A stretch of DNA of 64,000 bases from Rhodospira trueperi (lineage in GTDB: Bacteria; Pseudomonadota; Alphaproteobacteria; Rhodospirillales; Rhodospirillaceae), in contig NZ_FNAP01000003.1 in NCBI RefSeq assembly GCF_900101965.1, forward strand, positions 62,001 to 126,000, given 5' to 3'. Under the pieces are notes generated by a model that worked only from the letters and a program-made list of their open reading frames with translations, was not told where the DNA came from and did no database searches. Position 1 is the first letter of the stretch. Each line of letters opens with the position of its first letter. Shown one piece after another: positions 1 to 64,000 of the stretch. Made by a program: the position numbers and the translations under genes.

Positions 1-383
1 ACCTGCTCGGCGCCGCGATCCAGGGCGTCGCGGATCAGGTCCCCGGTGCCATGGCTGGAGGCCGCGTGGGGATCAAGCGTCGCGCCCATCAGCGGCAGAC
101 CGGAGGCCGCCGCCATCTCGATCACCGCGAGGCGCCGCCCGGGAACCCAGGCATAGGAGGCACTGACCGGCCGGTCCAGCGGGTCCCGTGCGGTGACGGT
201 CACGATCTCGCCGCCCAGCACGGCATGAAGTGCCGCCACCGTCCCCTCGCCGCCGTCGGCCAGCGGGACCAGGACGGCGTCGACGGCCCCCCCGGCCCGG
301 CCCAGGCCGGACTCGATGGCGCGGGCGACCTGTAGGCTGGTGGCGGAACCCTTGAAGGAATCCGGCGCGATCACGACCCGCAT
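1..383 (-). CDS. Glycerate kinase, N-terminal part (runs off left edge)
   Basis: The first 127 residues of a glycerate kinase of the GlxK/GarK family, which phosphorylates glycerate to feed it into lower glycolysis. The protein opens with the family signature MRVVIAPDSFKGS, followed by PLADGGEGT near residues 42-50 and VIEMAAASGLPL near residues 88-99, all typical of the nucleotide- and substrate-binding N-terminal lobe. The ATG at 381-383 fits the family start. The frame is open to the window edge, so the C-terminal two thirds lie outside. It follows mtnP by 48 bp on the same strand and may be co-transcribed with it. Confidence 0.85.
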   Translation of the reverse strand, partial: MRVVIAPDSFKGSATSLQVARAIESGLGRAGGAVDAVLVPLADGGEGTVAALHAVLGGEIVTVTARDPLDRPVSASYAWVPGRRLAVIEMAAASGLPLMGATLDPHAASSHGTGDLIRDALDRGAEQ

Positions 384-431
384 GGCGGCGCTGCCTTTCC
401 CCGGTGCCGACCGACCGGCCCGTCGGGCCGC

Positions 432-1316
432 TTACGCCAGCACCCGCCCGGCAACCGCGTCCAACTTGGCCAGCATGCCCGGGTCTCGGACGTCCGGATG
501 GGTGATGAGCGCGGTCTCCAGGGCCGCGTGACACCCCCGATCACAGGCCGTCGTCCGGCCCGACAGACGCGGCGCCACTGCCTTGACCAAGGCACGGCCC
601 TTCTCGGCGTTGTCCATCAGAACCTTGATGATGGCATCCACGGTGACGTGGTCGTGGTGGGGGTGCCAACAGTCGTAATCCGTCACCATGGCAACCGTGC
701 AGTAGCACATCTCGGCCTCGCGGGCGAGCTTCGCCTCCGGCATGTTGGTCATGCCGATCACGTCGCAGCCCCAGGCGCGGTAGAGTTCGCTTTCGGCCCG
801 GGTCGAGAACTGCGGCCCTTCCATCACCAGATAGGTGCCGCCGCGCTGATGCGGAATGTCGAGGTCGCGGCAGGCTTGCTCCACGGCGTCGCCCACCCGG
901 CCACAGGTGGGGTGGGCCATGGAGACATGGGCCACCATACCCTCTCCGAAAAAGCTCTTTTCGCGGGCGAAGGTACGGTCGATGAATTGATCGACGATCA
1001 CGAACGTGCCCGGCGGCAGGTCGGCGTCCAGCGAACCGACCGCCGAGACCGACAGGATCTCCGTCACCCCGGCGCGCTTCAGGGCGTCGATGTTGGCGCG
1101 ATAGTTCAGGCCCGACGGCGGAATCCGGTGGCCCCGTCCGTGTCGGGGCAGGAACACCATGGGCTGGCCGTCGAGATCGCCGAACAGCATCTGGTCGGAC
1201 GGCGTGCCAAAGGGCGAGTCCATGGTTTCCCATCTGGTGTCGGTCAGCCCATCGATCTCGTATAGACCTGATCCGCCAATGACGCCGATGACCGGTGTGC
1301 CGCTATTGTTCGTCAT
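432..1316 (-). CDS. mtnP: S-methyl-5'-thioadenosine phosphorylase
   Basis: A 294-residue purine nucleoside phosphorylase-family enzyme that cleaves methylthioadenosine with phosphate to adenine and methylthioribose-1-phosphate (methionine salvage). Visible motifs are the N-terminal GVIGGSGLYEIDGL, FLPRHGRGH near residue 56, the NYRANIDALK stretch, and MEGPQFSTRAES followed by GMTNMPEAKLAREAEMCY in the substrate pocket. Length is normal for the family. The start is the ATG at 1314-1316. It lies upstream of glycerate kinase on the same strand. No pathway partner (mtnA, mtnB) is seen in the window. Confidence 0.93.
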   Translation of the reverse strand: MTNNSGTPVIGVIGGSGLYEIDGLTDTRWETMDSPFGTPSDQMLFGDLDGQPMVFLPRHGRGHRIPPSGLNYRANIDALKRAGVTEILSVSAVGSLDADLPPGTFVIVDQFIDRTFAREKSFFGEGMVAHVSMAHPTCGRVGDAVEQACRDLDIPHQRGGTYLVMEGPQFSTRAESELYRAWGCDVIGMTNMPEAKLAREAEMCYCTVAMVTDYDCWHPHHDHVTVDAIIKVLMDNAEKGRALVKAVAPRLSGRTTACDRGCHAALETALITHPDVRDPGMLAKLDAVAGRVLA

Positions 1317-1457
1317 GCCCTGTCTCTCCCGGGGTGAAGATCGGGCGGCATCCTAGAGCAAGTGACGCGCGAATGGAATCGCGGACCTTTTTCGTCCGAC
1401 GACCCGAAAACCGTTCCTCATCAGCCGGTTGATGGCATGAAACCGAGGCGCCGGACA

Positions 1458-1928
1458 TCAAATCGCGAAGTCGGCGGGACCATCGCGGACGGCCCGCACG
1501 CCGCTCTCCCTGGCCCGGCGACACAGGTCCTCCACCGTCAGGGTGTCCAGGTGGGCCTGTAGCGCGCGCTCGGCCGCCTCCGCCAGCGGCGCGATGACGG
1601 CCCGTTCCAGATCGGATGAAAGGGCCGGTCCCGCCGCCTCGGGCACGGCGCCGTCGCCGTCGCCGTCAAGACCGTCAAGGGCCTGGACGATCTCTCCGAC
1701 CCCGATGCGCCGACGTTCCCGGGCCAGTCGGTAGCCGCCCCGGGGCCCGCGCTGCGCCACGAGCACGCCGGCCCGGACCAGGGCCTGAAACGTGTTTTCG
1801 AGAGAGCGGCGCGGCACGCCCACCCGATCGGCGACCTCCGCCCCACGCACTGGCGCCGCCCCGCCATGGAAGGCGATATCCAGCACGGCCTCCATGGCGA
1901 TGCGGTGGCGTTGGGGAATGCGGATCAT
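1458..1928 (-). CDS. Rrf2-family transcriptional regulator
   Basis: A 156-residue winged-helix protein of the Rrf2 family. The N-terminus MIRIPQRHRIAMEAVLDIAFHG, a recognition region around PRRSLENTFQALVRAGVL and the wing RGPRGGYRLARE are characteristic. An upstream in-frame extension is rich in Pro and Arg and overlaps the queA stop, so the ATG at 1926-1928 is preferred. Unlike IscR or NsrR, the C-terminal half shows only one cysteine (in VEDLCRR), so it probably does not carry an iron-sulfur cluster. Its target is unknown. The neighbours (mtnP, queA) give no clear hint. Confidence 0.85.
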   Translation of the reverse strand: MIRIPQRHRIAMEAVLDIAFHGGAAPVRGAEVADRVGVPRRSLENTFQALVRAGVLVAQRGPRGGYRLARERRRIGVGEIVQALDGLDGDGDGAVPEAAGPALSSDLERAVIAPLAEAAERALQAHLDTLTVEDLCRRARESGVRAVRDGPADFAI

Positions 1929-2011
1929 GCGGGTGGGCTCCGGAGGCGTCGGCGGGGGCGGGGGCGAGCGGCGGCGACACGTGAGGCACATAGGCCCGCG
2001 CCCCAGCGCCG

Positions 2012-3058
2012 TCAATCACACCGTTCCCGAGGGCGACCGTCCAATAGACAGGCGTCGCCGTAACTGTAAAACCGGTAGCCGCCCGCGATGGCGTGGGCAT
2101 ACGCGGCCTGCATGGTCCGCAGCCCGCTAAAGGCGGAGACCAGCATGAACAGCGTGCTTTTCGGCAGGTGGAAATTGGTCACCAGGCGGTCCACCGCGCG
2201 AAAGCGGTATCCCGGCGTGATGAACAGGTCCGTGCCGCCCGAGAACGCGCCCAGCGTCCCGTCCGGCGCGGCCGCGCTTTCCAGGATGCGCAGACTGGTC
2301 GTCCCCACCGCCACGACCCGACCACCGCCGGCGCGGGCCTCGCAAATGGCCTGGGCCGCCGCGGCCGAGATCTCGCCGTCCTCGACATGCATGCGGTGCT
2401 CGTCGGTATCCTCCGCCTTCACCGGCAGAAACGTCCCGGCGCCCACATGCAGTGTCACCGTCACCCGCCTGACCCCGCGCTCGTCCAAGGCCGCGAACAG
2501 CCGCTCCGTGAAATGCAAACCGGCCGTGGGCGCGGCCACCGCGCCGTCGGCCCGGGCGAACACGGTCTGATACGTCTCCCGGTCCGCCTGATCATCCGGC
2601 CGCTTGATATAGGGCGGCAAGGGCACATGACCATGGTCCTCCAGGGCCGCCGTCAACGCGGCGCCGGCCCGGTCAAACCGTACGAGAACCTCGCCGCCCT
2701 CGCCTTTCTCCGCGCACGCCCCGGTGAAGCCCTCAGCGAACAGGAGGTCGGTTCCCGGGCGCACCTTCTTGGCCGGACGGGCAAAGGCCCACCACGCGTC
2801 CGGGCCGACCCGTCGATGGAGCATCACCTCGACCCGGGCCTGTCCAACGCGAGCAAACAACCGCGCCGGAATGACACGGGTATCGTTCAGCACCAGGACA
2901 TCCCCCGGCGACAACACCGACGGCAGATCCGCCACCGCCCGGTCTTCGAGGCCACCATCGGCGGTCACCCGGAGCAACCGCGCGCTGTCGCGCGGATCGG
3001 CCGGGCGGCTCGCGATTCTGTCTGCGGGGAGGTCAAAGTCGAACAGGTCAACGCGCAT
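2012..3058 (-). CDS. queA: tRNA preQ1(34) S-adenosylmethionine ribosyltransferase-isomerase
   Basis: A 348-residue QueA, which transfers and isomerises the ribosyl group of SAM onto preQ1 at the tRNA wobble base to give epoxyqueuosine. The start [29 protein letters not shown] is a classic QueA N-terminus. Also visible are [40 protein letters not shown] and [20 protein letters not shown] longer reading from 3124 adds 22 unconserved residues, so the ATG at 3056-3058 is preferred. The pathway partner tgt lies about 40 kb away beyond the photosynthesis genes, on the opposite strand. In many bacteria the two are adjacent. Confidence 0.95.
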
Positions 3059-3102
3059 GGCGGTGGCATCGCGGTCGGCGTGAAACGGGGCCGCACTGTG
3101 CG

Positions 3103-3990
3103 TCACGCGGTGTCCACTGTCCAATCAAACCGCCTCGCCAGGCTGATCACGGCCTGGACAGCGGGAGAAAAGCGCCGGCCCCCGACCGTCACCAGACTGA
3201 TTTCGCGACTCACCGCCGGGGCAACCAGGTCGCGCGTGACGACCCCCGGCATGATGGGCAGGAACTCTGGCATGATCGCGCACCCCATGCCCGCCAGGAT
3301 CATGGCCTGGATCCAATCGTCGCGTTCCGTTTCATACCGCACGCGCAGCGCTGGCTCGGGCTGTTCGGAATGTCGGGCCAGCATGTATTCCCCGAATTCG
3401 CAATTGGACCGGTTCAAATAGTCCTCCCCGTCCAGGTCCGACAATGATACGGCGTTCAAGGTCCCGAACCGGTGCCCCTCTGGGAACGCAACGACATAGC
3501 GCTCCGAAAACAGAACCCGGGACTCAAGGCGATCCGGGAAACAGGGCAGCGCCAGAAGCGCGAGATCCAATTCCCCGTGGAGCATCCGGTCCATGATCCA
3601 GTCGGCCGGCCCCTCCCGCAACGCGACCTCGAGGGTCGGAATGTCCCGCTCCAGGGTCTGAAAGAATCGAATCAGCCGACGCGGGCCGATGGTGCACATC
3701 ACCCCCAGCTTGAGCGGAGCCTTCTCAAGGTGGCGGAACCCCAGGGCCTCCGTGCGCGCGGCGGCGCTGGCGGCCATCACGGCTTCCAGGTGCGGTTTCA
3801 TCAAATGCCCGAGATCGGTCAAGTGGGTCAGGGTGCGTTCGCGCCGGAACAACTGCCCGCCCAGCTCTTCTTCCAACTTGCGGATCGCCCGGGTCAACGC
3901 CGGTTGGGAGACGTTGCACATGTCTGCCGCGCGCGTGAAATTCAGCGATTCGGCCAGAGCCAGGAAATACCGCACCTGATGCATTTCCAT
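3103..3990 (-). CDS. LysR-family transcriptional regulator
   Basis: A 295-residue LysR-type regulator. The first 65 residues form the usual helix-turn-helix ([20 protein letters not shown], then [20 protein letters not shown]). The rest is a periplasmic-binding-like effector domain ending near [12 protein letters not shown]. The ATG at 3988-3990 gives the canonical LysR start. Upstream in-frame codons encode Pro/Arg-rich sequence unlike any LysR and were excluded. It lies 44 bp upstream of queA on the same strand and is the last gene before the photosynthesis cluster. The inducer and targets cannot be read from the sequence. Confidence 0.9.
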
Positions 3991-4215
3991 GGGCTGTCTC
4001 CGTTCACCAGGGGACCAAGAGGTGCCATCATCGGGCCCATGCAAGGGAGATCGGGGGCCCGGCGGCGCCGCCGACCGCGACTCCGGGCCATGCGGACAGG
4101 CTGCGCGACCGGCCCCCAGCGGCGGCGCCACGTCCCCCAAAACGATTCGTCACTCAAGCGCTTTGCGTTTCATTTGGGGCACCCAACGCGCCTTAGCCCC
4201 TCGAGATGGAATCAC

Positions 4216-4247
4216 ATCGTCGTCGCGATCCGTTCCGGATCGCTTGG
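4216..4247. repeat. Degenerate palindromic repeat copy 1
   Basis: Contains ATCGTCGTCGCGATCCG followed by TTCCGGATCGCTTGG. This matches the core of the repeat at 41488 and 61205, but the outer AGCAAATC/GATTTGCT arms have decayed. Confidence 0.7.
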
Positions 4248-4370
4248 TTTTTGGTCCAGAAGCATCGGTGCCGCGTGGCGGGCGCGACGGCTGCCGTCCC
4301 AGGGCGCTTGCCGTGACCTCTACCTCGCGCGACAAGCCCCGACTCATACCTGTTTCAACTGATCATCCTA

Positions 4371-4389
4371 CCGATCCGTCCCGGATCGC
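4371..4389. repeat. Degenerate palindromic repeat copy 2 (core only)
   Basis: Only the central dyad, CCGATCCGTCCCGGATCGC, survives. Flanks no longer resemble the full element, so this could be chance, but it lies between two better copies. Confidence 0.45.
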
Positions 4390-4463
4390 ACACACCTTTT
4401 TGGCGCACGCGTCGCGGGCGTTCCGAATTACGCACTGCGCCCGACCCATTTCTGATCGAAGCT

Positions 4464-4498
4464 ATTCGTCGCCGCGATCCGTTCCGGATTGTTCGGGA
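4464..4498. repeat. Degenerate palindromic repeat copy 3
   Basis: Contains ATTCGTCGCCGCGATCCG followed by TTCCGGATTGTTCGGGA. The core and the TCGGGA flank match the intact copies downstream in the window; the outer arm is lost. Confidence 0.65.
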
Positions 4499-4729
4499 CT
4501 GCCTCTATCGTCCCGTCCGGCCGCCCCCCGTGCGCGATCCCCAAAACAAAGAACACCCGGCACGCGACGTTCGCGTCCGGGTGGTTCTTCGTCGGCGTGT
4601 CAGGCTCGGATAACAGTCTTAACGATCCGGTCCTCTGCAATCCGCCCCTCCCACCGACCGAAGGTACGGGTCCCCATGTCACAGTCTGGGCCCCAGTGCC
4701 GGGGTTGCGCGCCCGCCTGAAGCGGGCCC

Positions 4730-4766
4730 CATCATGGCGGGGCCACCGATCAGCCCCGCCGTGATG
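4730..4766 (-). terminator. Hairpin downstream of pufC, probable end of the puf transcript
   Basis: The arms CATCATGGCGGGGC and GCCCCGCCGTGATG pair almost perfectly around an 8-9 base loop, about 55 bp beyond the pufC stop. There is no clear U-run on the minus strand, so it may act as a 3'-end stabiliser or a Rho-assisted terminator rather than a classical intrinsic terminator. Confidence 0.6.
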
Positions 4767-4821
4767 GGAGGGTCCCAAACTCCCAGGTACATACGTCCGC
4801 GTAGAGAGTGGCGGTACCACC

Positions 4822-6348
4822 TTATTGGGCGGCCGGGGTCTCTTCCGGTTCGACAACCTCGGCAGCTTCCTCGACCACTTCCTCGGTCGCCTCGGCGACT
4901 TCCTCAGCGGCCGGCGCTTCCTCAGCAGCGGCTTCCTCAGCGGCCGGCGCTTCCTCAGCAGCCGGCGCTTCCTCAGCAGCGGCTTCCTCGGCGGCCGGCG
5001 CTTCCTCAGCAGCGGCTTCCTCAGCGGCCGGCGCTTCCTCAGCAGCGGCTTCCTCGGCGACCGGCGCTTCCTCAGCAGCGGCTTCCTCGGCGACCGGCGC
5101 TTCCTCAGCAGCGGCTTCCTCGACGGCGGCTTCCTCGACGGCCGGAGCCTCCTCAGCAGCGACTTCCTCGGCGGCCGGAGCCTCCTCAGCAGCGGCTTCC
5201 TCGGCGACCGGCGCTTCCTCAGCAGCGGCTTCCTCGGCGATGGCGTCCAGGTGGTACGCCGCCGTCCGCAGATCGACGTCCGCGCCCGGCCCCTGCAGGG
5301 ACGGGTAGGCACTGATCACGTCCGCGCCCAGCAGAGGCTTGGTGGCCCCGTAGTGACACGTCGCGCAGTGAGCCTTCGGGGCGTCGCCCAGGATACCCAG
5401 CTTGTCAGCCGGATACTCAGGCTGCAGCGGGATCAGGAAGTGCTCGTTGATGTCCTGGTTCATCCGGATTCCGTACCACGCGGTGATACGGGCCGGCAGG
5501 GACTGGTTCCACTGCTCCAGCGCACGGGAGTTGTGGCAGTAGGTGCAGTTCGTGCCCAGGGCCTCGGAGATGAACATCATCAGACCGAAGGTCCGCTCGG
5601 CCGCGTTGATGTCCGGCTCCACCTGCTTGACGGTCGGCAGGGCCGTGTTGGACGTCACGCGAATATCGCCCACGCCGTCATCCATTTCCGACAGGAAAAG
5701 GGTGAAGGTCTCGTACGGCAGCGCCGCATAGGCGTTGTCGCGACGGGGCAGGTTCTGACCACGACGGTTGCCCGCGTTCTTGTTCGCGTGGGTCACCGGA
5801 CGCGGGTCGGTGTAGAACAGCTCGGTCGGAACCGGCTGGCCACGGTGGCAGGTGTAGCAAGTCACGCCCGCCGGAGAGACGTGGTCACCCCACGTGGCGT
5901 TGACGTGCTGCACCATCTGGACCATGCGGCGCGAAACGATCTTGGTGTAGACGTCCTCGCTGACATAATCCACCGCCGTGCCTTCGCCGACGTGGCAGTA
6001 GGCGCAGCCCTCGTCCGGAGCCACCCACTCGGTGATCAGGGTCATCAGGCGGTCGAAGTTGGCCTGGGTCAGGTGACCCAACGCCGGAACGTTCTCGTAG
6101 ACCTCGGAGGCCAGGGGGCCTTCGCCCTCCATCGCCGGCCAGAGTTCCGGAGCCACGTTTTCGGCGTTGCGCGCCGCAACCGCATTGATGTTCTGAATGT
6201 CGCCGAGCTGCTGGCCACGATACCCGAGCTGGTTCACGTAGTACCGGGGCGCATAGGTGTACAACAGCAGTCCAAGCGGGACCGTGATCACGGCCGCCCA
6301 GATGGCCAAGCCGAAGATGCGTTTGTTTCCTTTGGGAAGATAAGCCAT
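4822..6348 (-). CDS. pufC: Photosynthetic reaction centre tetrahaem cytochrome subunit with long acidic tail
   Basis: A 508-residue cytochrome subunit that re-reduces the photo-oxidised special pair from the periplasmic side. Four CXXCH haem sites are visible: CAYCH (115-119), CYTCH (164-168), CTYCH (268-272) and CATCH (328-332). The N-terminus has one membrane anchor (about 11-30). No lipobox cysteine is seen, so it should be anchored by that helix rather than by lipid. After about residue 370 the normal protein ends and about 138 residues of Ala/Glu/Pro repeat follow, which is unusual for the family. Its ATG overlaps the pufM stop (TAATG). It is the last gene of the puf operon. Confidence 0.96.
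   Translation of the reverse strand: MAYLPKGNKRIFGLAIWAAVITVPLGLLLYTYAPRYYVNQLGYRGQQLGDIQNINAVAARNAENVAPELWPAMEGEGPLASEVYENVPALGHLTQANFDRLMTLITEWVAPDEGCAYCHVGEGTAVDYVSEDVYTKIVSRRMVQMVQHVNATWGDHVSPAGVTCYTCHRGQPVPTELFYTDPRPVTHANKNAGNRRGQNLPRRDNAYAALPYETFTLFLSEMDDGVGDIRVTSNTALPTVKQVEPDINAAERTFGLMMFISEALGTNCTYCHNSRALEQWNQSLPARITAWYGIRMNQDINEHFLIPLQPEYPADKLGILGDAPKAHCATCHYGATKPLLGADVISAYPSLQGPGADVDLRTAAYHLDAIAEEAAAEEAPVAEEAAAEEAPAAEEVAAEEAPAVEEAAVEEAAAEEAPVAEEAAAEEAPVAEEAAAEEAPAAEEAAAEEAPAAEEAAAEEAPAAEEAPAAEEAAAEEAPAAEEVAEATEEVVEEAAEVVEPEETPAAQ
4880..5236 (-). repeat. Tandem repeat encoding the acidic tail of PufC
   Basis: About 360 bp built from near-identical units of roughly 33 bp (coding AEEAAAEEAPV-like 11-mers), with shortened and variant units mixed in (AEEAPA, VEEAAVEEAAAEE). 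The units are very similar at DNA level, suggesting recent expansion by slippage or unequal crossing-over. It stays in frame with pufC throughout. Confidence 0.85.
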
Positions 6349-7325
6349 TACTGCGCCCCCCCGCTCACCAGCGCCGGGTCAGACCCGGGCGGAAGAATGT
6401 CGGGAATGAACGGAACGATGCCGTGCTTCTCACCCCACAGGAACCAGTTGTCCACAGCCGTACCGGTCAGGATGATGCCGATCGATCCGCTCAGCGGCGT
6501 CAGGATCGCGAACCACCAGCCCCAGCGGTGGATGGATTCCATCGTGGCGTTAAAGCCGATGGTCCAGCGCCAGAACAGAGCGGCACGTTCCGCCGCCGTG
6601 CCACGGTCGGTGATCTGCTCGACCTCGCGGTCGCCGCCGTAGCGGGAGACCGACAGGATCGTCGCGCCGTGCATGGCGAACAGCAGAGCCGAACCGTACA
6701 GGAAGGCGATCGTCAGCATGTGGAACGGGCAGTAGTACAGGTTGCCGTACCGGATAGAGAACGCGGCGGTCCAGTCCAGGTGCGGGAAGATACCGAACGG
6801 CGGCGCTTCACTCCACGCCCCCATCAGGGCCGGACGGATCAGACCCAGGGCCAAGTACAGCCAGATCGCGGCGGTCCAGGCCCACGCCACGTGCGTGCCG
6901 AGGCCCAGCGCCTTCGCGCGGGTGTACGTCCGCCACCACCACAGACCCAGCGCCAGCGTCAGGAAGAAGCCGGCGGTGATCCACCAGCCGCCTTCGTTCA
7001 GAGGCGGAATGCTCAGGCCGTACTCGGGAGCCGGCGGCTCCAGACCCAGCCAGAAGAACTTCTGCATGAACGTCCAGATATTCCAGTCCACGCTCGCCAG
7101 CATGTTCAGGCCGATGATCTCAACGGCGATGAACCCGCTGAACAGCGCGGCGAGGCCAAAGAAGCCCAGGTAGATGGGGCCGATCTGCGCATCGCCGATC
7201 CACCCCAAGACACGCGAGAAGATCGGTGTGCCGACGCGTTGGGACATCCCCTCCGAGAGCGGCACGCCCAGGTGGGCTGGAGACCTCACCTGAACCCGCG
7301 TGAAGATACTTTGATATTCAGCCAT
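6348..7325 (-). CDS. pufM: Photosynthetic reaction centre M subunit
   Basis: A 325-residue M chain of the type-2 reaction centre, which carries half of the special pair, accessory pigments and quinone A. Five membrane helices are evident. The conserved pigment and iron ligands His182, His202, His219 and His266 fall at exactly the Rhodobacter positions when the start is [12 protein letters not shown] (ATG at 7323-7325). An upstream in-frame extension to 7406 runs into pufL and was rejected. It lies 13 bp after pufL and overlaps pufC by one base in TAATG. The C-terminus [18 protein letters not shown] is typical for PufC-containing reaction centres. Confidence 0.97.
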
Positions 7326-7338
7326 CGTGTTGACCCCC

Positions 7339-8178
7339 TCACGACACAGCAGGTGCAAGCCAGATCCACATCTTCGGCCACCACATCCACCATTCCGGCC
7401 AACCACGGGTCCAGAGCGGACCGGCGATGAGAATGTGCACGCAGCTCGTCAGCACCGCGGTCAGGGCCAGGAACAGGCCAAGACGGTGAATGCCGAGGGG
7501 ACCGATCGAGTAACCGATGAAATCCCGGAAGAACGTGTTCTCATGCTCGGGCAGCTTGACCTTTTCCCCTTTGCCGGGGTTGGCCGCGGACAGGATCAGG
7601 CCGCCGTGCAGCGCCAGGGCGAAGCACGTCACGAAGAAGAACGAGATGCCGGTCATGTGTCCCGGGTTGTAGTGCCAGTGCAGGTACTGGTAGCCGACGT
7701 TCGACACCCAGTCCAGGTGGCCCAGAATGCCATAGGGGAACCCATGACCCCACGCGCCCATCAGCAGCGGGCGAATGAACACCAGACACAGATACGCGAA
7801 GATGGCAACACTGAAAGCGATCGGCACATGATAGCCGATGCCCAGCTTATTGCAGATCTCGACTTCACGCAGCGCCCACGAGATGAAGGCACCAGCCGCG
7901 CACAGGGAGATGATCTGCCACATGCCCCCTTCCATGTAGGGCGCCACGCCCAGACCCACGCTCAGGTCCGGCGGTTCGATATTCAGGTTCCACAGGGTAG
8001 TGGCGGGGCTTTGGATAGCCCCCAAAAACATAAGAGCGATGCCAAGTCCGGCACAGGCAACAGCAGCGATCCCGAAGAAGCCGACGTAGAACGGCCCCAC
8101 CCAGTAATCAAACAAGTTGCCGCCGACTAGCGTCCCTCCCCGGACACGATACTTTCGCTCGAAATCCAGCATGGCCAT
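7339..8178 (-). CDS. pufL: Photosynthetic reaction centre L subunit
   Basis: A 279-residue L chain, partner of PufM, that holds the active electron-transfer branch and quinone B. The N-terminus [19 protein letters not shown] is a family signature. Five membrane helices are present, and the ligand histidines fall at 154, 174, 191 and 231, one residue later than the Rhodobacter numbering. It begins at the ATG at 8176-8178. It is separated from pufA by about 140 bp that contain two stem-loops likely to affect mRNA stability. Confidence 0.97.
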
Positions 8179-8199
8179 TGTTGGGACCCTCCGGCCAGA

Positions 8200-8276
8200 A
8201 GGCGGCAGCCGGCCGCCTCCACAATAGGATCAGTAGCGGCGGGTTCCGGGCCTCGCGCCGGAGACCCAACCGCTAC
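8200..8276 (-). promoter_or_regulatory. pufA-pufL intercistronic stem-loops
   Basis: Two hairpins lie in the leader of pufL. The larger (8233-8276) pairs GTAGCGG with CCGCTAC, then GGGT with ACCC and CCGG with CCGG. The smaller (about 8200-8218) pairs AGGCGGC with GCCGCCT. In Rhodobacter, hairpins at this place shield the pufBA mRNA segment from 3' decay and so raise the LH1-to-reaction-centre ratio. The same role is inferred here. Confidence 0.65.
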
Positions 8277-8319
8277 CAACGAGACACGGCCCTAGACAGG
8301 ACCGCGACCTCCATCAGCC

Positions 8320-8499
8320 TTAGGAGATCATCGTGGTGTACGGCAGCACCACGTTAACCATCTCCTGCGGGCCTTCCCACCAGTTCAGACGGTCCGTGCT
8401 CAGCAGCATGAAGTGCAGCAGCAGGCCGACCAGGGTCTGGAAAACGAAAATCGCAACCAGGGTACGGGCGGGATCAAGCAGCATCCAGAGCTTATGCAT
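8320..8499 (-). CDS. pufA: LH1 light-harvesting alpha polypeptide
   Basis: A 59-residue LH1 alpha chain starting [20 protein letters not shown]. This is the standard amphipathic N-terminus, followed by one membrane helix carrying the bacteriochlorophyll ligand His29 ([16 protein letters not shown]). The Trp-Trp pair after the helix (residues 40-41) is typical of LH1. It lies 41 bp downstream of pufB and upstream of the hairpins that precede pufL. Confidence 0.96.
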
Positions 8500-8540
8500 A
8501 GTTCTAACTCCTCGTTACACAGTATCGTTGCACGCCCGTC

Positions 8541-8714
8541 TTACACGGTGGCGTTGCACAGGGCGTCCGTCAGCCACGGGCACCACATCCACACCAGGAC
8601 GTGCGCAACCACGACGAGGCCAAACCAGTAGCTGATGCCCTGGGTGAAGAAGGTGTGAAACTCCTTGGCTTCGTCTTCGGTCAGACCGGTGTTGTTCGCT
8701 GCGCTCTCAGCCAT
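8541..8714 (-). CDS. pufB: LH1 light-harvesting beta polypeptide
   Basis: A 57-residue LH1 beta chain. [15 protein letters not shown] is the conserved beta N-terminal motif, and His38 in [11 protein letters not shown] is the pigment ligand. Two in-frame ATGs are possible (8718-8720 and 8712-8714). The second is preferred because the AGGAGG ribosome-binding site lies 8 nt before it but only 2 nt before the first. The C-terminus is slightly long and holds two cysteines (CPW and LCNATV), which is uncommon. It is the first classical puf gene after bchZ and a small ORF. Confidence 0.95.
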
Positions 8715-8726
8715 ATCCATAACCTC

Positions 8727-8930
8727 CTAGTAGTTGGCCACAGTTGGCCAGTTCCAGGCACATCCCGGCCGGTCGAAACCGAACCGAAACATGTCCAGTG
8801 TGACTGGCCCACCCGCACCACGTTTTCGGGTGGACCCTCCGTGCCCCGCGGCGGCCGTCAGCACGACACAGCCTCGGGACAATGGAGCGGGTACGGAAGA
8901 AGCAACCTGGATCGACGTGGCGACCGTCAT
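8727..8930 (-). CDS. Possible small ORF in the pufQ position (67 aa, unproven)
   Basis: An open frame of 67 codons between bchZ and pufB. Its ATG overlaps the bchZ stop (ATGA), and its TAG stop overlaps the ribosome-binding site of pufB, an arrangement that looks translationally coupled. In Rhodobacter this slot holds pufQ, a small membrane protein. This product ([20 protein letters not shown] start) has no evident membrane helix and no recognisable similarity to PufQ. It may be a real lineage-specific gene or simply untranslated leader. Confidence 0.3.
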
Positions 8931-10384
8931 GTCAGTTGCCCCTCCGCGAAGGCGGCGAGTGTATCAGCAACGCGCGCCCTCGTCACGATTTCCTCCCCGG
9001 TCCGACGGGCCTCACGCTCGGCAATGTCCCGCAGCCGCTTGGCCGCTGAGATTCGCACCAGCATGGGCCGGGCCTCGACGCTTGAATCCAGCAGCGCCTT
9101 GGCCTCGTCGTCCCAGGGCAGTTCCCGGTGCAGCCGCGATGGAGTCGCGTCCACGGCATCCAGGTCCGTGCCCAGGGGGAGGATATTGAAGACCGCGTCG
9201 AACAGACTGTTGCAGACTTCCTGCACGATGTACGTGGCGCCGGCGTACCCCATGAAGGGCGTGCCGGTATGCCGCCGCACGATCGCGCCCGGAAACGACG
9301 CGGGAATATACTGCGCCCGGCCACCGATTTCGGCCAGGTACGTACGCTCGTTGTGACTGCCGAACAGGATCAGCGGCGTTTTCTCCTGCACCGCCTTGCG
9401 GATGGCCGCGTTGTCCGGCTTCTCGCCCGCCCGCCGCGCAAACGAAAACGCGCAGGGCAGGCCCATCTCGTCTTCCAGGAACCCCCGCACGCCGCTGGCA
9501 TAGGTCTCGGTGGCCGAGATGCCGAAGCTCGCCGTGCCGAAGAAGTCCTGGGTCACCGACCGCCACAAATCCCAGATCGGGCGAATCGTCGTTTGTTTCT
9601 CGCGCTCAATGAACGGTTCCGGATCCAGGCCCAGCACCTCGCCCAGCGCCCGCAGGAACCGCGTGGTCGAGTGTAGCCCGAACGGCGCGCGAAGCCACGG
9701 TTTTTCCAGCGCCTCGCAGAGCGATTCGCCAACCTCGCGGTACAGGCAGATATTCGCATCCGCATCCGTGAGTCGGCCGACCTGCTCCAGCGGCACGCCA
9801 ACCGGGAACGTCAGGTTGACCTCGGCGCCGATCCCGCGCACCAGCCGCTCAACCTCCGCCACGTCCGACCAGGAATTGAACATGCCGTAGATGGCGCCGA
9901 TGATGTTGACGCGCGGCGTGTCGCCCGGCTGGCGCTGAGTCGGCTCCGGCCAACGGCCCTTGACCAGACCGTATTCCTTCCACAGCCACACCAGCGCGCG
10001 GTCGGCGCACTGCCACTGATCCTCGTCGATCGTGCGCGGAAGGAAGCGACGGATGTTGGTCCCCTCGGGCGTCACGCCGCCACCGATCATCTCGGCGATG
10101 GAGCCGGTGACCACCACGGCGGGTTTGTCCGGATCAAGCGCATTGCGCGCGCGAACCATAGCCGCCTCGGTCCCGAACTGGCCCAACTCCTCCTCGCCCA
10201 GCCCGGTGACCACCACCGGAAGCTCGAACGGGGGCAGACCGTCGGTGTAGTGCAGCACGGCGGTCACGGGCAGGTTCTCGCAGCCGACGGGGCCGTCGAT
10301 GATGACCTGAAGCCCGCGAATCGCGGTCAAAACGTGGATCGCACCCCAGTAGCCGCCCGCGCGGTCGTGGTCGAGAACCAGCAT
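8927..10384 (-). CDS. bchZ: Chlorophyllide a reductase subunit Z
   Basis: A 485-residue subunit of the nitrogenase-like chlorophyllide a reductase (BchXYZ), which reduces the C7-C8 double bond of ring B. The start [20 protein letters not shown] leads into [20 protein letters not shown], where Cys35 is the expected cluster ligand supplied by this subunit. A C-terminal helical domain ([20 protein letters not shown]) resembles that of BchB. It is coupled to bchY by a one-base stop/start overlap (TGATG), so the ATG at 10382-10384 is favoured over longer readings. Confidence 0.96.
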
Positions 10385-11868
10385 CAGCCGTCCCTCCCCA
10401 CGTCGATGCTGCGGCCGCCGCCCACGGTCGAGAAGAACGAATGCATGGTGCGGAACCGCTCGCGGTTGGCGGCGGCGGCGTTGATGACCTGGGCCAGCGA
10501 GCCAGCGCCGGCCGGTCCCATCATGGGCCGCGCGGAAATCAGGTTGGTGAAGTACAGCGCCGGAATGGCCTTCTGCTTGGCGTACTGGACCACCGGACCG
10601 ATGGCCACGTCGGGCGAGAAGGCGTCCACCGCCTGCTTGTCTTTTTCCAGCGAAGCGCGGAACTCGACGTGTGCACCACGCGCCCGGAGCCAAGCCTCGT
10701 CGTCGGCCGACCAGGGCGTGCGCGGAGTCGCCGTGCCGACGTAAGGCACATCGGCGCCGGCCTCCATCAGCACGCGCGCGACCAGCAGTTCCGAGCCCTC
10801 GTACCCGGAGACGATCACCCGGTGCGGAATCGAGGTCTTTTCCAGCGCACCCTTGACCGCCGGCAGCACCCGGGCCTTCGCGGTGTCAACTTTGTCGGCC
10901 GGCACGTTGCACGCCTTGCCGATGGCCTCCAGCCAGGAGGCGGTGCCCTCGACACCCACAGGCGCCGACCCGACCACCGGGCGTCCGGCGGTCTGGAACT
11001 CGGTCACACAACGGGTATAGAACGGATGGATCGCGGCGGCGGCGGCGCAGTCCAGCGCGGCATACAGTTCGCGCCACTCGCGGGTCGGCACGACCGGCCC
11101 GATGGCCAGATCCATCGGCTCGATCATCTGGGCGATGCCCACGGGATCGGCCGGGAACATTTCACCGAGCAGAGTCACCGTCGGCTTCTCGATCAGCCCA
11201 CCGCGCGGCGCCATCACCGGGCCCTGCTCGGCCTCGGCGCGGGCATAGGCCAGCATCGCGCCGGACAGAACGTCCTTGGCCTCGGCATGGGTCGTGACCC
11301 CGAACCCGGGCACATCAATGCCGATGATGCGCACGCCGTTGATCTCGCGCGGCAACAGCCGCAGCGGCACGCCGGAGGCCGACGGGACGCACAAATTGGT
11401 GACCACGATGGCGTCGTACTTCTCGGGGTCGGCCAGATCGTGCACCGACTCCTTGATGTCCTCGAACAGCTTGCCGGTGACCAGCGTCTCGGAGTCGAAC
11501 GGAACATACCCGATGGACCGTCGCGCGCCGTAGAAGTGCGCCGTGAAGCTGAGACCATATACGCAGCAGGCCGAGCCGCTCAGGATCGTCGCCGTGCGCC
11601 GCATGCGCAGCCCGACGCGCAGCGACCCGAAGGCCGGGCACATGGTCTGCGGGCGCCCGTGCGGACCCGGTCGGTGAGACCGGGCAACGCGGGCGAGGGC
11701 CTCGCTGTTGCTGAGCGTCGGCTCGGCACCGCCATGACACCCCGCCACGCCGACACCCCGGGCGCCTTCGGCCCCGGCGTCAGCCGACGACACACCGGCC
11801 GCGTCATAGGCCGTCTCTGCGGCCTCCGCGGCGCGATCATCGTCGCGTGTGGCGGTGAAATCGGTCAT
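10384..11868 (-). CDS. bchY: Chlorophyllide a reductase subunit Y
   Basis: A 494-residue catalytic subunit of chlorophyllide a reductase. Cysteine ligands for the catalytic Fe-S cluster are seen in [24 protein letters not shown] and [13 protein letters not shown]. The first ~75 residues are Ala/Asp-rich and poorly conserved. The ATG at 11866-11868 is preferred over an upstream in-frame TTG (11904) that would begin immediately after the bchX stop. It lies 36 bp after bchX and overlaps bchZ by one base. It acts with BchX as electron donor and BchZ as partner. Confidence 0.95.
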
Positions 11869-11904
11869 CGATGCGGGCCCTTGCCTTTCGCTCTCCACGG
11901 TCAA

Positions 11905-12912
11905 TCACACAGTATCGTACACAACCTCGAGCGACTTGCGCTCGATCACCTTGCCGCCGCGCATGTCGGCGGCCGTCGCCGGCTCCAGCACCACGTCGCG
12001 GCCCACGTCCTCGCTCTTGAACAGGTTCAGCAGCGCATCCTGCGACAGGGGCGCGGGCTGGACCGGCGGGGCCTCGGCGACGTTGTCGGCCAGCGAGGAG
12101 AACAGATCCCCCCACGGGCTGTCGGGATGACCGACGATCTGATAGTTCGCGCTCTTGCGGCGGATGTCCTCATCGGCCGGAATGGCCGACAGAACGGGAA
12201 TGCCCGCCACCTCGGCGAACGCCGCCGCCTCCCCGGTTCCGTCGTCCTTGTTGATCACCATGCCCGCCACACCGACCGTACCCCCCAGCTTGCGGAAGTA
12301 CTGCACGGCCGAGCAGACGTTGTTGGCGACATACAGGGACTGCAGATCGTTGGAGCCAACGACGATGACCTTTTGACACATATCGCGGGCGATCGGCAAG
12401 CCGAACCCGCCACAGACGACATCCCCCAGAAAATCTAGGAGAACAAAATCGAAATCCCACTCATGGAATCCGAGCGATTCCAGGATTTCAAAACCATGGA
12501 TAATGCCGCGTCCGCCGCAGCCGCGCCCCACCTCCGGGCCGCCCAACTCCATGGCGTAGACTCCGTCGCGTTTGAAGCAAACGTCGCCGATGGTCACGTC
12601 TTCCCCGGCCTGCTTCTTGCGCGACGAGGTTTCGATGATGGTCGGGCAGTTGCGACCGCCGAACAGCAGCGAGGTGGTGTCGCTCTTGGGATCGCAGCCG
12701 ATCAGCAGCACCCGCCGACCCTGGCTGGCCATCATGTAGGACAGGTTGGCGAGCGTGAAGCTCTTGCCGATGCCGCCCTTGCCGTAGACGGCGATCACCT
12801 GCGGCCGCTTGGCGGCGGCGTCATCCAGGGCGGACTCGACTCGCGGTCCAAGACCGCGCGCCGTCTCCGGCTTCGCCTGTGCGGTGGTGCTGGCGCCGGG
12901 TCCGGGTGTCAT
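11905..12912 (-). CDS. bchX: Chlorophyllide a reductase iron protein
   Basis: A 335-residue NifH-like ATPase that passes electrons to BchYZ. The P-loop [20 protein letters not shown] is clear. The two cysteines that bridge the 4Fe-4S cluster in the dimer lie in EVGRGCGGRGI and [10 protein letters not shown]. The start MTPGPGASTT (ATG at 12910-12912) overlaps the bchC stop in ATGA. A GTG 12 codons upstream is possible but would overlap bchC by 40 bases. The first ~45 residues are an unconserved leader usual for BchX. Confidence 0.96.
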   Translation of the reverse strand: MTPGPGASTTAQAKPETARGLGPRVESALDDAAAKRPQVIAVYGKGGIGKSFTLANLSYMMASQGRRVLLIGCDPKSDTTSLLFGGRNCPTIIETSSRKKQAGEDVTIGDVCFKRDGVYAMELGGPEVGRGCGGRGIIHGFEILESLGFHEWDFDFVLLDFLGDVVCGGFGLPIARDMCQKVIVVGSNDLQSLYVANNVCSAVQYFRKLGGTVGVAGMVINKDDGTGEAAAFAEVAGIPVLSAIPADEDIRRKSANYQIVGHPDSPWGDLFSSLADNVAEAPPVQPAPLSQDALLNLFKSEDVGRDVVLEPATAADMRGGKVIERKSLEVVYDTV

Positions 12913-13850
12913 GCGCGGGCTCTCCAATCCAGAATCATTTTCAAGCACGTCGGGTCACCGAACGCGGTGCGGTAGGCCTCTTCGGCTCGGTCCACACCCG
13001 CCCGGTGGGTGATGAGGCCGTCCAACGACAGGCGGCCCTCCTCGATCAGGGCGATCACCGCGCCCAGGTCCTCGGGGCGCCATTCGGCGGCAACCCGCAG
13101 ACGAGCCTCGCGCAGGAATGCGGAGACGAAATCGAAACTCAGCGACCCCTCATAGAACCCGGCCAGCACGATCTCGCCGCCCTTGGCCAGCCGCGCCATC
13201 AGGCTGTCGAGGATCGCGGCGTCGCCACTGACGTCGCAGATGCAACGATAGTCACGCCGCTCATCGGAGGCCGGATCGACCACCGCATACCCCATGGCGC
13301 CATCGGCACGGGCGGGATTGGTTTCCCAGACCACCGGAGCCGCGCCGCCCATGGCGACAATCAGCCGGGCCACCAGACGGCCCAGAACACCATGCCCGAC
13401 CACCAGGTCCGGCAGCATCGAGTCGTTGCCGGCCAGGGCGTGCCGCGCGGTCGCGGCCAGGGCCAGCAGAACGGCCCGCTCGTCCAGATCGGCCGGCACC
13501 GGCAGCACGCGCGCGCCCGGCACCACAATGCGGGACGCCGCGCCACCGAACAGGCCCCGCACCTCGCCATAACACTTGGCGCCCGGCACGAAGACCCTCT
13601 CCCCCACCGTCCGACCGGACTCCGGCCCGGCCGAGACAATGCACCCGACCGATTCATATCCCGGCACCAACGGATACCCCATCCCGGGGAACGGCGGCAT
13701 GCGCCCGGTCCACAGCAGGCGCTCCGTCCCGGTGCTGATGCCGCTCCACTCAATCTCGACAACCACGTCCGCGTCGGCGGGCGGGTCGAGGTCGAGCCGT
13801 GTCAGCGACAGGCGCTCCGGTTGTTCAATGACGATCGCGTCGGTGTGCAT
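12909..13850 (-). CDS. bchC: Bacteriochlorophyllide a dehydrogenase
   Basis: A 313-residue zinc-independent medium-chain dehydrogenase-like enzyme. It oxidises the C3 hydroxyethyl group of 3-hydroxyethyl bacteriochlorophyllide to the acetyl group of bacteriochlorophyllide a. Conserved parts are WSGISTGTERLLWTG, FPGMGYPLVPGYESVG and VVGHGVLGRLVARLI. The start is MHTDAIVIEQPERLSLTRL (ATG at 13848-13850). It is the first bch gene after crtF and has its own PpsR-type promoter just upstream, as in Rhodobacter. It overlaps bchX in ATGA. Confidence 0.96.
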   Translation of the reverse strand: MHTDAIVIEQPERLSLTRLDLDPPADADVVVEIEWSGISTGTERLLWTGRMPPFPGMGYPLVPGYESVGCIVSAGPESGRTVGERVFVPGAKCYGEVRGLFGGAASRIVVPGARVLPVPADLDERAVLLALAATARHALAGNDSMLPDLVVGHGVLGRLVARLIVAMGGAAPVVWETNPARADGAMGYAVVDPASDERRDYRCICDVSGDAAILDSLMARLAKGGEIVLAGFYEGSLSFDFVSAFLREARLRVAAEWRPEDLGAVIALIEEGRLSLDGLITHRAGVDRAEEAYRTAFGDPTCLKMILDWRARA

Positions 13851-13908
13851 GGACCCTCGCGGCGACTGCCCCAAGATGTGCCGTTCAAAGCCTTGAGTGA
13901 GTGTTGTC

Positions 13909-13948
13909 AGTCTAGCTTGACTGGGGGGGATGTCAATCCCGACTTACA
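13909..13948 (-). promoter_or_regulatory. bchC promoter with PpsR/CrtJ operator
   Basis: On the minus strand a -35 TTGACA (13936-13931) and a -10 TAGACT (13914-13909) stand 16 bp apart. The plus-strand site TGTCAATCCCGACTTACA (13931-13948) is a perfect TGT-N12-ACA operator of the PpsR/CrtJ type and covers the -35. This matches the known Rhodobacter arrangement, where PpsR blocks RNA polymerase at bchC. It should drive bchCXYZ-puf as an internal superoperon promoter. Confidence 0.75.
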
Positions 13949-13979
13949 ATCCCCCCTCCCAAAAGTCATAGCGGATCCG

Positions 13980-15221
13980 TTACGATCTCGCCGTCTGGCC
14001 AGGGGCATCCGGCGCCCGGGCCACCAACAGCCGCGTCAACAGCGGCTGTCGGGTGCGCGGCAGGACCACATCGCGGAACCCGACCCGCTCGACCATCCAC
14101 CGCAGCGCCTCCGGCGTGCGCGGACGACCGCTGCCCATGGCCAGCAGATAGAAGCCGAAGTAGGCCCCGCCCAGCGGCTCGGCGCCCCGAGTCCCCGCCA
14201 TCTGCTCGGCGATCACCAGGCGCCCCCCGGGCACCAGGGCCTGTCGAGCAGCGCGTAGCACCTCCAGGGCCACGTCGTCGTCGTGGTCGTGGATCACCCG
14301 CACCAGCGAGACGACATCGACCCCCTTGGGCAGATCGCCGGAGCGGAAGTCGCCGCCGACGGCCTGCACGCGGTCGCCCAGCCCGGCGGCCTTCAGGCGC
14401 TCGCGCGCCCGCTCGGCCACCGCCGGCAGATCGAAGACCGTAACCTTCGCATGCGGCCCCTTGCGCGCCACGGCGGCGCCGAAGACGCCCTCTCCGCCCC
14501 CCAAGTCCATCCAGTGCTTGACCCCGGTCGGCGGGAACGCGGCCAGGATGTCGTCGGCGATCATCTCCTGCGAGGTCGACATCAGTTCGGAGTACTCGGC
14601 CACCGCGTCGCCGGACTCGGCCGCCGCATCCTCGGAACGGGCGTAGGACCAGTACCGCGACAGGTTGGTCTCGCCGGCATGACCGCGCAGCAGCGCCACC
14701 GGATCCTCCAGATCCTTGTAGAACATGGCGTGATGCTCGATCAGGGCGGCCAGCCCAGGCGTGCCCAGCAACGCGGCGCCCAGCTCGCCCAGGCCGAAGC
14801 GATCATTCGACCGCCGCGCCGTCAACTCCAACACCGTGGTGGCGTCGAGCAGGCGGCGGGTGGCGTCCTCGGTCATGGCCAGCCGGTTGGCCAGCGCCGG
14901 CACCGAGATCGGCCCGTCGGCCAGGATCTCGCACAGCTTCAGCCGCACCGTCGCCAGCAGCACCTGAGAGTAGACGAACCCCGAGACGATATCGAACAGA
15001 TCGCGCGCCCGCGCCTTCGCCCGTTGGCGAACCAGCGGCGTCTCGGCCGCCCAGCGCTGGAACTTTGGATCGGACACCTTGCGGTCGCGGAACGCCAGAA
15101 AGCGGTCGGTCAGCCCATGGGGGGCACGGTCATCCTGTGTCATCGGGCGAGTCACGTCGGTCTTTGATGATGTGGAGGAAGGGGAAGACGGAGAGGAAGA
15201 AGCGGACGCGGCGGCGGTCAT
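13980..15221 (-). CDS. crtF: Carotenoid 1-hydroxy O-methyltransferase
   Basis: A 413-residue SAM-dependent methyltransferase that adds the 1-methoxy group in the spirilloxanthin/spheroidene pathway. The SAM site is visible as HWMDLGGGEGVFGAAVA and VTVFDLPAVAERARERLKAA, and the C-terminal half carries IAEQMAGTRGAEPLGGAY. An N-terminal dimerisation/winged-helix region precedes it. The ATG at 15219-15221 lies two bases after the crtE stop and gives a Ser-rich leader of about 20 residues; MTQDDRAPHG at 15143 is an alternative start. It is transcribed with crtE ahead of bchC. Confidence 0.93.
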   Translation of the reverse strand: MTAAASASSSPSSPSSTSSKTDVTRPMTQDDRAPHGLTDRFLAFRDRKVSDPKFQRWAAETPLVRQRAKARARDLFDIVSGFVYSQVLLATVRLKLCEILADGPISVPALANRLAMTEDATRRLLDATTVLELTARRSNDRFGLGELGAALLGTPGLAALIEHHAMFYKDLEDPVALLRGHAGETNLSRYWSYARSEDAAAESGDAVAEYSELMSTSQEMIADDILAAFPPTGVKHWMDLGGGEGVFGAAVARKGPHAKVTVFDLPAVAERARERLKAAGLGDRVQAVGGDFRSGDLPKGVDVVSLVRVIHDHDDDVALEVLRAARQALVPGGRLVIAEQMAGTRGAEPLGGAYFGFYLLAMGSGRPRTPEALRWMVERVGFRDVVLPRTRQPLLTRLLVARAPDAPGQTARS

Positions 15222-15223
15222 GG

Positions 15224-16093
15224 TCAGGCGGCCTCCCGCGCCAGCGAGGCCGGGATGAACCGGCCGGTCTCTTCCAGAATCAGCGTCCGCAAGGGCTCGC
15301 GCCCCGGGCACTCGGGAATGGAGTCGACGGCCTCGGTCACCAACGCCTTCAGGCGCGCGATGGCGCCGGGCACGCCCAGTTCCTTGACCGCGTTGGGACG
15401 CCCCAAAGCCTCGTCCTGCCCCACCGGCTTGCCGAGCTTCTCGGGGTCGGCCGCCACATCGCGCAGGTCGTCGGCGACCTGATAGGCCTCGCCCAGACGG
15501 GCGCCCAACGTCCGCCACGTCGGCGAGCCGACCCCGGCGGCGGTGGCGCCGGCCTCGGTGGCGGCGGCGAACAGCACGCCGGTCTTGGCGCGCTGGTACT
15601 CGGTCAGATCAACGTCGGGCTCGCTTTCCCAGGCCTGCCCAGCGCACAGGCCGGTCGGCGCCCCGATGGCCGCGGCCACGATGTCCACCAGACGGGCCAT
15701 GCGATCCGGCGCCCCGGCGGCACCCCGGGACAGGGTCTGGAAGGCCAGCACGATCAGCGCATCGCCGGTCAGCACCGCCAACGGCTCGTTGAAGGCGCGA
15801 TGCACGGTGGGTTTGCCCCGGCGGGTATCGGCGTCATCGAAGCAGGGAAGATCATCATGAACCAGAGAGGCGCAGTGCAGAACCTCGATGGCCGCCAGCG
15901 CGGCGTCGGTCACTTCGGGCCGATCGTCGCCGCAGGCCATGGCCACCGCCAGACACAGGCGCGGACGGATGCGCTGGCCGCCGCCGAACGCGGCATGACG
16001 CATGGCCGCCGCCAGACGCGGCGGACCCGCCGGCGTCTCAATGGCGGCGAATGCGCGCTCCAGCGCGGCCTCGATCCGTTGACCAGACTCCAT
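15224..16093 (-). CDS. crtE: Geranylgeranyl diphosphate synthase
   Basis: A 289-residue trans-prenyltransferase making GGPP, the precursor of both carotenoids and the bacteriochlorophyll tail. The first aspartate-rich motif is HDDLPCFDDADTRRGKPT (about 79-96) and the second is QVADDLRDVAAD. GGGQRIRPRLCLA near residue 37 is the conserved lysine/arginine region. The ATG at 16091-16093 has a GGGGAG ribosome-binding site 7 nt upstream; the 34-residue Arg-rich upstream extension is not credible. It is first in the crtEF-bchCXYZ-puf superoperon and is divergent from crtD. Confidence 0.95.
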   Translation of the reverse strand: MESGQRIEAALERAFAAIETPAGPPRLAAAMRHAAFGGGQRIRPRLCLAVAMACGDDRPEVTDAALAAIEVLHCASLVHDDLPCFDDADTRRGKPTVHRAFNEPLAVLTGDALIVLAFQTLSRGAAGAPDRMARLVDIVAAAIGAPTGLCAGQAWESEPDVDLTEYQRAKTGVLFAAATEAGATAAGVGSPTWRTLGARLGEAYQVADDLRDVAADPEKLGKPVGQDEALGRPNAVKELGVPGAIARLKALVTEAVDSIPECPGREPLRTLILEETGRFIPASLAREAA

Positions 16094-16222
16094 GATCCAT
16101 CTCCCCACGGTTTCCGTAAGGGTGACCAAAGGACCCGCGCGGCGGGTGCGGCGCCGGGTGCGGCGCACGCTCCCCGAGACGTCCGTCGGCACCAAGTGTC
16201 AACTCTGATGGTCACACCGAAG

Positions 16223-16240
16223 TGTCATCCAGAGTGGACA
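16223..16240. promoter_or_regulatory. PpsR/CrtJ operator between crtE and crtD
   Basis: TGTCATCCAGAGTGGACA is a perfect TGT-N12-ACA site in the 227-bp divergent crtE/crtD gap. A second dyad 26 bp to the left (TGTCAACTCTGATGGTCACA at 16197-16216) has a 14-base spacer and is a weaker candidate. Clear -10 boxes are not evident for either direction. Confidence 0.65.
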
Positions 16241-16320
16241 TCCGGGTCTGTCGAGTCAACGGCCATGTGCCGCCTAGGGGCAAACCCCAAGCCCGGCACA
16301 CCAACGGAAGGAGTCTGAGG

Positions 16321-17886
16321 ATGCCTCGTAACGGACCCACGGACCAGAAGGTTGTGGTGATCGGCGCCGGCATGGGGGGGCTGGCGTCCGCCCTGGAGCT
16401 GTCCGCCCGCGGATTCGAGGTCGAGGTGGTCGAGCGCCTGCCCGGTCCCGGCGGCAAGATGCGGCAGGTCGCCGCCGGCGACGCCCAGGTGGACGGCGGT
16501 CCCACCATCCTGACCATGCGCTGGGTGTTCGAGGACCTGCTGCGCGCCGTGGGCTCGCGCCTGGAGGACCATGTCTCCATGACCCCGCTGGAGGTTCTGG
16601 GCCGCAACGCCTGGGACTATGGCGACCGCGGTCAGAGCCTGGACATGTTCGCCGACCCCAAGCGCACCGAGGAGGCCATCGGCGACTTCGCCGGCGCCGC
16701 CGAGGCCAAGGGGTACCGCAACCTGCTGGCGGACTCCGAACGCACCTTCCGCGCCCTCGACCACACCTTCATGCAGGCCTCGCGCCCCAGCATGCCCGGC
16801 CTGATCCGGCGCGCCGGCCCTTCCATTCTGCGCACGAAGCCGTTCGACACGATGTGGTCGGTGCTGGGTAAGTATTTCCGGGATCCGCGCCTGCACCAGT
16901 TGTTCGGGCGCTATTCGGTCTATTGCGGCTCCTCGCCGTACCATGCCACGGCGGTCCTGATGCTGATGCTGCATGTGGAGCAGTCCGGCGTCTGGAGCGT
17001 GGACGGCGGCATGCACGCCCTGGCGCGCGGGTTGGCGGCTCTGGCCGAGTCCCGGGGGGTCACCTTCCATTACGGGCGCGGGGTCAAGACCATCGAGGTG
17101 TCCGGCGGCCGCGCCACCGGCGTCCGCCTGGACGACGACAGCCGCATCGAGGCCGACGCCGTGGTCTTCAACGGCGAGGTCAATGCGCTGGCCTCCGGCC
17201 TGCTCGGTCCGGAGGTGACCGGCGCCGTGCCGCCGGTGCCGCAGCGCGCCCGGTCGCTGTCGCTGCTGGCGGTCACCATGAATGCACGCGCCGAGGGCTT
17301 CCCGCTGTCACGGCACAACGTCTTCTACGGCGCCGACTACAAGGGCGAGTTCCGCGATATCTTCGAACGGAATCGCTTGCCCGCCGAGCCCACGACTTAT
17401 ATCTGTGCCCAGGACCGCATGGACGGCACCGACCAGGATGCCGCCCCGTCCGGGGCTGAACGCCTGTTGCTGCTGATCAATGCGCCGCCCACCGGCGACA
17501 CCGCGTCGCCGTCCCTCGACCGCGCGGAGATCGACGCATGCCTGCACCGAAGCCATGCCCTGCTGGAACGCTGTGGCCTGACGGTCCATCCGGATCCGGA
17601 CAGCGTGACGATCACCAGTCCCCGGGAGTTCGAGCACCTGTTCCCGGCGTCGGGTGGCAGCCTGTACGGGCGGGCCTCTCACGGCTGGCAAGCGTCGTTC
17701 ACCCGTCCGGGAGCGCGGACCAAGGTGCCGGGCCTGTACGTGGCGGGGGGCAGCGTACACCCGGGGCCGGGGATACCGATGGCAACGCTGTCGGGCCGGC
17801 AGGCCGCTTCGAGCATCCTGACGGACCTTCGCTCGACCAGCCGATCCCCCCGGGTGGTTATGGCTGGTGGTATGTCGACGGCCTGA
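16321..17886 (+). CDS. crtD: 1-hydroxycarotenoid 3,4-desaturase
   Basis: A 521-residue FAD-dependent desaturase that introduces the C3-C4 double bond into 1-hydroxy carotenoids. It has the Rossmann motif VVVIGAGMGGLASALELSAR at the N-terminus, PTILTMRWVFEDLL, and the C-terminal phytoene-desaturase signature LYVAGGSVHPGPGIPMATLS. The ATG at 16321 has GGAAGGAG about 10 nt upstream. CrtI has similar motifs, but the adjacent crtC and the absence of crtB favour CrtD. The last ~20 residues are basic and unconserved, and this stretch overlaps sequence that codes for the conserved CrtC N-terminus in another frame. Confidence 0.9.
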   Translation: MPRNGPTDQKVVVIGAGMGGLASALELSARGFEVEVVERLPGPGGKMRQVAAGDAQVDGGPTILTMRWVFEDLLRAVGSRLEDHVSMTPLEVLGRNAWDYGDRGQSLDMFADPKRTEEAIGDFAGAAEAKGYRNLLADSERTFRALDHTFMQASRPSMPGLIRRAGPSILRTKPFDTMWSVLGKYFRDPRLHQLFGRYSVYCGSSPYHATAVLMLMLHVEQSGVWSVDGGMHALARGLAALAESRGVTFHYGRGVKTIEVSGGRATGVRLDDDSRIEADAVVFNGEVNALASGLLGPEVTGAVPPVPQRARSLSLLAVTMNARAEGFPLSRHNVFYGADYKGEFRDIFERNRLPAEPTTYICAQDRMDGTDQDAAPSGAERLLLLINAPPTGDTASPSLDRAEIDACLHRSHALLERCGLTVHPDPDSVTITSPREFEHLFPASGGSLYGRASHGWQASFTRPGARTKVPGLYVAGGSVHPGPGIPMATLSGRQAASSILTDLRSTSRSPRVVMAGGMSTA

Positions 17887-17921
17887 GTTCCGACGGACGC
17901 CACGCCCTGACCCTGATCGCC

Positions 17922-18767
17922 ATGCTGGGCAGCGTGTTCTCGCCTTATTACGCATGGTCGGGGCGCGGCGATCCACTCAATCACTGTGTGCTGAACGTCT
18001 GTCTGTACGGCCCCGGCGGCCGCTGGGCCATGACCGAACGCGGCAAGGGGCAGGTGGCCCGCGCGCCGCGCCGGCTGACCATCGGCCCCAGCCGGGTGGA
18101 GTGGGACGGCGCGGCGCTGACCTTCCATATCAAGGAGCGCTGCGCCCCCCTGCCCTTCCCGGTCGAGGGCCGGGTGGTGCTGAGACCGCGCAAGGTCACC
18201 TCCAAGGCGTTTTCGCTCGATCCCAACGACCGCCACCGCTGGTGGCCGATCGCGCCGCATTCCGAAATCTCCGTGGAGATGACCCAACCCAGCCTGTCCT
18301 GGACCGGTGAGGGCTATTGGGATTCCAACTGGGGGACCGAGTCGCTGGAGGCCGGGTTCAAGGGCTGGTGGTGGACGCGCGCGCCCCTCGCCGACGGCGG
18401 CGCGGCCATCCTGTACGACACCACCCCGCGCGGCGGCGGAGACGGCGCCCGAATCGCCCTGCGCTTCCCGCCCGGCGGCGAGGCCGAGTCGTTCGAGGCG
18501 CCGCCGGAGGCCGCCCTGCCCTCGACCGGCGTCTGGCGCATCGGCCGCGCGACCCGCGCCGACGCCGGGCATGCGCCGTCGGTCGCGCGGACGGTGGAGG
18601 ATACGCCGTTCTACGCCCGCTCGATCCTGGACACCCACATTTTGGGCGAGCCGGTGCGCGCCATGCACGAGAACCTCGACATGGACCGGTTCAACATGAC
18701 CATCGTCAAATTGATGCTGCCGTTCCGCATGCCGCGCCTGCCGTTCGGCGAGCCGAGCGCCGGGTAG
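17922..18767 (+). CDS. crtC: Carotenoid 1,2-hydratase (hydroxyneurosporene synthase)
   Basis: Adds water across the terminal double bond of neurosporene/lycopene derivatives. Conserved CrtC blocks are GSVFSPYYAWSGRGDPLNHC, WWPIAPHSEISVEM, GYWDSNWGTESLE and LDMDRFNMTIVKLMLPFRMP. The ATG at 17922 gives 281 residues, the length annotated for Rhodobacter CrtC, and lies 35 bp after crtD. However, the same frame is open upstream and encodes the clearly conserved PGGYGWWYVDGLSSDGRHAL, with no ATG, GTG or TTG between 17538 and 17922. The true N-terminus may therefore come from a rare start codon or a frameshift within crtD. Confidence 0.88.
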   Translation: MLGSVFSPYYAWSGRGDPLNHCVLNVCLYGPGGRWAMTERGKGQVARAPRRLTIGPSRVEWDGAALTFHIKERCAPLPFPVEGRVVLRPRKVTSKAFSLDPNDRHRWWPIAPHSEISVEMTQPSLSWTGEGYWDSNWGTESLEAGFKGWWWTRAPLADGGAAILYDTTPRGGGDGARIALRFPPGGEAESFEAPPEAALPSTGVWRIGRATRADAGHAPSVARTVEDTPFYARSILDTHILGEPVRAMHENLDMDRFNMTIVKLMLPFRMPRLPFGEPSAG

Positions 18768-18785
18768 GGGGCCGCCCCCCCTACC
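18763..18785. terminator. Bidirectional hairpin between convergent crtC and bchJ
   Basis: GGTAGGGGG and CCCCCTACC form a perfect 9-bp stem around a 5-base loop. The crtC stop (18765-18767) and the bchJ stop (18781-18783) are both inside the stem. It can serve both convergent transcripts, although neither side has a strong U-run. Confidence 0.6.
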
Positions 18786-19389
18786 ACACCGCCTCGAACA
18801 CGCAGGCCGGGGCGCCCACGGCCTGACAAGCGGTCTCGCGCACCGTCGTCTTGCGCGCCACCAGCACCCGGAACAAACGCTCGAACACGGCGGCATAGTA
18901 GGCACACAGCGGCTCCGTCGCGTCCGGCACCGCCGCCTGGATCGGCCCGTCGGCGATGACCAGCCGCGTCGGCTTACCGGGCTCGCCATGGAACCGGCCG
19001 CCGCCAGCGAAGGTCCAGGCGTGCTTGCCCATGGCCTGGATGAGCATTCGCGCCGCCAGCACTGGCGGCATCAGCTTCAGGATCGCCTGGGCGGGTTTGG
19101 GGATGCGGTGGGCCAACAGGTAATCCGCCGTGGCCACCCCGGCATCGTGGCAGATCAGAGCCAGCATGTCGGAGTCCAGCCGCGCCCGCAGGACGCGGTG
19201 CAAGGCCGTCACGTCGTCGGCGGGGACCATCGACTCGGGCGGCGCGGTCCAATGGTGGGCCAGCCCGGCCGCCGCGAACAGCGCGGCCGTCTCGTCGTCG
19301 CCCCGGTGCGCGGTCAGCGCCTCGGCCATGCGGGTGATACTGTTGGGGCCGATGCGCGGGGGCTGGTCCGGCGCGGCGTGGTCCACCAT
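18781..19389 (-). CDS. bchJ: BchJ, V4R-domain bacteriochlorophyll synthesis protein
   Basis: A 202-residue protein of the BchJ family. It was once called the 8-vinyl reductase and is now regarded as an accessory factor that may carry a porphyrin intermediate. The N-terminal PPRIGPNSITRMAEAL and the V4R-like C-terminal part (TFAGGGRFHGEPGKPTRLVI, then EPLCAYYAAVFERLFRVLV) are typical. The ATG at 19387-19389 lies 10 bp after the puhE stop. It is last in the puh/bch superoperon and converges on crtC. Confidence 0.9.
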   Translation of the reverse strand: MVDHAAPDQPPRIGPNSITRMAEALTAHRGDDETAALFAAAGLAHHWTAPPESMVPADDVTALHRVLRARLDSDMLALICHDAGVATADYLLAHRIPKPAQAILKLMPPVLAARMLIQAMGKHAWTFAGGGRFHGEPGKPTRLVIADGPIQAAVPDATEPLCAYYAAVFERLFRVLVARKTTVRETACQAVGAPACVFEAVW

Positions 19390-19399
19390 CTCGCGCCCC

Positions 19400-21295
19400 C
19401 TAGGCCGGTTCGCCGACGGCGACCGCAACCGCGCCGGCGCCATCAAAGGCCTGACGCAGCCGCACGCCGTCGAGCGCATGGCCCACGGCCACCACCCGGG
19501 CCCGCGCGTCCGGGCGCGGCGCAGCGCAGGGTGTGACACTGGCCTGACCATCACTGACCGCGAGTTCGACCCAGTCCCCGCCGGCTCGCAGCGTGCCGGA
19601 CAGGCGATCCACCGCGCCGAACCGGCCCCCAGCAACAGCCTCGAGCACCGCCGTCAGCCGCTCGCGATCCGCGCCGGCGGCCTGATCGGCGTCGGTCCAC
19701 GGATGCAGGTCGAGCACCACCGTCTCGGCCGACGCGTCGGCCCCGCCCGTCATCTTGGCGGACACCGCCTCGTCCGGTCCGCCCCCATGGTAATGGTGGT
19801 GGTGGTAGTGATGATGGTGATGCACCAGCGCCCCGGAGCGCGGCAGGGCCGGGGCCCCGATCCCGGATTCGAGATCGTCGGCGGCGGCCCCGGTGTCGTC
19901 GTTCGCGGCGGCCCCGGACGCGCCCTCGGGCACGCCGTGCACGGCCGTGACGATCCGCGCCGATGGGTTGAGGGTCCGCAGCGTCTTGGTGACGGTCGCC
20001 AGTTCCACCGCGTCCACCATGTCGGCCTTGTTGACGATGAACAGCGGCACCGGCGTGCCGGCCGGCGTGTCCTCGGCCTGACCGCGCGCCTGAACCTGCG
20101 CCTTCAGGAACTCCGGCAGGCGGGCGTAATCGCCCATGAAGGCGCTGGCGTCGATCACCACGGTCAGATGCACGGCCTTGATCGAGGGCCGGATGTCGGC
20201 GCGGTTCAGCACGCGGACCAGAAGGCCCAGGTCGGCCAGCCCGCTGGGCTCGATGAAAATGTGGTCGGGCTGGCGGCTGGCGATCACCTCCTTGACTTGA
20301 TGCGCCAGATCGTCGCGCAGCCCCAGGCAGACGGCCCCGCCGGGCAGGTCCGCGCGCTTGCCGTCCGGCGTATTCTGGACCGTGCCGTCCGGCGACAGCA
20401 CCGCGCAGTCCGTCACCAGCGCGACACTGCCGGCGCGGTTGCGCGCATGCTCCAGACGCTGGCGCAGCACGGTGGTCTTTCCCGCGCCCAGGAAGCCGGC
20501 GACGATCTCCACCTCGGTGACCGCCGGATGCGGCGTACGCGAGCGCAACGACCAGTTCCACATCGCGGTGACCGGAAGCGGCAGCACCAGGAACCAGTGC
20601 TCCAGGATCGCCAGTCCCATGATGGCGGCGACGAAGGTCAGGCCGACCGCCTCCACCTCCGTCGTGGCCGGATCCAGGATGGCCAGCACCATCAACACCA
20701 TGGCCACGGTGGAGACGGTCACCGAGACCGGGAACAACAGGTTGATGGTCTTGGAATTGTTCAGGAAGCTTTTCAGGAATTCCATGTGGTCGGGCAGGAA
20801 CTCCTCGCTGACGTTGCGCACCCCCAGGAACACGTTCAGGCGCGCGCTTTCATGCATCCACCACAGGACCAGATAGGTCCACAGGGCGACCTGATTGGGC
20901 TGACCCCAGGTCAGGGCCACCACCACCCCCAAGGTCACGATGATCGAAAGTTCATGGTACAGGCTGGCGCCAAGCGCGTGGCCGAAGTGCCGCCAGCCCC
21001 GGCAGCCCGGCTCGCAGGCCTTCTTTCGTGGCCCGGTGACGAACCCGAGATAGAAGGTCAGATCCTGATACGACCACACCAGCAGCCCGTAAGTGAAGGC
21101 GGCATAGACGCCCGAGACGGTGTCGTCCCCCGCGCTCGTCCACAGCCCGTACAGACAGAACACGAACGCGGCAGTGCACGCCAGCATGCTCCACTTGAAG
21201 GTGCGCGCGGGCAGCCCGTCAATGTAAAGAATGAGGCCGGTCAGCAGCCACCAAATGAAGATGGCATGAAGAACCGGCAGGATATAGGTTGCCAC
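19400..21295 (-). CDS. puhE: PuhE photosynthetic complex assembly protein fused to a CobW-type GTPase
   Basis: A 631-residue two-part protein. Residues 1-250 match PuhE (DUF3623), a multi-spanning membrane protein needed for normal reaction centre/LH1 assembly, with the signature ESARLNVFLGVRNVSEEFLP at 149-168. Residues 260-631 are a COG0523/CobW GTPase: Walker A GFLGAGKTT (267-275), EPSGLAD (349-355), NKAD (422-425) and a His-rich loop HHHHHYHHHHYH (492-503) expected to bind metal. The usual CXCC motif is replaced by AVCLGL. The start is a GTG with GGAGG 8 nt upstream. The frame is continuous, so this is a true fusion, lying between puhC and bchJ. Confidence 0.88.
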   Translation of the reverse strand: MATYILPVLHAIFIWWLLTGLILYIDGLPARTFKWSMLACTAAFVFCLYGLWTSAGDDTVSGVYAAFTYGLLVWSYQDLTFYLGFVTGPRKKACEPGCRGWRHFGHALGASLYHELSIIVTLGVVVALTWGQPNQVALWTYLVLWWMHESARLNVFLGVRNVSEEFLPDHMEFLKSFLNNSKTINLLFPVSVTVSTVAMVLMVLAILDPATTEVEAVGLTFVAAIMGLAILEHWFLVLPLPVTAMWNWSLRSRTPHPAVTEVEIVAGFLGAGKTTVLRQRLEHARNRAGSVALVTDCAVLSPDGTVQNTPDGKRADLPGGAVCLGLRDDLAHQVKEVIASRQPDHIFIEPSGLADLGLLVRVLNRADIRPSIKAVHLTVVIDASAFMGDYARLPEFLKAQVQARGQAEDTPAGTPVPLFIVNKADMVDAVELATVTKTLRTLNPSARIVTAVHGVPEGASGAAANDDTGAAADDLESGIGAPALPRSGALVHHHHHYHHHHYHGGGPDEAVSAKMTGGADASAETVVLDLHPWTDADQAAGADRERLTAVLEAVAGGRFGAVDRLSGTLRAGGDWVELAVSDGQASVTPCAAPRPDARARVVAVGHALDGVRLRQAFDGAGAVAVAVGEPA

Positions 21296-21438
21296 CGAAC
21301 CTGCCTCCGTTACGGCCCGCCTGCCCGCTCGCCCGGCGCCGACCCGGGCCTGTCCTGCCGAACGGAACGGGGGAGCGGGACGAACAGACCCTGTCGCCCC
21401 GCCGGCCCGGCCGTCCTGTCCGGCGTCTTTCGGTCACG

Positions 21439-22107
21439 TCAGGGCCTGCGTGGGGGCGTCCAGGAGAGGGGCGGGTCCAACGCGCCGATGCGCTCCGCGG
21501 CGGCCGCCGGGTCCTCGCCTCCCGCCACGGCCTCGGCGAGGTCCATGAGTTCCTTCAGCCCCAACATGTTCTGGCTGCCATAGGATTCCAGGGCCACCCG
21601 CTCGCCGGTGATCTTGTCCTGCAGGGTGATGTGGCGCGGGTCCCACTGCGTCAGATTGTAGAGCGGATCGGCGTCCGTCAGGCCGGCGACCACGCGTTGC
21701 CGGTCCAGGCCGACCATCATGCTTTGCAGGAAGCGGCCAACGCGTCCGGTGAGGATGCCCATGGACCGGTTTTCGGGCATCAGACGCAGTTCAAGGTGCA
21801 GGTCTTCCTGCTCCGGGCCACGCTTGAGCGGCAGCATCAGGAAGTCCTGGGTGCGCATATACGCCATGTTGGCGTAGGGATTTTCGTCTTTCAGCCAGAA
21901 CACGTACACGGCGGCCAGAATGACGCTCAGAAACGCGGTCCCGAAGGCGGCCACCAGAAGGGGGGCCGGCGGCGAGAGGGCCTTGTTGCGTTCGCGCAGG
22001 ATCTCGGCCCGCAACCGGGCGAGTTCCTCGGGCGACAGGTCCTCGTCATCCTCGGTGGGATTGTCGTCCCTATGGGTTCGGGGGTCGCGATCGACACCAC
22101 CGCTCAT
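21439..22107 (-). CDS. puhC: Photosynthetic complex assembly protein PuhC
   Basis: A 222-residue protein with an acidic cytoplasmic N-terminus (about 1-45), one membrane helix (about 49-71) and a periplasmic domain. Conserved parts are RGPEQEDLHLELRLMPENR, GRVGRFLQSMMVGLDRQR and QWDPRHITLQDKITGERVAL. In Rhodobacter, PuhC helps reorganise LH1 around the reaction centre. The start is the ATG at 22105-22107. It stands between puhB (169-bp gap) and the puhE fusion (143-bp gap). Confidence 0.9.
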   Translation of the reverse strand: MSGGVDRDPRTHRDDNPTEDDEDLSPEELARLRAEILRERNKALSPPAPLLVAAFGTAFLSVILAAVYVFWLKDENPYANMAYMRTQDFLMLPLKRGPEQEDLHLELRLMPENRSMGILTGRVGRFLQSMMVGLDRQRVVAGLTDADPLYNLTQWDPRHITLQDKITGERVALESYGSQNMLGLKELMDLAEAVAGGEDPAAAAERIGALDPPLSWTPPRRP

Positions 22108-22276
22108 ACCTCAGTCTCCTTAAGCAGGATCACCGCCGTGACGGCGGCGGACGGCGTGGGGCCCCGGCGGGCCGGCGGCCACCACTGGCGGCCGGCCGCG
22201 CGAGGGTCCGGGACCGGATATCGACACGAAATCACACGGCAGCCCGCCCGGAAACAGGGCCCCCGTGGATCAACGC

Positions 22277-22963
22277 TTACTCGCCGGCGGAGGCGGCGGG
22301 CGCCTCGCTCGGCTCTCCCCTGACGGCGACCCGCAACCCACCACCTTCGGTCTCCGCCGCGTCGGCGGCCTGCAGATCCCGGGTGGCATGCGCGGCCAAA
22401 GCCTTGGCAAGAACCTCGGCAGCCGTCCGGGCCTCCGGCACGCCCCGCAGCATCGGCTGGGTGCGCAACCAGCGCCATGGACGCACATGTGGCCACAGGA
22501 TGAGCCAAGCCACACCGTGACCCGGCATCAGATTGATGTTCACGTTCCCGCTGCCACTCTTGAACACCTTCAGCGTGGCCTCTCGAATCACCCTGAACGG
22601 AAAGTTCACGGTCATCTGCATGGCCATGCCGTAACGGACCACAACACGCTCGCTGGTGATCGTGTAGACCGTCGTGCGATCAATCCACAGCCCCAACAAG
22701 GTCAGCGTGATCATCAACCCCGCGCCGACGCCGAGCATGCTGACAGCCGACAGCGCAACGGCGCCGGTGCCATACCCATCCTCGACGGCGTTGTAACCGC
22801 TCCAGATCGACAGACCGATGAAATACAGAGCGATCAAGGGCAGATGAAACATGTGTCTGGCGAGGGCTCGCCAAGAAGGCGAGCCCTGCCAGAGGATCCT
22901 TTCACCGTCCGGCGGCCTTTCGGGCAGACCTGGGATCGGCTCGACGGCGAAATCATCATGCAC
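22277..22963 (-). CDS. puhB: Photosynthetic complex assembly protein PuhB
   Basis: A 228-residue membrane protein with a PH-like domain (ERILWQGSPSWRALARHMFH, then two membrane helices, then TVYTITSERVVVRYG). PuhB assists early reaction centre assembly. The N-terminus MHDDFAVEPIPGLPERPPDG fits the family and requires a GTG start at 22961-22963. No strong ribosome-binding site is seen. The C-terminal ~40 residues are Ala/Glu-rich and unconserved. It follows puhA by 18 bp. Confidence 0.9.
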   Translation of the reverse strand: MHDDFAVEPIPGLPERPPDGERILWQGSPSWRALARHMFHLPLIALYFIGLSIWSGYNAVEDGYGTGAVALSAVSMLGVGAGLMITLTLLGLWIDRTTVYTITSERVVVRYGMAMQMTVNFPFRVIREATLKVFKSGSGNVNINLMPGHGVAWLILWPHVRPWRWLRTQPMLRGVPEARTAAEVLAKALAAHATRDLQAADAAETEGGGLRVAVRGEPSEAPAASAGE

Positions 22964-22981
22964 GATACGGACCCCCGGTGC

Positions 22982-23797
22982 TTACGACTGGGCGAAGAAG
23001 AACCCGCCGCCATAGAATGCGCAGATCTTGTCTTCTTCCAGCTTGGTCACCTGGTTGGGCTTCGCGGTGGCCGGCACCTGAGCGAACTGATCGCTCCGGA
23101 TGGCGGCGACCTTGACGTAACCCTCACGGCGCCACACGTCGGCAAAGTTGATCGGCAGCAGCACGGTCTTCGCCTTCGGAGCGGCAGGGGCCGCGCCTTC
23201 GGCACCCGCGGCCTTCGGCGCCGGCTTGGCACCGCCGGACAGCTCGACCTCAAGGTAGCGGACCATGATTTCCGGAACGTCAACCCAGATGTCCGAGATC
23301 GTGCCGGCGAACTTGCCGTCACTGCCCATGACCTTCAGGCCACGCGGATCCGGGCTGTTCTTCTCCATGAAGAACTCCTTCTGCGTGCGCATCGGCACGA
23401 TCTTCGGCTTGTTCTCCATGTCCAGTTCCGGCTTGTCCTCGCGCTGCGCATAGGACGCGGGGCCAACGCAATCAGCCTGGGGATTGCTGCCGGTCGGGAT
23501 GATCGGCGAGCCGGGCCACGGATAGGCGCGGCGGGCCTTCACGGGGCGCGTGTCGCGCTTGAAGTCCGGCTTGCTGACCGAACCACCGTGATACAGGTTG
23601 AACGTCTTCGGCTTGGGAACCCAGATCAAGCCGTGTTTCTCAAGGCGACCGGTGGTGTCGGCCTCGAGCGGATAGCCCTCACGACGGTCCTCACGGCGCA
23701 GGTAGAACACCAGGCCGAAGAAAAACAGCCAGAACGTCCACAGGGCGACCTGTGCGATGTCCATATAGGCAGTCAAAGCACCAATCGGCAATTCCAT
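22982..23797 (-). CDS. puhA: Photosynthetic reaction centre H subunit
   Basis: A 271-residue H subunit that caps the cytoplasmic face of PufLM and guides protons to quinone B. One membrane helix (about 12-33) is followed by the FYLRREDRREGYPLE motif and a beta-rich cytoplasmic domain with GTISDIWVDVPEIMVRYLEV. An Ala/Pro/Lys-rich insertion of about 22 residues (188-210) interrupts this domain just before TVLLPINFADV. The ATG at 23795-23797 follows lhaA by 26 bp. It is part of the bchFNBHLM-lhaA-puh superoperon. Confidence 0.96.
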   Translation of the reverse strand: MELPIGALTAYMDIAQVALWTFWLFFFGLVFYLRREDRREGYPLEADTTGRLEKHGLIWVPKPKTFNLYHGGSVSKPDFKRDTRPVKARRAYPWPGSPIIPTGSNPQADCVGPASYAQREDKPELDMENKPKIVPMRTQKEFFMEKNSPDPRGLKVMGSDGKFAGTISDIWVDVPEIMVRYLEVELSGGAKPAPKAAGAEGAAPAAPKAKTVLLPINFADVWRREGYVKVAAIRSDQFAQVPATAKPNQVTKLEEDKICAFYGGGFFFAQS

Positions 23798-23823
23798 AGC
23801 GGATCCTCCACGAGCAAGAAGCC

Positions 23824-25254
23824 CTATCCAGGGATATCAGACAATCCGAGCCGCCGGCCCGGTTGGGATCCGATATCCCGTTTCGAGCGAACGAGCGGAC
23901 CGATAACCACCAGAGTGACGATCAGCAGCCCGATCTCGATGACATACACGAAACCATATCCAACGCTGATGCCCTGCGATTGCAGGACCTCGCCGAACAC
24001 CCCTTGTCCAGCAAGCGCGGACACTCCATCCCGGATCGCCCCGCCCAGGGCGACAGCGACACCGGTTGCCGTGGCCTGTACGGCCCCCCACGCGCCCAGA
24101 GCCAGACCGCCATGCTCAGAGTCAGCCGAATCCATGGCGGCGGTCAGGGTACCGAGGACGAACAGACCTCCCCCCAGGCCGATGAAGCCGGCGCCCACCC
24201 GAAACACGGTGGCCGACTCCAACGGCGCGGCGAAGATAACGCAGGCGAAGGCGAACACACCGACAACGGAGCCGATGGCCGCCAGCCTGTAGGGACCCAT
24301 GCCGCGCGACAGCCACCGCGCGGCCAGGGCGAACCCGGCCAGGGTTCCCCCCGCCCAAAGGGCACTCAGCAGCGTGGTCGCCGACACCGAGAGCCCCAGG
24401 ATCTGGGCGCCGTAGGGCTCCAGCAGGATGTCCTGCATGGTGAAGCCCAGGGTGCCCAACCCGACCACGATCAGCAGCCGGGTATACTGCCCACCCGTCG
24501 CGAAGGCCTTCCAGGACTCACGGAATGTCGGCCGTTCACGGGTCGGGTCGGTCAGAACCTTGTTGCGGACCTCCTGTTTCCAGACCGCAATCACGTTGAT
24601 GACGACGGTCAGCACCGCCGACGCCTGCAACACCCGGATCAGCAGCACGTTGCTGAAATCCTGGAGCGCGAAGCTATAGGCCAGCGCACTGACCACCATG
24701 CCAAGAAGCAGCATGACGTACAACAACGCCACCACACGCGGGCGCGCCTCGGGTGGCGCCAGATCGTTGGCCAGCGCCAATCCGGCCGTCTGCGTCGTGT
24801 GCAGGCCGGCCCCGGTCAACAGGAAGGTCACGGCGCACAGGAACAGGGCGCCGTCCTCAATACTGCGGCCCAGCACCATCAGGGCCAGCGGCATCACCGA
24901 CAGTCCACCGAACTGCAACAGCGAGCCCAGCCAGATATACGGCAGCCGGCGCCAACCCAGATAGGAGCGGTGGGTGTCCGACTTGTGGCCGATCAGGGCC
25001 CGGAACGGCGCGAACAGCACCGGCAGGGCCACCATGGCGGCCACGATCGACGCCGGCATCGTCAACTCGACGATCATCACCCGGTTCAACGTGCCCATCA
25101 GCAGCACGGTGGCCATCCCGACGGTCACCTGGAACAGCGACAGCCGCAGCAGACGGCCGAGCGGCAGTTCGGGAGTCGCGGCGTCGGCGAACGGAAGGAA
25201 CCGGGTGCCGGTGCTCATCAGAAGCCGAACGGCGGGGGAGACTCGCTTGCTCAT
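23824..25254 (-). CDS. lhaA: LH1 assembly protein LhaA (PucC/BCD-family major facilitator)
   Basis: A 476-residue, 12-helix membrane protein of the BCD branch of the major facilitator superfamily, which supports LH1 assembly and possibly delivers bacteriochlorophyll. LLMGTLNRVMIVELTMPASI and APFRALIGHKSDTHRSYLGW are family hallmarks. The ATG overlaps the bchM stop in ATGA. Its place between bchM and puhA matches other purple bacteria. A second, more distant paralogue (bch2) lies downstream of bchG in this window. Confidence 0.94.
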   Translation of the reverse strand: MSKRVSPAVRLLMSTGTRFLPFADAATPELPLGRLLRLSLFQVTVGMATVLLMGTLNRVMIVELTMPASIVAAMVALPVLFAPFRALIGHKSDTHRSYLGWRRLPYIWLGSLLQFGGLSVMPLALMVLGRSIEDGALFLCAVTFLLTGAGLHTTQTAGLALANDLAPPEARPRVVALLYVMLLLGMVVSALAYSFALQDFSNVLLIRVLQASAVLTVVINVIAVWKQEVRNKVLTDPTRERPTFRESWKAFATGGQYTRLLIVVGLGTLGFTMQDILLEPYGAQILGLSVSATTLLSALWAGGTLAGFALAARWLSRGMGPYRLAAIGSVVGVFAFACVIFAAPLESATVFRVGAGFIGLGGGLFVLGTLTAAMDSADSEHGGLALGAWGAVQATATGVAVALGGAIRDGVSALAGQGVFGEVLQSQGISVGYGFVYVIEIGLLIVTLVVIGPLVRSKRDIGSQPGRRLGLSDIPG

Positions 25255-25951
25255 GACGTCGTCAACTCCAGAGCCTGCGAGATATAAAACCCGCTTGTCA
25301 CCCGTTCCGTGCGCCCGGTACGCCAGTGCGCCAGGGCCGGTTCCACCGCGACCATCCGATGCAGCACGCGACCGGACACCGGCTCGATGGCCGGGGCGCG
25401 ATCGCCGCGCGGGAACAGCCGACCGACCACATGCATGGTGGCCAGGGCCGCCGTGCGCGGGGCGTAGGTGAACACCATGGACCCGCGCGTGCGCGCGGCC
25501 AACGTCTTAAGCGCGCCAATGATGTCGGCGCGGCGATAATGGATGAATGAGTCCATGGCCACGACATGATCGACTATGCCTATCGTCGGGTCAAGCATGT
25601 CCCCGACATGGAAGTCAACCCGACCCGGTCCCAGGTCGGCCGGCAGACGCTCCCGCGCCAGATCCACCAGGGTCGGCGACAGGTCGGCGGCGATCACATG
25701 AGCCCCACGCCGGGCCAGTTCGATGGTGGCCGCGCCGGGGCCGCAGCCGGCATCCAGAACCGTCAGGCCGCTCAGGTCGGCCGGCAGCCAGCCCAGCAGA
25801 GTCGCCCTCATCTGGTCGCGGCCGGCCCGCACGGTCGCACGGATGCGCCCGACCGGCGCGTCCGACGTCAGGCGTTTCCAGGCCTCGGCGGCGGTGCGGT
25901 CGAAGTAGGTCTCGACCTCGCCGCGGCGTTCCTCGTAGGTCGCCTCAGGCA

Positions 25952-25952
<1 letters not shown>
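25251..25952 (-). CDS. bchM: Magnesium protoporphyrin IX methyltransferase
   Basis: A 233-residue SAM-dependent O-methyltransferase that methylates the C13 propionate of Mg-protoporphyrin IX. The SAM-binding motif is LTVLDAGCGPGAATIELARR (about 63-82), followed by HVIAADLSPTLVDLARERLP. YFDRTAAEAWKRL near the N-terminus and GRTERVTSGFYISQALEL at the C-terminus are typical. The ATG at 25950-25952 overlaps the bchL stop by one base (TGATG), and the gene overlaps lhaA in ATGA. Confidence 0.96.
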
Positions 25953-26869
<917 letters not shown>

Positions 26870-26897
26870 TCAAACACCATCCAACACCAGACGCCAC

Positions 26898-29800
26898 TCA
26901 GGCCGCGACGCCCTCGGACACGCCTTCCAGGCGGTCCTCCAATTCCTCACCCGCGTTGCGCAGGGTCTCCAGCACCGACTCGTCCGGCGACCAGTAGTTC
27001 CGCTCGTGCGCCTCCAGCAGGCGGTTGGCCACCCGCGCCGACGCCATCGGGTTCAGCTCGGCGAGCCGCTTGCGCATCTCCTCGTCCAGCATGAACGTTT
27101 CTGTCAATTGATCGTACACCCACGGCGCCACCTGCCCGGTGGTGGCCGACCAGCCCAGCGTGTTGGTAATCGCCGCCTCAATCTGGCGCACGCCCTCGTA
27201 TCCATGCTCCAGCATGCTTTCGTACCACTTCGGGTTCAGCATGCGGGTGCGGGTTTCCAGCGCCACCTGCTCGGCCAGGGTACGCACCTTGCCCTCGCCC
27301 ATGGTCTGGTCCCCGATGTAGACCGGCACCGACGAGCCATCGCCCCGGGCCCGCGACACCGCGCGGCTGATGCCGCCCAGGGTGTCGAAGTAGTGGTCCA
27401 CGGTGGTGACGCCCAACTCCATGGACTCCAGGTTCTGATAGGCCAGATCGACCCCCGACAGAATCTCGCCCAACTGCTCGGCCCGCTGCGTCGGGTTGCC
27501 GGCGCGGCCATAGGCGAAGCACTTGCGCCGGGTGTAGGTCTCGGCGAGTTCGTCCTCCTCGGTCCAGCCACCGGAGTCCACCAGCATGTTGACGTTGGAG
27601 CCATAGGCCCCGTCGGCGTTGGAGAACACGCGCAGCGCCGCCGTCTCCAGGTCGCAGCCGTGGGCCGCCATGTACTCAACCGCGTGCTTACGGATGAAGT
27701 TCATCTCCACCGGCTCGTCCTCGGCCGACGCCGCCAGGAAGGCCGCCTCGGCCAGCAGGCGCGTCTGCAACGGCAGCAGGTCGCGGAAGATGCCGGACAG
27801 CGTCATGACCACGTCGACGCGCGGCCGGCCCAGATCCTCCAGCGGGATCAACTCGGCCCCAGACAGCCGGCCATAGCCGTCCACGCGCGGACGGGCGCCC
27901 ATCAGCGCCAGGGCCTGCCCGATGGGGCCACCCTCGGTCTTCAGGTTGTCGGTCCCCCACAGCACGATGGCGATGGTCTCGGGCATGGTGTTGCCCTCGG
28001 CGATGTGACGGTCCAGCACCAGCTTGGCCTGGAGCGCCCCGTCCTTCACGGCGAACGCGGACGGCAGGCGGAACGGATCAAAGCCGTGCAGGTTGCGCCC
28101 CGTGGGCAGCACCGCCGGCGTGCGCAGCAGGTCGCCACCCGGCGCCGGGCGGATGAAGCCGCCGTCGAGCGCGTGCAGCAGCGCCGGAATCTCGCTATCG
28201 GTGGTCAGCAAACCGTCGATGCGCAGCAGCTCCTCGAACAACGCCACGTCCAGCCCCACCTTGGCGGCCGCCTCGTCGTCCACCAGCCCGGCGGCGTAGC
28301 GCGCCCGGCTCAGGGCCTCCTTGGGATCGCCGGTCTCGACCAGACGCTCGATCACCGCGCGTTCAAGCTCGATCTCGCGCGTCGCCTCGGCCAGCGCCAG
28401 CAGCAGATCGACGCGCTCCTCCAGCGTCGGCGCCCGCCCCACGACATGCAGCCCGTGCGGGATCAGCGTATCCTCAAGTTCCTGCAGCGCGACGCGCAGC
28501 GTGTCCATGCGGGCGTCGATCCCGGCGGCGTCCAGGGTGTCCTGCCACGCCGGCTCGGCCTCGGCCAGGTCCAGTTCGGCGGCCTCGGTCTGGATCAGCG
28601 GGATCAGGCGCGCCCGCTCGGCGGCGTCATCGGGCGGCAACGTGCGCCAGCGCTCGATCGAGCCCTTCAGGTCAGACAGCCCCTTGTACAGCCCGGACTG
28701 CGACACCGGCGGCGTCATGTAGCTGACCAGGGTGGCCGCCGACCGGCGCTTGGCGATGGCGCCCTCGGACGGGTTGTTGGCGGCATAGAGATAGATGTTG
28801 GGCAGATCGCCGATCAGCCGCTCCGGCCAGCACTGACCGGACAGGCCGGTCTGCTTTCCGGGCATGAATTCCAGGGCGCCGTGCATGCCGAAATGAACCA
28901 CGGCGTGGGCGCCGAACAGGCTGGAGATCCAGCGGTAGAAGGCGGCGAAGGCGTGGGTCGGCGTGAAGCCTTTCTCAAACAGAAGGCGCATCGGGTCACC
29001 CTCGTAACCGAACGCCGGCTGCACCGCCACGACCACGTTGCCCAACTGCACGCCCAGGACCTGGATCGACTGGCCGTCGCTCTGCTGGCGACCCGGCGCC
29101 GGCCCCCACTGGGCCTCGATCTCGTTGAGCCAGCGCTGGCCCTTGACGTGATCGTCCACGGAAATGCGGGTCAGCACGTTGGCCTGGGCGCCGTGCTGGG
29201 CGGCGTTGCCGACCAGCACCCGCTCGCGCAGGTCATCAACGCTGTCCGGCACCTCGACCCGGTAGCCGGCCGCAGCCATGGCCTTCAGGGTGTTGAACAG
29301 GGACTCGAACACCGAAAGATAGGCCGCCGTGCCCACGGCACCGGAATTTGGCGGGAAGTTGAACAGCACGATGGCCACGCGACGCTCGGCCTTCGGCGTC
29401 CGCCGCAGCCGGATCAAGCGGTCCACGCGCGCCGCCAGCGCCGCCACGCGCTCGGGCTCGGGGAACATGTCACGGGCCGACTCACCCTCGGCCTCGTCGG
29501 TGCGGCCGCCGAACAACAGGGGCGCGGTGGCGCCGTCCAGCTCGGGGATGGCGATCATCATGGTCGACTCGACCGGCAGCAGGCCCCGGTCGGACCCGCG
29601 CCACTGATCCAGCGACTGGAACTCCACCGCCATGGCGGTCATGTACGGCAGATCGAGCCGCGACAGCAGGTCCTCGGCGGCGCGGGCATCGTTGTAGGCC
29701 GGGCCGCCGACCAGCGAGAAGCCCGTTAGCGACAGCATGGCGTCGATCACCGGGCGCTCGCGCTCCACGAAAAACGTCTCGATGGCCGGACGCGAGTCGA

Positions 29801-30677
29801 GGCCGCTGGAGAAGGCCGGGATGACCCGCAGGCCGCGCGCCTCCAGCGCGCCGATCACGGCGTCGTAGTGCGCGGTGTTGCCGGCGAGGATGTAGGAGCG
29901 CATCACCAGCACGCCGACGGTGCCCTTGATCGCGCCGTCCGGCTTGGGCAGGCGCGAGACGTCGGTGCCCATGCGCCCCGGCAAGCGGGGATGATACAGC
30001 CCGGTCTCGGGATACTCGGCCGGGGCCTCCGGCTTGATCTGACCGCGCAGCACGCGGCGCGGGCCGTCGGCGTAGCGGTCCACCATGAAGCGGACGAGGT
30101 TGGCCATGTTCTCCTCGGACCCCGCCAGCCAGTATTGCAGGGTGAGGAAGTAGGCCCGCATGTCCTGGGCCTTGCCCGGAATGAACCGCAGGATCTGGGG
30201 GATGCGGCGCAGCATGGCCATCTGGCCGGCGCCCGAGTCGAACCCCTTGTCGTCCTTCTTCTTGAAGCTGCCGCGCAGCTTCTTCAGCAGGGCGCCCACG
30301 CCCCCCTGCTTGGCGTCCATGCGGAACGGCCCCAGCTTGGTCAGCTTGACCACCTCGCCGGCGCACATGGCGCCCACCATGGCGTCGCACGTTTCGCGGC
30401 GCGCCTTCAGGGCCGGCAGCACCGCCTGGATGTGATCCTCCATGAACAGCATGGTGACGATGATGATGTCGCCGTGCTCGATGTCATGCAGGCAGCGCCC
30501 CAAGGCGTCTGTGTCCTCGCCCCATTCCGAAGCGGCATGCAGGCTCAGGTGCAGGCCCGGCAAATCCTTGCGCAGGGTCCGCGCCGCGCGCTCCGTGGCC
30601 CCGGACAAGTGCCCGTCCAGGGTCACGATCACCACGCGAATGGGCGTCTGCTCACCGACTGAAGTAGGCTTTGGCAT
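26898..30677 (-). CDS. bchH: Magnesium chelatase subunit H
   Basis: A 1259-residue porphyrin-binding subunit of Mg-chelatase, the committed step to bacteriochlorophyll. Length and order match Bch[21 protein letters not shown] at the N-terminus, [40 protein letters not shown], and [20 protein letters not shown] near the end. The ATG at 30675-30677 lies inside the last 26 bases of bchB. The partner subunits bchD and bchI are not in this window. Confidence 0.96.
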
Positions 30678-32277
30678 CGTACAGAGTCTCAACCGTGATC
30701 GTGTGAACGCCGCGCTCGGCGGCATATCGCTCGGTGTTGCGGCGCGCCTTGCCGCGAACGAAGAAGGGGATCTTGTGCAACTCCCGCTCGGCCTCGGCGG
30801 CCCAGACAACGGACCCGCTTTCGGCGACAGGGGAGGGAAAAGCCGCCGCCGCGCCCTGGCCCGATGGTTCGGACGGAGAGGACGGGGGAGCCGAGGGCTC
30901 GGCGACGGAGCGGACGGACGACGAACCAGAGGCGCCGGCGAGATGCGACGGGCCGGCATCGGCGTGGAACTCGAAATCCTCCCGGAACATGCCCAGAAGG
31001 TGCTCTTCCAGGCCCATCATCAAGGGATGGACCCAGGTATCGAACAGGACGTTGGCCCCCTCCACCCCCATCTGCGGGGCATGGCGGGCGGGAAAATCCT
31101 GAACGTGGACGGGCGCGGAGATGACGGCGCAAGGCAGGCCCAGCCGCTTGGCGATGTGGCGTTCCATCTGCGTGCCCAGGACCAGATCGGGCCGGGCCTC
31201 GGCGATCGCCTCCTCCACCTCCAGATAGTCGTCGGTGATCAGCGCCTCGACGCCGTATCCCTTGGCGACGGCGCGCACGTCGCGAGCGAACTCGCGCATG
31301 TAGGTGCCCAGGCCGACCACCTCGAAGCCCATCTCCTCGGCCGCCACCCGGGCGGCAGCGATGGCGTGGGTGGCGTCGCCGAACACGAACGCGCGCTTGC
31401 CGGTCAGATAGGTGCTGTCCACGGAGCGCGAGAACCAGGGCAGGCGGGGCGCCAGAGCGGCCAGCGTCGGCTCCGGATCGAGCCCGGCCAGCCCCGCCAC
31501 CTCGCGCACGAAATCGCGGGTCGCCCCGACCCCGATGGGAACCGTGGTGGTGCGCGGCTGTCCGAACGCCTTTTCCAGCCAGCGCGCCGCGGTCTCGCCG
31601 ATCTCGGGATACAGCACGACGTTGAAGTCGGCCTCACCCAGGCGCGTCACATCGGCCGCCGTGGCCCCCAGGGGCGCGGTGACGTGAACGCGAATCCCCA
31701 TGCTCTCCAGCAGGCCGGTGATCTCGCGCACGTCGTCGCGATGGCGGAAGCCCAGCGCGGTCGGCCCCAGCAGGTTGCAGGACGGCGCGGCGCCCTCGGC
31801 GCGCGGCGGACGATCCGTGCCCGGCGGCGGCGCCTTCGGCCCCGCAAGGGCGCGGGCCAGGCGATAGAAGGTCTCCGCCGCCCCCCAGGTTTCCTTGCGC
31901 TGATAGGACGGAAGGTCCAGCGGCACCACCGGAACGGAAAGCCCCAGAGTCTTCGTCAAACCGCCGGGGTCGTCCTGAAGCAGTTCGGCGGTACAGGACG
32001 AGCCGACCAGCAGCGCGTCCGGTTTGAACCGCTCACACGCGTCGCGCGCGGTCTCGCGCACCAGATCGGCGGTGTCCCGCCCCAGGTCGCGGGCCTGGAA
32101 GGTGGTGTAGCTGACGGCCGGACGCGATGGCCGGCGCTCGATCATGGTGAACAGAAGGTCGGCGTAGGTATCCCCCTGCGGCGCGTGCAAGACATAGTGC
32201 ACCCCCTGCATCCCGGTGGCGACGCGCATCGCCCCGACATGCGGCGGTCCCTCGTATGTCCACACCGTCAGGCGCAT
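30652..32277 (-). CDS. bchB: Light-independent protochlorophyllide reductase subunit B
   Basis: A 541-residue subunit of the BchLNB enzyme that reduces ring D of protochlorophyllide without light. Asp36 ([10 protein letters not shown]), the unusual cluster ligand of BchB, and Cys95 ([12 protein letters not shown]) are both in place. A linker of roughly 45 residues rich in Ser, Pro and Ala (about 440-480) separates the catalytic body from the C-terminal helical domain ([20 protein letters not shown]). The start is at 32275-32277, 5 bp after the bchN stop. Its 3' end overlaps bchH by 26 bases. Confidence 0.96.
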
Positions 32278-32282
32278 GGGGT

Positions 32283-34210
<1,928 letters not shown>

Positions 34211-34719
34211 GGCTCAGCCAACCCTCCGTGAAAGCCGCTCCGTCACGCGAGCGGTCGCTCACCCGAGCGCCACCAGCGATGGCTCGACGTCCTAACATGA
34301 TGTCGGGGGGGTGGGTCCATGCGGAAAAGAGCCCACGAGACCGCGCCTCATTGCCCTCTCGCTGGGCGCGACCGTCCCCGTCCTTAGCCTTCCATCCGTC
34401 CTCGCTGACTCTATGGGGAGGGACGGGACGTGTCAACCAAACAAGACGTCAATTGCTATTGACAAAAACCCCCTCGTGGGATGAGGTGACAGTCTCTCCT
34501 CGGGTGCTCTTCCGTTGCATCCGGGTCTGTTTGTTGGTGAACTGCGCGGATACGGGTCCGTGTGGAACGGGTTTGTTTGGCTCTGTTCTGGTGTTGCCAC
34601 CGATCCCCCGACCGATAGGGTGGGGCGGTCGGGCCGGGAGACACCGCCAAAGCCACCGGAGCAAGCCCGTCGGATGATCATGGATCCGGATCATCGGCAG
34701 ACAGGGAGGGGGCAGCGTC
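34211..34719. other. 509-bp divergent control region between bchF and aerR
   Basis: No gene is seen. It holds the bchF promoter and two near-consensus PpsR-type sites (listed separately). The rest, on the aerR side (34465-34719), shows no clear -35/-10 pair or hairpin. A GGAGGGGG ribosome-binding site precedes aerR. Confidence 0.6.
34408..34464 (-). promoter_or_regulatory. bchF promoter with two overlapping PpsR-like operators
   Basis: On the minus strand, TTGACA (34436-34431) and TAGAGT (34413-34408) are separated by 17 bp, a good sigma-70 promoter for the bchF superoperon. Two dyads lie over and upstream of the -35: TGT-N12-ACG (34431-34448) and CGT-N12-ACA (34447-34464). Each has one base off the TGT-N12-ACA consensus, and they share two bases. 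PpsR binding here is inferred from the pattern. Confidence 0.6.
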
Positions 34720-35880
34720 ATGGCGGAGTCAAGGCGCCTCGACGTCAACGGCCTGGAGATCGCACACACGACGATAGGGCCGGATCGGGATTGGCCGCGA
34801 CAACGGTCTCCCGGCGCCGGTCCGTGGGGGAAAAGGGGATGCGCGGACCCGGAAGGGGAAGAGGGTGTCGGCGGGGCCAGCATCGGCACGCCGACCGATC
34901 CCTTTCCGGCTCAAACGGTCGGACGATCCTCGTCCGGGTGGTGTCCGCGACCGTATACAACTCCGCAGGAGACGCACACAGCGCCGTGGCGGGGCAAGCC
35001 GGCGTCCGGGGCACGGGAGGACAGAGCCTTGGCGAGCGTGATTGAGGGAGACATCATCCCGCGCCTGGTCCTGGCCCATCGTGAGGTCCAACGGGGGCCC
35101 CATCGCGGAATGCCGCACGGTCCTCTCAGGGGGGATCGCCGCATACCGGCGGCCATCGGCGCGTGGGACGCCGGCATCCGAGCCCATGGTTGCCAGCACG
35201 CCGACGACTCGCCCACCGCCAACGACATTGAGGCCTTCGCCCAGTTCATTCTGAACGACGACATGGGCCTCGCCCTGGCCGTGGCGGAGTCCTGGCTCGC
35301 CCGGGGCGCCTCGTTCGAAGACATCTGCGCCGACCTTCTGCAGCCGGCGGCCTGTGTTCTGGAGGCCTATTGCGCAGGCGATGCCTGCGACTTCGCCGAC
35401 CTGACGCTGGGGCTGGGACGGCTGCAATGGGTCTTGCACGACCTGGACCGCATGTGCGGCGCGGACGACCGGCTGTATGGCCTGGACAGACGAATTCTGC
35501 TGGTGGCCGCGCCCGGCGAGGGGCACACCTTCGGGGTCTCCATGCTCTCGGCCGTGTTCCACCGGGCCGGCTGGGATGTCACCGACGCTTTGGTGGTCGA
35601 CTCCGCCGACGAGCTGATCGGCTTCGTCGGCGACACCTCCTATCCCGTGGTCGGCCTGTGGGTCGGCGCCAGGGGCTGCCTCGCGGGGCTGAGGAACACC
35701 ATCGACGCCCTGCGCCGCACCTCCATCAATCCGAACCTGAGGGTGCTGGTCGCTGGCCCCCGTTTCAGGGGTGACACCCTGGATGAGGGCGGACACGGCG
35801 CTGATGCCCTGGCCGCAACCGCTCCGGCGGCCGTCCTGCGGGCCGAGCGCCTGCTCGACGCCAGCCTGGAGCATAACTGA
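34720..35880 (+). CDS. aerR: AerR/PpaA cobalamin-binding regulator of photosynthesis genes
   Basis: A 386-residue B12-binding antirepressor partner of PpsR. The C-terminal half is a cobalamin-binding fold with the motif GEGHTFG, in which His269 is the expected cobalt ligand. The conserved helical part begins near LASVIEGDIIPRLVLAHREV (about 104-123). The first ~100 residues are Gly/Pro-rich and unconserved. The ATG at 34720 has a strong GGAGGGGG site, but internal starts (for example the GTG in LASVIEG) could yield a short form, as reported for AerR in Rhodobacter capsulatus. ppsR follows within 45 bp. Confidence 0.88.
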   Translation: MAESRRLDVNGLEIAHTTIGPDRDWPRQRSPGAGPWGKRGCADPEGEEGVGGASIGTPTDPFPAQTVGRSSSGWCPRPYTTPQETHTAPWRGKPASGAREDRALASVIEGDIIPRLVLAHREVQRGPHRGMPHGPLRGDRRIPAAIGAWDAGIRAHGCQHADDSPTANDIEAFAQFILNDDMGLALAVAESWLARGASFEDICADLLQPAACVLEAYCAGDACDFADLTLGLGRLQWVLHDLDRMCGADDRLYGLDRRILLVAAPGEGHTFGVSMLSAVFHRAGWDVTDALVVDSADELIGFVGDTSYPVVGLWVGARGCLAGLRNTIDALRRTSINPNLRVLVAGPRFRGDTLDEGGHGADALAATAPAAVLRAERLLDASLEHN

Positions 35881-35923
35881 ACAAGCGGGACCTTTTCGAG
35901 GTCCCGCAAGGGCGAGGAGCGTT

Positions 35924-37378
35924 GTGCACCAGTTCAGCGCACCCAGAATCTCCTTGGGAGACCTCGACGCCGATCAGGCCGCCCGGGTCATCGCCGCGTC
36001 CGCCGATGTGGCCTTGATCCTGGACCCGAAGGGCGTGGTGCGCGACATGGCCGTCGGCAAAAGCGACCTGGGCCTCGCCCCGCCCGGCGCCTGGATCGGC
36101 CAGCCCTGGGCGGAGACCGTGACCGAGGACAGCCGGCCCAAGGTTGACGCCCTGCTGCGCGATGCTCTGGCCGACGTCCCCACCGGCTGGCGTCAGGTGT
36201 CCTATCCGGTGCCCAACGGCGCCGATCTCCCCATGCTGTACGCCGCAACCCGGATCGGGCCCGACGGGCGCGTCGTCGCCATGGGCCGTGACCTGCGCTC
36301 CGTGGCCAACATGCAGCAACGCCTGCTTCTGGCGCAGCAGGCCATGGAGCGGGACTACGCCCGGCTGCGCCACCTGGAAACGCGCTACCGCCTGCTGTTC
36401 AAGCTGTCGTCCGAGGCCGTGCTGTTCGTCGACTCGGCCTCGCGCCGCATCGTCGAGGCCAACACGGCCGCCCAAGCCCTGTTTGGGGACAGCGGCAAAT
36501 CCCTGATCGACCGCGTCTTCCCGCACGGCGTGGAAACCGATGACGCCGATTCCATCGAGACGTTGCTGGCCAGCGTGCGCGCTGTCGGGCGCGGCGATGA
36601 TGTGGCCGTGCGCCTGGGCCCGGCCCGGCGCGAGGTGCTGGTCTCCGCCGCCCTGTTCCGCATCGAGCGGACCGTGCAGTTCCTGGTGCGTCTGTCCTCC
36701 CGCGTGGCGGAGTCGGACGGCACCCTGGTGACCCAGGCCCGCGCCCGCCTTCTGGACGTCATGGACAACGCCCCCGACGGAATGGTGGTGACCGACATGG
36801 ACGGCATCATCCTGTCGTCCAACACCGCCTTTCTGGATTTCGTGCAGGTGGCCACCGAGGCCCAGGTGCGCGGCCGCCCGTTGAGCCGGTTCATCGGCCG
36901 ACCGGGCGTGGACCTGACGCGGCTGATCGCCAATCTGCGAGACCTGGAGACGGTGCGCCAGTTCACCACCTCCGTTCACGGCGATATCGGCGCCAGCACC
37001 ACGGTGGAGATCTCGGCCGTCGCGGTGCCGCATACCGACCGCCCCTGTCTGGGCTTCATCATCCGCGCCGTCACCGACCGCGAGGAGGGCGCCGGATCCG
37101 GTGTCACGGCGGTGACCGCGCCACGCTCGGTCGAGCAACTGACCGAACTGGTCGGCCGCGTCTCGCTCAAGGAGATCATCCGCGAGACCAACGACATGAT
37201 CGAGAAGCTGTGCATCCAGGCCGCCCTGGAACTGACCGGCGACAACCGGGCCTCCGCCGCCGAGATGCTGGGCCTGAGCCGGCAAAGCCTGTATGTGAAG
37301 CTGCGGCGATACAATCTGGGGGACCTGTCCTCGTCGGACGCCTCCGGAAGCTCGTCTGCCCGTGTCACTTCTGATTGA
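35924..37378 (+). CDS. ppsR: PpsR/CrtJ repressor of photosynthesis genes
   Basis: A 484-residue regulator with tandem PAS domains (the best seen around MDNAPDGMVVTDMDGIILSS) and a C-terminal FIS-type helix-turn-helix (ALELTGDNRASAAEMLGLSR). It represses bch, crt and puc genes under aerobic conditions. The start is a GTG at 35924-35926 with GAGGAG just upstream. Only two cysteines are present: Cys430 next to the helix-turn-helix, matching the redox cysteine near 420-424 in known homologues, and Cys375. The second redox cysteine usually near residue 250 is missing. It is co-transcribed with aerR. Confidence 0.94.
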   Translation: MHQFSAPRISLGDLDADQAARVIAASADVALILDPKGVVRDMAVGKSDLGLAPPGAWIGQPWAETVTEDSRPKVDALLRDALADVPTGWRQVSYPVPNGADLPMLYAATRIGPDGRVVAMGRDLRSVANMQQRLLLAQQAMERDYARLRHLETRYRLLFKLSSEAVLFVDSASRRIVEANTAAQALFGDSGKSLIDRVFPHGVETDDADSIETLLASVRAVGRGDDVAVRLGPARREVLVSAALFRIERTVQFLVRLSSRVAESDGTLVTQARARLLDVMDNAPDGMVVTDMDGIILSSNTAFLDFVQVATEAQVRGRPLSRFIGRPGVDLTRLIANLRDLETVRQFTTSVHGDIGASTTVEISAVAVPHTDRPCLGFIIRAVTDREEGAGSGVTAVTAPRSVEQLTELVGRVSLKEIIRETNDMIEKLCIQAALELTGDNRASAAEMLGLSRQSLYVKLRRYNLGDLSSSDASGSSSARVTSD

Positions 37379-37411
37379 CGGACCCAGGACCCCGGCCTAG
37401 TGTCCCCAGCC

Positions 37412-38302
37412 ATGCAACGGATACAGCCTGCGGCCCTCCTTGAGGTCCTGCATCCCATCACTTGGTTCGCCCCCATGTGGGCCTTCACCTGCGGCGTGGT
37501 GTCGTCGGGACAGCCGTTCCTGTCCAACGCGCTGTTCATCCTGGGCGGCATCATTCTGGCCGGGCCGCTGGTCTGTGCCACCAGTCAGGTGGTCAACGAC
37601 TGGTACGACCGCCACGTCGATGCCATCAACGAGCCGAATCGCCCGATTCCCTCCGGCCGCATCCCCGGCGCCTGGGGCCTGATCATCGCCATCGCCATGA
37701 CCCTGCTGTCGCTGGCCTGGGCCTGGATGCTGGGCACCTGGGTGTTCTGGGCTGCCGTGTTCGGGGTGGCGCTGGCCTGGGCCTATTCGATGCCGCCGAT
37801 CCGCCTGAAGCTGAACGGCTGGTGGGGCAACGGGGCCGTCGGCCTGTGTTATGAAAGCCTGCCCTGGTTCACCGGCGCCGCCGTCATGGTGGGCGGCCTG
37901 CCGCATCCGGCGATCATTGCCCTGGCCCTGCTGTACGGCGCCGGCGCCCACGGCATCATGACCCTGAACGACTTCAAGGCCATCGAGGGCGACACCAAGC
38001 TCGGCGTGCGCACCCTGCCGGTTCAGTTGGGCGCCGAGCGCGCCGCGCGCGTCTCCTGCTGGGTCATGGCCGTACCGCAAGCGGTGGTGATTGCCATTCT
38101 GCTGGGGATGGGGCACCCGTGGCACGCGCTGTTCGTGGGCGTGCTGTTGGCCGTGCAGGGCCTTTTGATGATCCGGTTCCTGAAGGATCCGGTCAAACAC
38201 GCCCTGTGGTACAGCGGCATCGGCGTTCCCTTCTATGTGTCAGGCATGATGATCAGCGCCTTCGCGTTGCGCTTCGACGCCGGGGTGGCGGGGCTGTCAT
38301 GA
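37412..38302 (+). CDS. bchG: Bacteriochlorophyll synthase (tail prenyltransferase)
   Basis: A 296-residue UbiA-family membrane prenyltransferase that esterifies bacteriochlorophyllide a with geranylgeranyl or phytyl diphosphate. The catalytic Asp-rich motif is VVNDWYDRHVDAINEPNRPI, and the second is LNDFKAIEGDTKLGVRTLPV. It has about eight to nine membrane helices. The ATG at 37412 (MQRIQPAALLEVLHPITWFA) fits the family; a GTG at 37400 adds four residues. Its stop overlaps bch2 in ATGA. Confidence 0.95.
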   Translation: MQRIQPAALLEVLHPITWFAPMWAFTCGVVSSGQPFLSNALFILGGIILAGPLVCATSQVVNDWYDRHVDAINEPNRPIPSGRIPGAWGLIIAIAMTLLSLAWAWMLGTWVFWAAVFGVALAWAYSMPPIRLKLNGWWGNGAVGLCYESLPWFTGAAVMVGGLPHPAIIALALLYGAGAHGIMTLNDFKAIEGDTKLGVRTLPVQLGAERAARVSCWVMAVPQAVVIAILLGMGHPWHALFVGVLLAVQGLLMIRFLKDPVKHALWYSGIGVPFYVSGMMISAFALRFDAGVAGLS

Positions 38303-39708
38303 GCGGCGGCGCCCCGGCTCCCGCGTTCATGGGCTGGCTGTTCATCGCCCGGCTGGCGCTGGTTCAGGCTTCGCTGGGCGCGATCATCGTTCTAACGACC
38401 TCGACCCTGAACAGGGTCATGGTGGTCGAACTGGCGCTGGCGGCCATGATCCCCGGCGCCCTGGTGACCGTTCGCGAAGGACTCCAGTTCCTGCGCCCGC
38501 GCTGGGGCCACGGCTCCGACGTCGGCGGCCGGCGCACACCGTGGATCGTCGGCGGCATGGCACTGCTGGCCCTGGGCGGCATCGGGGCCGGCCTGTCCAC
38601 CGCCCGGATGGGCACCGACATGACGACCGGCCTGATCGGCGCCGTCGTCTCTTATATCGTCATCGGCATCGGCGTCGGCGCCGCCGGCACCAACCTGCTG
38701 GCCCTGCTGGCCAAGCGGGTGGCGCCCGCCCGTCGCGCGGCGGCGGCGACCATCGTCTGGCTGATGATGTTTGTCGGCTTCATCATTTCCGCCGCCGTCG
38801 CCGGCGCCTTTCTGGACATCGCCGACTCCGTCGCCGACGGCGGCAGCGGCTATTCGCCCGACCGACTGGTGGTGGTGACCACCGGCGTCTGTATCGTCGC
38901 CTTCCTTGTCTCCGCCCTCGCCATGTGGGGCGTGGAAGGCCGACGCGCCCCGGCCCCCGCGCCGGAAGCCCCCCCCGCGACCACGGCGCCCGCGCCCAAG
39001 CCCCGCTTCCTGGAGGCCCTGGCAGAGATCTGGCATGAGGACGAGTCGCGCCGACTGGCCATCTTCATCTTCGTATCGATGCTGGCCTACAACATCCAGG
39101 ATCTGATCCTGGAACCGTTCGCCGGCGCCGTGTTCAGCTACACGGTCGGGGCCTCGACCCAGCTGACCAGTGTACAGCACAGCGGCGCCCTTGCGGGGAT
39201 GCTGCTGGTCGGCATCCTGGCCAGCGGCTTCGGCGGCGGACGACCGGCGGTCCTGAAGCTGTGGACCATGGGCGGATGCGTCGCCTCCGGCCTGAGCCTG
39301 CTGGCCATTGCCGTCTCGGGCCACTTCCCCGAGGTCTGGCCGCTGCGCGTGACCGTGTTCCTGATGGGCGTGGCCAACGGCGCCTTCGCCGTCGCCGCTA
39401 TCAGCACCATGATGGGCCTGGCCGGGGCCGGTGCGCCCGACCGCGAGGGCATCCGCATGGGTGTCTGGGGCGCGGCCCAGGCCATCGCCTTCGCCCTGGG
39501 CGGGTTCCTGGGTACCGTGGCGGTGGACGCCACACGGGCGCTGATGGATACCCCGGCCAACGCCTACGGCGTCGTTTTCGCCGCCGAGGGCCTTCTGTTC
39601 GCCTCTTCCGCGCTGCTGGCTGCCCGTGTCGGTGGCGTCGCCGCCCTGTCCCGCCTGCGCGGCGGCTCGGGGGAGGCGACGGCCGATCAAAGCATGCCGG
39701 CCCAATAG
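38299..39708 (+). CDS. BCD-family major facilitator next to bchG (Bch2/ORF428-like)
   Basis: A 469-residue, 12-helix membrane protein of the PucC/LhaA (BCD) family. TSTLNRVMVVELALAAMIPG and RWGHGSDVGGRRTPWIVGGM match the family hallmarks. The bchG-bch2-bchP order is standard in purple bacteria. Its role is thought to be pigment delivery or insertion, but this is not proven. It starts in the ATGA overlap with bchG, and bchP follows after 31 bp. It is clearly a paralogue of lhaA at 23824-25254. Confidence 0.9.
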   Translation: MSGGAPAPAFMGWLFIARLALVQASLGAIIVLTTSTLNRVMVVELALAAMIPGALVTVREGLQFLRPRWGHGSDVGGRRTPWIVGGMALLALGGIGAGLSTARMGTDMTTGLIGAVVSYIVIGIGVGAAGTNLLALLAKRVAPARRAAAATIVWLMMFVGFIISAAVAGAFLDIADSVADGGSGYSPDRLVVVTTGVCIVAFLVSALAMWGVEGRRAPAPAPEAPPATTAPAPKPRFLEALAEIWHEDESRRLAIFIFVSMLAYNIQDLILEPFAGAVFSYTVGASTQLTSVQHSGALAGMLLVGILASGFGGGRPAVLKLWTMGGCVASGLSLLAIAVSGHFPEVWPLRVTVFLMGVANGAFAVAAISTMMGLAGAGAPDREGIRMGVWGAAQAIAFALGGFLGTVAVDATRALMDTPANAYGVVFAAEGLLFASSALLAARVGGVAALSRLRGGSGEATADQSMPAQ

Positions 39709-39739
39709 CGCTTCACCCACCATTGAGGACTGCACGACC

Positions 39740-40954
39740 ATGAGCGGAGACGGGGACGCCATCGAAACCGTGGACGTGGTCGTCGTCGGCGGCGGCCCGG
39801 CCGGCGCCACGGCGGCTACGGATCTGGCCCGCAAGGGGCGAAAGGTGGTGATGCTGGACCGCGAGGGCCGCATCAAGCCGTGCGGCGGCGCCATCCCGCC
39901 CCGCGCCATGAAGGACTTCGACATTCCCGAAAGCTGCCTTGTCAGCAAGGTCAAGGGCGCGCGGGTCATCTCGCCGTCCGGCCGCATCGTCGACATGCCC
40001 ATCCTCAGCGGCTATGTCGGCATGGTGGACCGCAAGGACTTCGATCCCTGGCTGCGGACGCGCGCCGCCGAGGCCGGCGCCGACTGGAAGGCGGCCATCT
40101 TCGAGGACTTCGAGCGTGACCACGACGGCACGGCGGTCATCGTCTACCGGCCCCAGACGGAGGGGGACAACGCGCCCGTCCGCCGCATCCGCGCCCGCGC
40201 CGTCATCGGCGCCGACGGCGCCCGCTCGGCCATCGCCAAGACCCAGGTCCCGGGCGGCGCCACCCGGCCGATGGTGGTGGCCTACCACGAGATCGTCCGC
40301 GCGCCGGAGCCGGGCGAGGTGCCCGGCTACGAGCCGGAACGCTGCGACGTCTGGTACGACGGCACCATCTCGCCCGACTTCTACGGCTGGGTCTTTCCGC
40401 ACGGCGAGACCGTCAGCATCGGCATGGGCACCGAGAAGAAGGGCGTCGACCTGCGCGCCGCGACCAATGATCTGCGCCGACGCACCGGGCTGGACAAGGT
40501 GGAGACGCTGCGCCGCGAGGGCGCGCCCATTCCGTTGCGGCCGCTCAAGGTGTGGGACAACGGCAAGGATGTCGTTCTCGCCGGTGACGCCGCCGGGGTC
40601 GTGGCCCCGTCCTCAGGCGAGGGAATCTATTACGCCATGGTCGGCGGCCGGCTGGCCGGCGAGGCGGTGGACGCGATGTTGCGCACCGGCGAGTCGTCGC
40701 ATCTGGCCGACGCCCGCAAGCGCTTCATGAAGGAACACGGCCGCGTCTTCTGGATCCTCGGTTTGCTCCAGGATTTCTGGTATACGAACGACAAGCGACG
40801 CGAGCGGTTTGTGTCCATCTGCCAGGATCCCGATGTGCAGCGGCTGACCTGGGAGGCCTACATGAACAAGGCCCTGGTAAAGACCAGTCCGCTCGCGCAC
40901 GTGCGCATCTTCTTCAAGGATCTGGCCCATCTGCTGGGATTGGTAAAGCCATGA
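39740..40954 (+). CDS. bchP: Geranylgeranyl reductase
   Basis: A 404-residue FAD-dependent reductase that saturates the geranylgeranyl tail to phytyl. The Rossmann motif VDVVVVGGGPAGATAATDLA is near the N-terminus. RIKPCGGAIPPRAMKDFDIP, ADGARSAIAK and VVLAGDAAGVVAPSSGEGIY are characteristic. The ATG at 39740 has GAGGA about 10 nt upstream. Its stop overlaps tspO in ATGA. Conserved order bchG-bch2-bchP supports the call. Confidence 0.95.
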   Translation: MSGDGDAIETVDVVVVGGGPAGATAATDLARKGRKVVMLDREGRIKPCGGAIPPRAMKDFDIPESCLVSKVKGARVISPSGRIVDMPILSGYVGMVDRKDFDPWLRTRAAEAGADWKAAIFEDFERDHDGTAVIVYRPQTEGDNAPVRRIRARAVIGADGARSAIAKTQVPGGATRPMVVAYHEIVRAPEPGEVPGYEPERCDVWYDGTISPDFYGWVFPHGETVSIGMGTEKKGVDLRAATNDLRRRTGLDKVETLRREGAPIPLRPLKVWDNGKDVVLAGDAAGVVAPSSGEGIYYAMVGGRLAGEAVDAMLRTGESSHLADARKRFMKEHGRVFWILGLLQDFWYTNDKRRERFVSICQDPDVQRLTWEAYMNKALVKTSPLAHVRIFFKDLAHLLGLVKP

Positions 40955-41487
40955 CGACGGAAGCAATGGCCCAAGAGGGCAAGAAAATGGGCGGCGGATC
41001 GGTCGTGATCCCCTTGCTTGGCATTCTGATCTGGATCGGCGTCGTCGGCGGCGTCGGCAACCAGGTCACGGTTCTGAGTGACTGGTACTACGGGCTTGCC
41101 CAGCCCGACTTCAAGCCGCCGGACTGGGCCTTCCCGGCGGGCTGGAGTCTCATCTACCTGTGTACCGCCGCCTCGGCGGTGCTGGCGTGGCAACGCGCCC
41201 CGTCCAACGGCGCGCGCGGCACCCTGGTGATGGCGTACATCTTCAGCGCCGGCGCCAACATCCTGTGGAGCTACCTGTTCTTCACGCTGCAGCGGCCGGA
41301 TTGGGCGCTGGCGGAAGTGCTGGTGCTGTGGCTGTCGGTGCTGACTCTCATCATCGAGACCGCCCGCTGTGACCGGATCGCCGCGTGGTGGCTGATGCCT
41401 CACCTCGCATGGGTCAGTTTCGCCGCCCTGCTGAACGCCGGGGTATGGTGGCTGAACGCGCCGTTCACCGGCGTGGCGGCGGGCTAA
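40951..41487 (+). CDS. tspO: TspO/MBR-family tryptophan-rich sensory protein (CrtK)
   Basis: A 178-residue, five-helix membrane protein. WYYGLAQPDFKPPDWAFPAG and NILWSYLFFTLQRPDWALAE are TspO signatures with conserved Trp residues. In Rhodobacter, TspO binds tetrapyrrole intermediates and tunes photosynthesis gene expression with oxygen. It is translationally coupled to bchP (ATGA) and is the last cluster gene on this strand. A palindromic repeat begins immediately after its stop codon. Confidence 0.94.
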   Translation: MTTEAMAQEGKKMGGGSVVIPLLGILIWIGVVGGVGNQVTVLSDWYYGLAQPDFKPPDWAFPAGWSLIYLCTAASAVLAWQRAPSNGARGTLVMAYIFSAGANILWSYLFFTLQRPDWALAEVLVLWLSVLTLIIETARCDRIAAWWLMPHLAWVSFAALLNAGVWWLNAPFTGVAAG

Positions 41488-41533
41488 AGCAAATCCCGAG
41501 CGATCCGGAACGAATCGCGACGACGATTTGCTT
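41488..41533. repeat. Palindromic repeat abutting the tspO stop codon
   Basis: A 46-bp imperfect palindrome with outer arms AGCAAATC and GATTTGCT and a central GCGATCCGGAACGAATCGC. It is nearly identical to the unit repeated at 61205-61439 but in reverse orientation. It starts directly after the TAA of tspO. Confidence 0.85.
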
Positions 41534-41549
41534 CAATATCAATTCAATA

Positions 41550-41587
41550 GAGCGCGTTGCGTGTGTCAGGACTCACGCAACGCGCTC
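41550..41587. repeat. Perfect 14-bp inverted repeat, possible terminator
   Basis: GAGCGCGTTGCGTG and CACGCAACGCGCTC form a perfect 14-bp stem with a 10-base loop, 16 bp downstream of the repeat element. It may end the tspO transcript. There is no U-run, and its high perfection suggests a mobile or repetitive palindrome. Confidence 0.65.
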
Positions 41588-41608
41588 TCGTCAGAGGGTC
41601 CGTTGCCA

Positions 41609-41884
41609 ATGGAGACCCTGCGCTGGCTGCACGAGTCCGGGCTCGTGGCCGACCTGATCGTTGCCGTCATCGTGCTGGAGGCCGTCGGGCTGGCCTGGCT
41701 TCACCGCCGGCTCGGCCGGGACGGCTGGCCCTGGCACATGGTCCTGGCCCTGATCCCTGGCGCCGCCCTGGTCATGGCCCTGGGGGCCGCCTTGCGCGGC
41801 GCCGACTGGACCTGGGTGGGCGCGTGGCTGCTGGTCTCTCTGGTGTTTCACCTCACCGACCTGTGGGTCCGCTGGCGGCGATGA
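41609..41884 (+). CDS. Small hypothetical membrane protein
   Basis: A 91-residue protein with about three predicted membrane helices (VADLIVAVIVLEAVGLAWLH, MVLALIPGAALVMALGAAL and AWLLVSLVFHLTDLWVRW). The ATG at 41609 has AGAGGG about 11 nt upstream. I do not recognise the family. Similar small three-helix proteins are found near photosynthesis genes, but no function can be assigned. It sits between the repeats and an Rpn-family nuclease. Confidence 0.6.
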   Translation: METLRWLHESGLVADLIVAVIVLEAVGLAWLHRRLGRDGWPWHMVLALIPGAALVMALGAALRGADWTWVGAWLLVSLVFHLTDLWVRWRR

Positions 41885-41912
41885 CCGGGGTCATCCCGGA
41901 CAGGAATAGCCC

Positions 41913-44128
<2,216 letters not shown>

Positions 44129-44153
44129 CCAACCGCGCGGATGCGCCCACGGA

Positions 44154-44672
44154 TCAGCCCCCGGCCTCGCTGGCCTCGCCGTCGCGCCGGTCTTCCTGGC
44201 GGCGATCCTGGCCCTTGCGCCGGTCCTGGAATCGGCGGTCGACCCGACGCCGCTCGTCACCCGGCCGGGACGGCTCGGACATCGGTGGCGGGGCAACCGA
44301 CAGCGCCCGCGCATAGGCCGCCGACGCACGGGTGGAGACCGCCAGTTCGGTCAGAGAGGCGGCCTCTTCGGCCGCCGTCGGCGAGGACAGTGCCCGGTAC
44401 GCCTCCCGCGTCGCCACCTCAAGACGGTCCAGTCCGTCCATCAGCGCCCTCATGCCGGATCTGAACTGGCGCGCCTCTTCCTCCGGCAGGGCCGTGATGG
44501 CCTCGCAGACGGCGGCCACGCGGTGGTCCAGGGAATTCAGGTTCACCAACTGATAATCCGCCGACATACGTTCGGCGGTCACGATCAGGCTGATCACCTG
44601 AGTCAGGGCGGCACCAATGCCTTCCGGCGTGGCCGCCACCTCCATGGTCGTCTCAGAACGCCGGCCAGTCAT
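44154..44672 (-). CDS. Hypothetical protein coupled to a FlhB-like gene
   Basis: A 172-residue soluble protein I do not recognise. Residues 10-110 look alpha-helical (ATPEGIGAALTQVISLIVTA, ARQFRSGMRALMDGLDRLEV). The C-terminus is a charged Arg/Asp-rich stretch (RRVDRRFQDRRKGQDRRQED). Its ATG overlaps the stop of the FlhB-like gene (ATGA), so the two are probably made together. The position beside flagellar genes hints at a role in flagellar export or assembly, but that is context only. Confidence 0.7.
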   Translation of the reverse strand: MTGRRSETTMEVAATPEGIGAALTQVISLIVTAERMSADYQLVNLNSLDHRVAAVCEAITALPEEEARQFRSGMRALMDGLDRLEVATREAYRALSSPTAAEEAASLTELAVSTRASAAYARALSVAPPPMSEPSRPGDERRRVDRRFQDRRKGQDRRQEDRRDGEASEAGG

Positions 44673-45097
44673 GGTGTCTGGTCCCCTTCACCGGAACCGC
44701 GATCATCCGCCCTCGTCCCCGTCGCAGGGACATCCCCGGCAAACACGCTGGCCCACGACGCCAAAGGCGGTGCCACGCGGCACCCATCGCCGCCGCCGGG
44801 TCCCTCGGCGAGGCCGGCATTCGCCCGGTAAACATAGGTGAGGATTTCGGCCACGGCGAGCATTGCCTCGACCGGAATCTCACTGTCCACATCGACCGCC
44901 GCCAGCACCTGGGCCAGATCCGCATCCTCACGCACCCGAACGCCATGCGCGAACGCAAGCGCGAGGATCTGCTCCGCCATCGCACCCCGCCCACTGGCGA
45001 GCACCGTGGGAGCCCGACCGCTCCCCGGCTCATGGCCCAATGCCACGGCAAGCGCGGAAGGATCGGAGTGGGACTGCGGGGGAGGGCGATCCGGCAT
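44669..45097 (-). CDS. FlhB C-terminal-like (FlhX/YlqH) protein
   Basis: A 142-residue homologue of the cytoplasmic tail of FlhB, the export switch. Matches are ALAVALGHEPGSGRAPTVLA, AEQILALAFAHGVRVREDAD and EIPVEAMLAVAEILTYVYRA, similar in order to the full FlhB in this window. The autocleavage NPTH motif of real FlhB is absent. In other bacteria such fragments can partly replace the FlhB tail. The ATG at 45095-45097 is preferred over an Arg-rich upstream extension. It is divergent from flgB. Confidence 0.8.
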   Translation of the reverse strand: MPDRPPPQSHSDPSALAVALGHEPGSGRAPTVLASGRGAMAEQILALAFAHGVRVREDADLAQVLAAVDVDSEIPVEAMLAVAEILTYVYRANAGLAEGPGGGDGCRVAPPLASWASVFAGDVPATGTRADDRGSGEGDQTP

Positions 45098-45334
45098 GGC
45101 GCGTCCTGCTTCCAGACTGCGGCGCCGAACCATGTGTCGACGCGTTCGCGAAAGCCGCCGGCGACCGGCGTTCAATGTGGGCGCCTCCCCGACCGGATCA
45201 CCCTACCCTCGCCCGCTTTACCGAATATTAAAGGCGACGGCGGACAGTGAAGGGAAGGAAGACCGCCCGCCGGACAGCCCCGGCGAACCACCGTCGTGAC
45301 AGACCGCCACGACCTTTGCCCGGGACCCGAAAAG

Positions 45335-45769
45335 ATGGACCTGACCAATCTGCCGCTGTTTCGCATGGTCCATGCCCGCTTGCAATGGGGCGCCCAAAGG
45401 CAACGCGTGCTGGCGCAGAACGTCAGCAACGTCAACACGCCCGGGTATCGTGGCCAGGACGTCCGCGAACCCGACTTCCGCGAGATAATGGCGCGGCAGG
45501 ACAGCCTGACACAGCATCGCCGGAACCCGGCGGATGTCGGGGCGGTCCGCACCGACCCGAATCACCTTCCGGGAACGCTGCCGGACCCGGACCCGTACAG
45601 GGTCAGCGAGCAGAGGCGCTCTTTCGAGACGACACTGGACGACAATAGCGTGGTTCTGGAAGAGCAGATGCGGAAGATAGGCGAGACGAAAAGCCGTTAC
45701 ATGATGGCCGCCAGCCTGTTCGAGCGGAACATGGCTATGCTGAAAACCGCCATCAGGCCGAATCGCTGA
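45335..45769 (+). CDS. flgB: Flagellar basal-body rod protein FlgB
   Basis: A 144-residue proximal rod protein. MDLTNLPLFRMVHARLQWGA leads into the rod-family motif VLAQNVSNVNTPGYRGQDV, and the C-terminus VVLEEQMRKIGETKSRYMMA is typical. The ATG at 45335 is preferred over an upstream GTG at 45296. It is first of flgB-flgC-fliE-fliQ-fliR-flhB. Confidence 0.94.
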   Translation: MDLTNLPLFRMVHARLQWGAQRQRVLAQNVSNVNTPGYRGQDVREPDFREIMARQDSLTQHRRNPADVGAVRTDPNHLPGTLPDPDPYRVSEQRRSFETTLDDNSVVLEEQMRKIGETKSRYMMAASLFERNMAMLKTAIRPNR

Positions 45770-45827
45770 CCGGCCGTGGTCCCATGGCCCGGGCCGGAAC
45801 GGCCCTCACACCGGAGGATCGTACCCC

Positions 45828-46238
45828 ATGGACGAACTGAGCAGATCGCAAAACATATCGGTGGCGGGCATGAAGGCCCAGGCCGAGCGCCTGCGAATCG
45901 TGGCCCAGAACCTCGCGAACGCCGAGTCCGTGGGGGAGCGTCCGGGCGAACAGCCCTATCGGCGGCAGGTCATCACGTTCCAGAACGCCGTGGACCGGCA
46001 GCTCGGCATCGAAACCGTGGAGGTCAATCGTGTGCGACAGGACATGTCGCCCTTTCCCAAGGAGCACGATCCCGACCACCCGGCGGCGGACGCCGACGGA
46101 TACGTGATGATGCCCAACGTCAATCCCTTGATCGAACTCATGGACCTGCACGAGGCGCAGCGCTCCTACGAGGCCAACATGAACGCCATCAGCGTGGCTC
46201 GCGAGATGTCGAAAAAAACCCTTGAGCTGCTGCGCTGA
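45828..46238 (+). CDS. flgC: Flagellar basal-body rod protein FlgC
   Basis: A 136-residue proximal rod protein. The N-terminal rod motif is RLRIVAQNLANAESVGERPG, and the C-terminal motif is MDLHEAQRSYEANMNAISVA. A GGAGGA ribosome-binding site precedes the ATG by about 10 nt. It follows flgB by 58 bp and works with FlgB, FlgF and FliE in the rod. Confidence 0.95.
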   Translation: MDELSRSQNISVAGMKAQAERLRIVAQNLANAESVGERPGEQPYRRQVITFQNAVDRQLGIETVEVNRVRQDMSPFPKEHDPDHPAADADGYVMMPNVNPLIELMDLHEAQRSYEANMNAISVAREMSKKTLELLR

Positions 46239-46296
46239 GGGGCCGTCACCGCGTCGATGAACAGGGCGCGCTCCCGCTTATTCAGGATAGACCAGG

Positions 46297-46632
46297 ATGC
46301 CGGACATCAATTTCTCCAGTGCCATCGCCGCCTATCGGGCAAGCGCGCGTCATGCCGGGGATATCGTGCCGCACGAAACACATGCGGACAAAGCCGGCGC
46401 GGCGGCCGGGCCCGACTCCAACTTCGCCGGCATGGTCAGGGACACCCTGAAGGCGTCGGTCCAGACGCTGGAAGAAGGCGAGCGCATGAGCATGCAGGGC
46501 ATCGCCGGGCTGGCCGATACCCGGGACGTTGTGTTGGCGGTCAACAGCGCCGAACTGACCCTGCAGACCATGGTGGCGGTACGTGACAAGGTCGTCAGCG
46601 CGTACGACACCATCATGCGCATGCCGCTGTGA
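46297..46632 (+). CDS. fliE: Flagellar hook-basal body complex protein FliE
   Basis: A 111-residue protein joining the MS ring to the rod. The conserved C-terminus AVNSAELTLQTMVAVRDKVV with AYDTIMRMPL is diagnostic. The central SNFAGMVRDTLKASVQTLEE also fits. It lies 58 bp after flgC. Confidence 0.92.
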   Translation: MPDINFSSAIAAYRASARHAGDIVPHETHADKAGAAAGPDSNFAGMVRDTLKASVQTLEEGERMSMQGIAGLADTRDVVLAVNSAELTLQTMVAVRDKVVSAYDTIMRMPL

Positions 46633-46685
46633 GGCCGCGCCCACCCGTCGAGACGACCGCCAGGGATCCGAGGACCGTGTGAACC

Positions 46686-46952
46686 ATGGAGGCGACCCAG
46701 ATCCTTGATGTCGCCCGCGACGGCATCCTGACCATGGTCATCATTGCCGCGCCGGTTCTGCTGGCGGGACTGACCGTGGGCCTGATCATCTCACTGTTCC
46801 AGACGCTGACCCAGATTCAGGAAATGACGCTGGTCTTCGTGCCGAAGATCATCATCGTCTATATGGCGGTTTTGATTCTGCTGCCGTTCATGATCCAGCA
46901 ACTGGTCGAACTGACCGAACGCCTGATGGATCTGGCCATCAGCCTGCCGTGA
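46686..46952 (+). CDS. fliQ: Flagellar export protein FliQ
   Basis: An 88-residue protein with two membrane helices that forms part of the flagellar type III export gate. LLAGLTVGLIISLFQTLTQI followed by QEMTLVFVPKIIIVYMAVLI is the family signature. It is followed by fliR after 99 bp. Confidence 0.95.
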   Translation: MEATQILDVARDGILTMVIIAAPVLLAGLTVGLIISLFQTLTQIQEMTLVFVPKIIIVYMAVLILLPFMIQQLVELTERLMDLAISLP

Positions 46953-47051
46953 GCCGCCCCGGCGCGGCGAAACGTGACCGGTCTGCCGTGTGGAACCGAG
47001 ATTCGGGGGGCCGCTCAAACCGTCGGGACTTTGGCGCGGGGAGGCCGGCAC

Positions 47052-47813
47052 GTGCTTGAGGACCTGATCGCCACGCCGCTGTTCAATCTCATGCTGGTCT
47101 TCACCCGGCTGGGATTCGCTTTCATGCTGCTGCCCGGCTTCGGTGCCGCCTATGTCACGCCGCGCGTGCGCCTTGCCTTTGCCTTTCCTCTGTGCCTGAT
47201 CATCACGCCCTTGGTCGAGCCGGCCCTACCGCCGGAGCCCGAGAACGCCGCCGCCCTGGTCCTGCTGATCACGACCGAAGTCCTGATCGGCACCTTCCTG
47301 GCACTGATGGCCCACCTGCTGCAGGCCGCGATGCACTTGGGCGGAACAGCCATCGGATATGCCGGCGGCCTGATGAACGCCCAGGCCTTCGATCCCAACA
47401 CGACCCAGACCAGTGCCCTGATCCTGACCTTCTTGATGCTGTTGGCGCTCGTCGTGATGTTCGCCATGGACCTGCACCATCTGATCATTCGCGCCCTGGT
47501 CGACAGCTACCGGATTTTTCCGCCGGGCCTGCTGCCGCCGACGGGAGACTTCGTGACCCATTCCACGGAGGTCCTGGCGCGGTCCTTCCGCATCGGCTGG
47601 CAACTGGCATCCCCCATGGTGATCTTCTCGATCGTGTTCTATGTCGCGATGGGAATCATGGCGCGCCTGATGCCGCAGATGAACGTATTCTTCGTGGGCC
47701 TGCCGTTGATCATCCTGATTGGGCTGGGCATGTTGTTCCTGACCCTCCCCGCCATCATGCTGGTCTATCTGTCCTATTTCGAGGAAGGCCTGATCGCCTT
47801 CCTGCGTCTGTGA
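47052..47813 (+). CDS. fliR: Flagellar export protein FliR
   Basis: A 253-residue, multi-spanning export gate protein. Visible hallmarks are FTRLGFAFMLLPGFGAAYVT, MHLGGTAIGYAGGLMNAQAF and a C-terminal FFVGLPLIILIGLGMLFLTL. The start is a GTG at 47052-47054 with GGGGAGG 8 nt upstream; longer readings lack a ribosome-binding site. It lies 21 bp before flhB. Confidence 0.93.
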   Translation: MLEDLIATPLFNLMLVFTRLGFAFMLLPGFGAAYVTPRVRLAFAFPLCLIITPLVEPALPPEPENAAALVLLITTEVLIGTFLALMAHLLQAAMHLGGTAIGYAGGLMNAQAFDPNTTQTSALILTFLMLLALVVMFAMDLHHLIIRALVDSYRIFPPGLLPPTGDFVTHSTEVLARSFRIGWQLASPMVIFSIVFYVAMGIMARLMPQMNVFFVGLPLIILIGLGMLFLTLPAIMLVYLSYFEEGLIAFLRL

Positions 47814-48870
47814 CGGCAACGGAAAGTCGCCCCGATGGCCGAAGAAGACAAGGCATCGAAAACAGAAGACCCGACCTCACGACGGCTCGACGAGGCTCGC
47901 AAGGAAGGCAACGTGGCCAACTCGCGCGAGGTGGGCAACTTCGCCGTCCTGTTGGGCGCGACGCTGTTCGTGATCGTGCTGCTGCCATGGAGCGCCGAGC
48001 GGATCACCCTGGAACTGGCCGGCCTTCTGGGCAAGGCTCATCAACTCCCGTTGGGGCGGGCTGAAATGGCCACCGGCATTTCGACCGTCGTGATGTCCGT
48101 TTTCCCCTATATCGCCATCCCGATGGCCATCTTCATGTTCATGGGGGTTATGGCCCAGGTCGGTCAGGTGGGCCTGCTGATCACGACCAAGCCACTCACA
48201 CCCAAGCTTGACAAAATTTCCCCCATCAAGGGCGTGAAGAAGATATTTTCAATCAAGCAGCTGCTTGAGACCGTGAAAGGCTTGTTCAAGCTGGCCTTCG
48301 TGGCCGTGATGACCTATGTTGTGTTGCTGCCGGTTATAGAAACGCCACATCATTTTATTGACCAGGACATGGTCGCCAGCCTTGAAGACTTCCGCGACGC
48401 CATCATCGCGCTTCTCGTTGGCGTTCTTTTGTTCATGTCTGTGATCGCTACAATTGATCTTGTCTACACGCGATTCAAACACCACGATGACCTGCGCATG
48501 ACAAAACAGGAGGTCAAGGACGAGAACAAAACCGCCGAGGGCGACCCCCAGGTCAAGGCCCGCATCCGCAGCCTGCGCGCGGAACGGTCACGCCAGCGCA
48601 TGATGCAGGCCGTGCCCGAGGCCGACGTGGTGGTCACCAACCCGACTCACTTCGCCGTTGCCCTGAAATACGAGATGGAGACCATGGCCGCGCCGCGCCT
48701 GGTCGCCAAGGGACAGGACAGCCTTGCCCTGAGGATTCGCGATGTCGCCGAGGACAACGACGTGCCCGTCGTGGAAAATCCGCCCCTGGCCCGCGCGCTT
48801 TATGCCACCGTCGATCTGGACCAAGAGATTCCGCCCGAGCATTATCAGGCGGTGGCCGAGGTGATCGGGT

Positions 48871-51582
<2,712 letters not shown>

Positions 51583-51706
51583 ACGCGGGAGAACGGGGAC
51601 CGGCCGACGACAGGATTGACGCATCGATCTCGGGATCATTGCAACGAACCGGAGGCGACGAGTCTTCTTTCTGACCCGCCGCTTTCTGACCCGCCGCGCC
51701 GCCCCC

Positions 51707-51777
51707 TCCGAAAGGGTCACCCTTTTCGGACGGCGATACAAAAGCGAACCGGCGGCGCGATCAGGGCGCGCCGCCGG
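51707..51777 (+). terminator. Two hairpins after cckA
   Basis: The first (51707-51730) pairs TCCGAAAGGGT with ACCCTTTTCGGA, allowing one bulge. The second (51749-51777) pairs CCGGCGGCGCG with CGCGCCGCCGG, perfect over 11 bp with a 7-base loop. No U-run follows either. They probably end or protect the cckA transcript. Confidence 0.5.
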
Positions 51778-52159
51778 TACCCGGAAAGGTCATGTACGTG
51801 GTGTGAGACGAAAGCAACGAGACAACAGACGCGGTGATCGGTGGGTACGCGGTGATCCCGGATGGCGGCGCCGGTTCGATTGGAGGCACGGGCGCGCTGG
51901 CAATCCGTGTCAACGGACGCACCGACCTGAGACCGCTCTCGCCGATGACCCGCGACCCCTTTATAGTGCTGAGGTGCCCCTAACGATGCTCCGTCCGCAA
52001 TATGAAGAATTGTTAATCTGCGCGGATCGCGGATGGCCCGACTCGAAACCGCGCCGCCGCCCCGCCGGGACCAGCGCCCCCCGGACGACCGCATGCGATG
52101 CCCCGCCGGTCCAACCTTTCGATGAGATAAGGCGACGCTTTCCAGCCGTGCGCCCCCAG

Positions 52160-52220
52160 TGTCAATCGCGAATGACATCAGACACGAAAACCAATGTTGA
52201 CACCCCCATGCCAATGGGGG
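52160..52220 (+). promoter_or_regulatory. pucBA control region with PpsR/CrtJ operator
   Basis: TGTCAATCGCGAATGACA (52160-52177) is a perfect TGT-N12-ACA site. A -35-like TTGACA (52197-52202) follows; the -10 is weak (GAAAAC at 17 bp). Just downstream of the -35 is a perfect dyad CCCCCATGCCAATGGGGG (52203-52220), a possible second regulator site. PpsR repression of puc is well known in Rhodobacter; here it is inferred. Confidence 0.6.
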
Positions 52221-52411
52221 AAAACTGCTTCCAGTTTGTGGAGATGCAGCGAACGCTCCTGGCGCGCCGAATTCCGTTCATGAGACGGAAATGGCTGACA
52301 GACGGCCCTAGGCGGGGCGTTCGTGGTGCGGCGATGGTTCCGCGTCGCGGAGCCATGTCGAGGACAATCCGGGTCGGATTGAGGATCAATCCTTGCTGAG
52401 GGGATGACGTA

Positions 52412-52615
52412 ATGGCTGAAAAACCTGCTTCCGCAAAACCGGCTCCGGCCGTGTCGTACGAGAAACTGAACCGGACCGGCCTGACCGACGATGAGGCCAA
52501 GGCATTCCACGCGATGTTCCAGCGTGGCGGCCAGATCTTCTTCGCGATCTGCCTGCTGGCGCACTTCCTGCTGTGGTCCTGGATGCCCTGGTATCCTGGC
52601 CCGACCGCCGGCTGA
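52412..52615 (+). CDS. pucB: LH2-type light-harvesting beta polypeptide
   Basis: A 67-residue antenna beta chain. GLTDDEAKAFHAMFQRGGQI is the beta signature, with His33 and the pigment ligand His51 in LLAHFLLWSWMPW. An Ala/Pro-rich leader of about 15 residues precedes it. GAGGGG lies about 9 nt before the ATG. It is paired with pucA 72 bp downstream, away from pufBA. No pucC-like gene follows; lhaA and bch2 paralogues are in the main cluster. Confidence 0.9.
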   Translation: MAEKPASAKPAPAVSYEKLNRTGLTDDEAKAFHAMFQRGGQIFFAICLLAHFLLWSWMPWYPGPTAG

Positions 52616-52687
52616 TTGCGCCGGGGCTGTCAGGCCGTGACCGGCCACAGCCGTTGAGACGAAAACACCGGATTCCGGAGACTGCAG

Positions 52688-52885
52688 ATGCTTCCGAATT
52701 GCCTGAAAAAAGACGAGAAGATCGAGGTGCCCAACTTCTTCAATGAAGACTGGCGCTTCTGGCAGATCGTGAAGCCGATTGAAGGCCTCACCGTGACCTT
52801 CGTCGGCCTGACCGTGCTGGGCATCGTCCTGCACCTCGCCATCCTGTTCGGCAGCGAGCGTTACGCCACCGCCTGGATGGGTTGA
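52688..52885 (+). CDS. pucA: LH2-type light-harvesting alpha polypeptide
   Basis: A 65-residue antenna alpha chain with one membrane helix (LTVTFVGLTVLGIVLHLAIL) and the pigment ligand His49. The N-terminus (MLPNCLKKDEKIEVPNFFNE) is about 15 residues longer than in common LH2 alpha chains. At ligand +13, where LH2 normally has a tyrosine that hydrogen-bonds B850 bacteriochlorophyll, this protein has Ala62; Trp63 at +14 is kept. GGAG lies 8 nt before the ATG. The call as LH2 rather than a second LH1 rests on overall resemblance. Confidence 0.87.
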   Translation: MLPNCLKKDEKIEVPNFFNEDWRFWQIVKPIEGLTVTFVGLTVLGIVLHLAILFGSERYATAWMG

Positions 52886-52893
52886 TGACGACT

Positions 52894-52935
52894 CGACCCG
52901 GCGCGCGGGGAGGCTGACCCCGCCGCGCCCGGTCG
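52894..52935 (+). terminator. Hairpin after pucA
   Basis: CGACCCGGCGCGCGGGG pairs with CCCCGCCGCGCCCGGTCG with one bulge, 8 bp after the pucA stop. It is very GC-rich with no U-run, and likely ends or protects the pucBA mRNA. Confidence 0.6.
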
Positions 52936-52962
52936 ATTCGGAGATACTCCTGTCTGCCTCGA

Positions 52963-53003
52963 CGATACCGCCCGGTGGCGAAACGCCACGTCGGGCGGTG
53001 TCG
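52963..53003. terminator. Strong hairpin between pucA and comEC
   Basis: The arms ACCGCCCG...TGGCG and CGCCA...CGGGCGGT pair around an AAA loop, with CGA/TCG extending the stem. It lies 31 bp beyond the comEC stop, between convergent genes, and can serve comEC on the minus strand. Confidence 0.6.
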
Positions 53004-53034
53004 CGTTTCTGGGACCGCGTTTGTGGAGACGCAT

Positions 53035-55221
53035 TTACGGGGACTCGTCTGGAGCGGACGCCCCGGCGCCCGACCACAGCCGCCGGCCCTCGCCGGCCGC
53101 CACCGTCTCCACCCGCGCCCGGCCATCCCGCAGCCACAACGCATGCACGCCGCCCTGGAACAGCGCCGCCCGGTCCGCCACCAGGCCGGGACCCTCGCAT
53201 CCCGCCCCCAACGGCAACGGGCTGATGACCACATCGGCCCGCGCGCAGTCCTCCCCCAGCGCCGCCCGATGCCAGGCCAGGGCCACCACGACCCCGCCGG
53301 CCCGCAGCACGCACCCGCGCGGATCACAGCGCAGCCGGCCGTCCGCCGCCGCAGCGCCCGGCGCCGGCCACGACTCGGCGCTCTCGCCCCCCAGGCGCGC
53401 CACCCAGACGGCGCGGGCGAACCCGTCCGCCCGCCCGGGGGAGAGAATCAGGCCGCCGTCCGCGCCCCGGACCGCCAGCACGCGACCGTCGTCATTGATG
53501 ACCAGGTCCGGCAGCGGCTGCGTCCAAGGACTGGCCAGCCCGGCGACCAGCCCCGCGACTCCCACAAGCCGCCACGGCCGCCGCCACAGGCACAGCCACA
53601 ACCCGCCGCCGGCGACCGCCACCAGCCCCCACGCCGGCATCGCCGGCACCCAGCGGCTCGCCCCGTCCCAGCCGGCCACCCAGGCGGCAGACCTCGCCAC
53701 CGCGTCAAGTCCCCAGCCCAGCGGCGCCAGCGCCATTCCCTCCAGCCCCAGCGGCAGCAGCAGCAGACTCGCCAGCAGCCACGGCATGACCCACAGCCCC
53801 ATCACCGGCACCGCCAGCATGTTGGCCGCCAGCCCGAAAACGGCCACGCGGTTGAAGTGAAAGGCGGCGAAGGGCATCGTCGCCGCGCCGGCCACCAGAC
53901 TCGTCAGCAGCACGCCCGCCAGATACAGCAGCACCACGCGCCCCAGGCGATCCGGCCACGCCCCGTCGGATCGCCGCCGGGTGGCAAGTCGCGGCGCCGC
54001 CAGTTCCCAGGTGGCTACCAGGGCCAGCACGGCCGCGAAGGACATCTGGAACGACGGGCCCAGCAGGGCCTGAGGCTGCGCCAACAGCACGGCCACGGCG
54101 GCCCAGGCCACCAGCCGGGGCGAGATCGCCACCCGATTCACGAGCACCGCGACCAGCACGAGTCCGGTCATGAGAAAGGCCCGCTGGGTGGGCACCGTGG
54201 CCCCGGCCAGCATCAGATAGACGGCGGTCCCCGCCAGGGCGAGCAGGGCGCACGGCTTTTTCAGATCCCAGCGCGCCGCCAGCGCCGGCACCCCGGCCAG
54301 CACCGCCCGCCCGCCGACGAACAGCAGGCCGGCGATCATCGACATGTGCAGGCCCGAGATCGCCAGCAGGTGGGCCAGCCCGGCGATGCGGAAATTCTCC
54401 AGAACGGTCTCGGGCACGCCGCCCCGCTCGCCCGTGGCCAGCGCGGCGGCGAGCGCCCCGGTCTCGCCCGGCAGCCCGGATCGCAGCCGCGCCGCCACCT
54501 CCAGACGCACCCGCTCGCGCACGGCGGCCAGTCGCTGGAGCCATGTCAGCGCCGGGGCGAGGGCGACCGGTGCCCAATCGCCGACCGCGAAGCCGACCCC
54601 GCCCAGACGCTCGAACCAGGCTCGGCGCGGAAAGGAATAAGCCCCAGGCGCCGACGGACGCGGCGGCGGCGACAGGATGGCGCGGGTCCGAATCCACGCC
54701 CCCGGCGTGGGCGGCGGGCCGCGCGTCTGGGTCACGCGCACCCGGGCCGGGGTCCTGTCGGGGGGCAGGCCGGCCAGCGACACGTCGGCCAGGGTGACGC
54801 GGTGGCCGTGCGGACGGGACTCGACCAACACGACCCGCCCGGTGGTCTGGACCGGCCCGAGTCGCTCGGTCAGCACGGGCGCGGCGACACCGTGGGCGCG
54901 CTCCTGGGCGACAACGAAGCCGATAGCCAGCGCCACCAGGGCGGCCAACAGGGCGCTGATCCACACCGCGCGCCGCGCCACCAGCACCAGCAGAAGCACC
55001 CCGCCGGCCAGCACGGCGCCAGTCAGGCGCGGCGGCTCCTCCGGAAGGGCGAAATAGGCGGCGATCCCCGTCCCCAGCGCCACCGGGAGCCACAACGGCC
55101 AGCGCGTCCGCTCCGCCTCCAGCGTGGCGGCGAGCCCCTGCAACGGCGCCGCCCATGCGGGCGCGCCGGTCCATGGCACGGCGACGGCGCGGGACGGCCT
55201 GTGCGGCCGGCGGGGAATCAT
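53035..55221 (-). CDS. comEC: ComEC/Rec2-family DNA uptake channel protein
   Basis: A 728-residue multi-spanning protein of the ComEC/Rec2 family that moves single-stranded DNA across the inner membrane during transformation. The competence core is clear: ETVLENFRIAGLAHLLAISG, then LHMSMIAGLLFVGG, and LLGPSFQMSFAAVLALVATW. An N-terminal DUF4131-like part precedes it. The C-terminal region resembles a reduced metallo-hydrolase domain. The ATG at 55221 is preferred because the upstream ATG at 55266 overlaps a TATACT box likely to be the -10 element. Confidence 0.9.
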   Translation of the reverse strand: MIPRRPHRPSRAVAVPWTGAPAWAAPLQGLAATLEAERTRWPLWLPVALGTGIAAYFALPEEPPRLTGAVLAGGVLLLVLVARRAVWISALLAALVALAIGFVVAQERAHGVAAPVLTERLGPVQTTGRVVLVESRPHGHRVTLADVSLAGLPPDRTPARVRVTQTRGPPPTPGAWIRTRAILSPPPRPSAPGAYSFPRRAWFERLGGVGFAVGDWAPVALAPALTWLQRLAAVRERVRLEVAARLRSGLPGETGALAAALATGERGGVPETVLENFRIAGLAHLLAISGLHMSMIAGLLFVGGRAVLAGVPALAARWDLKKPCALLALAGTAVYLMLAGATVPTQRAFLMTGLVLVAVLVNRVAISPRLVAWAAVAVLLAQPQALLGPSFQMSFAAVLALVATWELAAPRLATRRRSDGAWPDRLGRVVLLYLAGVLLTSLVAGAATMPFAAFHFNRVAVFGLAANMLAVPVMGLWVMPWLLASLLLLPLGLEGMALAPLGWGLDAVARSAAWVAGWDGASRWVPAMPAWGLVAVAGGGLWLCLWRRPWRLVGVAGLVAGLASPWTQPLPDLVINDDGRVLAVRGADGGLILSPGRADGFARAVWVARLGGESAESWPAPGAAAADGRLRCDPRGCVLRAGGVVVALAWHRAALGEDCARADVVISPLPLGAGCEGPGLVADRAALFQGGVHALWLRDGRARVETVAAGEGRRLWSGAGASAPDESP

Positions 55222-55379
55222 GGGCGCGCGCCCTTTTGTCGCGAAACACGGGCGACAGTATAGCATGACGGATCAGGGGGGCGAGACCTGCGGTCCTCAT
55301 CGTGCTGGAGGGAGGACGCGCGGCGCCGCGCGGCACCAGTAAATAAATTCGGGTGTATTAGAAGTCGTTTTCACATTAA

Positions 55380-55417
55380 TAAAAAAGCGAATTGCTGACC
55401 AAACCAATGGCCAGCAA
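55380..55417 (-). terminator. Intrinsic terminator after cspA
   Basis: On the minus strand TTGCTGGCCA and TGGTCAGCAA form a 10-bp stem (one G-U pair) with a 6-base loop, followed within a few bases by TTTTTT. This is the clearest Rho-independent terminator in the window. Confidence 0.8.
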
Positions 55418-55457
55418 CTCCTATCAACGAGCTCTGCTCAGAACCGCAGGCTTTTCA

Positions 55458-55667
55458 TCAGCCAAGCTTGAGATTGACCGCCGAGGATTTGCCTCGCCGA
55501 CTATCAACCTCGACATCGTAGCTAACGACCTGACCATCGGCCAAACCATCGAGCCCCGCACGCTCAAGGGCGCTGATATGCACGAACACATCGGGGCCTC
55601 CCCCATCCGGGGCAATGAAACCGTAACCTTTGGCGCTGTTAAACCATTTGACCGAACCGGTATCCAT
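55458..55667 (-). CDS. Cold-shock protein, CspA family
   Basis: A 69-residue single cold-shock domain. [20 protein letters not shown] holds RNP1 (KGYGFI, 13-18), and VFVHIS (27-32) is RNP2. It binds single-stranded RNA/DNA and melts secondary structure. AAGGAG lies 8 nt before the ATG. It lies 96 bp downstream of a DEAD-box helicase on the same strand and has its own terminator. Confidence 0.95.
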
Positions 55668-55763
55668 GTCGGTCTCTCCTTCTTGCTGTCATAGAAAGTT
55701 TGCTCTGGGGGTTTCCCGGAGGCGGGGTGGCGCCCGCACGCGTCATCCTGCCGCGGCAGGCGT

Positions 55764-57029
55764 TCAGCGGGCGACCCCTGCGACCGCCGGACCGGATGTC
55801 CGCCGGCGTTTTCGCCGTCTTGGGCCGGATGGCCCGGGGCTGTCGGAGCGGTGTCCCCGCACCGATGGCGGTGACGGAGAGGCCGGGGACGGACGGACAT
55901 CATGCCCATGGCCCCCGGGATCATTGATTGACGACCCGATCAGGCGTTCGATGTCCCGCAACAGGCCCTGTTCCGTGGGATCGCACAGCGAAATCGCGGT
56001 TCCAGACTTGCCCGCTCGCGCGGTGCGGCCGATGCGGTGCACATAGGCCTCCGGCACGTTGGGCAGGTCGAAGTTGATCACGTGGGAGACATCGGGGACA
56101 TCGATGCCCCGCGCCGCGATGTCGGTCGCCACGAGAATGGCCACCTGCCCGCCCCGGAATTCAGCCAAGGCCTTGGTTCGCTGGGGCTGGCTCCTGTTGC
56201 CGTGAATGGCCATGGCCGACAGGCCAGCCTGTTCCAGATGCCGGGTCACCCGGTCGGCGCCCCGCTTCGTTCGGGTGAACACGATCGTCCGCCCGACCTG
56301 ATGGCGGCCAAGAACATCCACGAGCACATCCCGCTTGCTCACGGCCGCGACGTGCATCACGGACTGGTCAATGGTTTCGATGGGCCGCGCCGCCGGAGCG
56401 ACCGACACCTCGGCCGGATCGTTCAGGAACTCGGACGCCAGGATCCGGATGGCTTTCGGCATGGTGGCGGATAGCAGCATCGTCTGCCGACGCTTGGGCA
56501 CCGCCTTCATGATGCGCCGGATGGCCGGCAGGAAGCCAAGGTCGAGCATATGGTCGGCCTCGTCGAGCACCACCGTGCCCGCCCCATCCAGCCGGACGGC
56601 GCCGCTGTCCAGGTGATCAATCAGGCGTCCCGGCGTCGCGACGATGATGTCGACCCCTCGCGCCAGGGCACGCACCTGCGGGCCGGGCTTGGCGCCGCCG
56701 ATGACCACGGTTGAAGTGATGGAGAGGTCGCGGCCATAGGCGCGGATGGTGGCGCTGACCTGCGCCGCCAGTTCCCGGGTCGGCACGAGAATCAGGGCAC
56801 GGCAGCCCCCGGGCGCCGCGCGCGCCGAAGCCCGGGCAAAACGGTCCAGCAGCGGCAGGACAAAGGCCGCCGTCTTGCCGGTTCCGGTTTGCGCAATGCC
56901 AAGAACGTCTCGCCCGGACAGGGCGAGGGGAATGGCGCGCGACTGGATGGGGGTGGGGTGGATGTGGCCTTCGGCTGCAATGGCACGAAGGAGAGGCTCG
57001 GCGAGGCCGAGGTCAGTGAACTGGATCAA
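55764..57029 (-). CDS. DEAD-box RNA helicase (RhlE-like)
   Basis: A DEAD-box helicase of the RhlE group. Motifs: FTDLGLAEPLLRAIAAEGHI with PTPIQSRAIP (Q motif), GIAQTGTGKTAAFVLPLLD (I), ATPGRLIDHL, VVLDEADHMLDLGFLPAIRR (DEAD), LLSATMP (III), VATDIAARGID and HRIGRTARAG (VI). A basic, disordered tail follows. The start is uncertain: a TTG at 57027-57029 begins right at the conserved N-terminus. ATGs at 57209 and 57185 would add about 60 residues whose codon use is unlike the gene body and looks like a 5' leader. The adjacent cspA fits a cold-response pair. Confidence 0.88.
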   Translation of the reverse strand: MIQFTDLGLAEPLLRAIAAEGHIHPTPIQSRAIPLALSGRDVLGIAQTGTGKTAAFVLPLLDRFARASARAAPGGCRALILVPTRELAAQVSATIRAYGRDLSITSTVVIGGAKPGPQVRALARGVDIIVATPGRLIDHLDSGAVRLDGAGTVVLDEADHMLDLGFLPAIRRIMKAVPKRRQTMLLSATMPKAIRILASEFLNDPAEVSVAPAARPIETIDQSVMHVAAVSKRDVLVDVLGRHQVGRTIVFTRTKRGADRVTRHLEQAGLSAMAIHGNRSQPQRTKALAEFRGGQVAILVATDIAARGIDVPDVSHVINFDLPNVPEAYVHRIGRTARAGKSGTAISLCDPTEQGLLRDIERLIGSSINDPGGHGHDVRPSPASPSPPSVRGHRSDSPGPSGPRRRKRRRTSGPAVAGVAR

Positions 57030-57648
57030 TCGGACGCTTTCGTTGGCCAGAACGCGACGGAGGGCCTTGCTTGGCCTTGAGGTGTCGGCCCCTGGCGAAT
57101 GTCTGAGGGCGTCCAATCCGTTGCCACGCCTGGGGGCGGGACCCAACGTCGTGCACCGGCACGACAGCCCCGAACCTGCGGACATTTGGAAAACCGGACG
57201 CTGAGCCATAAGAGAAGAAGCGATGTCGTCGTGACCGCCCCATATCCCTTGACAGCTATTGTTCGGACATAAGCTCACACTCCCCCAAAAAAAGCAAACG
57301 AAATAGCGCGTGGCTCAAAAAGGGGCTGCCCCGATGAAACGCACCGGCGCCTGTCGGACCGCGCCGGCCGGCGTTGATCGCGGCGGCGCGAGGGGTTGAC
57401 TCCACCACTGGTGGAATTCCACCTATTCCCCGGGCACTGGCTTGCGACTGTACACAGCGGCCGGACGGGACTTGCAGCCCGCCCGGCGTGCGTCTTCACG
57501 CCAGCGCGACCGAAGAAGCGCCGTTCAACCCGCCGACCCTGCTGCGCCGCGCGCCGGGGTATGATACACGATCTCCACCATCGGATTTTCCGGGCGCGCC
57601 GCGTCGCGCGCCCCCACCCCTGACATTCCAGACCCACACAGAGGACCC
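57030..57648. other. Divergent region between the DEAD-box helicase and gltX
   Basis: About 620 bp. The left part is probably the 5' leader of the helicase gene or an N-terminal extension. The right part holds the gltX promoter region. A TTGACT box (57397-57402) with a CCACCACTGGTGG dyad beside it is the only notable signal. Confidence 0.45.
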
Positions 57649-59052
57649 ATGACTGTCGTCACCCGGTTCGCACCCTCGCCCACGGGCTTCCTGCACATCG
57701 GCGGCGCCCGCACGGCGCTGTTCAACTGGCTGTACGCCCGCCATCACGGCGGGCGCTTCTTGCTGCGCATTGAGGACACCGACCGCGCCCGCTCCACCCC
57801 GGAGGCGGTGGAGGCCATCTTCGACGGCCTGCGCTGGCTGGGCCTGGACTGGGACGAGGAGCCGGTGTTCCAGTTCAGCCGCGCCGCGCGGCATGCCGAG
57901 GTAGCGAATGCCCTGCTGGCCGAGGGCAAGGCCTACCGCTGCTATGCCACCCAGGAGGAGTTGGCGGCGATGCGCGAGGCGCAAAAGGCCGCCGGCCAGC
58001 CCATGCGCTATGACGGCCGCTGGCGCGACCGCGACCCGGCCGACGCGCCCGAGGGCGTGCCCCCCGTCATCCGCATGAAGGCCCCGCGCGACGGCGAGAC
58101 GGTGATCGAGGATCAGGTGCAGGGCCGGGTGACCGTGGCCAACGACCAGCTTGACGACATGATCCTGCTGCGCTCCGACGGCACGCCGACCTACATGCTC
58201 TCCGTCGTCGTGGACGACCACGACATGGGCATGACCCATGTCATTCGCGGCGACGACCACCTGACCAACGCCTTCCGCCAGTCGCAGCTCTACCGCCTGA
58301 TCGGCTGGGAGCCGCCGGCCTTCGCCCATATCCCGCTGATCCACGGCCCGGACGGCGCCAAGCTGTCCAAGCGCCACGGCGCGCTGGGCACCGAGGCCTA
58401 CCGCGACATGGGGTTCCTGCCGGAGGCCATGCGCAACTACCTGCTGCGGCTGGGCTGGGGTCACGGCGACGACGAGATCATCAGCGACGCCCAGGCCCGC
58501 GACTGGTTCGACCTGGACGGGGTGGGGCGTTCGGCGGCGCGGTTCGACACCGTCAAGCTGACGAGTCTCAATGCCCACTGGCTGCGACAGGCCGCGGATG
58601 CCCGGCTGGTGGACCTGATCGCCGGCCGCCTGGGCCAGCCGGTGGACAAGGAGGGCCGCCAGCGCCTGCTGGCCGGCATGGCGGGCCTGAAGGAACGCGC
58701 CAAAACCGTGGTCGAGTTGGCCGACAGCGCCGCGTTCTATGTGCGGCCCCGGCCGCTGGCGCTGGACGACAAGGCGAAGAAGCAGGTGACCGGCGATGGC
58801 GCCGAAACGCTGGCGCTGCTGCGCGACCGCCTGGGCGCGGTCGAACCCTGGGACCGCGAGGCCCTGGAGGCCGACGCCCGGGCCGTGGCCGAGGACCGGG
58901 GCCTCAAGCTGGGCAAGGTGGCGCAGCCGCTGCGCGCCGCCCTGACCGGCTCCACGGTCTCGCCGCCCATTTTCGAGGTCATGGAGATTATGGGACGGAA
59001 CGAAACCCTGGCCCGCGTGGACGACTGCTTGGGCAACAACGGGGAGGCCTGA
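57649..59052 (+). CDS. gltX: Glutamyl-tRNA synthetase
   Basis: A 467-residue class I aminoacyl-tRNA synthetase. [20 protein letters not shown] contains the HIGH-type motif (16-19), and [11 protein letters not shown] holds KLSKR (about 238-242). [20 protein letters not shown] is also diagnostic. Normal length. Besides protein synthesis, its product Glu-tRNA can feed other pathways, but alphaproteobacteria make 5-aminolevulinate from glycine. It is followed by gltA. Confidence 0.96.
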
Positions 59053-59248
59053 GACCAGCGCGACAATTCTGAGAAACCTGGGGGATCGCGCCGCCGACGC
59101 TTGAATTCGGCCCACGGGCGGGCAACATGACGACGGGCACGAAACCGCGTTTCGCCGTCGGTTCGGCCCTTGGGGCGTGTTGGCGAGTGGCGGCATCACG
59201 TTGCTTGACGCCGTGGCGGGCCCCATCGATTCGGAAGGACCAGCCGAC

Positions 59249-60544
<1,296 letters not shown>

Positions 60545-60585
60545 GCCGAGTCCCTGGTCTATCGCCACGGGATCCCTACATGATG

Positions 60586-60621
60586 GGGCGGGCAGCCTTT
60601 GGCGGCCCGCCCTTCTTGTTT
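60586..60621 (+). terminator. Intrinsic terminator after gltA
   Basis: GGGCGGGC and GCCCGCCC form a perfect 8-bp stem with an 11-base loop, followed by TTCTTGTTT. It stands between the gltA stop and the bcp start, so bcp probably relies on read-through or a promoter not visible here. Confidence 0.75.
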
Positions 60622-60636
60622 GGAATGGAGACGCCC

Positions 60637-61104
60637 ATGTCCGTCGAGACCGACCAGCCCGCGCCCGACTTCTCCATGCCCACCGACGGTGGCGGCCACG
60701 TGTCGCTGGCCGATCTTAAGGGCAAGACGGTCGTGCTGTACTTCTACCCCAAGGACGACACCTCCGGCTGCACCAAGGAGGCCATCGCGTTCAAGGAGGC
60801 ACTGGCCGACTTCGAGGCGGCCGGCGCGGTCATCGTCGGCGTCTCCAAGGACCCGGTGACCAAGCACGATAAGTTCAAGACCAAGCATGACCTGCCCTTC
60901 ACCCTCGCCTCCGACGCCGACGGCGACGTCTGCGAACGCTACGGCGTGTGGACGGAAAAGAGCATGTACGGCAAGACCTACATGGGCATCGAGCGCACCA
61001 CCGTCCTCATCGACGGCGCCGGCGTGGTGCGCAGGGTCTGGCCCAAGGTGAAGGTCGCCGGCCATGCCGAGGCGGTGCTGGAGGCCGTGCGGGGCCTGGA
61101 CTGA
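60637..61104 (+). CDS. bcp: Peroxiredoxin, Bcp/PrxQ family
   Basis: A 155-residue thiol peroxidase. LYFYPKDDTSGCTKEAIAFK contains the peroxidatic Cys45. The resolving cysteine usually five residues later is replaced by Ile50, so it is probably a 1-Cys-type enzyme needing an external thiol. ERYGVWTEKSMYGKTYMGIE and ERTTVLIDGAGVVRRVW are typical. The ATG at 60637 has GGAG 8 nt upstream; earlier in-frame ATGs overlap the gltA terminator. Confidence 0.93.
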   Translation: MSVETDQPAPDFSMPTDGGGHVSLADLKGKTVVLYFYPKDDTSGCTKEAIAFKEALADFEAAGAVIVGVSKDPVTKHDKFKTKHDLPFTLASDADGDVCERYGVWTEKSMYGKTYMGIERTTVLIDGAGVVRRVWPKVKVAGHAEAVLEAVRGLD

Positions 61105-61204
61105 GGCGCGGGCCCGCCTCGTCCTCGATCATGGCCTATCGTCGCCGCCACACCGCGTTGCGTTAATCTAGAATCACCTAACGTGCCCTAGCCCTTTGCA
61201 ATTG

Positions 61205-61439
61205 AAGCAAATCGTCGTCGCGATCCGGTCCGGATCGCTCGGGATTTGCTCCGGCCATTCTTTTTCCAAGCAAATCGTCGTCGCGATCCGGTCCGGATCG
61301 CTCGGGATTTGCTCCGGCCATTCTTTTTCCAAGCAAATCGTCGTCGCGATCCGGTCCGGATCGCTCGGGATTTGCTCCGGCCATTCTTTTTCCAAGCAAA
61401 TCGTCGTCGCGATCCGGTCCGGATCGCTCGGGATTTGCT
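61205..61439. repeat. Four tandem copies of a palindromic repeat (63-bp period)
   Basis: Four identical 46-bp palindromes begin at 61205, 61268, 61331 and 61394, joined by an identical 17-bp linker (CCGGCCATTCTTTTTCC). Each has outer arms AGCAAATC and GATTTGCT and the perfect central dyad GCGATCCGGTCCGGATCGC. The last copy ends one base before the dctP stop codon. The linkers are identical, so it is not a CRISPR array. Frames through it encode a 21-residue repeat and are not considered genes. Confidence 0.92.
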
Positions 61440-62501
61440 CTAATCCGCCCTCGTCTCCGCCGCTTCGTGGCGGGCGACGGCGGCCTTGGCGGCCTCCAGC
61501 AGGGCCCGAGCGTCGATGCCACGTTCCGTGGCGTCGGTCACCCAGAGGTCCTCGACCGCCTCGAACGTCGCCAGAAAGCGCGCCGTCTCCGCCTCGGACA
61601 CCGTGATCAATTCGTTGCCGTTGGCAGCCGCCATCTCCATGACGCGCGGTTCGACCGCGTCCCAGATCGCACCGGCCTCGCGCGCCAGATCAGGCCCGGT
61701 GTGGGCGTCCAGGATCGCCCGCAGGTCGTCGGGGAGGGCCTCGTAGCGGTCCTTGTTCATCGCCAGCAGGAAGGTGGTGGTGCCGAAGCGGTGTCCGCCC
61801 GCCAGTTCGGTGTGGTGACGGGCGATGTCGATGACCCGCAACGGCAGCGCCACCTCGAAGGGAATGAAGGCCCCGTCCAGCACCCCGCGTGACAGCGCCT
61901 GGGGCACGTCGGGCACCGGCATGCCAACCGGTTCGGCGTTCATGGCCTCGATCATCCAGGTGCCGGTGCGGGACGGCACCCGCAGCTTCAGGCCGGCCGC
62001 GTCCTCCAGCGTCCGCACGGGCGTGTCGACGGTGTGCAGTGCCTGCCCGGAGTGGACATGGACCAGAAGCGGATGCACGTCCTCGAAATCCTGGGCCAGG
62101 AAATCATCCATCAGGTCCTGAATGGCCAGATTGGTGACCACCGCACTGCCGCCGTGGACGCTGGGCAGGTCGAACACCTCGGCATGGGGAAACGCGCCCG
62201 GCGTATAGCCCAGCACGGTCCAGATGATGTCGGCCACGCCGTCGCGCGCCTGTTGGTACAGCTCCGGCGGGGCACCGCCCATGGTCATGGAGGGGAAGAA
62301 CTCGAAGGCGATGCGCCCGCCGGACTCGGCCTCAATCCGCTCGGCCCAGGGCTCCAGGAACGCGGCCTGGTTGGTGGCCTTGGCGCTGAGGAAGTGATGC
62401 ACGGTCAGGGTGACCTCCTGCGCCTTCAGAAGGCCGGGCGCCATCGCCGTGGCGGTGATCAGGGCGGCCGCCGCGACGGTGGCCCTCCAGGATATCGTCA
62501 T
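61440..62501 (-). CDS. TRAP transporter substrate-binding protein, DctP family
   Basis: A 353-residue periplasmic binding protein of the DctP/TAXI-like TRAP class. A Sec signal peptide (MTISWRATVAAAALITATAM, then APGLLKA) precedes the mature part. LTVHHFLSAKATNQAAFLEP, FPSMTMGGAPPELYQQARDG and GLKLRVPSRTGTWMIEAMNA (the arginine that binds the ligand carboxylate) are typical. The ATG at 62499-62501 is preferred over an Arg-rich extension. No dctQ or dctM membrane genes are next to it in the window. Its TAG stop touches the tandem repeat. Confidence 0.9.
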   Translation of the reverse strand: MTISWRATVAAAALITATAMAPGLLKAQEVTLTVHHFLSAKATNQAAFLEPWAERIEAESGGRIAFEFFPSMTMGGAPPELYQQARDGVADIIWTVLGYTPGAFPHAEVFDLPSVHGGSAVVTNLAIQDLMDDFLAQDFEDVHPLLVHVHSGQALHTVDTPVRTLEDAAGLKLRVPSRTGTWMIEAMNAEPVGMPVPDVPQALSRGVLDGAFIPFEVALPLRVIDIARHHTELAGGHRFGTTTFLLAMNKDRYEALPDDLRAILDAHTGPDLAREAGAIWDAVEPRVMEMAAANGNELITVSEAETARFLATFEAVEDLWVTDATERGIDARALLEAAKAAVARHEAAETRAD

Positions 62502-62879
62502 CGGACGGTCCCTCCGGATGGGTGCGCCCAGGTTGAAGCCCCGGCGCCGGTTGCATGGCACCGCATCGTAGCCGATCGGGGCAGCTCTTCAACATCATCG
62601 GGATACGGGCTCATTCATGCGCACGCGCCTTTTACGGGCGCCGCTTCTTCCGGAGGAGTGCCGTGCGCCCGCCGGAACCCTCCGGAGAGGGGCCGTCGGC
62701 CCACTTTTCCATAGTATCGAGATTGAAATGGTCCTCCAGCGACCATAGGTCCTGCCAAAGGCATCTCGCCTTTTTAGGTTATTTGTACGCTAACGCTCCT
62801 AGTCAGTGGTGTCACCTCTCCTTCTCGCGGGACCACACACCCGGCGACGCTCTGCCGGACAGAAACAACGAGGCCGCAA
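62502..62879. other. Intergenic region between dctP and the chemoreceptor gene
   Basis: 378 bp with no gene. It is a divergent promoter region. AT-richer sequence near 62765-62800 (CTTTTTAGGTTATTTGTACG) may hold the chemoreceptor promoter, but no clear -35/-10 pair or regulator site was recognised. Confidence 0.5.
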
Positions 62880-64000
62880 ATGCTCAAGTCAATCCGCATT
62901 GGCACCAAGCTGTACGGGGGATTCGGTGTCATCCTCGTCCTCCTGACCATCCTCGGCGTCAGCACGGTCCTTTCGGTGTCGGGTGTCGACACGGATTTCG
63001 AGGACTATCGGGACCTGACCCAGTCCGGCAACGAAATCGGGCAGGTTCAGGCGAACATGCTGATGATGCGCCTGGGCGTGAAGGACTTCGTCATCGACGG
63101 CAGCACCCAATCCGTTGCGCGGGTCAACGAACGGGCCGCCGAGACGCAGGACGCCATCGCGACCACGCGCCGCCTGACGCGGGATCAGGAAGCCCTGGAA
63201 CTGCTGGAACAGATCTCCGATCGCTTGGATGAGTACACGAGCGCGTTCGGCCGGGTTACCGCGTTGCAGGCCCAGCGCGACGAGGTGGTCTCGACGCTGC
63301 AGACCGTGGGTCGCGCGGCGGAGGAAGCGCTGGACACGATCATGCGCACCGCGAACGAAGACAACGACGCCGCGGCCGCCTACATCTGCGGCCTCAGCCT
63401 GCGCCGCTTCCTGCTGGCCCGCCTCTCGGCCTATGCGTTTCTTCAGAACGGCAAAGACGCGGCCTACCAGGACGCAGTGGGACACCTCGATGCTTACGCC
63501 AAGCGGCTGGACCAGCTGGCGGGCATGCTGTCCGACCCGGAGCGGGTCTCCCTGGCGGCCGAAACCAGGGACCTGGGCCTGACCTACCGCGAAGAGCTCG
63601 GGACCCTGCGCGACCGCCTCACCGAACGCAACGACATCATCGTCAACACGCTGAATACGATTGGCCCGACCATCGCCGGGCGCATCGACGACTTCAAGGC
63701 CGAGGTGCGCAGCGAACAGGCCGTCCTGGGTGACCGCTCCGAGCAGTCCATCGGCCAGACCATCGTCATCAGCCTGATCCTGACCGTGAGCGCGCTCGTC
63801 ATAGGCGTCGCCGCCGCGTGGATGATCGGCGCCGGCATCAGCGGGCCGATCCAGGCGATGACCGCGGCCATGGGGCGGCTCGCCAACAAGGACTACGGGG
63901 CGACGATTCCGGCCCAGGACCACAAAGACGAGATCGGCGACATGGCCAAGGCGGTGCAGACCTTCAAGGACGGCATGCAGAAGGCCGACGATCTCGCCGC
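62880..64000 (+). CDS. Methyl-accepting chemotaxis protein, N-terminal part (runs off right edge)
   Basis: The first 373 residues of a chemoreceptor. A first membrane helix (about 13-33, YGGFGVILVLLTILGVSTVL) is followed by a long alpha-helical periplasmic sensor (about 35-290), consistent with a bimodular four-helix-bundle domain. A second helix follows (TIVISLILTVSALVIGVAAA), then a HAMP domain (GISGPIQAMTAAMGRLANKD). The signalling domain lies beyond the window. GAGG lies 7 nt before the ATG. Its ligand is unknown; the neighbouring periplasmic binding protein is divergent. Confidence 0.9.
   Translation, partial: MLKSIRIGTKLYGGFGVILVLLTILGVSTVLSVSGVDTDFEDYRDLTQSGNEIGQVQANMLMMRLGVKDFVIDGSTQSVARVNERAAETQDAIATTRRLTRDQEALELLEQISDRLDEYTSAFGRVTALQAQRDEVVSTLQTVGRAAEEALDTIMRTANEDNDAAAAYICGLSLRRFLLARLSAYAFLQNGKDAAYQDAVGHLDAYAKRLDQLAGMLSDPERVSLAAETRDLGLTYREELGTLRDRLTERNDIIVNTLNTIGPTIAGRIDDFKAEVRSEQAVLGDRSEQSIGQTIVISLILTVSALVIGVAAAWMIGAGISGPIQAMTAAMGRLANKDYGATIPAQDHKDEIGDMAKAVQTFKDGMQKADDLA

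Follow-up and report, generated by a model that had tools for sequence, protein, structure and literature searches.

An in-frame fusion of PuhE with a COG0523-type GTPase in the photosynthesis gene cluster of Rhodospira trueperi, its relatives and further bacteria

The G3E GTPases of COG0523 and the bacterial protein PuhE are the described systems that come closest to the gene presented here. To our knowledge, many COG0523 GTPases are still without an assigned client and PuhE is without a molecular function, while a 2005 paper reportedly ties PuhE by its title to bacteriochlorophyll (pigment) production. The CobW_C domain is found in most, albeit not all, COG0523 members, and the CxCC motif is described, in the accessible text of PMC2770081, as common to all of them and indispensable to the nitrile hydratase activator. 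For CobW, a metal/GTP cycle is outlined in the accessible part of PMC7895991. The terms “photosynth”, “chlorophyll”, “fusion” and “fused” do not occur in the former text, and no description of a fusion was found in the open-licence PubMed Central literature on PuhE, DUF3623, COG0523 and CobW, judged largely by title. PuhE, COG0523 and their motifs are already known; the fusion with its conserved distribution and a second, GTPase-less form are apparently new, in that we found no description of them.

In this study we analyse a stretch of 64,000 nucleotides from R. trueperi (the window), for which one uninterrupted frame joining PuhE to a GTPase had been proposed. The relevant features, with the evidence for each in brackets, are:

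19400..21295, minus strand: puhE::COG0523-type GTPase fusion gene, 631 aa, GTG start (open frame, Pfam/NCBIfam, GGAGG)
20534..21295, minus strand: PuhE/DUF3623 part, residues 1-254 (Pfam E 1.7e-102, model helices, K+R by loop)
19949..20512, minus strand: COG0523-type GTPase domain, residues 262-449 (Pfam cobW E 5.2e-24, motifs, Foldseek)
19730..19948, minus strand: His-rich linker, residues 450-522 (sequence; pLDDT under 50 for residues 458-524)
19430..19729, minus strand: degenerate CobW_C-like domain, residues 523-622 (sub-threshold Pfam, own profile)
18781..19389, minus strand: bchJ (ATG 10 nt past the fusion stop codon; NCBIfam BchJ)
21439..22107, minus strand: puhC, directly upstream of the fusion (NCBIfam TIGR03054, 50.3 bits, just below the cut-off of 55)
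22277..25254, minus strand: puhB, puhA and a PUCC-family gene, which we take to be lhaA (Pfam, NCBIfam)
25251..30959, minus strand: bchM, bchL and bchH (NCBIfam, above cut-offs)

The fusion resides in the puh operon of the photosynthesis cluster, with puhA, puhB, puhC, bchM, bchL and bchH upstream and bchJ downstream (the BchJ match, 184.5 bits, was obtained on the longer frame 18781-19635). Beyond bchJ, at 15224-17886, lie a polyprenyl synthetase gene (minus strand) and a gene of the FAD amine-oxidoreductase type (plus strand), both assigned by Pfam and probably carotenoid genes. The fusion is a single-copy gene in the R. trueperi genome, which additionally contains two COG0523 matches that are separate and weaker.

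Between 21295 and 19400 on the minus strand, the frame comprises 631 residues with zero internal stops, and the proposed fusion is confirmed as one real frame. Its PuhE part matches Pfam DUF3623 (PF12291) over residues 1-254 (342.5 bits, cut-off 27) and NCBIfam TIGR03055 over the full length (306.6 bits, curated cut-off 164.05). The partner was correctly recognised as a COG0523-type protein: Pfam cobW covers residues 262-449 (85.3 bits, cut-off 20.7), and a P-loop (GFLGAGKTT, 267-275), EPSG (349-352), NKAD (422-425) and a tract of 12 residues, composed of 10 His and 2 Tyr (492-503; window 19787-19822), are in place. The CxCC motif is indeed replaced, its position reading GGAVCLGL (319-326) with one of the three Cys left. 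The term “complete” in the original prediction is slightly too strong, since CxCC is lost and the CobW_C domain is degenerate: the Pfam match at residues 542-619 (E 0.002, 18.4 bits) stays below the 22-bit cut-off, and the match to a profile of our own (E 1.3e-32) is to one of which the window protein is itself a member. In other fusions, CobW_C exceeds the Pfam cut-off (L042, L064, L065 and L105); it is not listed for L124.

Translation is predicted to start at the GTG at 21295, which has a GGAGG 8 nt before it. Between residues 235 and 275 the frame contains four further start codons (at 237, 245, 250 and 262), and no well-placed ribosome site was found before any of these four; a GGAG precedes codon 237 only, 12 nt upstream, and this codon falls within the last PuhE helix. 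The chance of a 380-codon open run past PuhE is approximately 0.0003 at the GC content of the gene.

The AlphaFold2 model, built on 16 aligned fusions, is of moderate quality (mean pLDDT 70.5, pTM 0.46), and therefore its domain placement was left unused. The PuhE part of the model contains seven helices of at least 20 residues, a count that agrees with the seven helices given for DUF3623 in the accessible text of PMC12423673. Lysine and arginine residues are more numerous in the odd loops and the C-terminal end than in the even loops in 16 of 16 fusions (11-16 vs 0-3; 12 vs 0 in the window), and based on this distribution the C-terminus of PuhE, and hence the GTPase, is predicted to be cytoplasmic. 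Foldseek retrieved YjiA structures from the PDB as the best matches of the GTPase, followed by HypB; in VIA-align, YjiA (Z 13.3) is tied with FlhF, Get3 and SRP GTPases and thus not singled out, and a PDB sequence search with the whole protein as query yielded mostly His-tag noise, with YjiA at E 0.013.

PuhE frames were collected through DUF3623 screens of overlapping genome sets, namely the window's order (26/317 genomes), its class (29/385, two of them below cut-off), the phylum (31/398) and the orders of G647 (43/200), G414 (1/1) and G1243 (48/199). The search for further proteins of this architecture, which the original prediction had called for, was productive: among 157 distinct PuhE frames, 17 carry the GTPase, 12 of them with CxCC (11 complete and one cut by a contig edge) and five, which also have the C domain, without. 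A further 18 frames bear the homologous C domain alone, without the GTPase (L096, L099, L101, L102, L111, L113, L120, L122, L123, L169, L183, L184, L196 and L198-L202); their tails match the fusion C domain in a profile comparison with a probability of 99.9 (E 5e-31). Three frames run into BchJ and three into 5-aminolevulinate (ALA) synthase, 114 have no added domain and two are cut by an edge. The GTPase fusions span four family codes (f1, f57, f202, f129) and the C-only forms three (f57, f283, f277) of 51 origin labels. The four-code distribution, the CxCC kept in 12 fusions outside the window's genus, and the C-only and PuhE-BchJ architectures were not foreseen by the original prediction.

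Within Rhodospira/Roseospira the fusion occurs in five of five readable genomes, including the window, while in the sixth, G207, a contig edge truncates the frame; the two named records are an uncultured Rhodospira MAG and Roseospira visakhapatnamensis JA131. Since the same two domains lie in frame in these five genomes and in 12 further ones, the fusion is more than a product of chance, and a unique or accidental fusion is ruled out by a frame that is open in 17 genomes. In a plasmid collection, none of the 1434 records with any match had one place covering 80% of a CxCC fusion.

Some long PuhE frames proved to be of another kind. Those of G202, G203 and G204 were rejected as GTPase fusions, being PuhE-BchJ, and those of L066, L067 and L068 owe their length to N-terminal open reading or to tails in which no domain was recognised. 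PuhE in frame with BchJ was observed in three genomes of the window's family (L043:6298-7788, minus strand; L044:6268-7836, plus strand; L045:6253-7818, minus strand). Frames open into 5-aminolevulinate synthase appear in two family codes (L177:1610-3919 and L178:1858-4146, minus strand; L179:3868-5001, plus strand) and represent putative fusions, as the linker of L177 and L178 contains a Met at which translation might begin separately.

A tree built from 33 free-standing and 16 fused GTPase domains places all fused domains in one clade (SH-aLRT 96) that extends over several alphaproteobacterial family codes, and the window GTPase groups with the CxCC-bearing fusions though it lacks CxCC itself. 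A profile search of 142 genomes, with up to 14 candidates scored per genome, gave 430 and 312 bits for the two fused forms and 197 bits for the best free-standing protein. In PuhE trees, the fusions fall within a 32-row group (97/94 and 98/91) shared with 14 unfused rows. Forcing the fusions into one PuhE-tree clade is borderline rejected (AU p 0.041), and a single clade of fusions plus C-only rows is rejected (p 7.4e-5), so that losses or domain exchange are required. The identities of the PuhE and GTPase parts correlate (Spearman 0.76, the pairs not being independent). Judging from these comparisons, one acquisition of the GTPase followed by losses or exchange fits best. In L196 the His stretch before the C domain is kept while the GTPase is gone, a pattern as expected of a deletion intermediate.

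The motifs of the fusions differ between the window's genus and the remaining bacteria. CxCC is retained by each of the 12 fusions from elsewhere and lost from each of the five readable ones of this genus. All 16 fusions compared retain an intact P-loop and NKxD, and 15 of them EPSG; L039, the closest relative, reads EPNG at the position of window residues 349-352. All five readable genus fusions have an altered VNDF region and keep 11-12 His in the linker. For the two closest genus pairs, both without CxCC, a simple count method yielded dN/dS values of 0.158 and 0.151 for the GTPase, 0.065 and 0.093 for PuhE, and 0.33 and 0.31 for the C domain; eight more distant pairs give 0.29-0.67 for the GTPase (dS 0.55-1.08) and 0.39-0.89 for the C domain. 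These values indicate that the GTPase is under constraint in the genus, which is looser than in PuhE. As CxCC is absent, the window GTPase should not be classed among the standard COG0523 metal carriers.

The distribution of acsF provides a lead to a possible client. According to an adjacency rule, acsF is located upstream of 12/12 CxCC fusions, 17/18 C-only forms, 94/114 unfused PuhE genes and 3/3 ALA-synthase frames; it is found next to 0/4 genus fusions with enough flank and 0/3 BchJ fusions. The unfused genes not counted among the 94 comprise 11 without acsF by this rule and nine with too little flank. At least four cases missed by the rule are evident from coordinates (L066, L067, L111 and L112, in G596, G638, G819 and G848), which place acsF also beside the eighteenth C-only gene (G819) and, among the 11 unfused ones, beside at least three (G596, G638, G848). 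AcsF is named by NCBIfam in L042 and L064 and by similarity in the remaining loci.

Whole-genome searches found no acsF in six of six genus genomes, and among the 12 PuhE genomes of the window's family detected it in one, G175, the bearer of a CxCC fusion. It is absent from the six unfused rows nearest to the fusions (G210, G098, which is 81% complete, G099, G135, G136 and G142) and present in the remaining eight unfused rows of the 32-row group. BchE is encoded in all six genus genomes; in the 11 CxCC-fusion genomes tested, seven gave no match at threshold, three were above cut-off and G414 gave fragments. AcsF therefore seems to be the only cyclase in seven of these 11 genomes. AcsF is a di-iron enzyme, as stated in the accessible part of PMC13297055, and the distribution of acsF together with the BchE pattern makes it the first candidate client. 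The association of acsF with CxCC amounts to two to three independent contrasts and is not significant (sign test, p = 1); with too few contrasts for such a test, AcsF is to be regarded as a hypothetical client. Moreover, AcsF does not generally need the fusion, as at least 94 of 114 unfused PuhE genes also have acsF upstream.

From these data we infer, tentatively and with somewhat less than even confidence, that PuhE may serve as the membrane anchor of a GTP-gated metal-handling module for the bacteriochlorophyll branch, which perhaps serves AcsF and of which the window's genus would retain, in reduced form, a GTP switch and a His store. PuhE would hold the GTPase, the His-rich linker and the C domain at the cytoplasmic side of the membrane. 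By analogy to CobW, binding of Mg-GTP would create a tight metal site at CxCC, GTP hydrolysis would release the metal to the client, and the His tract might capture or store metal. In CxCC-bearing species, the likeliest client would be AcsF, the di-iron cyclase whose gene lies directly upstream. The window's genus possesses BchE, lacks acsF and has lost CxCC; here the domain probably persists as a GTP switch that, with the His tract as a metal store, would tune the effect of PuhE on pigment synthesis next to BchJ. The recurrence of the fusion in other bacterial families hints at a metal supply for pigment synthesis that is built into the protein. Several observations weigh against this reading: C-only forms retain acsF without a GTPase, eight acsF-bearing unfused PuhE share the 32-row group with the fusions, and the GTPase is under looser constraint in the distant genus pairs (dN/dS 0.29-0.67). 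Furthermore, two reviews, in their accessible parts, assign the role of auxiliary subunit in the alphaproteobacterial cyclase to BciE and not to PuhE (PMC7242693, PMC13297055).

A possible, clearly less probable explanation is that in the window's genus the GTPase is a GTP-sensing switch regulating PuhE and no longer a metal carrier, the loss of CxCC marking this change. The loss in all five readable genomes with the P-loop and NKxD kept, the altered VNDF region and the low dN/dS of the close pairs are consistent with such a switch, yet the 11-12 His in every linker would fit some metal role.

A more far-reaching and rather doubtful proposal regards PuhE as a membrane hub of alphaproteobacterial phototrophs for bolted-on pigment-supply functions, where the fused GTPase would be a membrane-anchored, dedicated AcsF metal-insertion factor that erodes stepwise once the client or the need is gone. 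CxCC would have been lost in the AcsF-less Rhodospira/Roseospira, and elsewhere the GTPase would have been excised with the C domain left behind, L196 with its His stretch representing a step on this path.

It is unlikely that the module serves a chelatase-type step, delivering metal to the Mg-chelatase BchH or keeping wrong metals off it, in analogy to CobW and CobNST. BchJ binds BchH, and PuhE-BchJ fusions exist in three genomes; bchH and bchM belong to the same gene run as the fusion, and models of the cobaltochelatase CobN likewise match the C-terminal part of BchH, below their cut-offs. In R. capsulatus, cobalt putatively reaches CobNST via CobW, but the COG0523 proteins studied bind Co or Zn at the CxCC site (PMC7895991, accessible part). 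A chelatase role would also leave the acsF pattern unexplained.

The original prediction linked the fusion to assembly of the reaction centre/LH1, and metallation of this complex, e.g., with its non-haem iron, has a small probability. The gene does have puhA, puhB and puhC as its neighbours within the puh operon; the link itself is less well supported, as 114 of 157 PuhE frames lack any such domain and the title of the 2005 paper reportedly points to pigment production.

General buffering of zinc or other metals at the membrane, without a photosynthetic client, is quite improbable. His-rich linkers and a COG0523 subset tied to zinc homeostasis (PMC2770081, accessible text) would agree with it, but the fused GTPases separate from the 33 free-standing relatives, and where flanks could be read the fusions belong to puh gene runs or neighbour acsF. 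Finally, an artefact or two separate proteins, through a frame error or an internal start, for which only the in-frame start codons near the junction, one of them at residue 262, might speak, is highly improbable given that the frame, with its short linker, stays open in 17 genomes and that a good ribosome site precedes 21295, with none well placed before the internal codons.

The stable fusion ties PuhE to a COG0523 GTPase, which it places at the membrane and in the setting of the photosynthesis cluster. It yields a list of putative clients, with AcsF first, then BchH/BchJ and then the reaction centre. If AcsF were the client, the fusion would be a factor dedicated to the metallation of an enzyme that acts in oxygen-dependent (bacterio)chlorophyll synthesis.

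Compared to known systems, residues 1-254 correspond to PuhE (DUF3623, PF12291; TIGR03055) by a full-profile match and by the position of the gene after puhC, whereas 114 of 157 PuhE frames are devoid of an added domain. With the COG0523 G3E GTPases (CobW, YjiA, ZigA, Nha3) the protein shares the P-loop, EPSG, NKxD, a His-rich stretch and a C-terminal domain, but its GTPase is joined to a membrane protein, has lost CxCC in the genus and belongs to a separate clade in our sample. It scores far below the equivalog cut-offs of CobW proper (TIGR02475; 60.1 vs 332.1 bits) and ZigA (NF038288; 57.7 vs 600 bits). The nickel-handling G3E GTPases HypB and UreG are among the structural matches and, as far as we know, possess neither a membrane part nor a CobW_C-like domain. 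BchJ, in turn, is encoded 10 nt downstream here, and in three genomes that share the window's family code PuhE continues into it in frame, but it is a V4R-domain protein unrelated to the GTPase.
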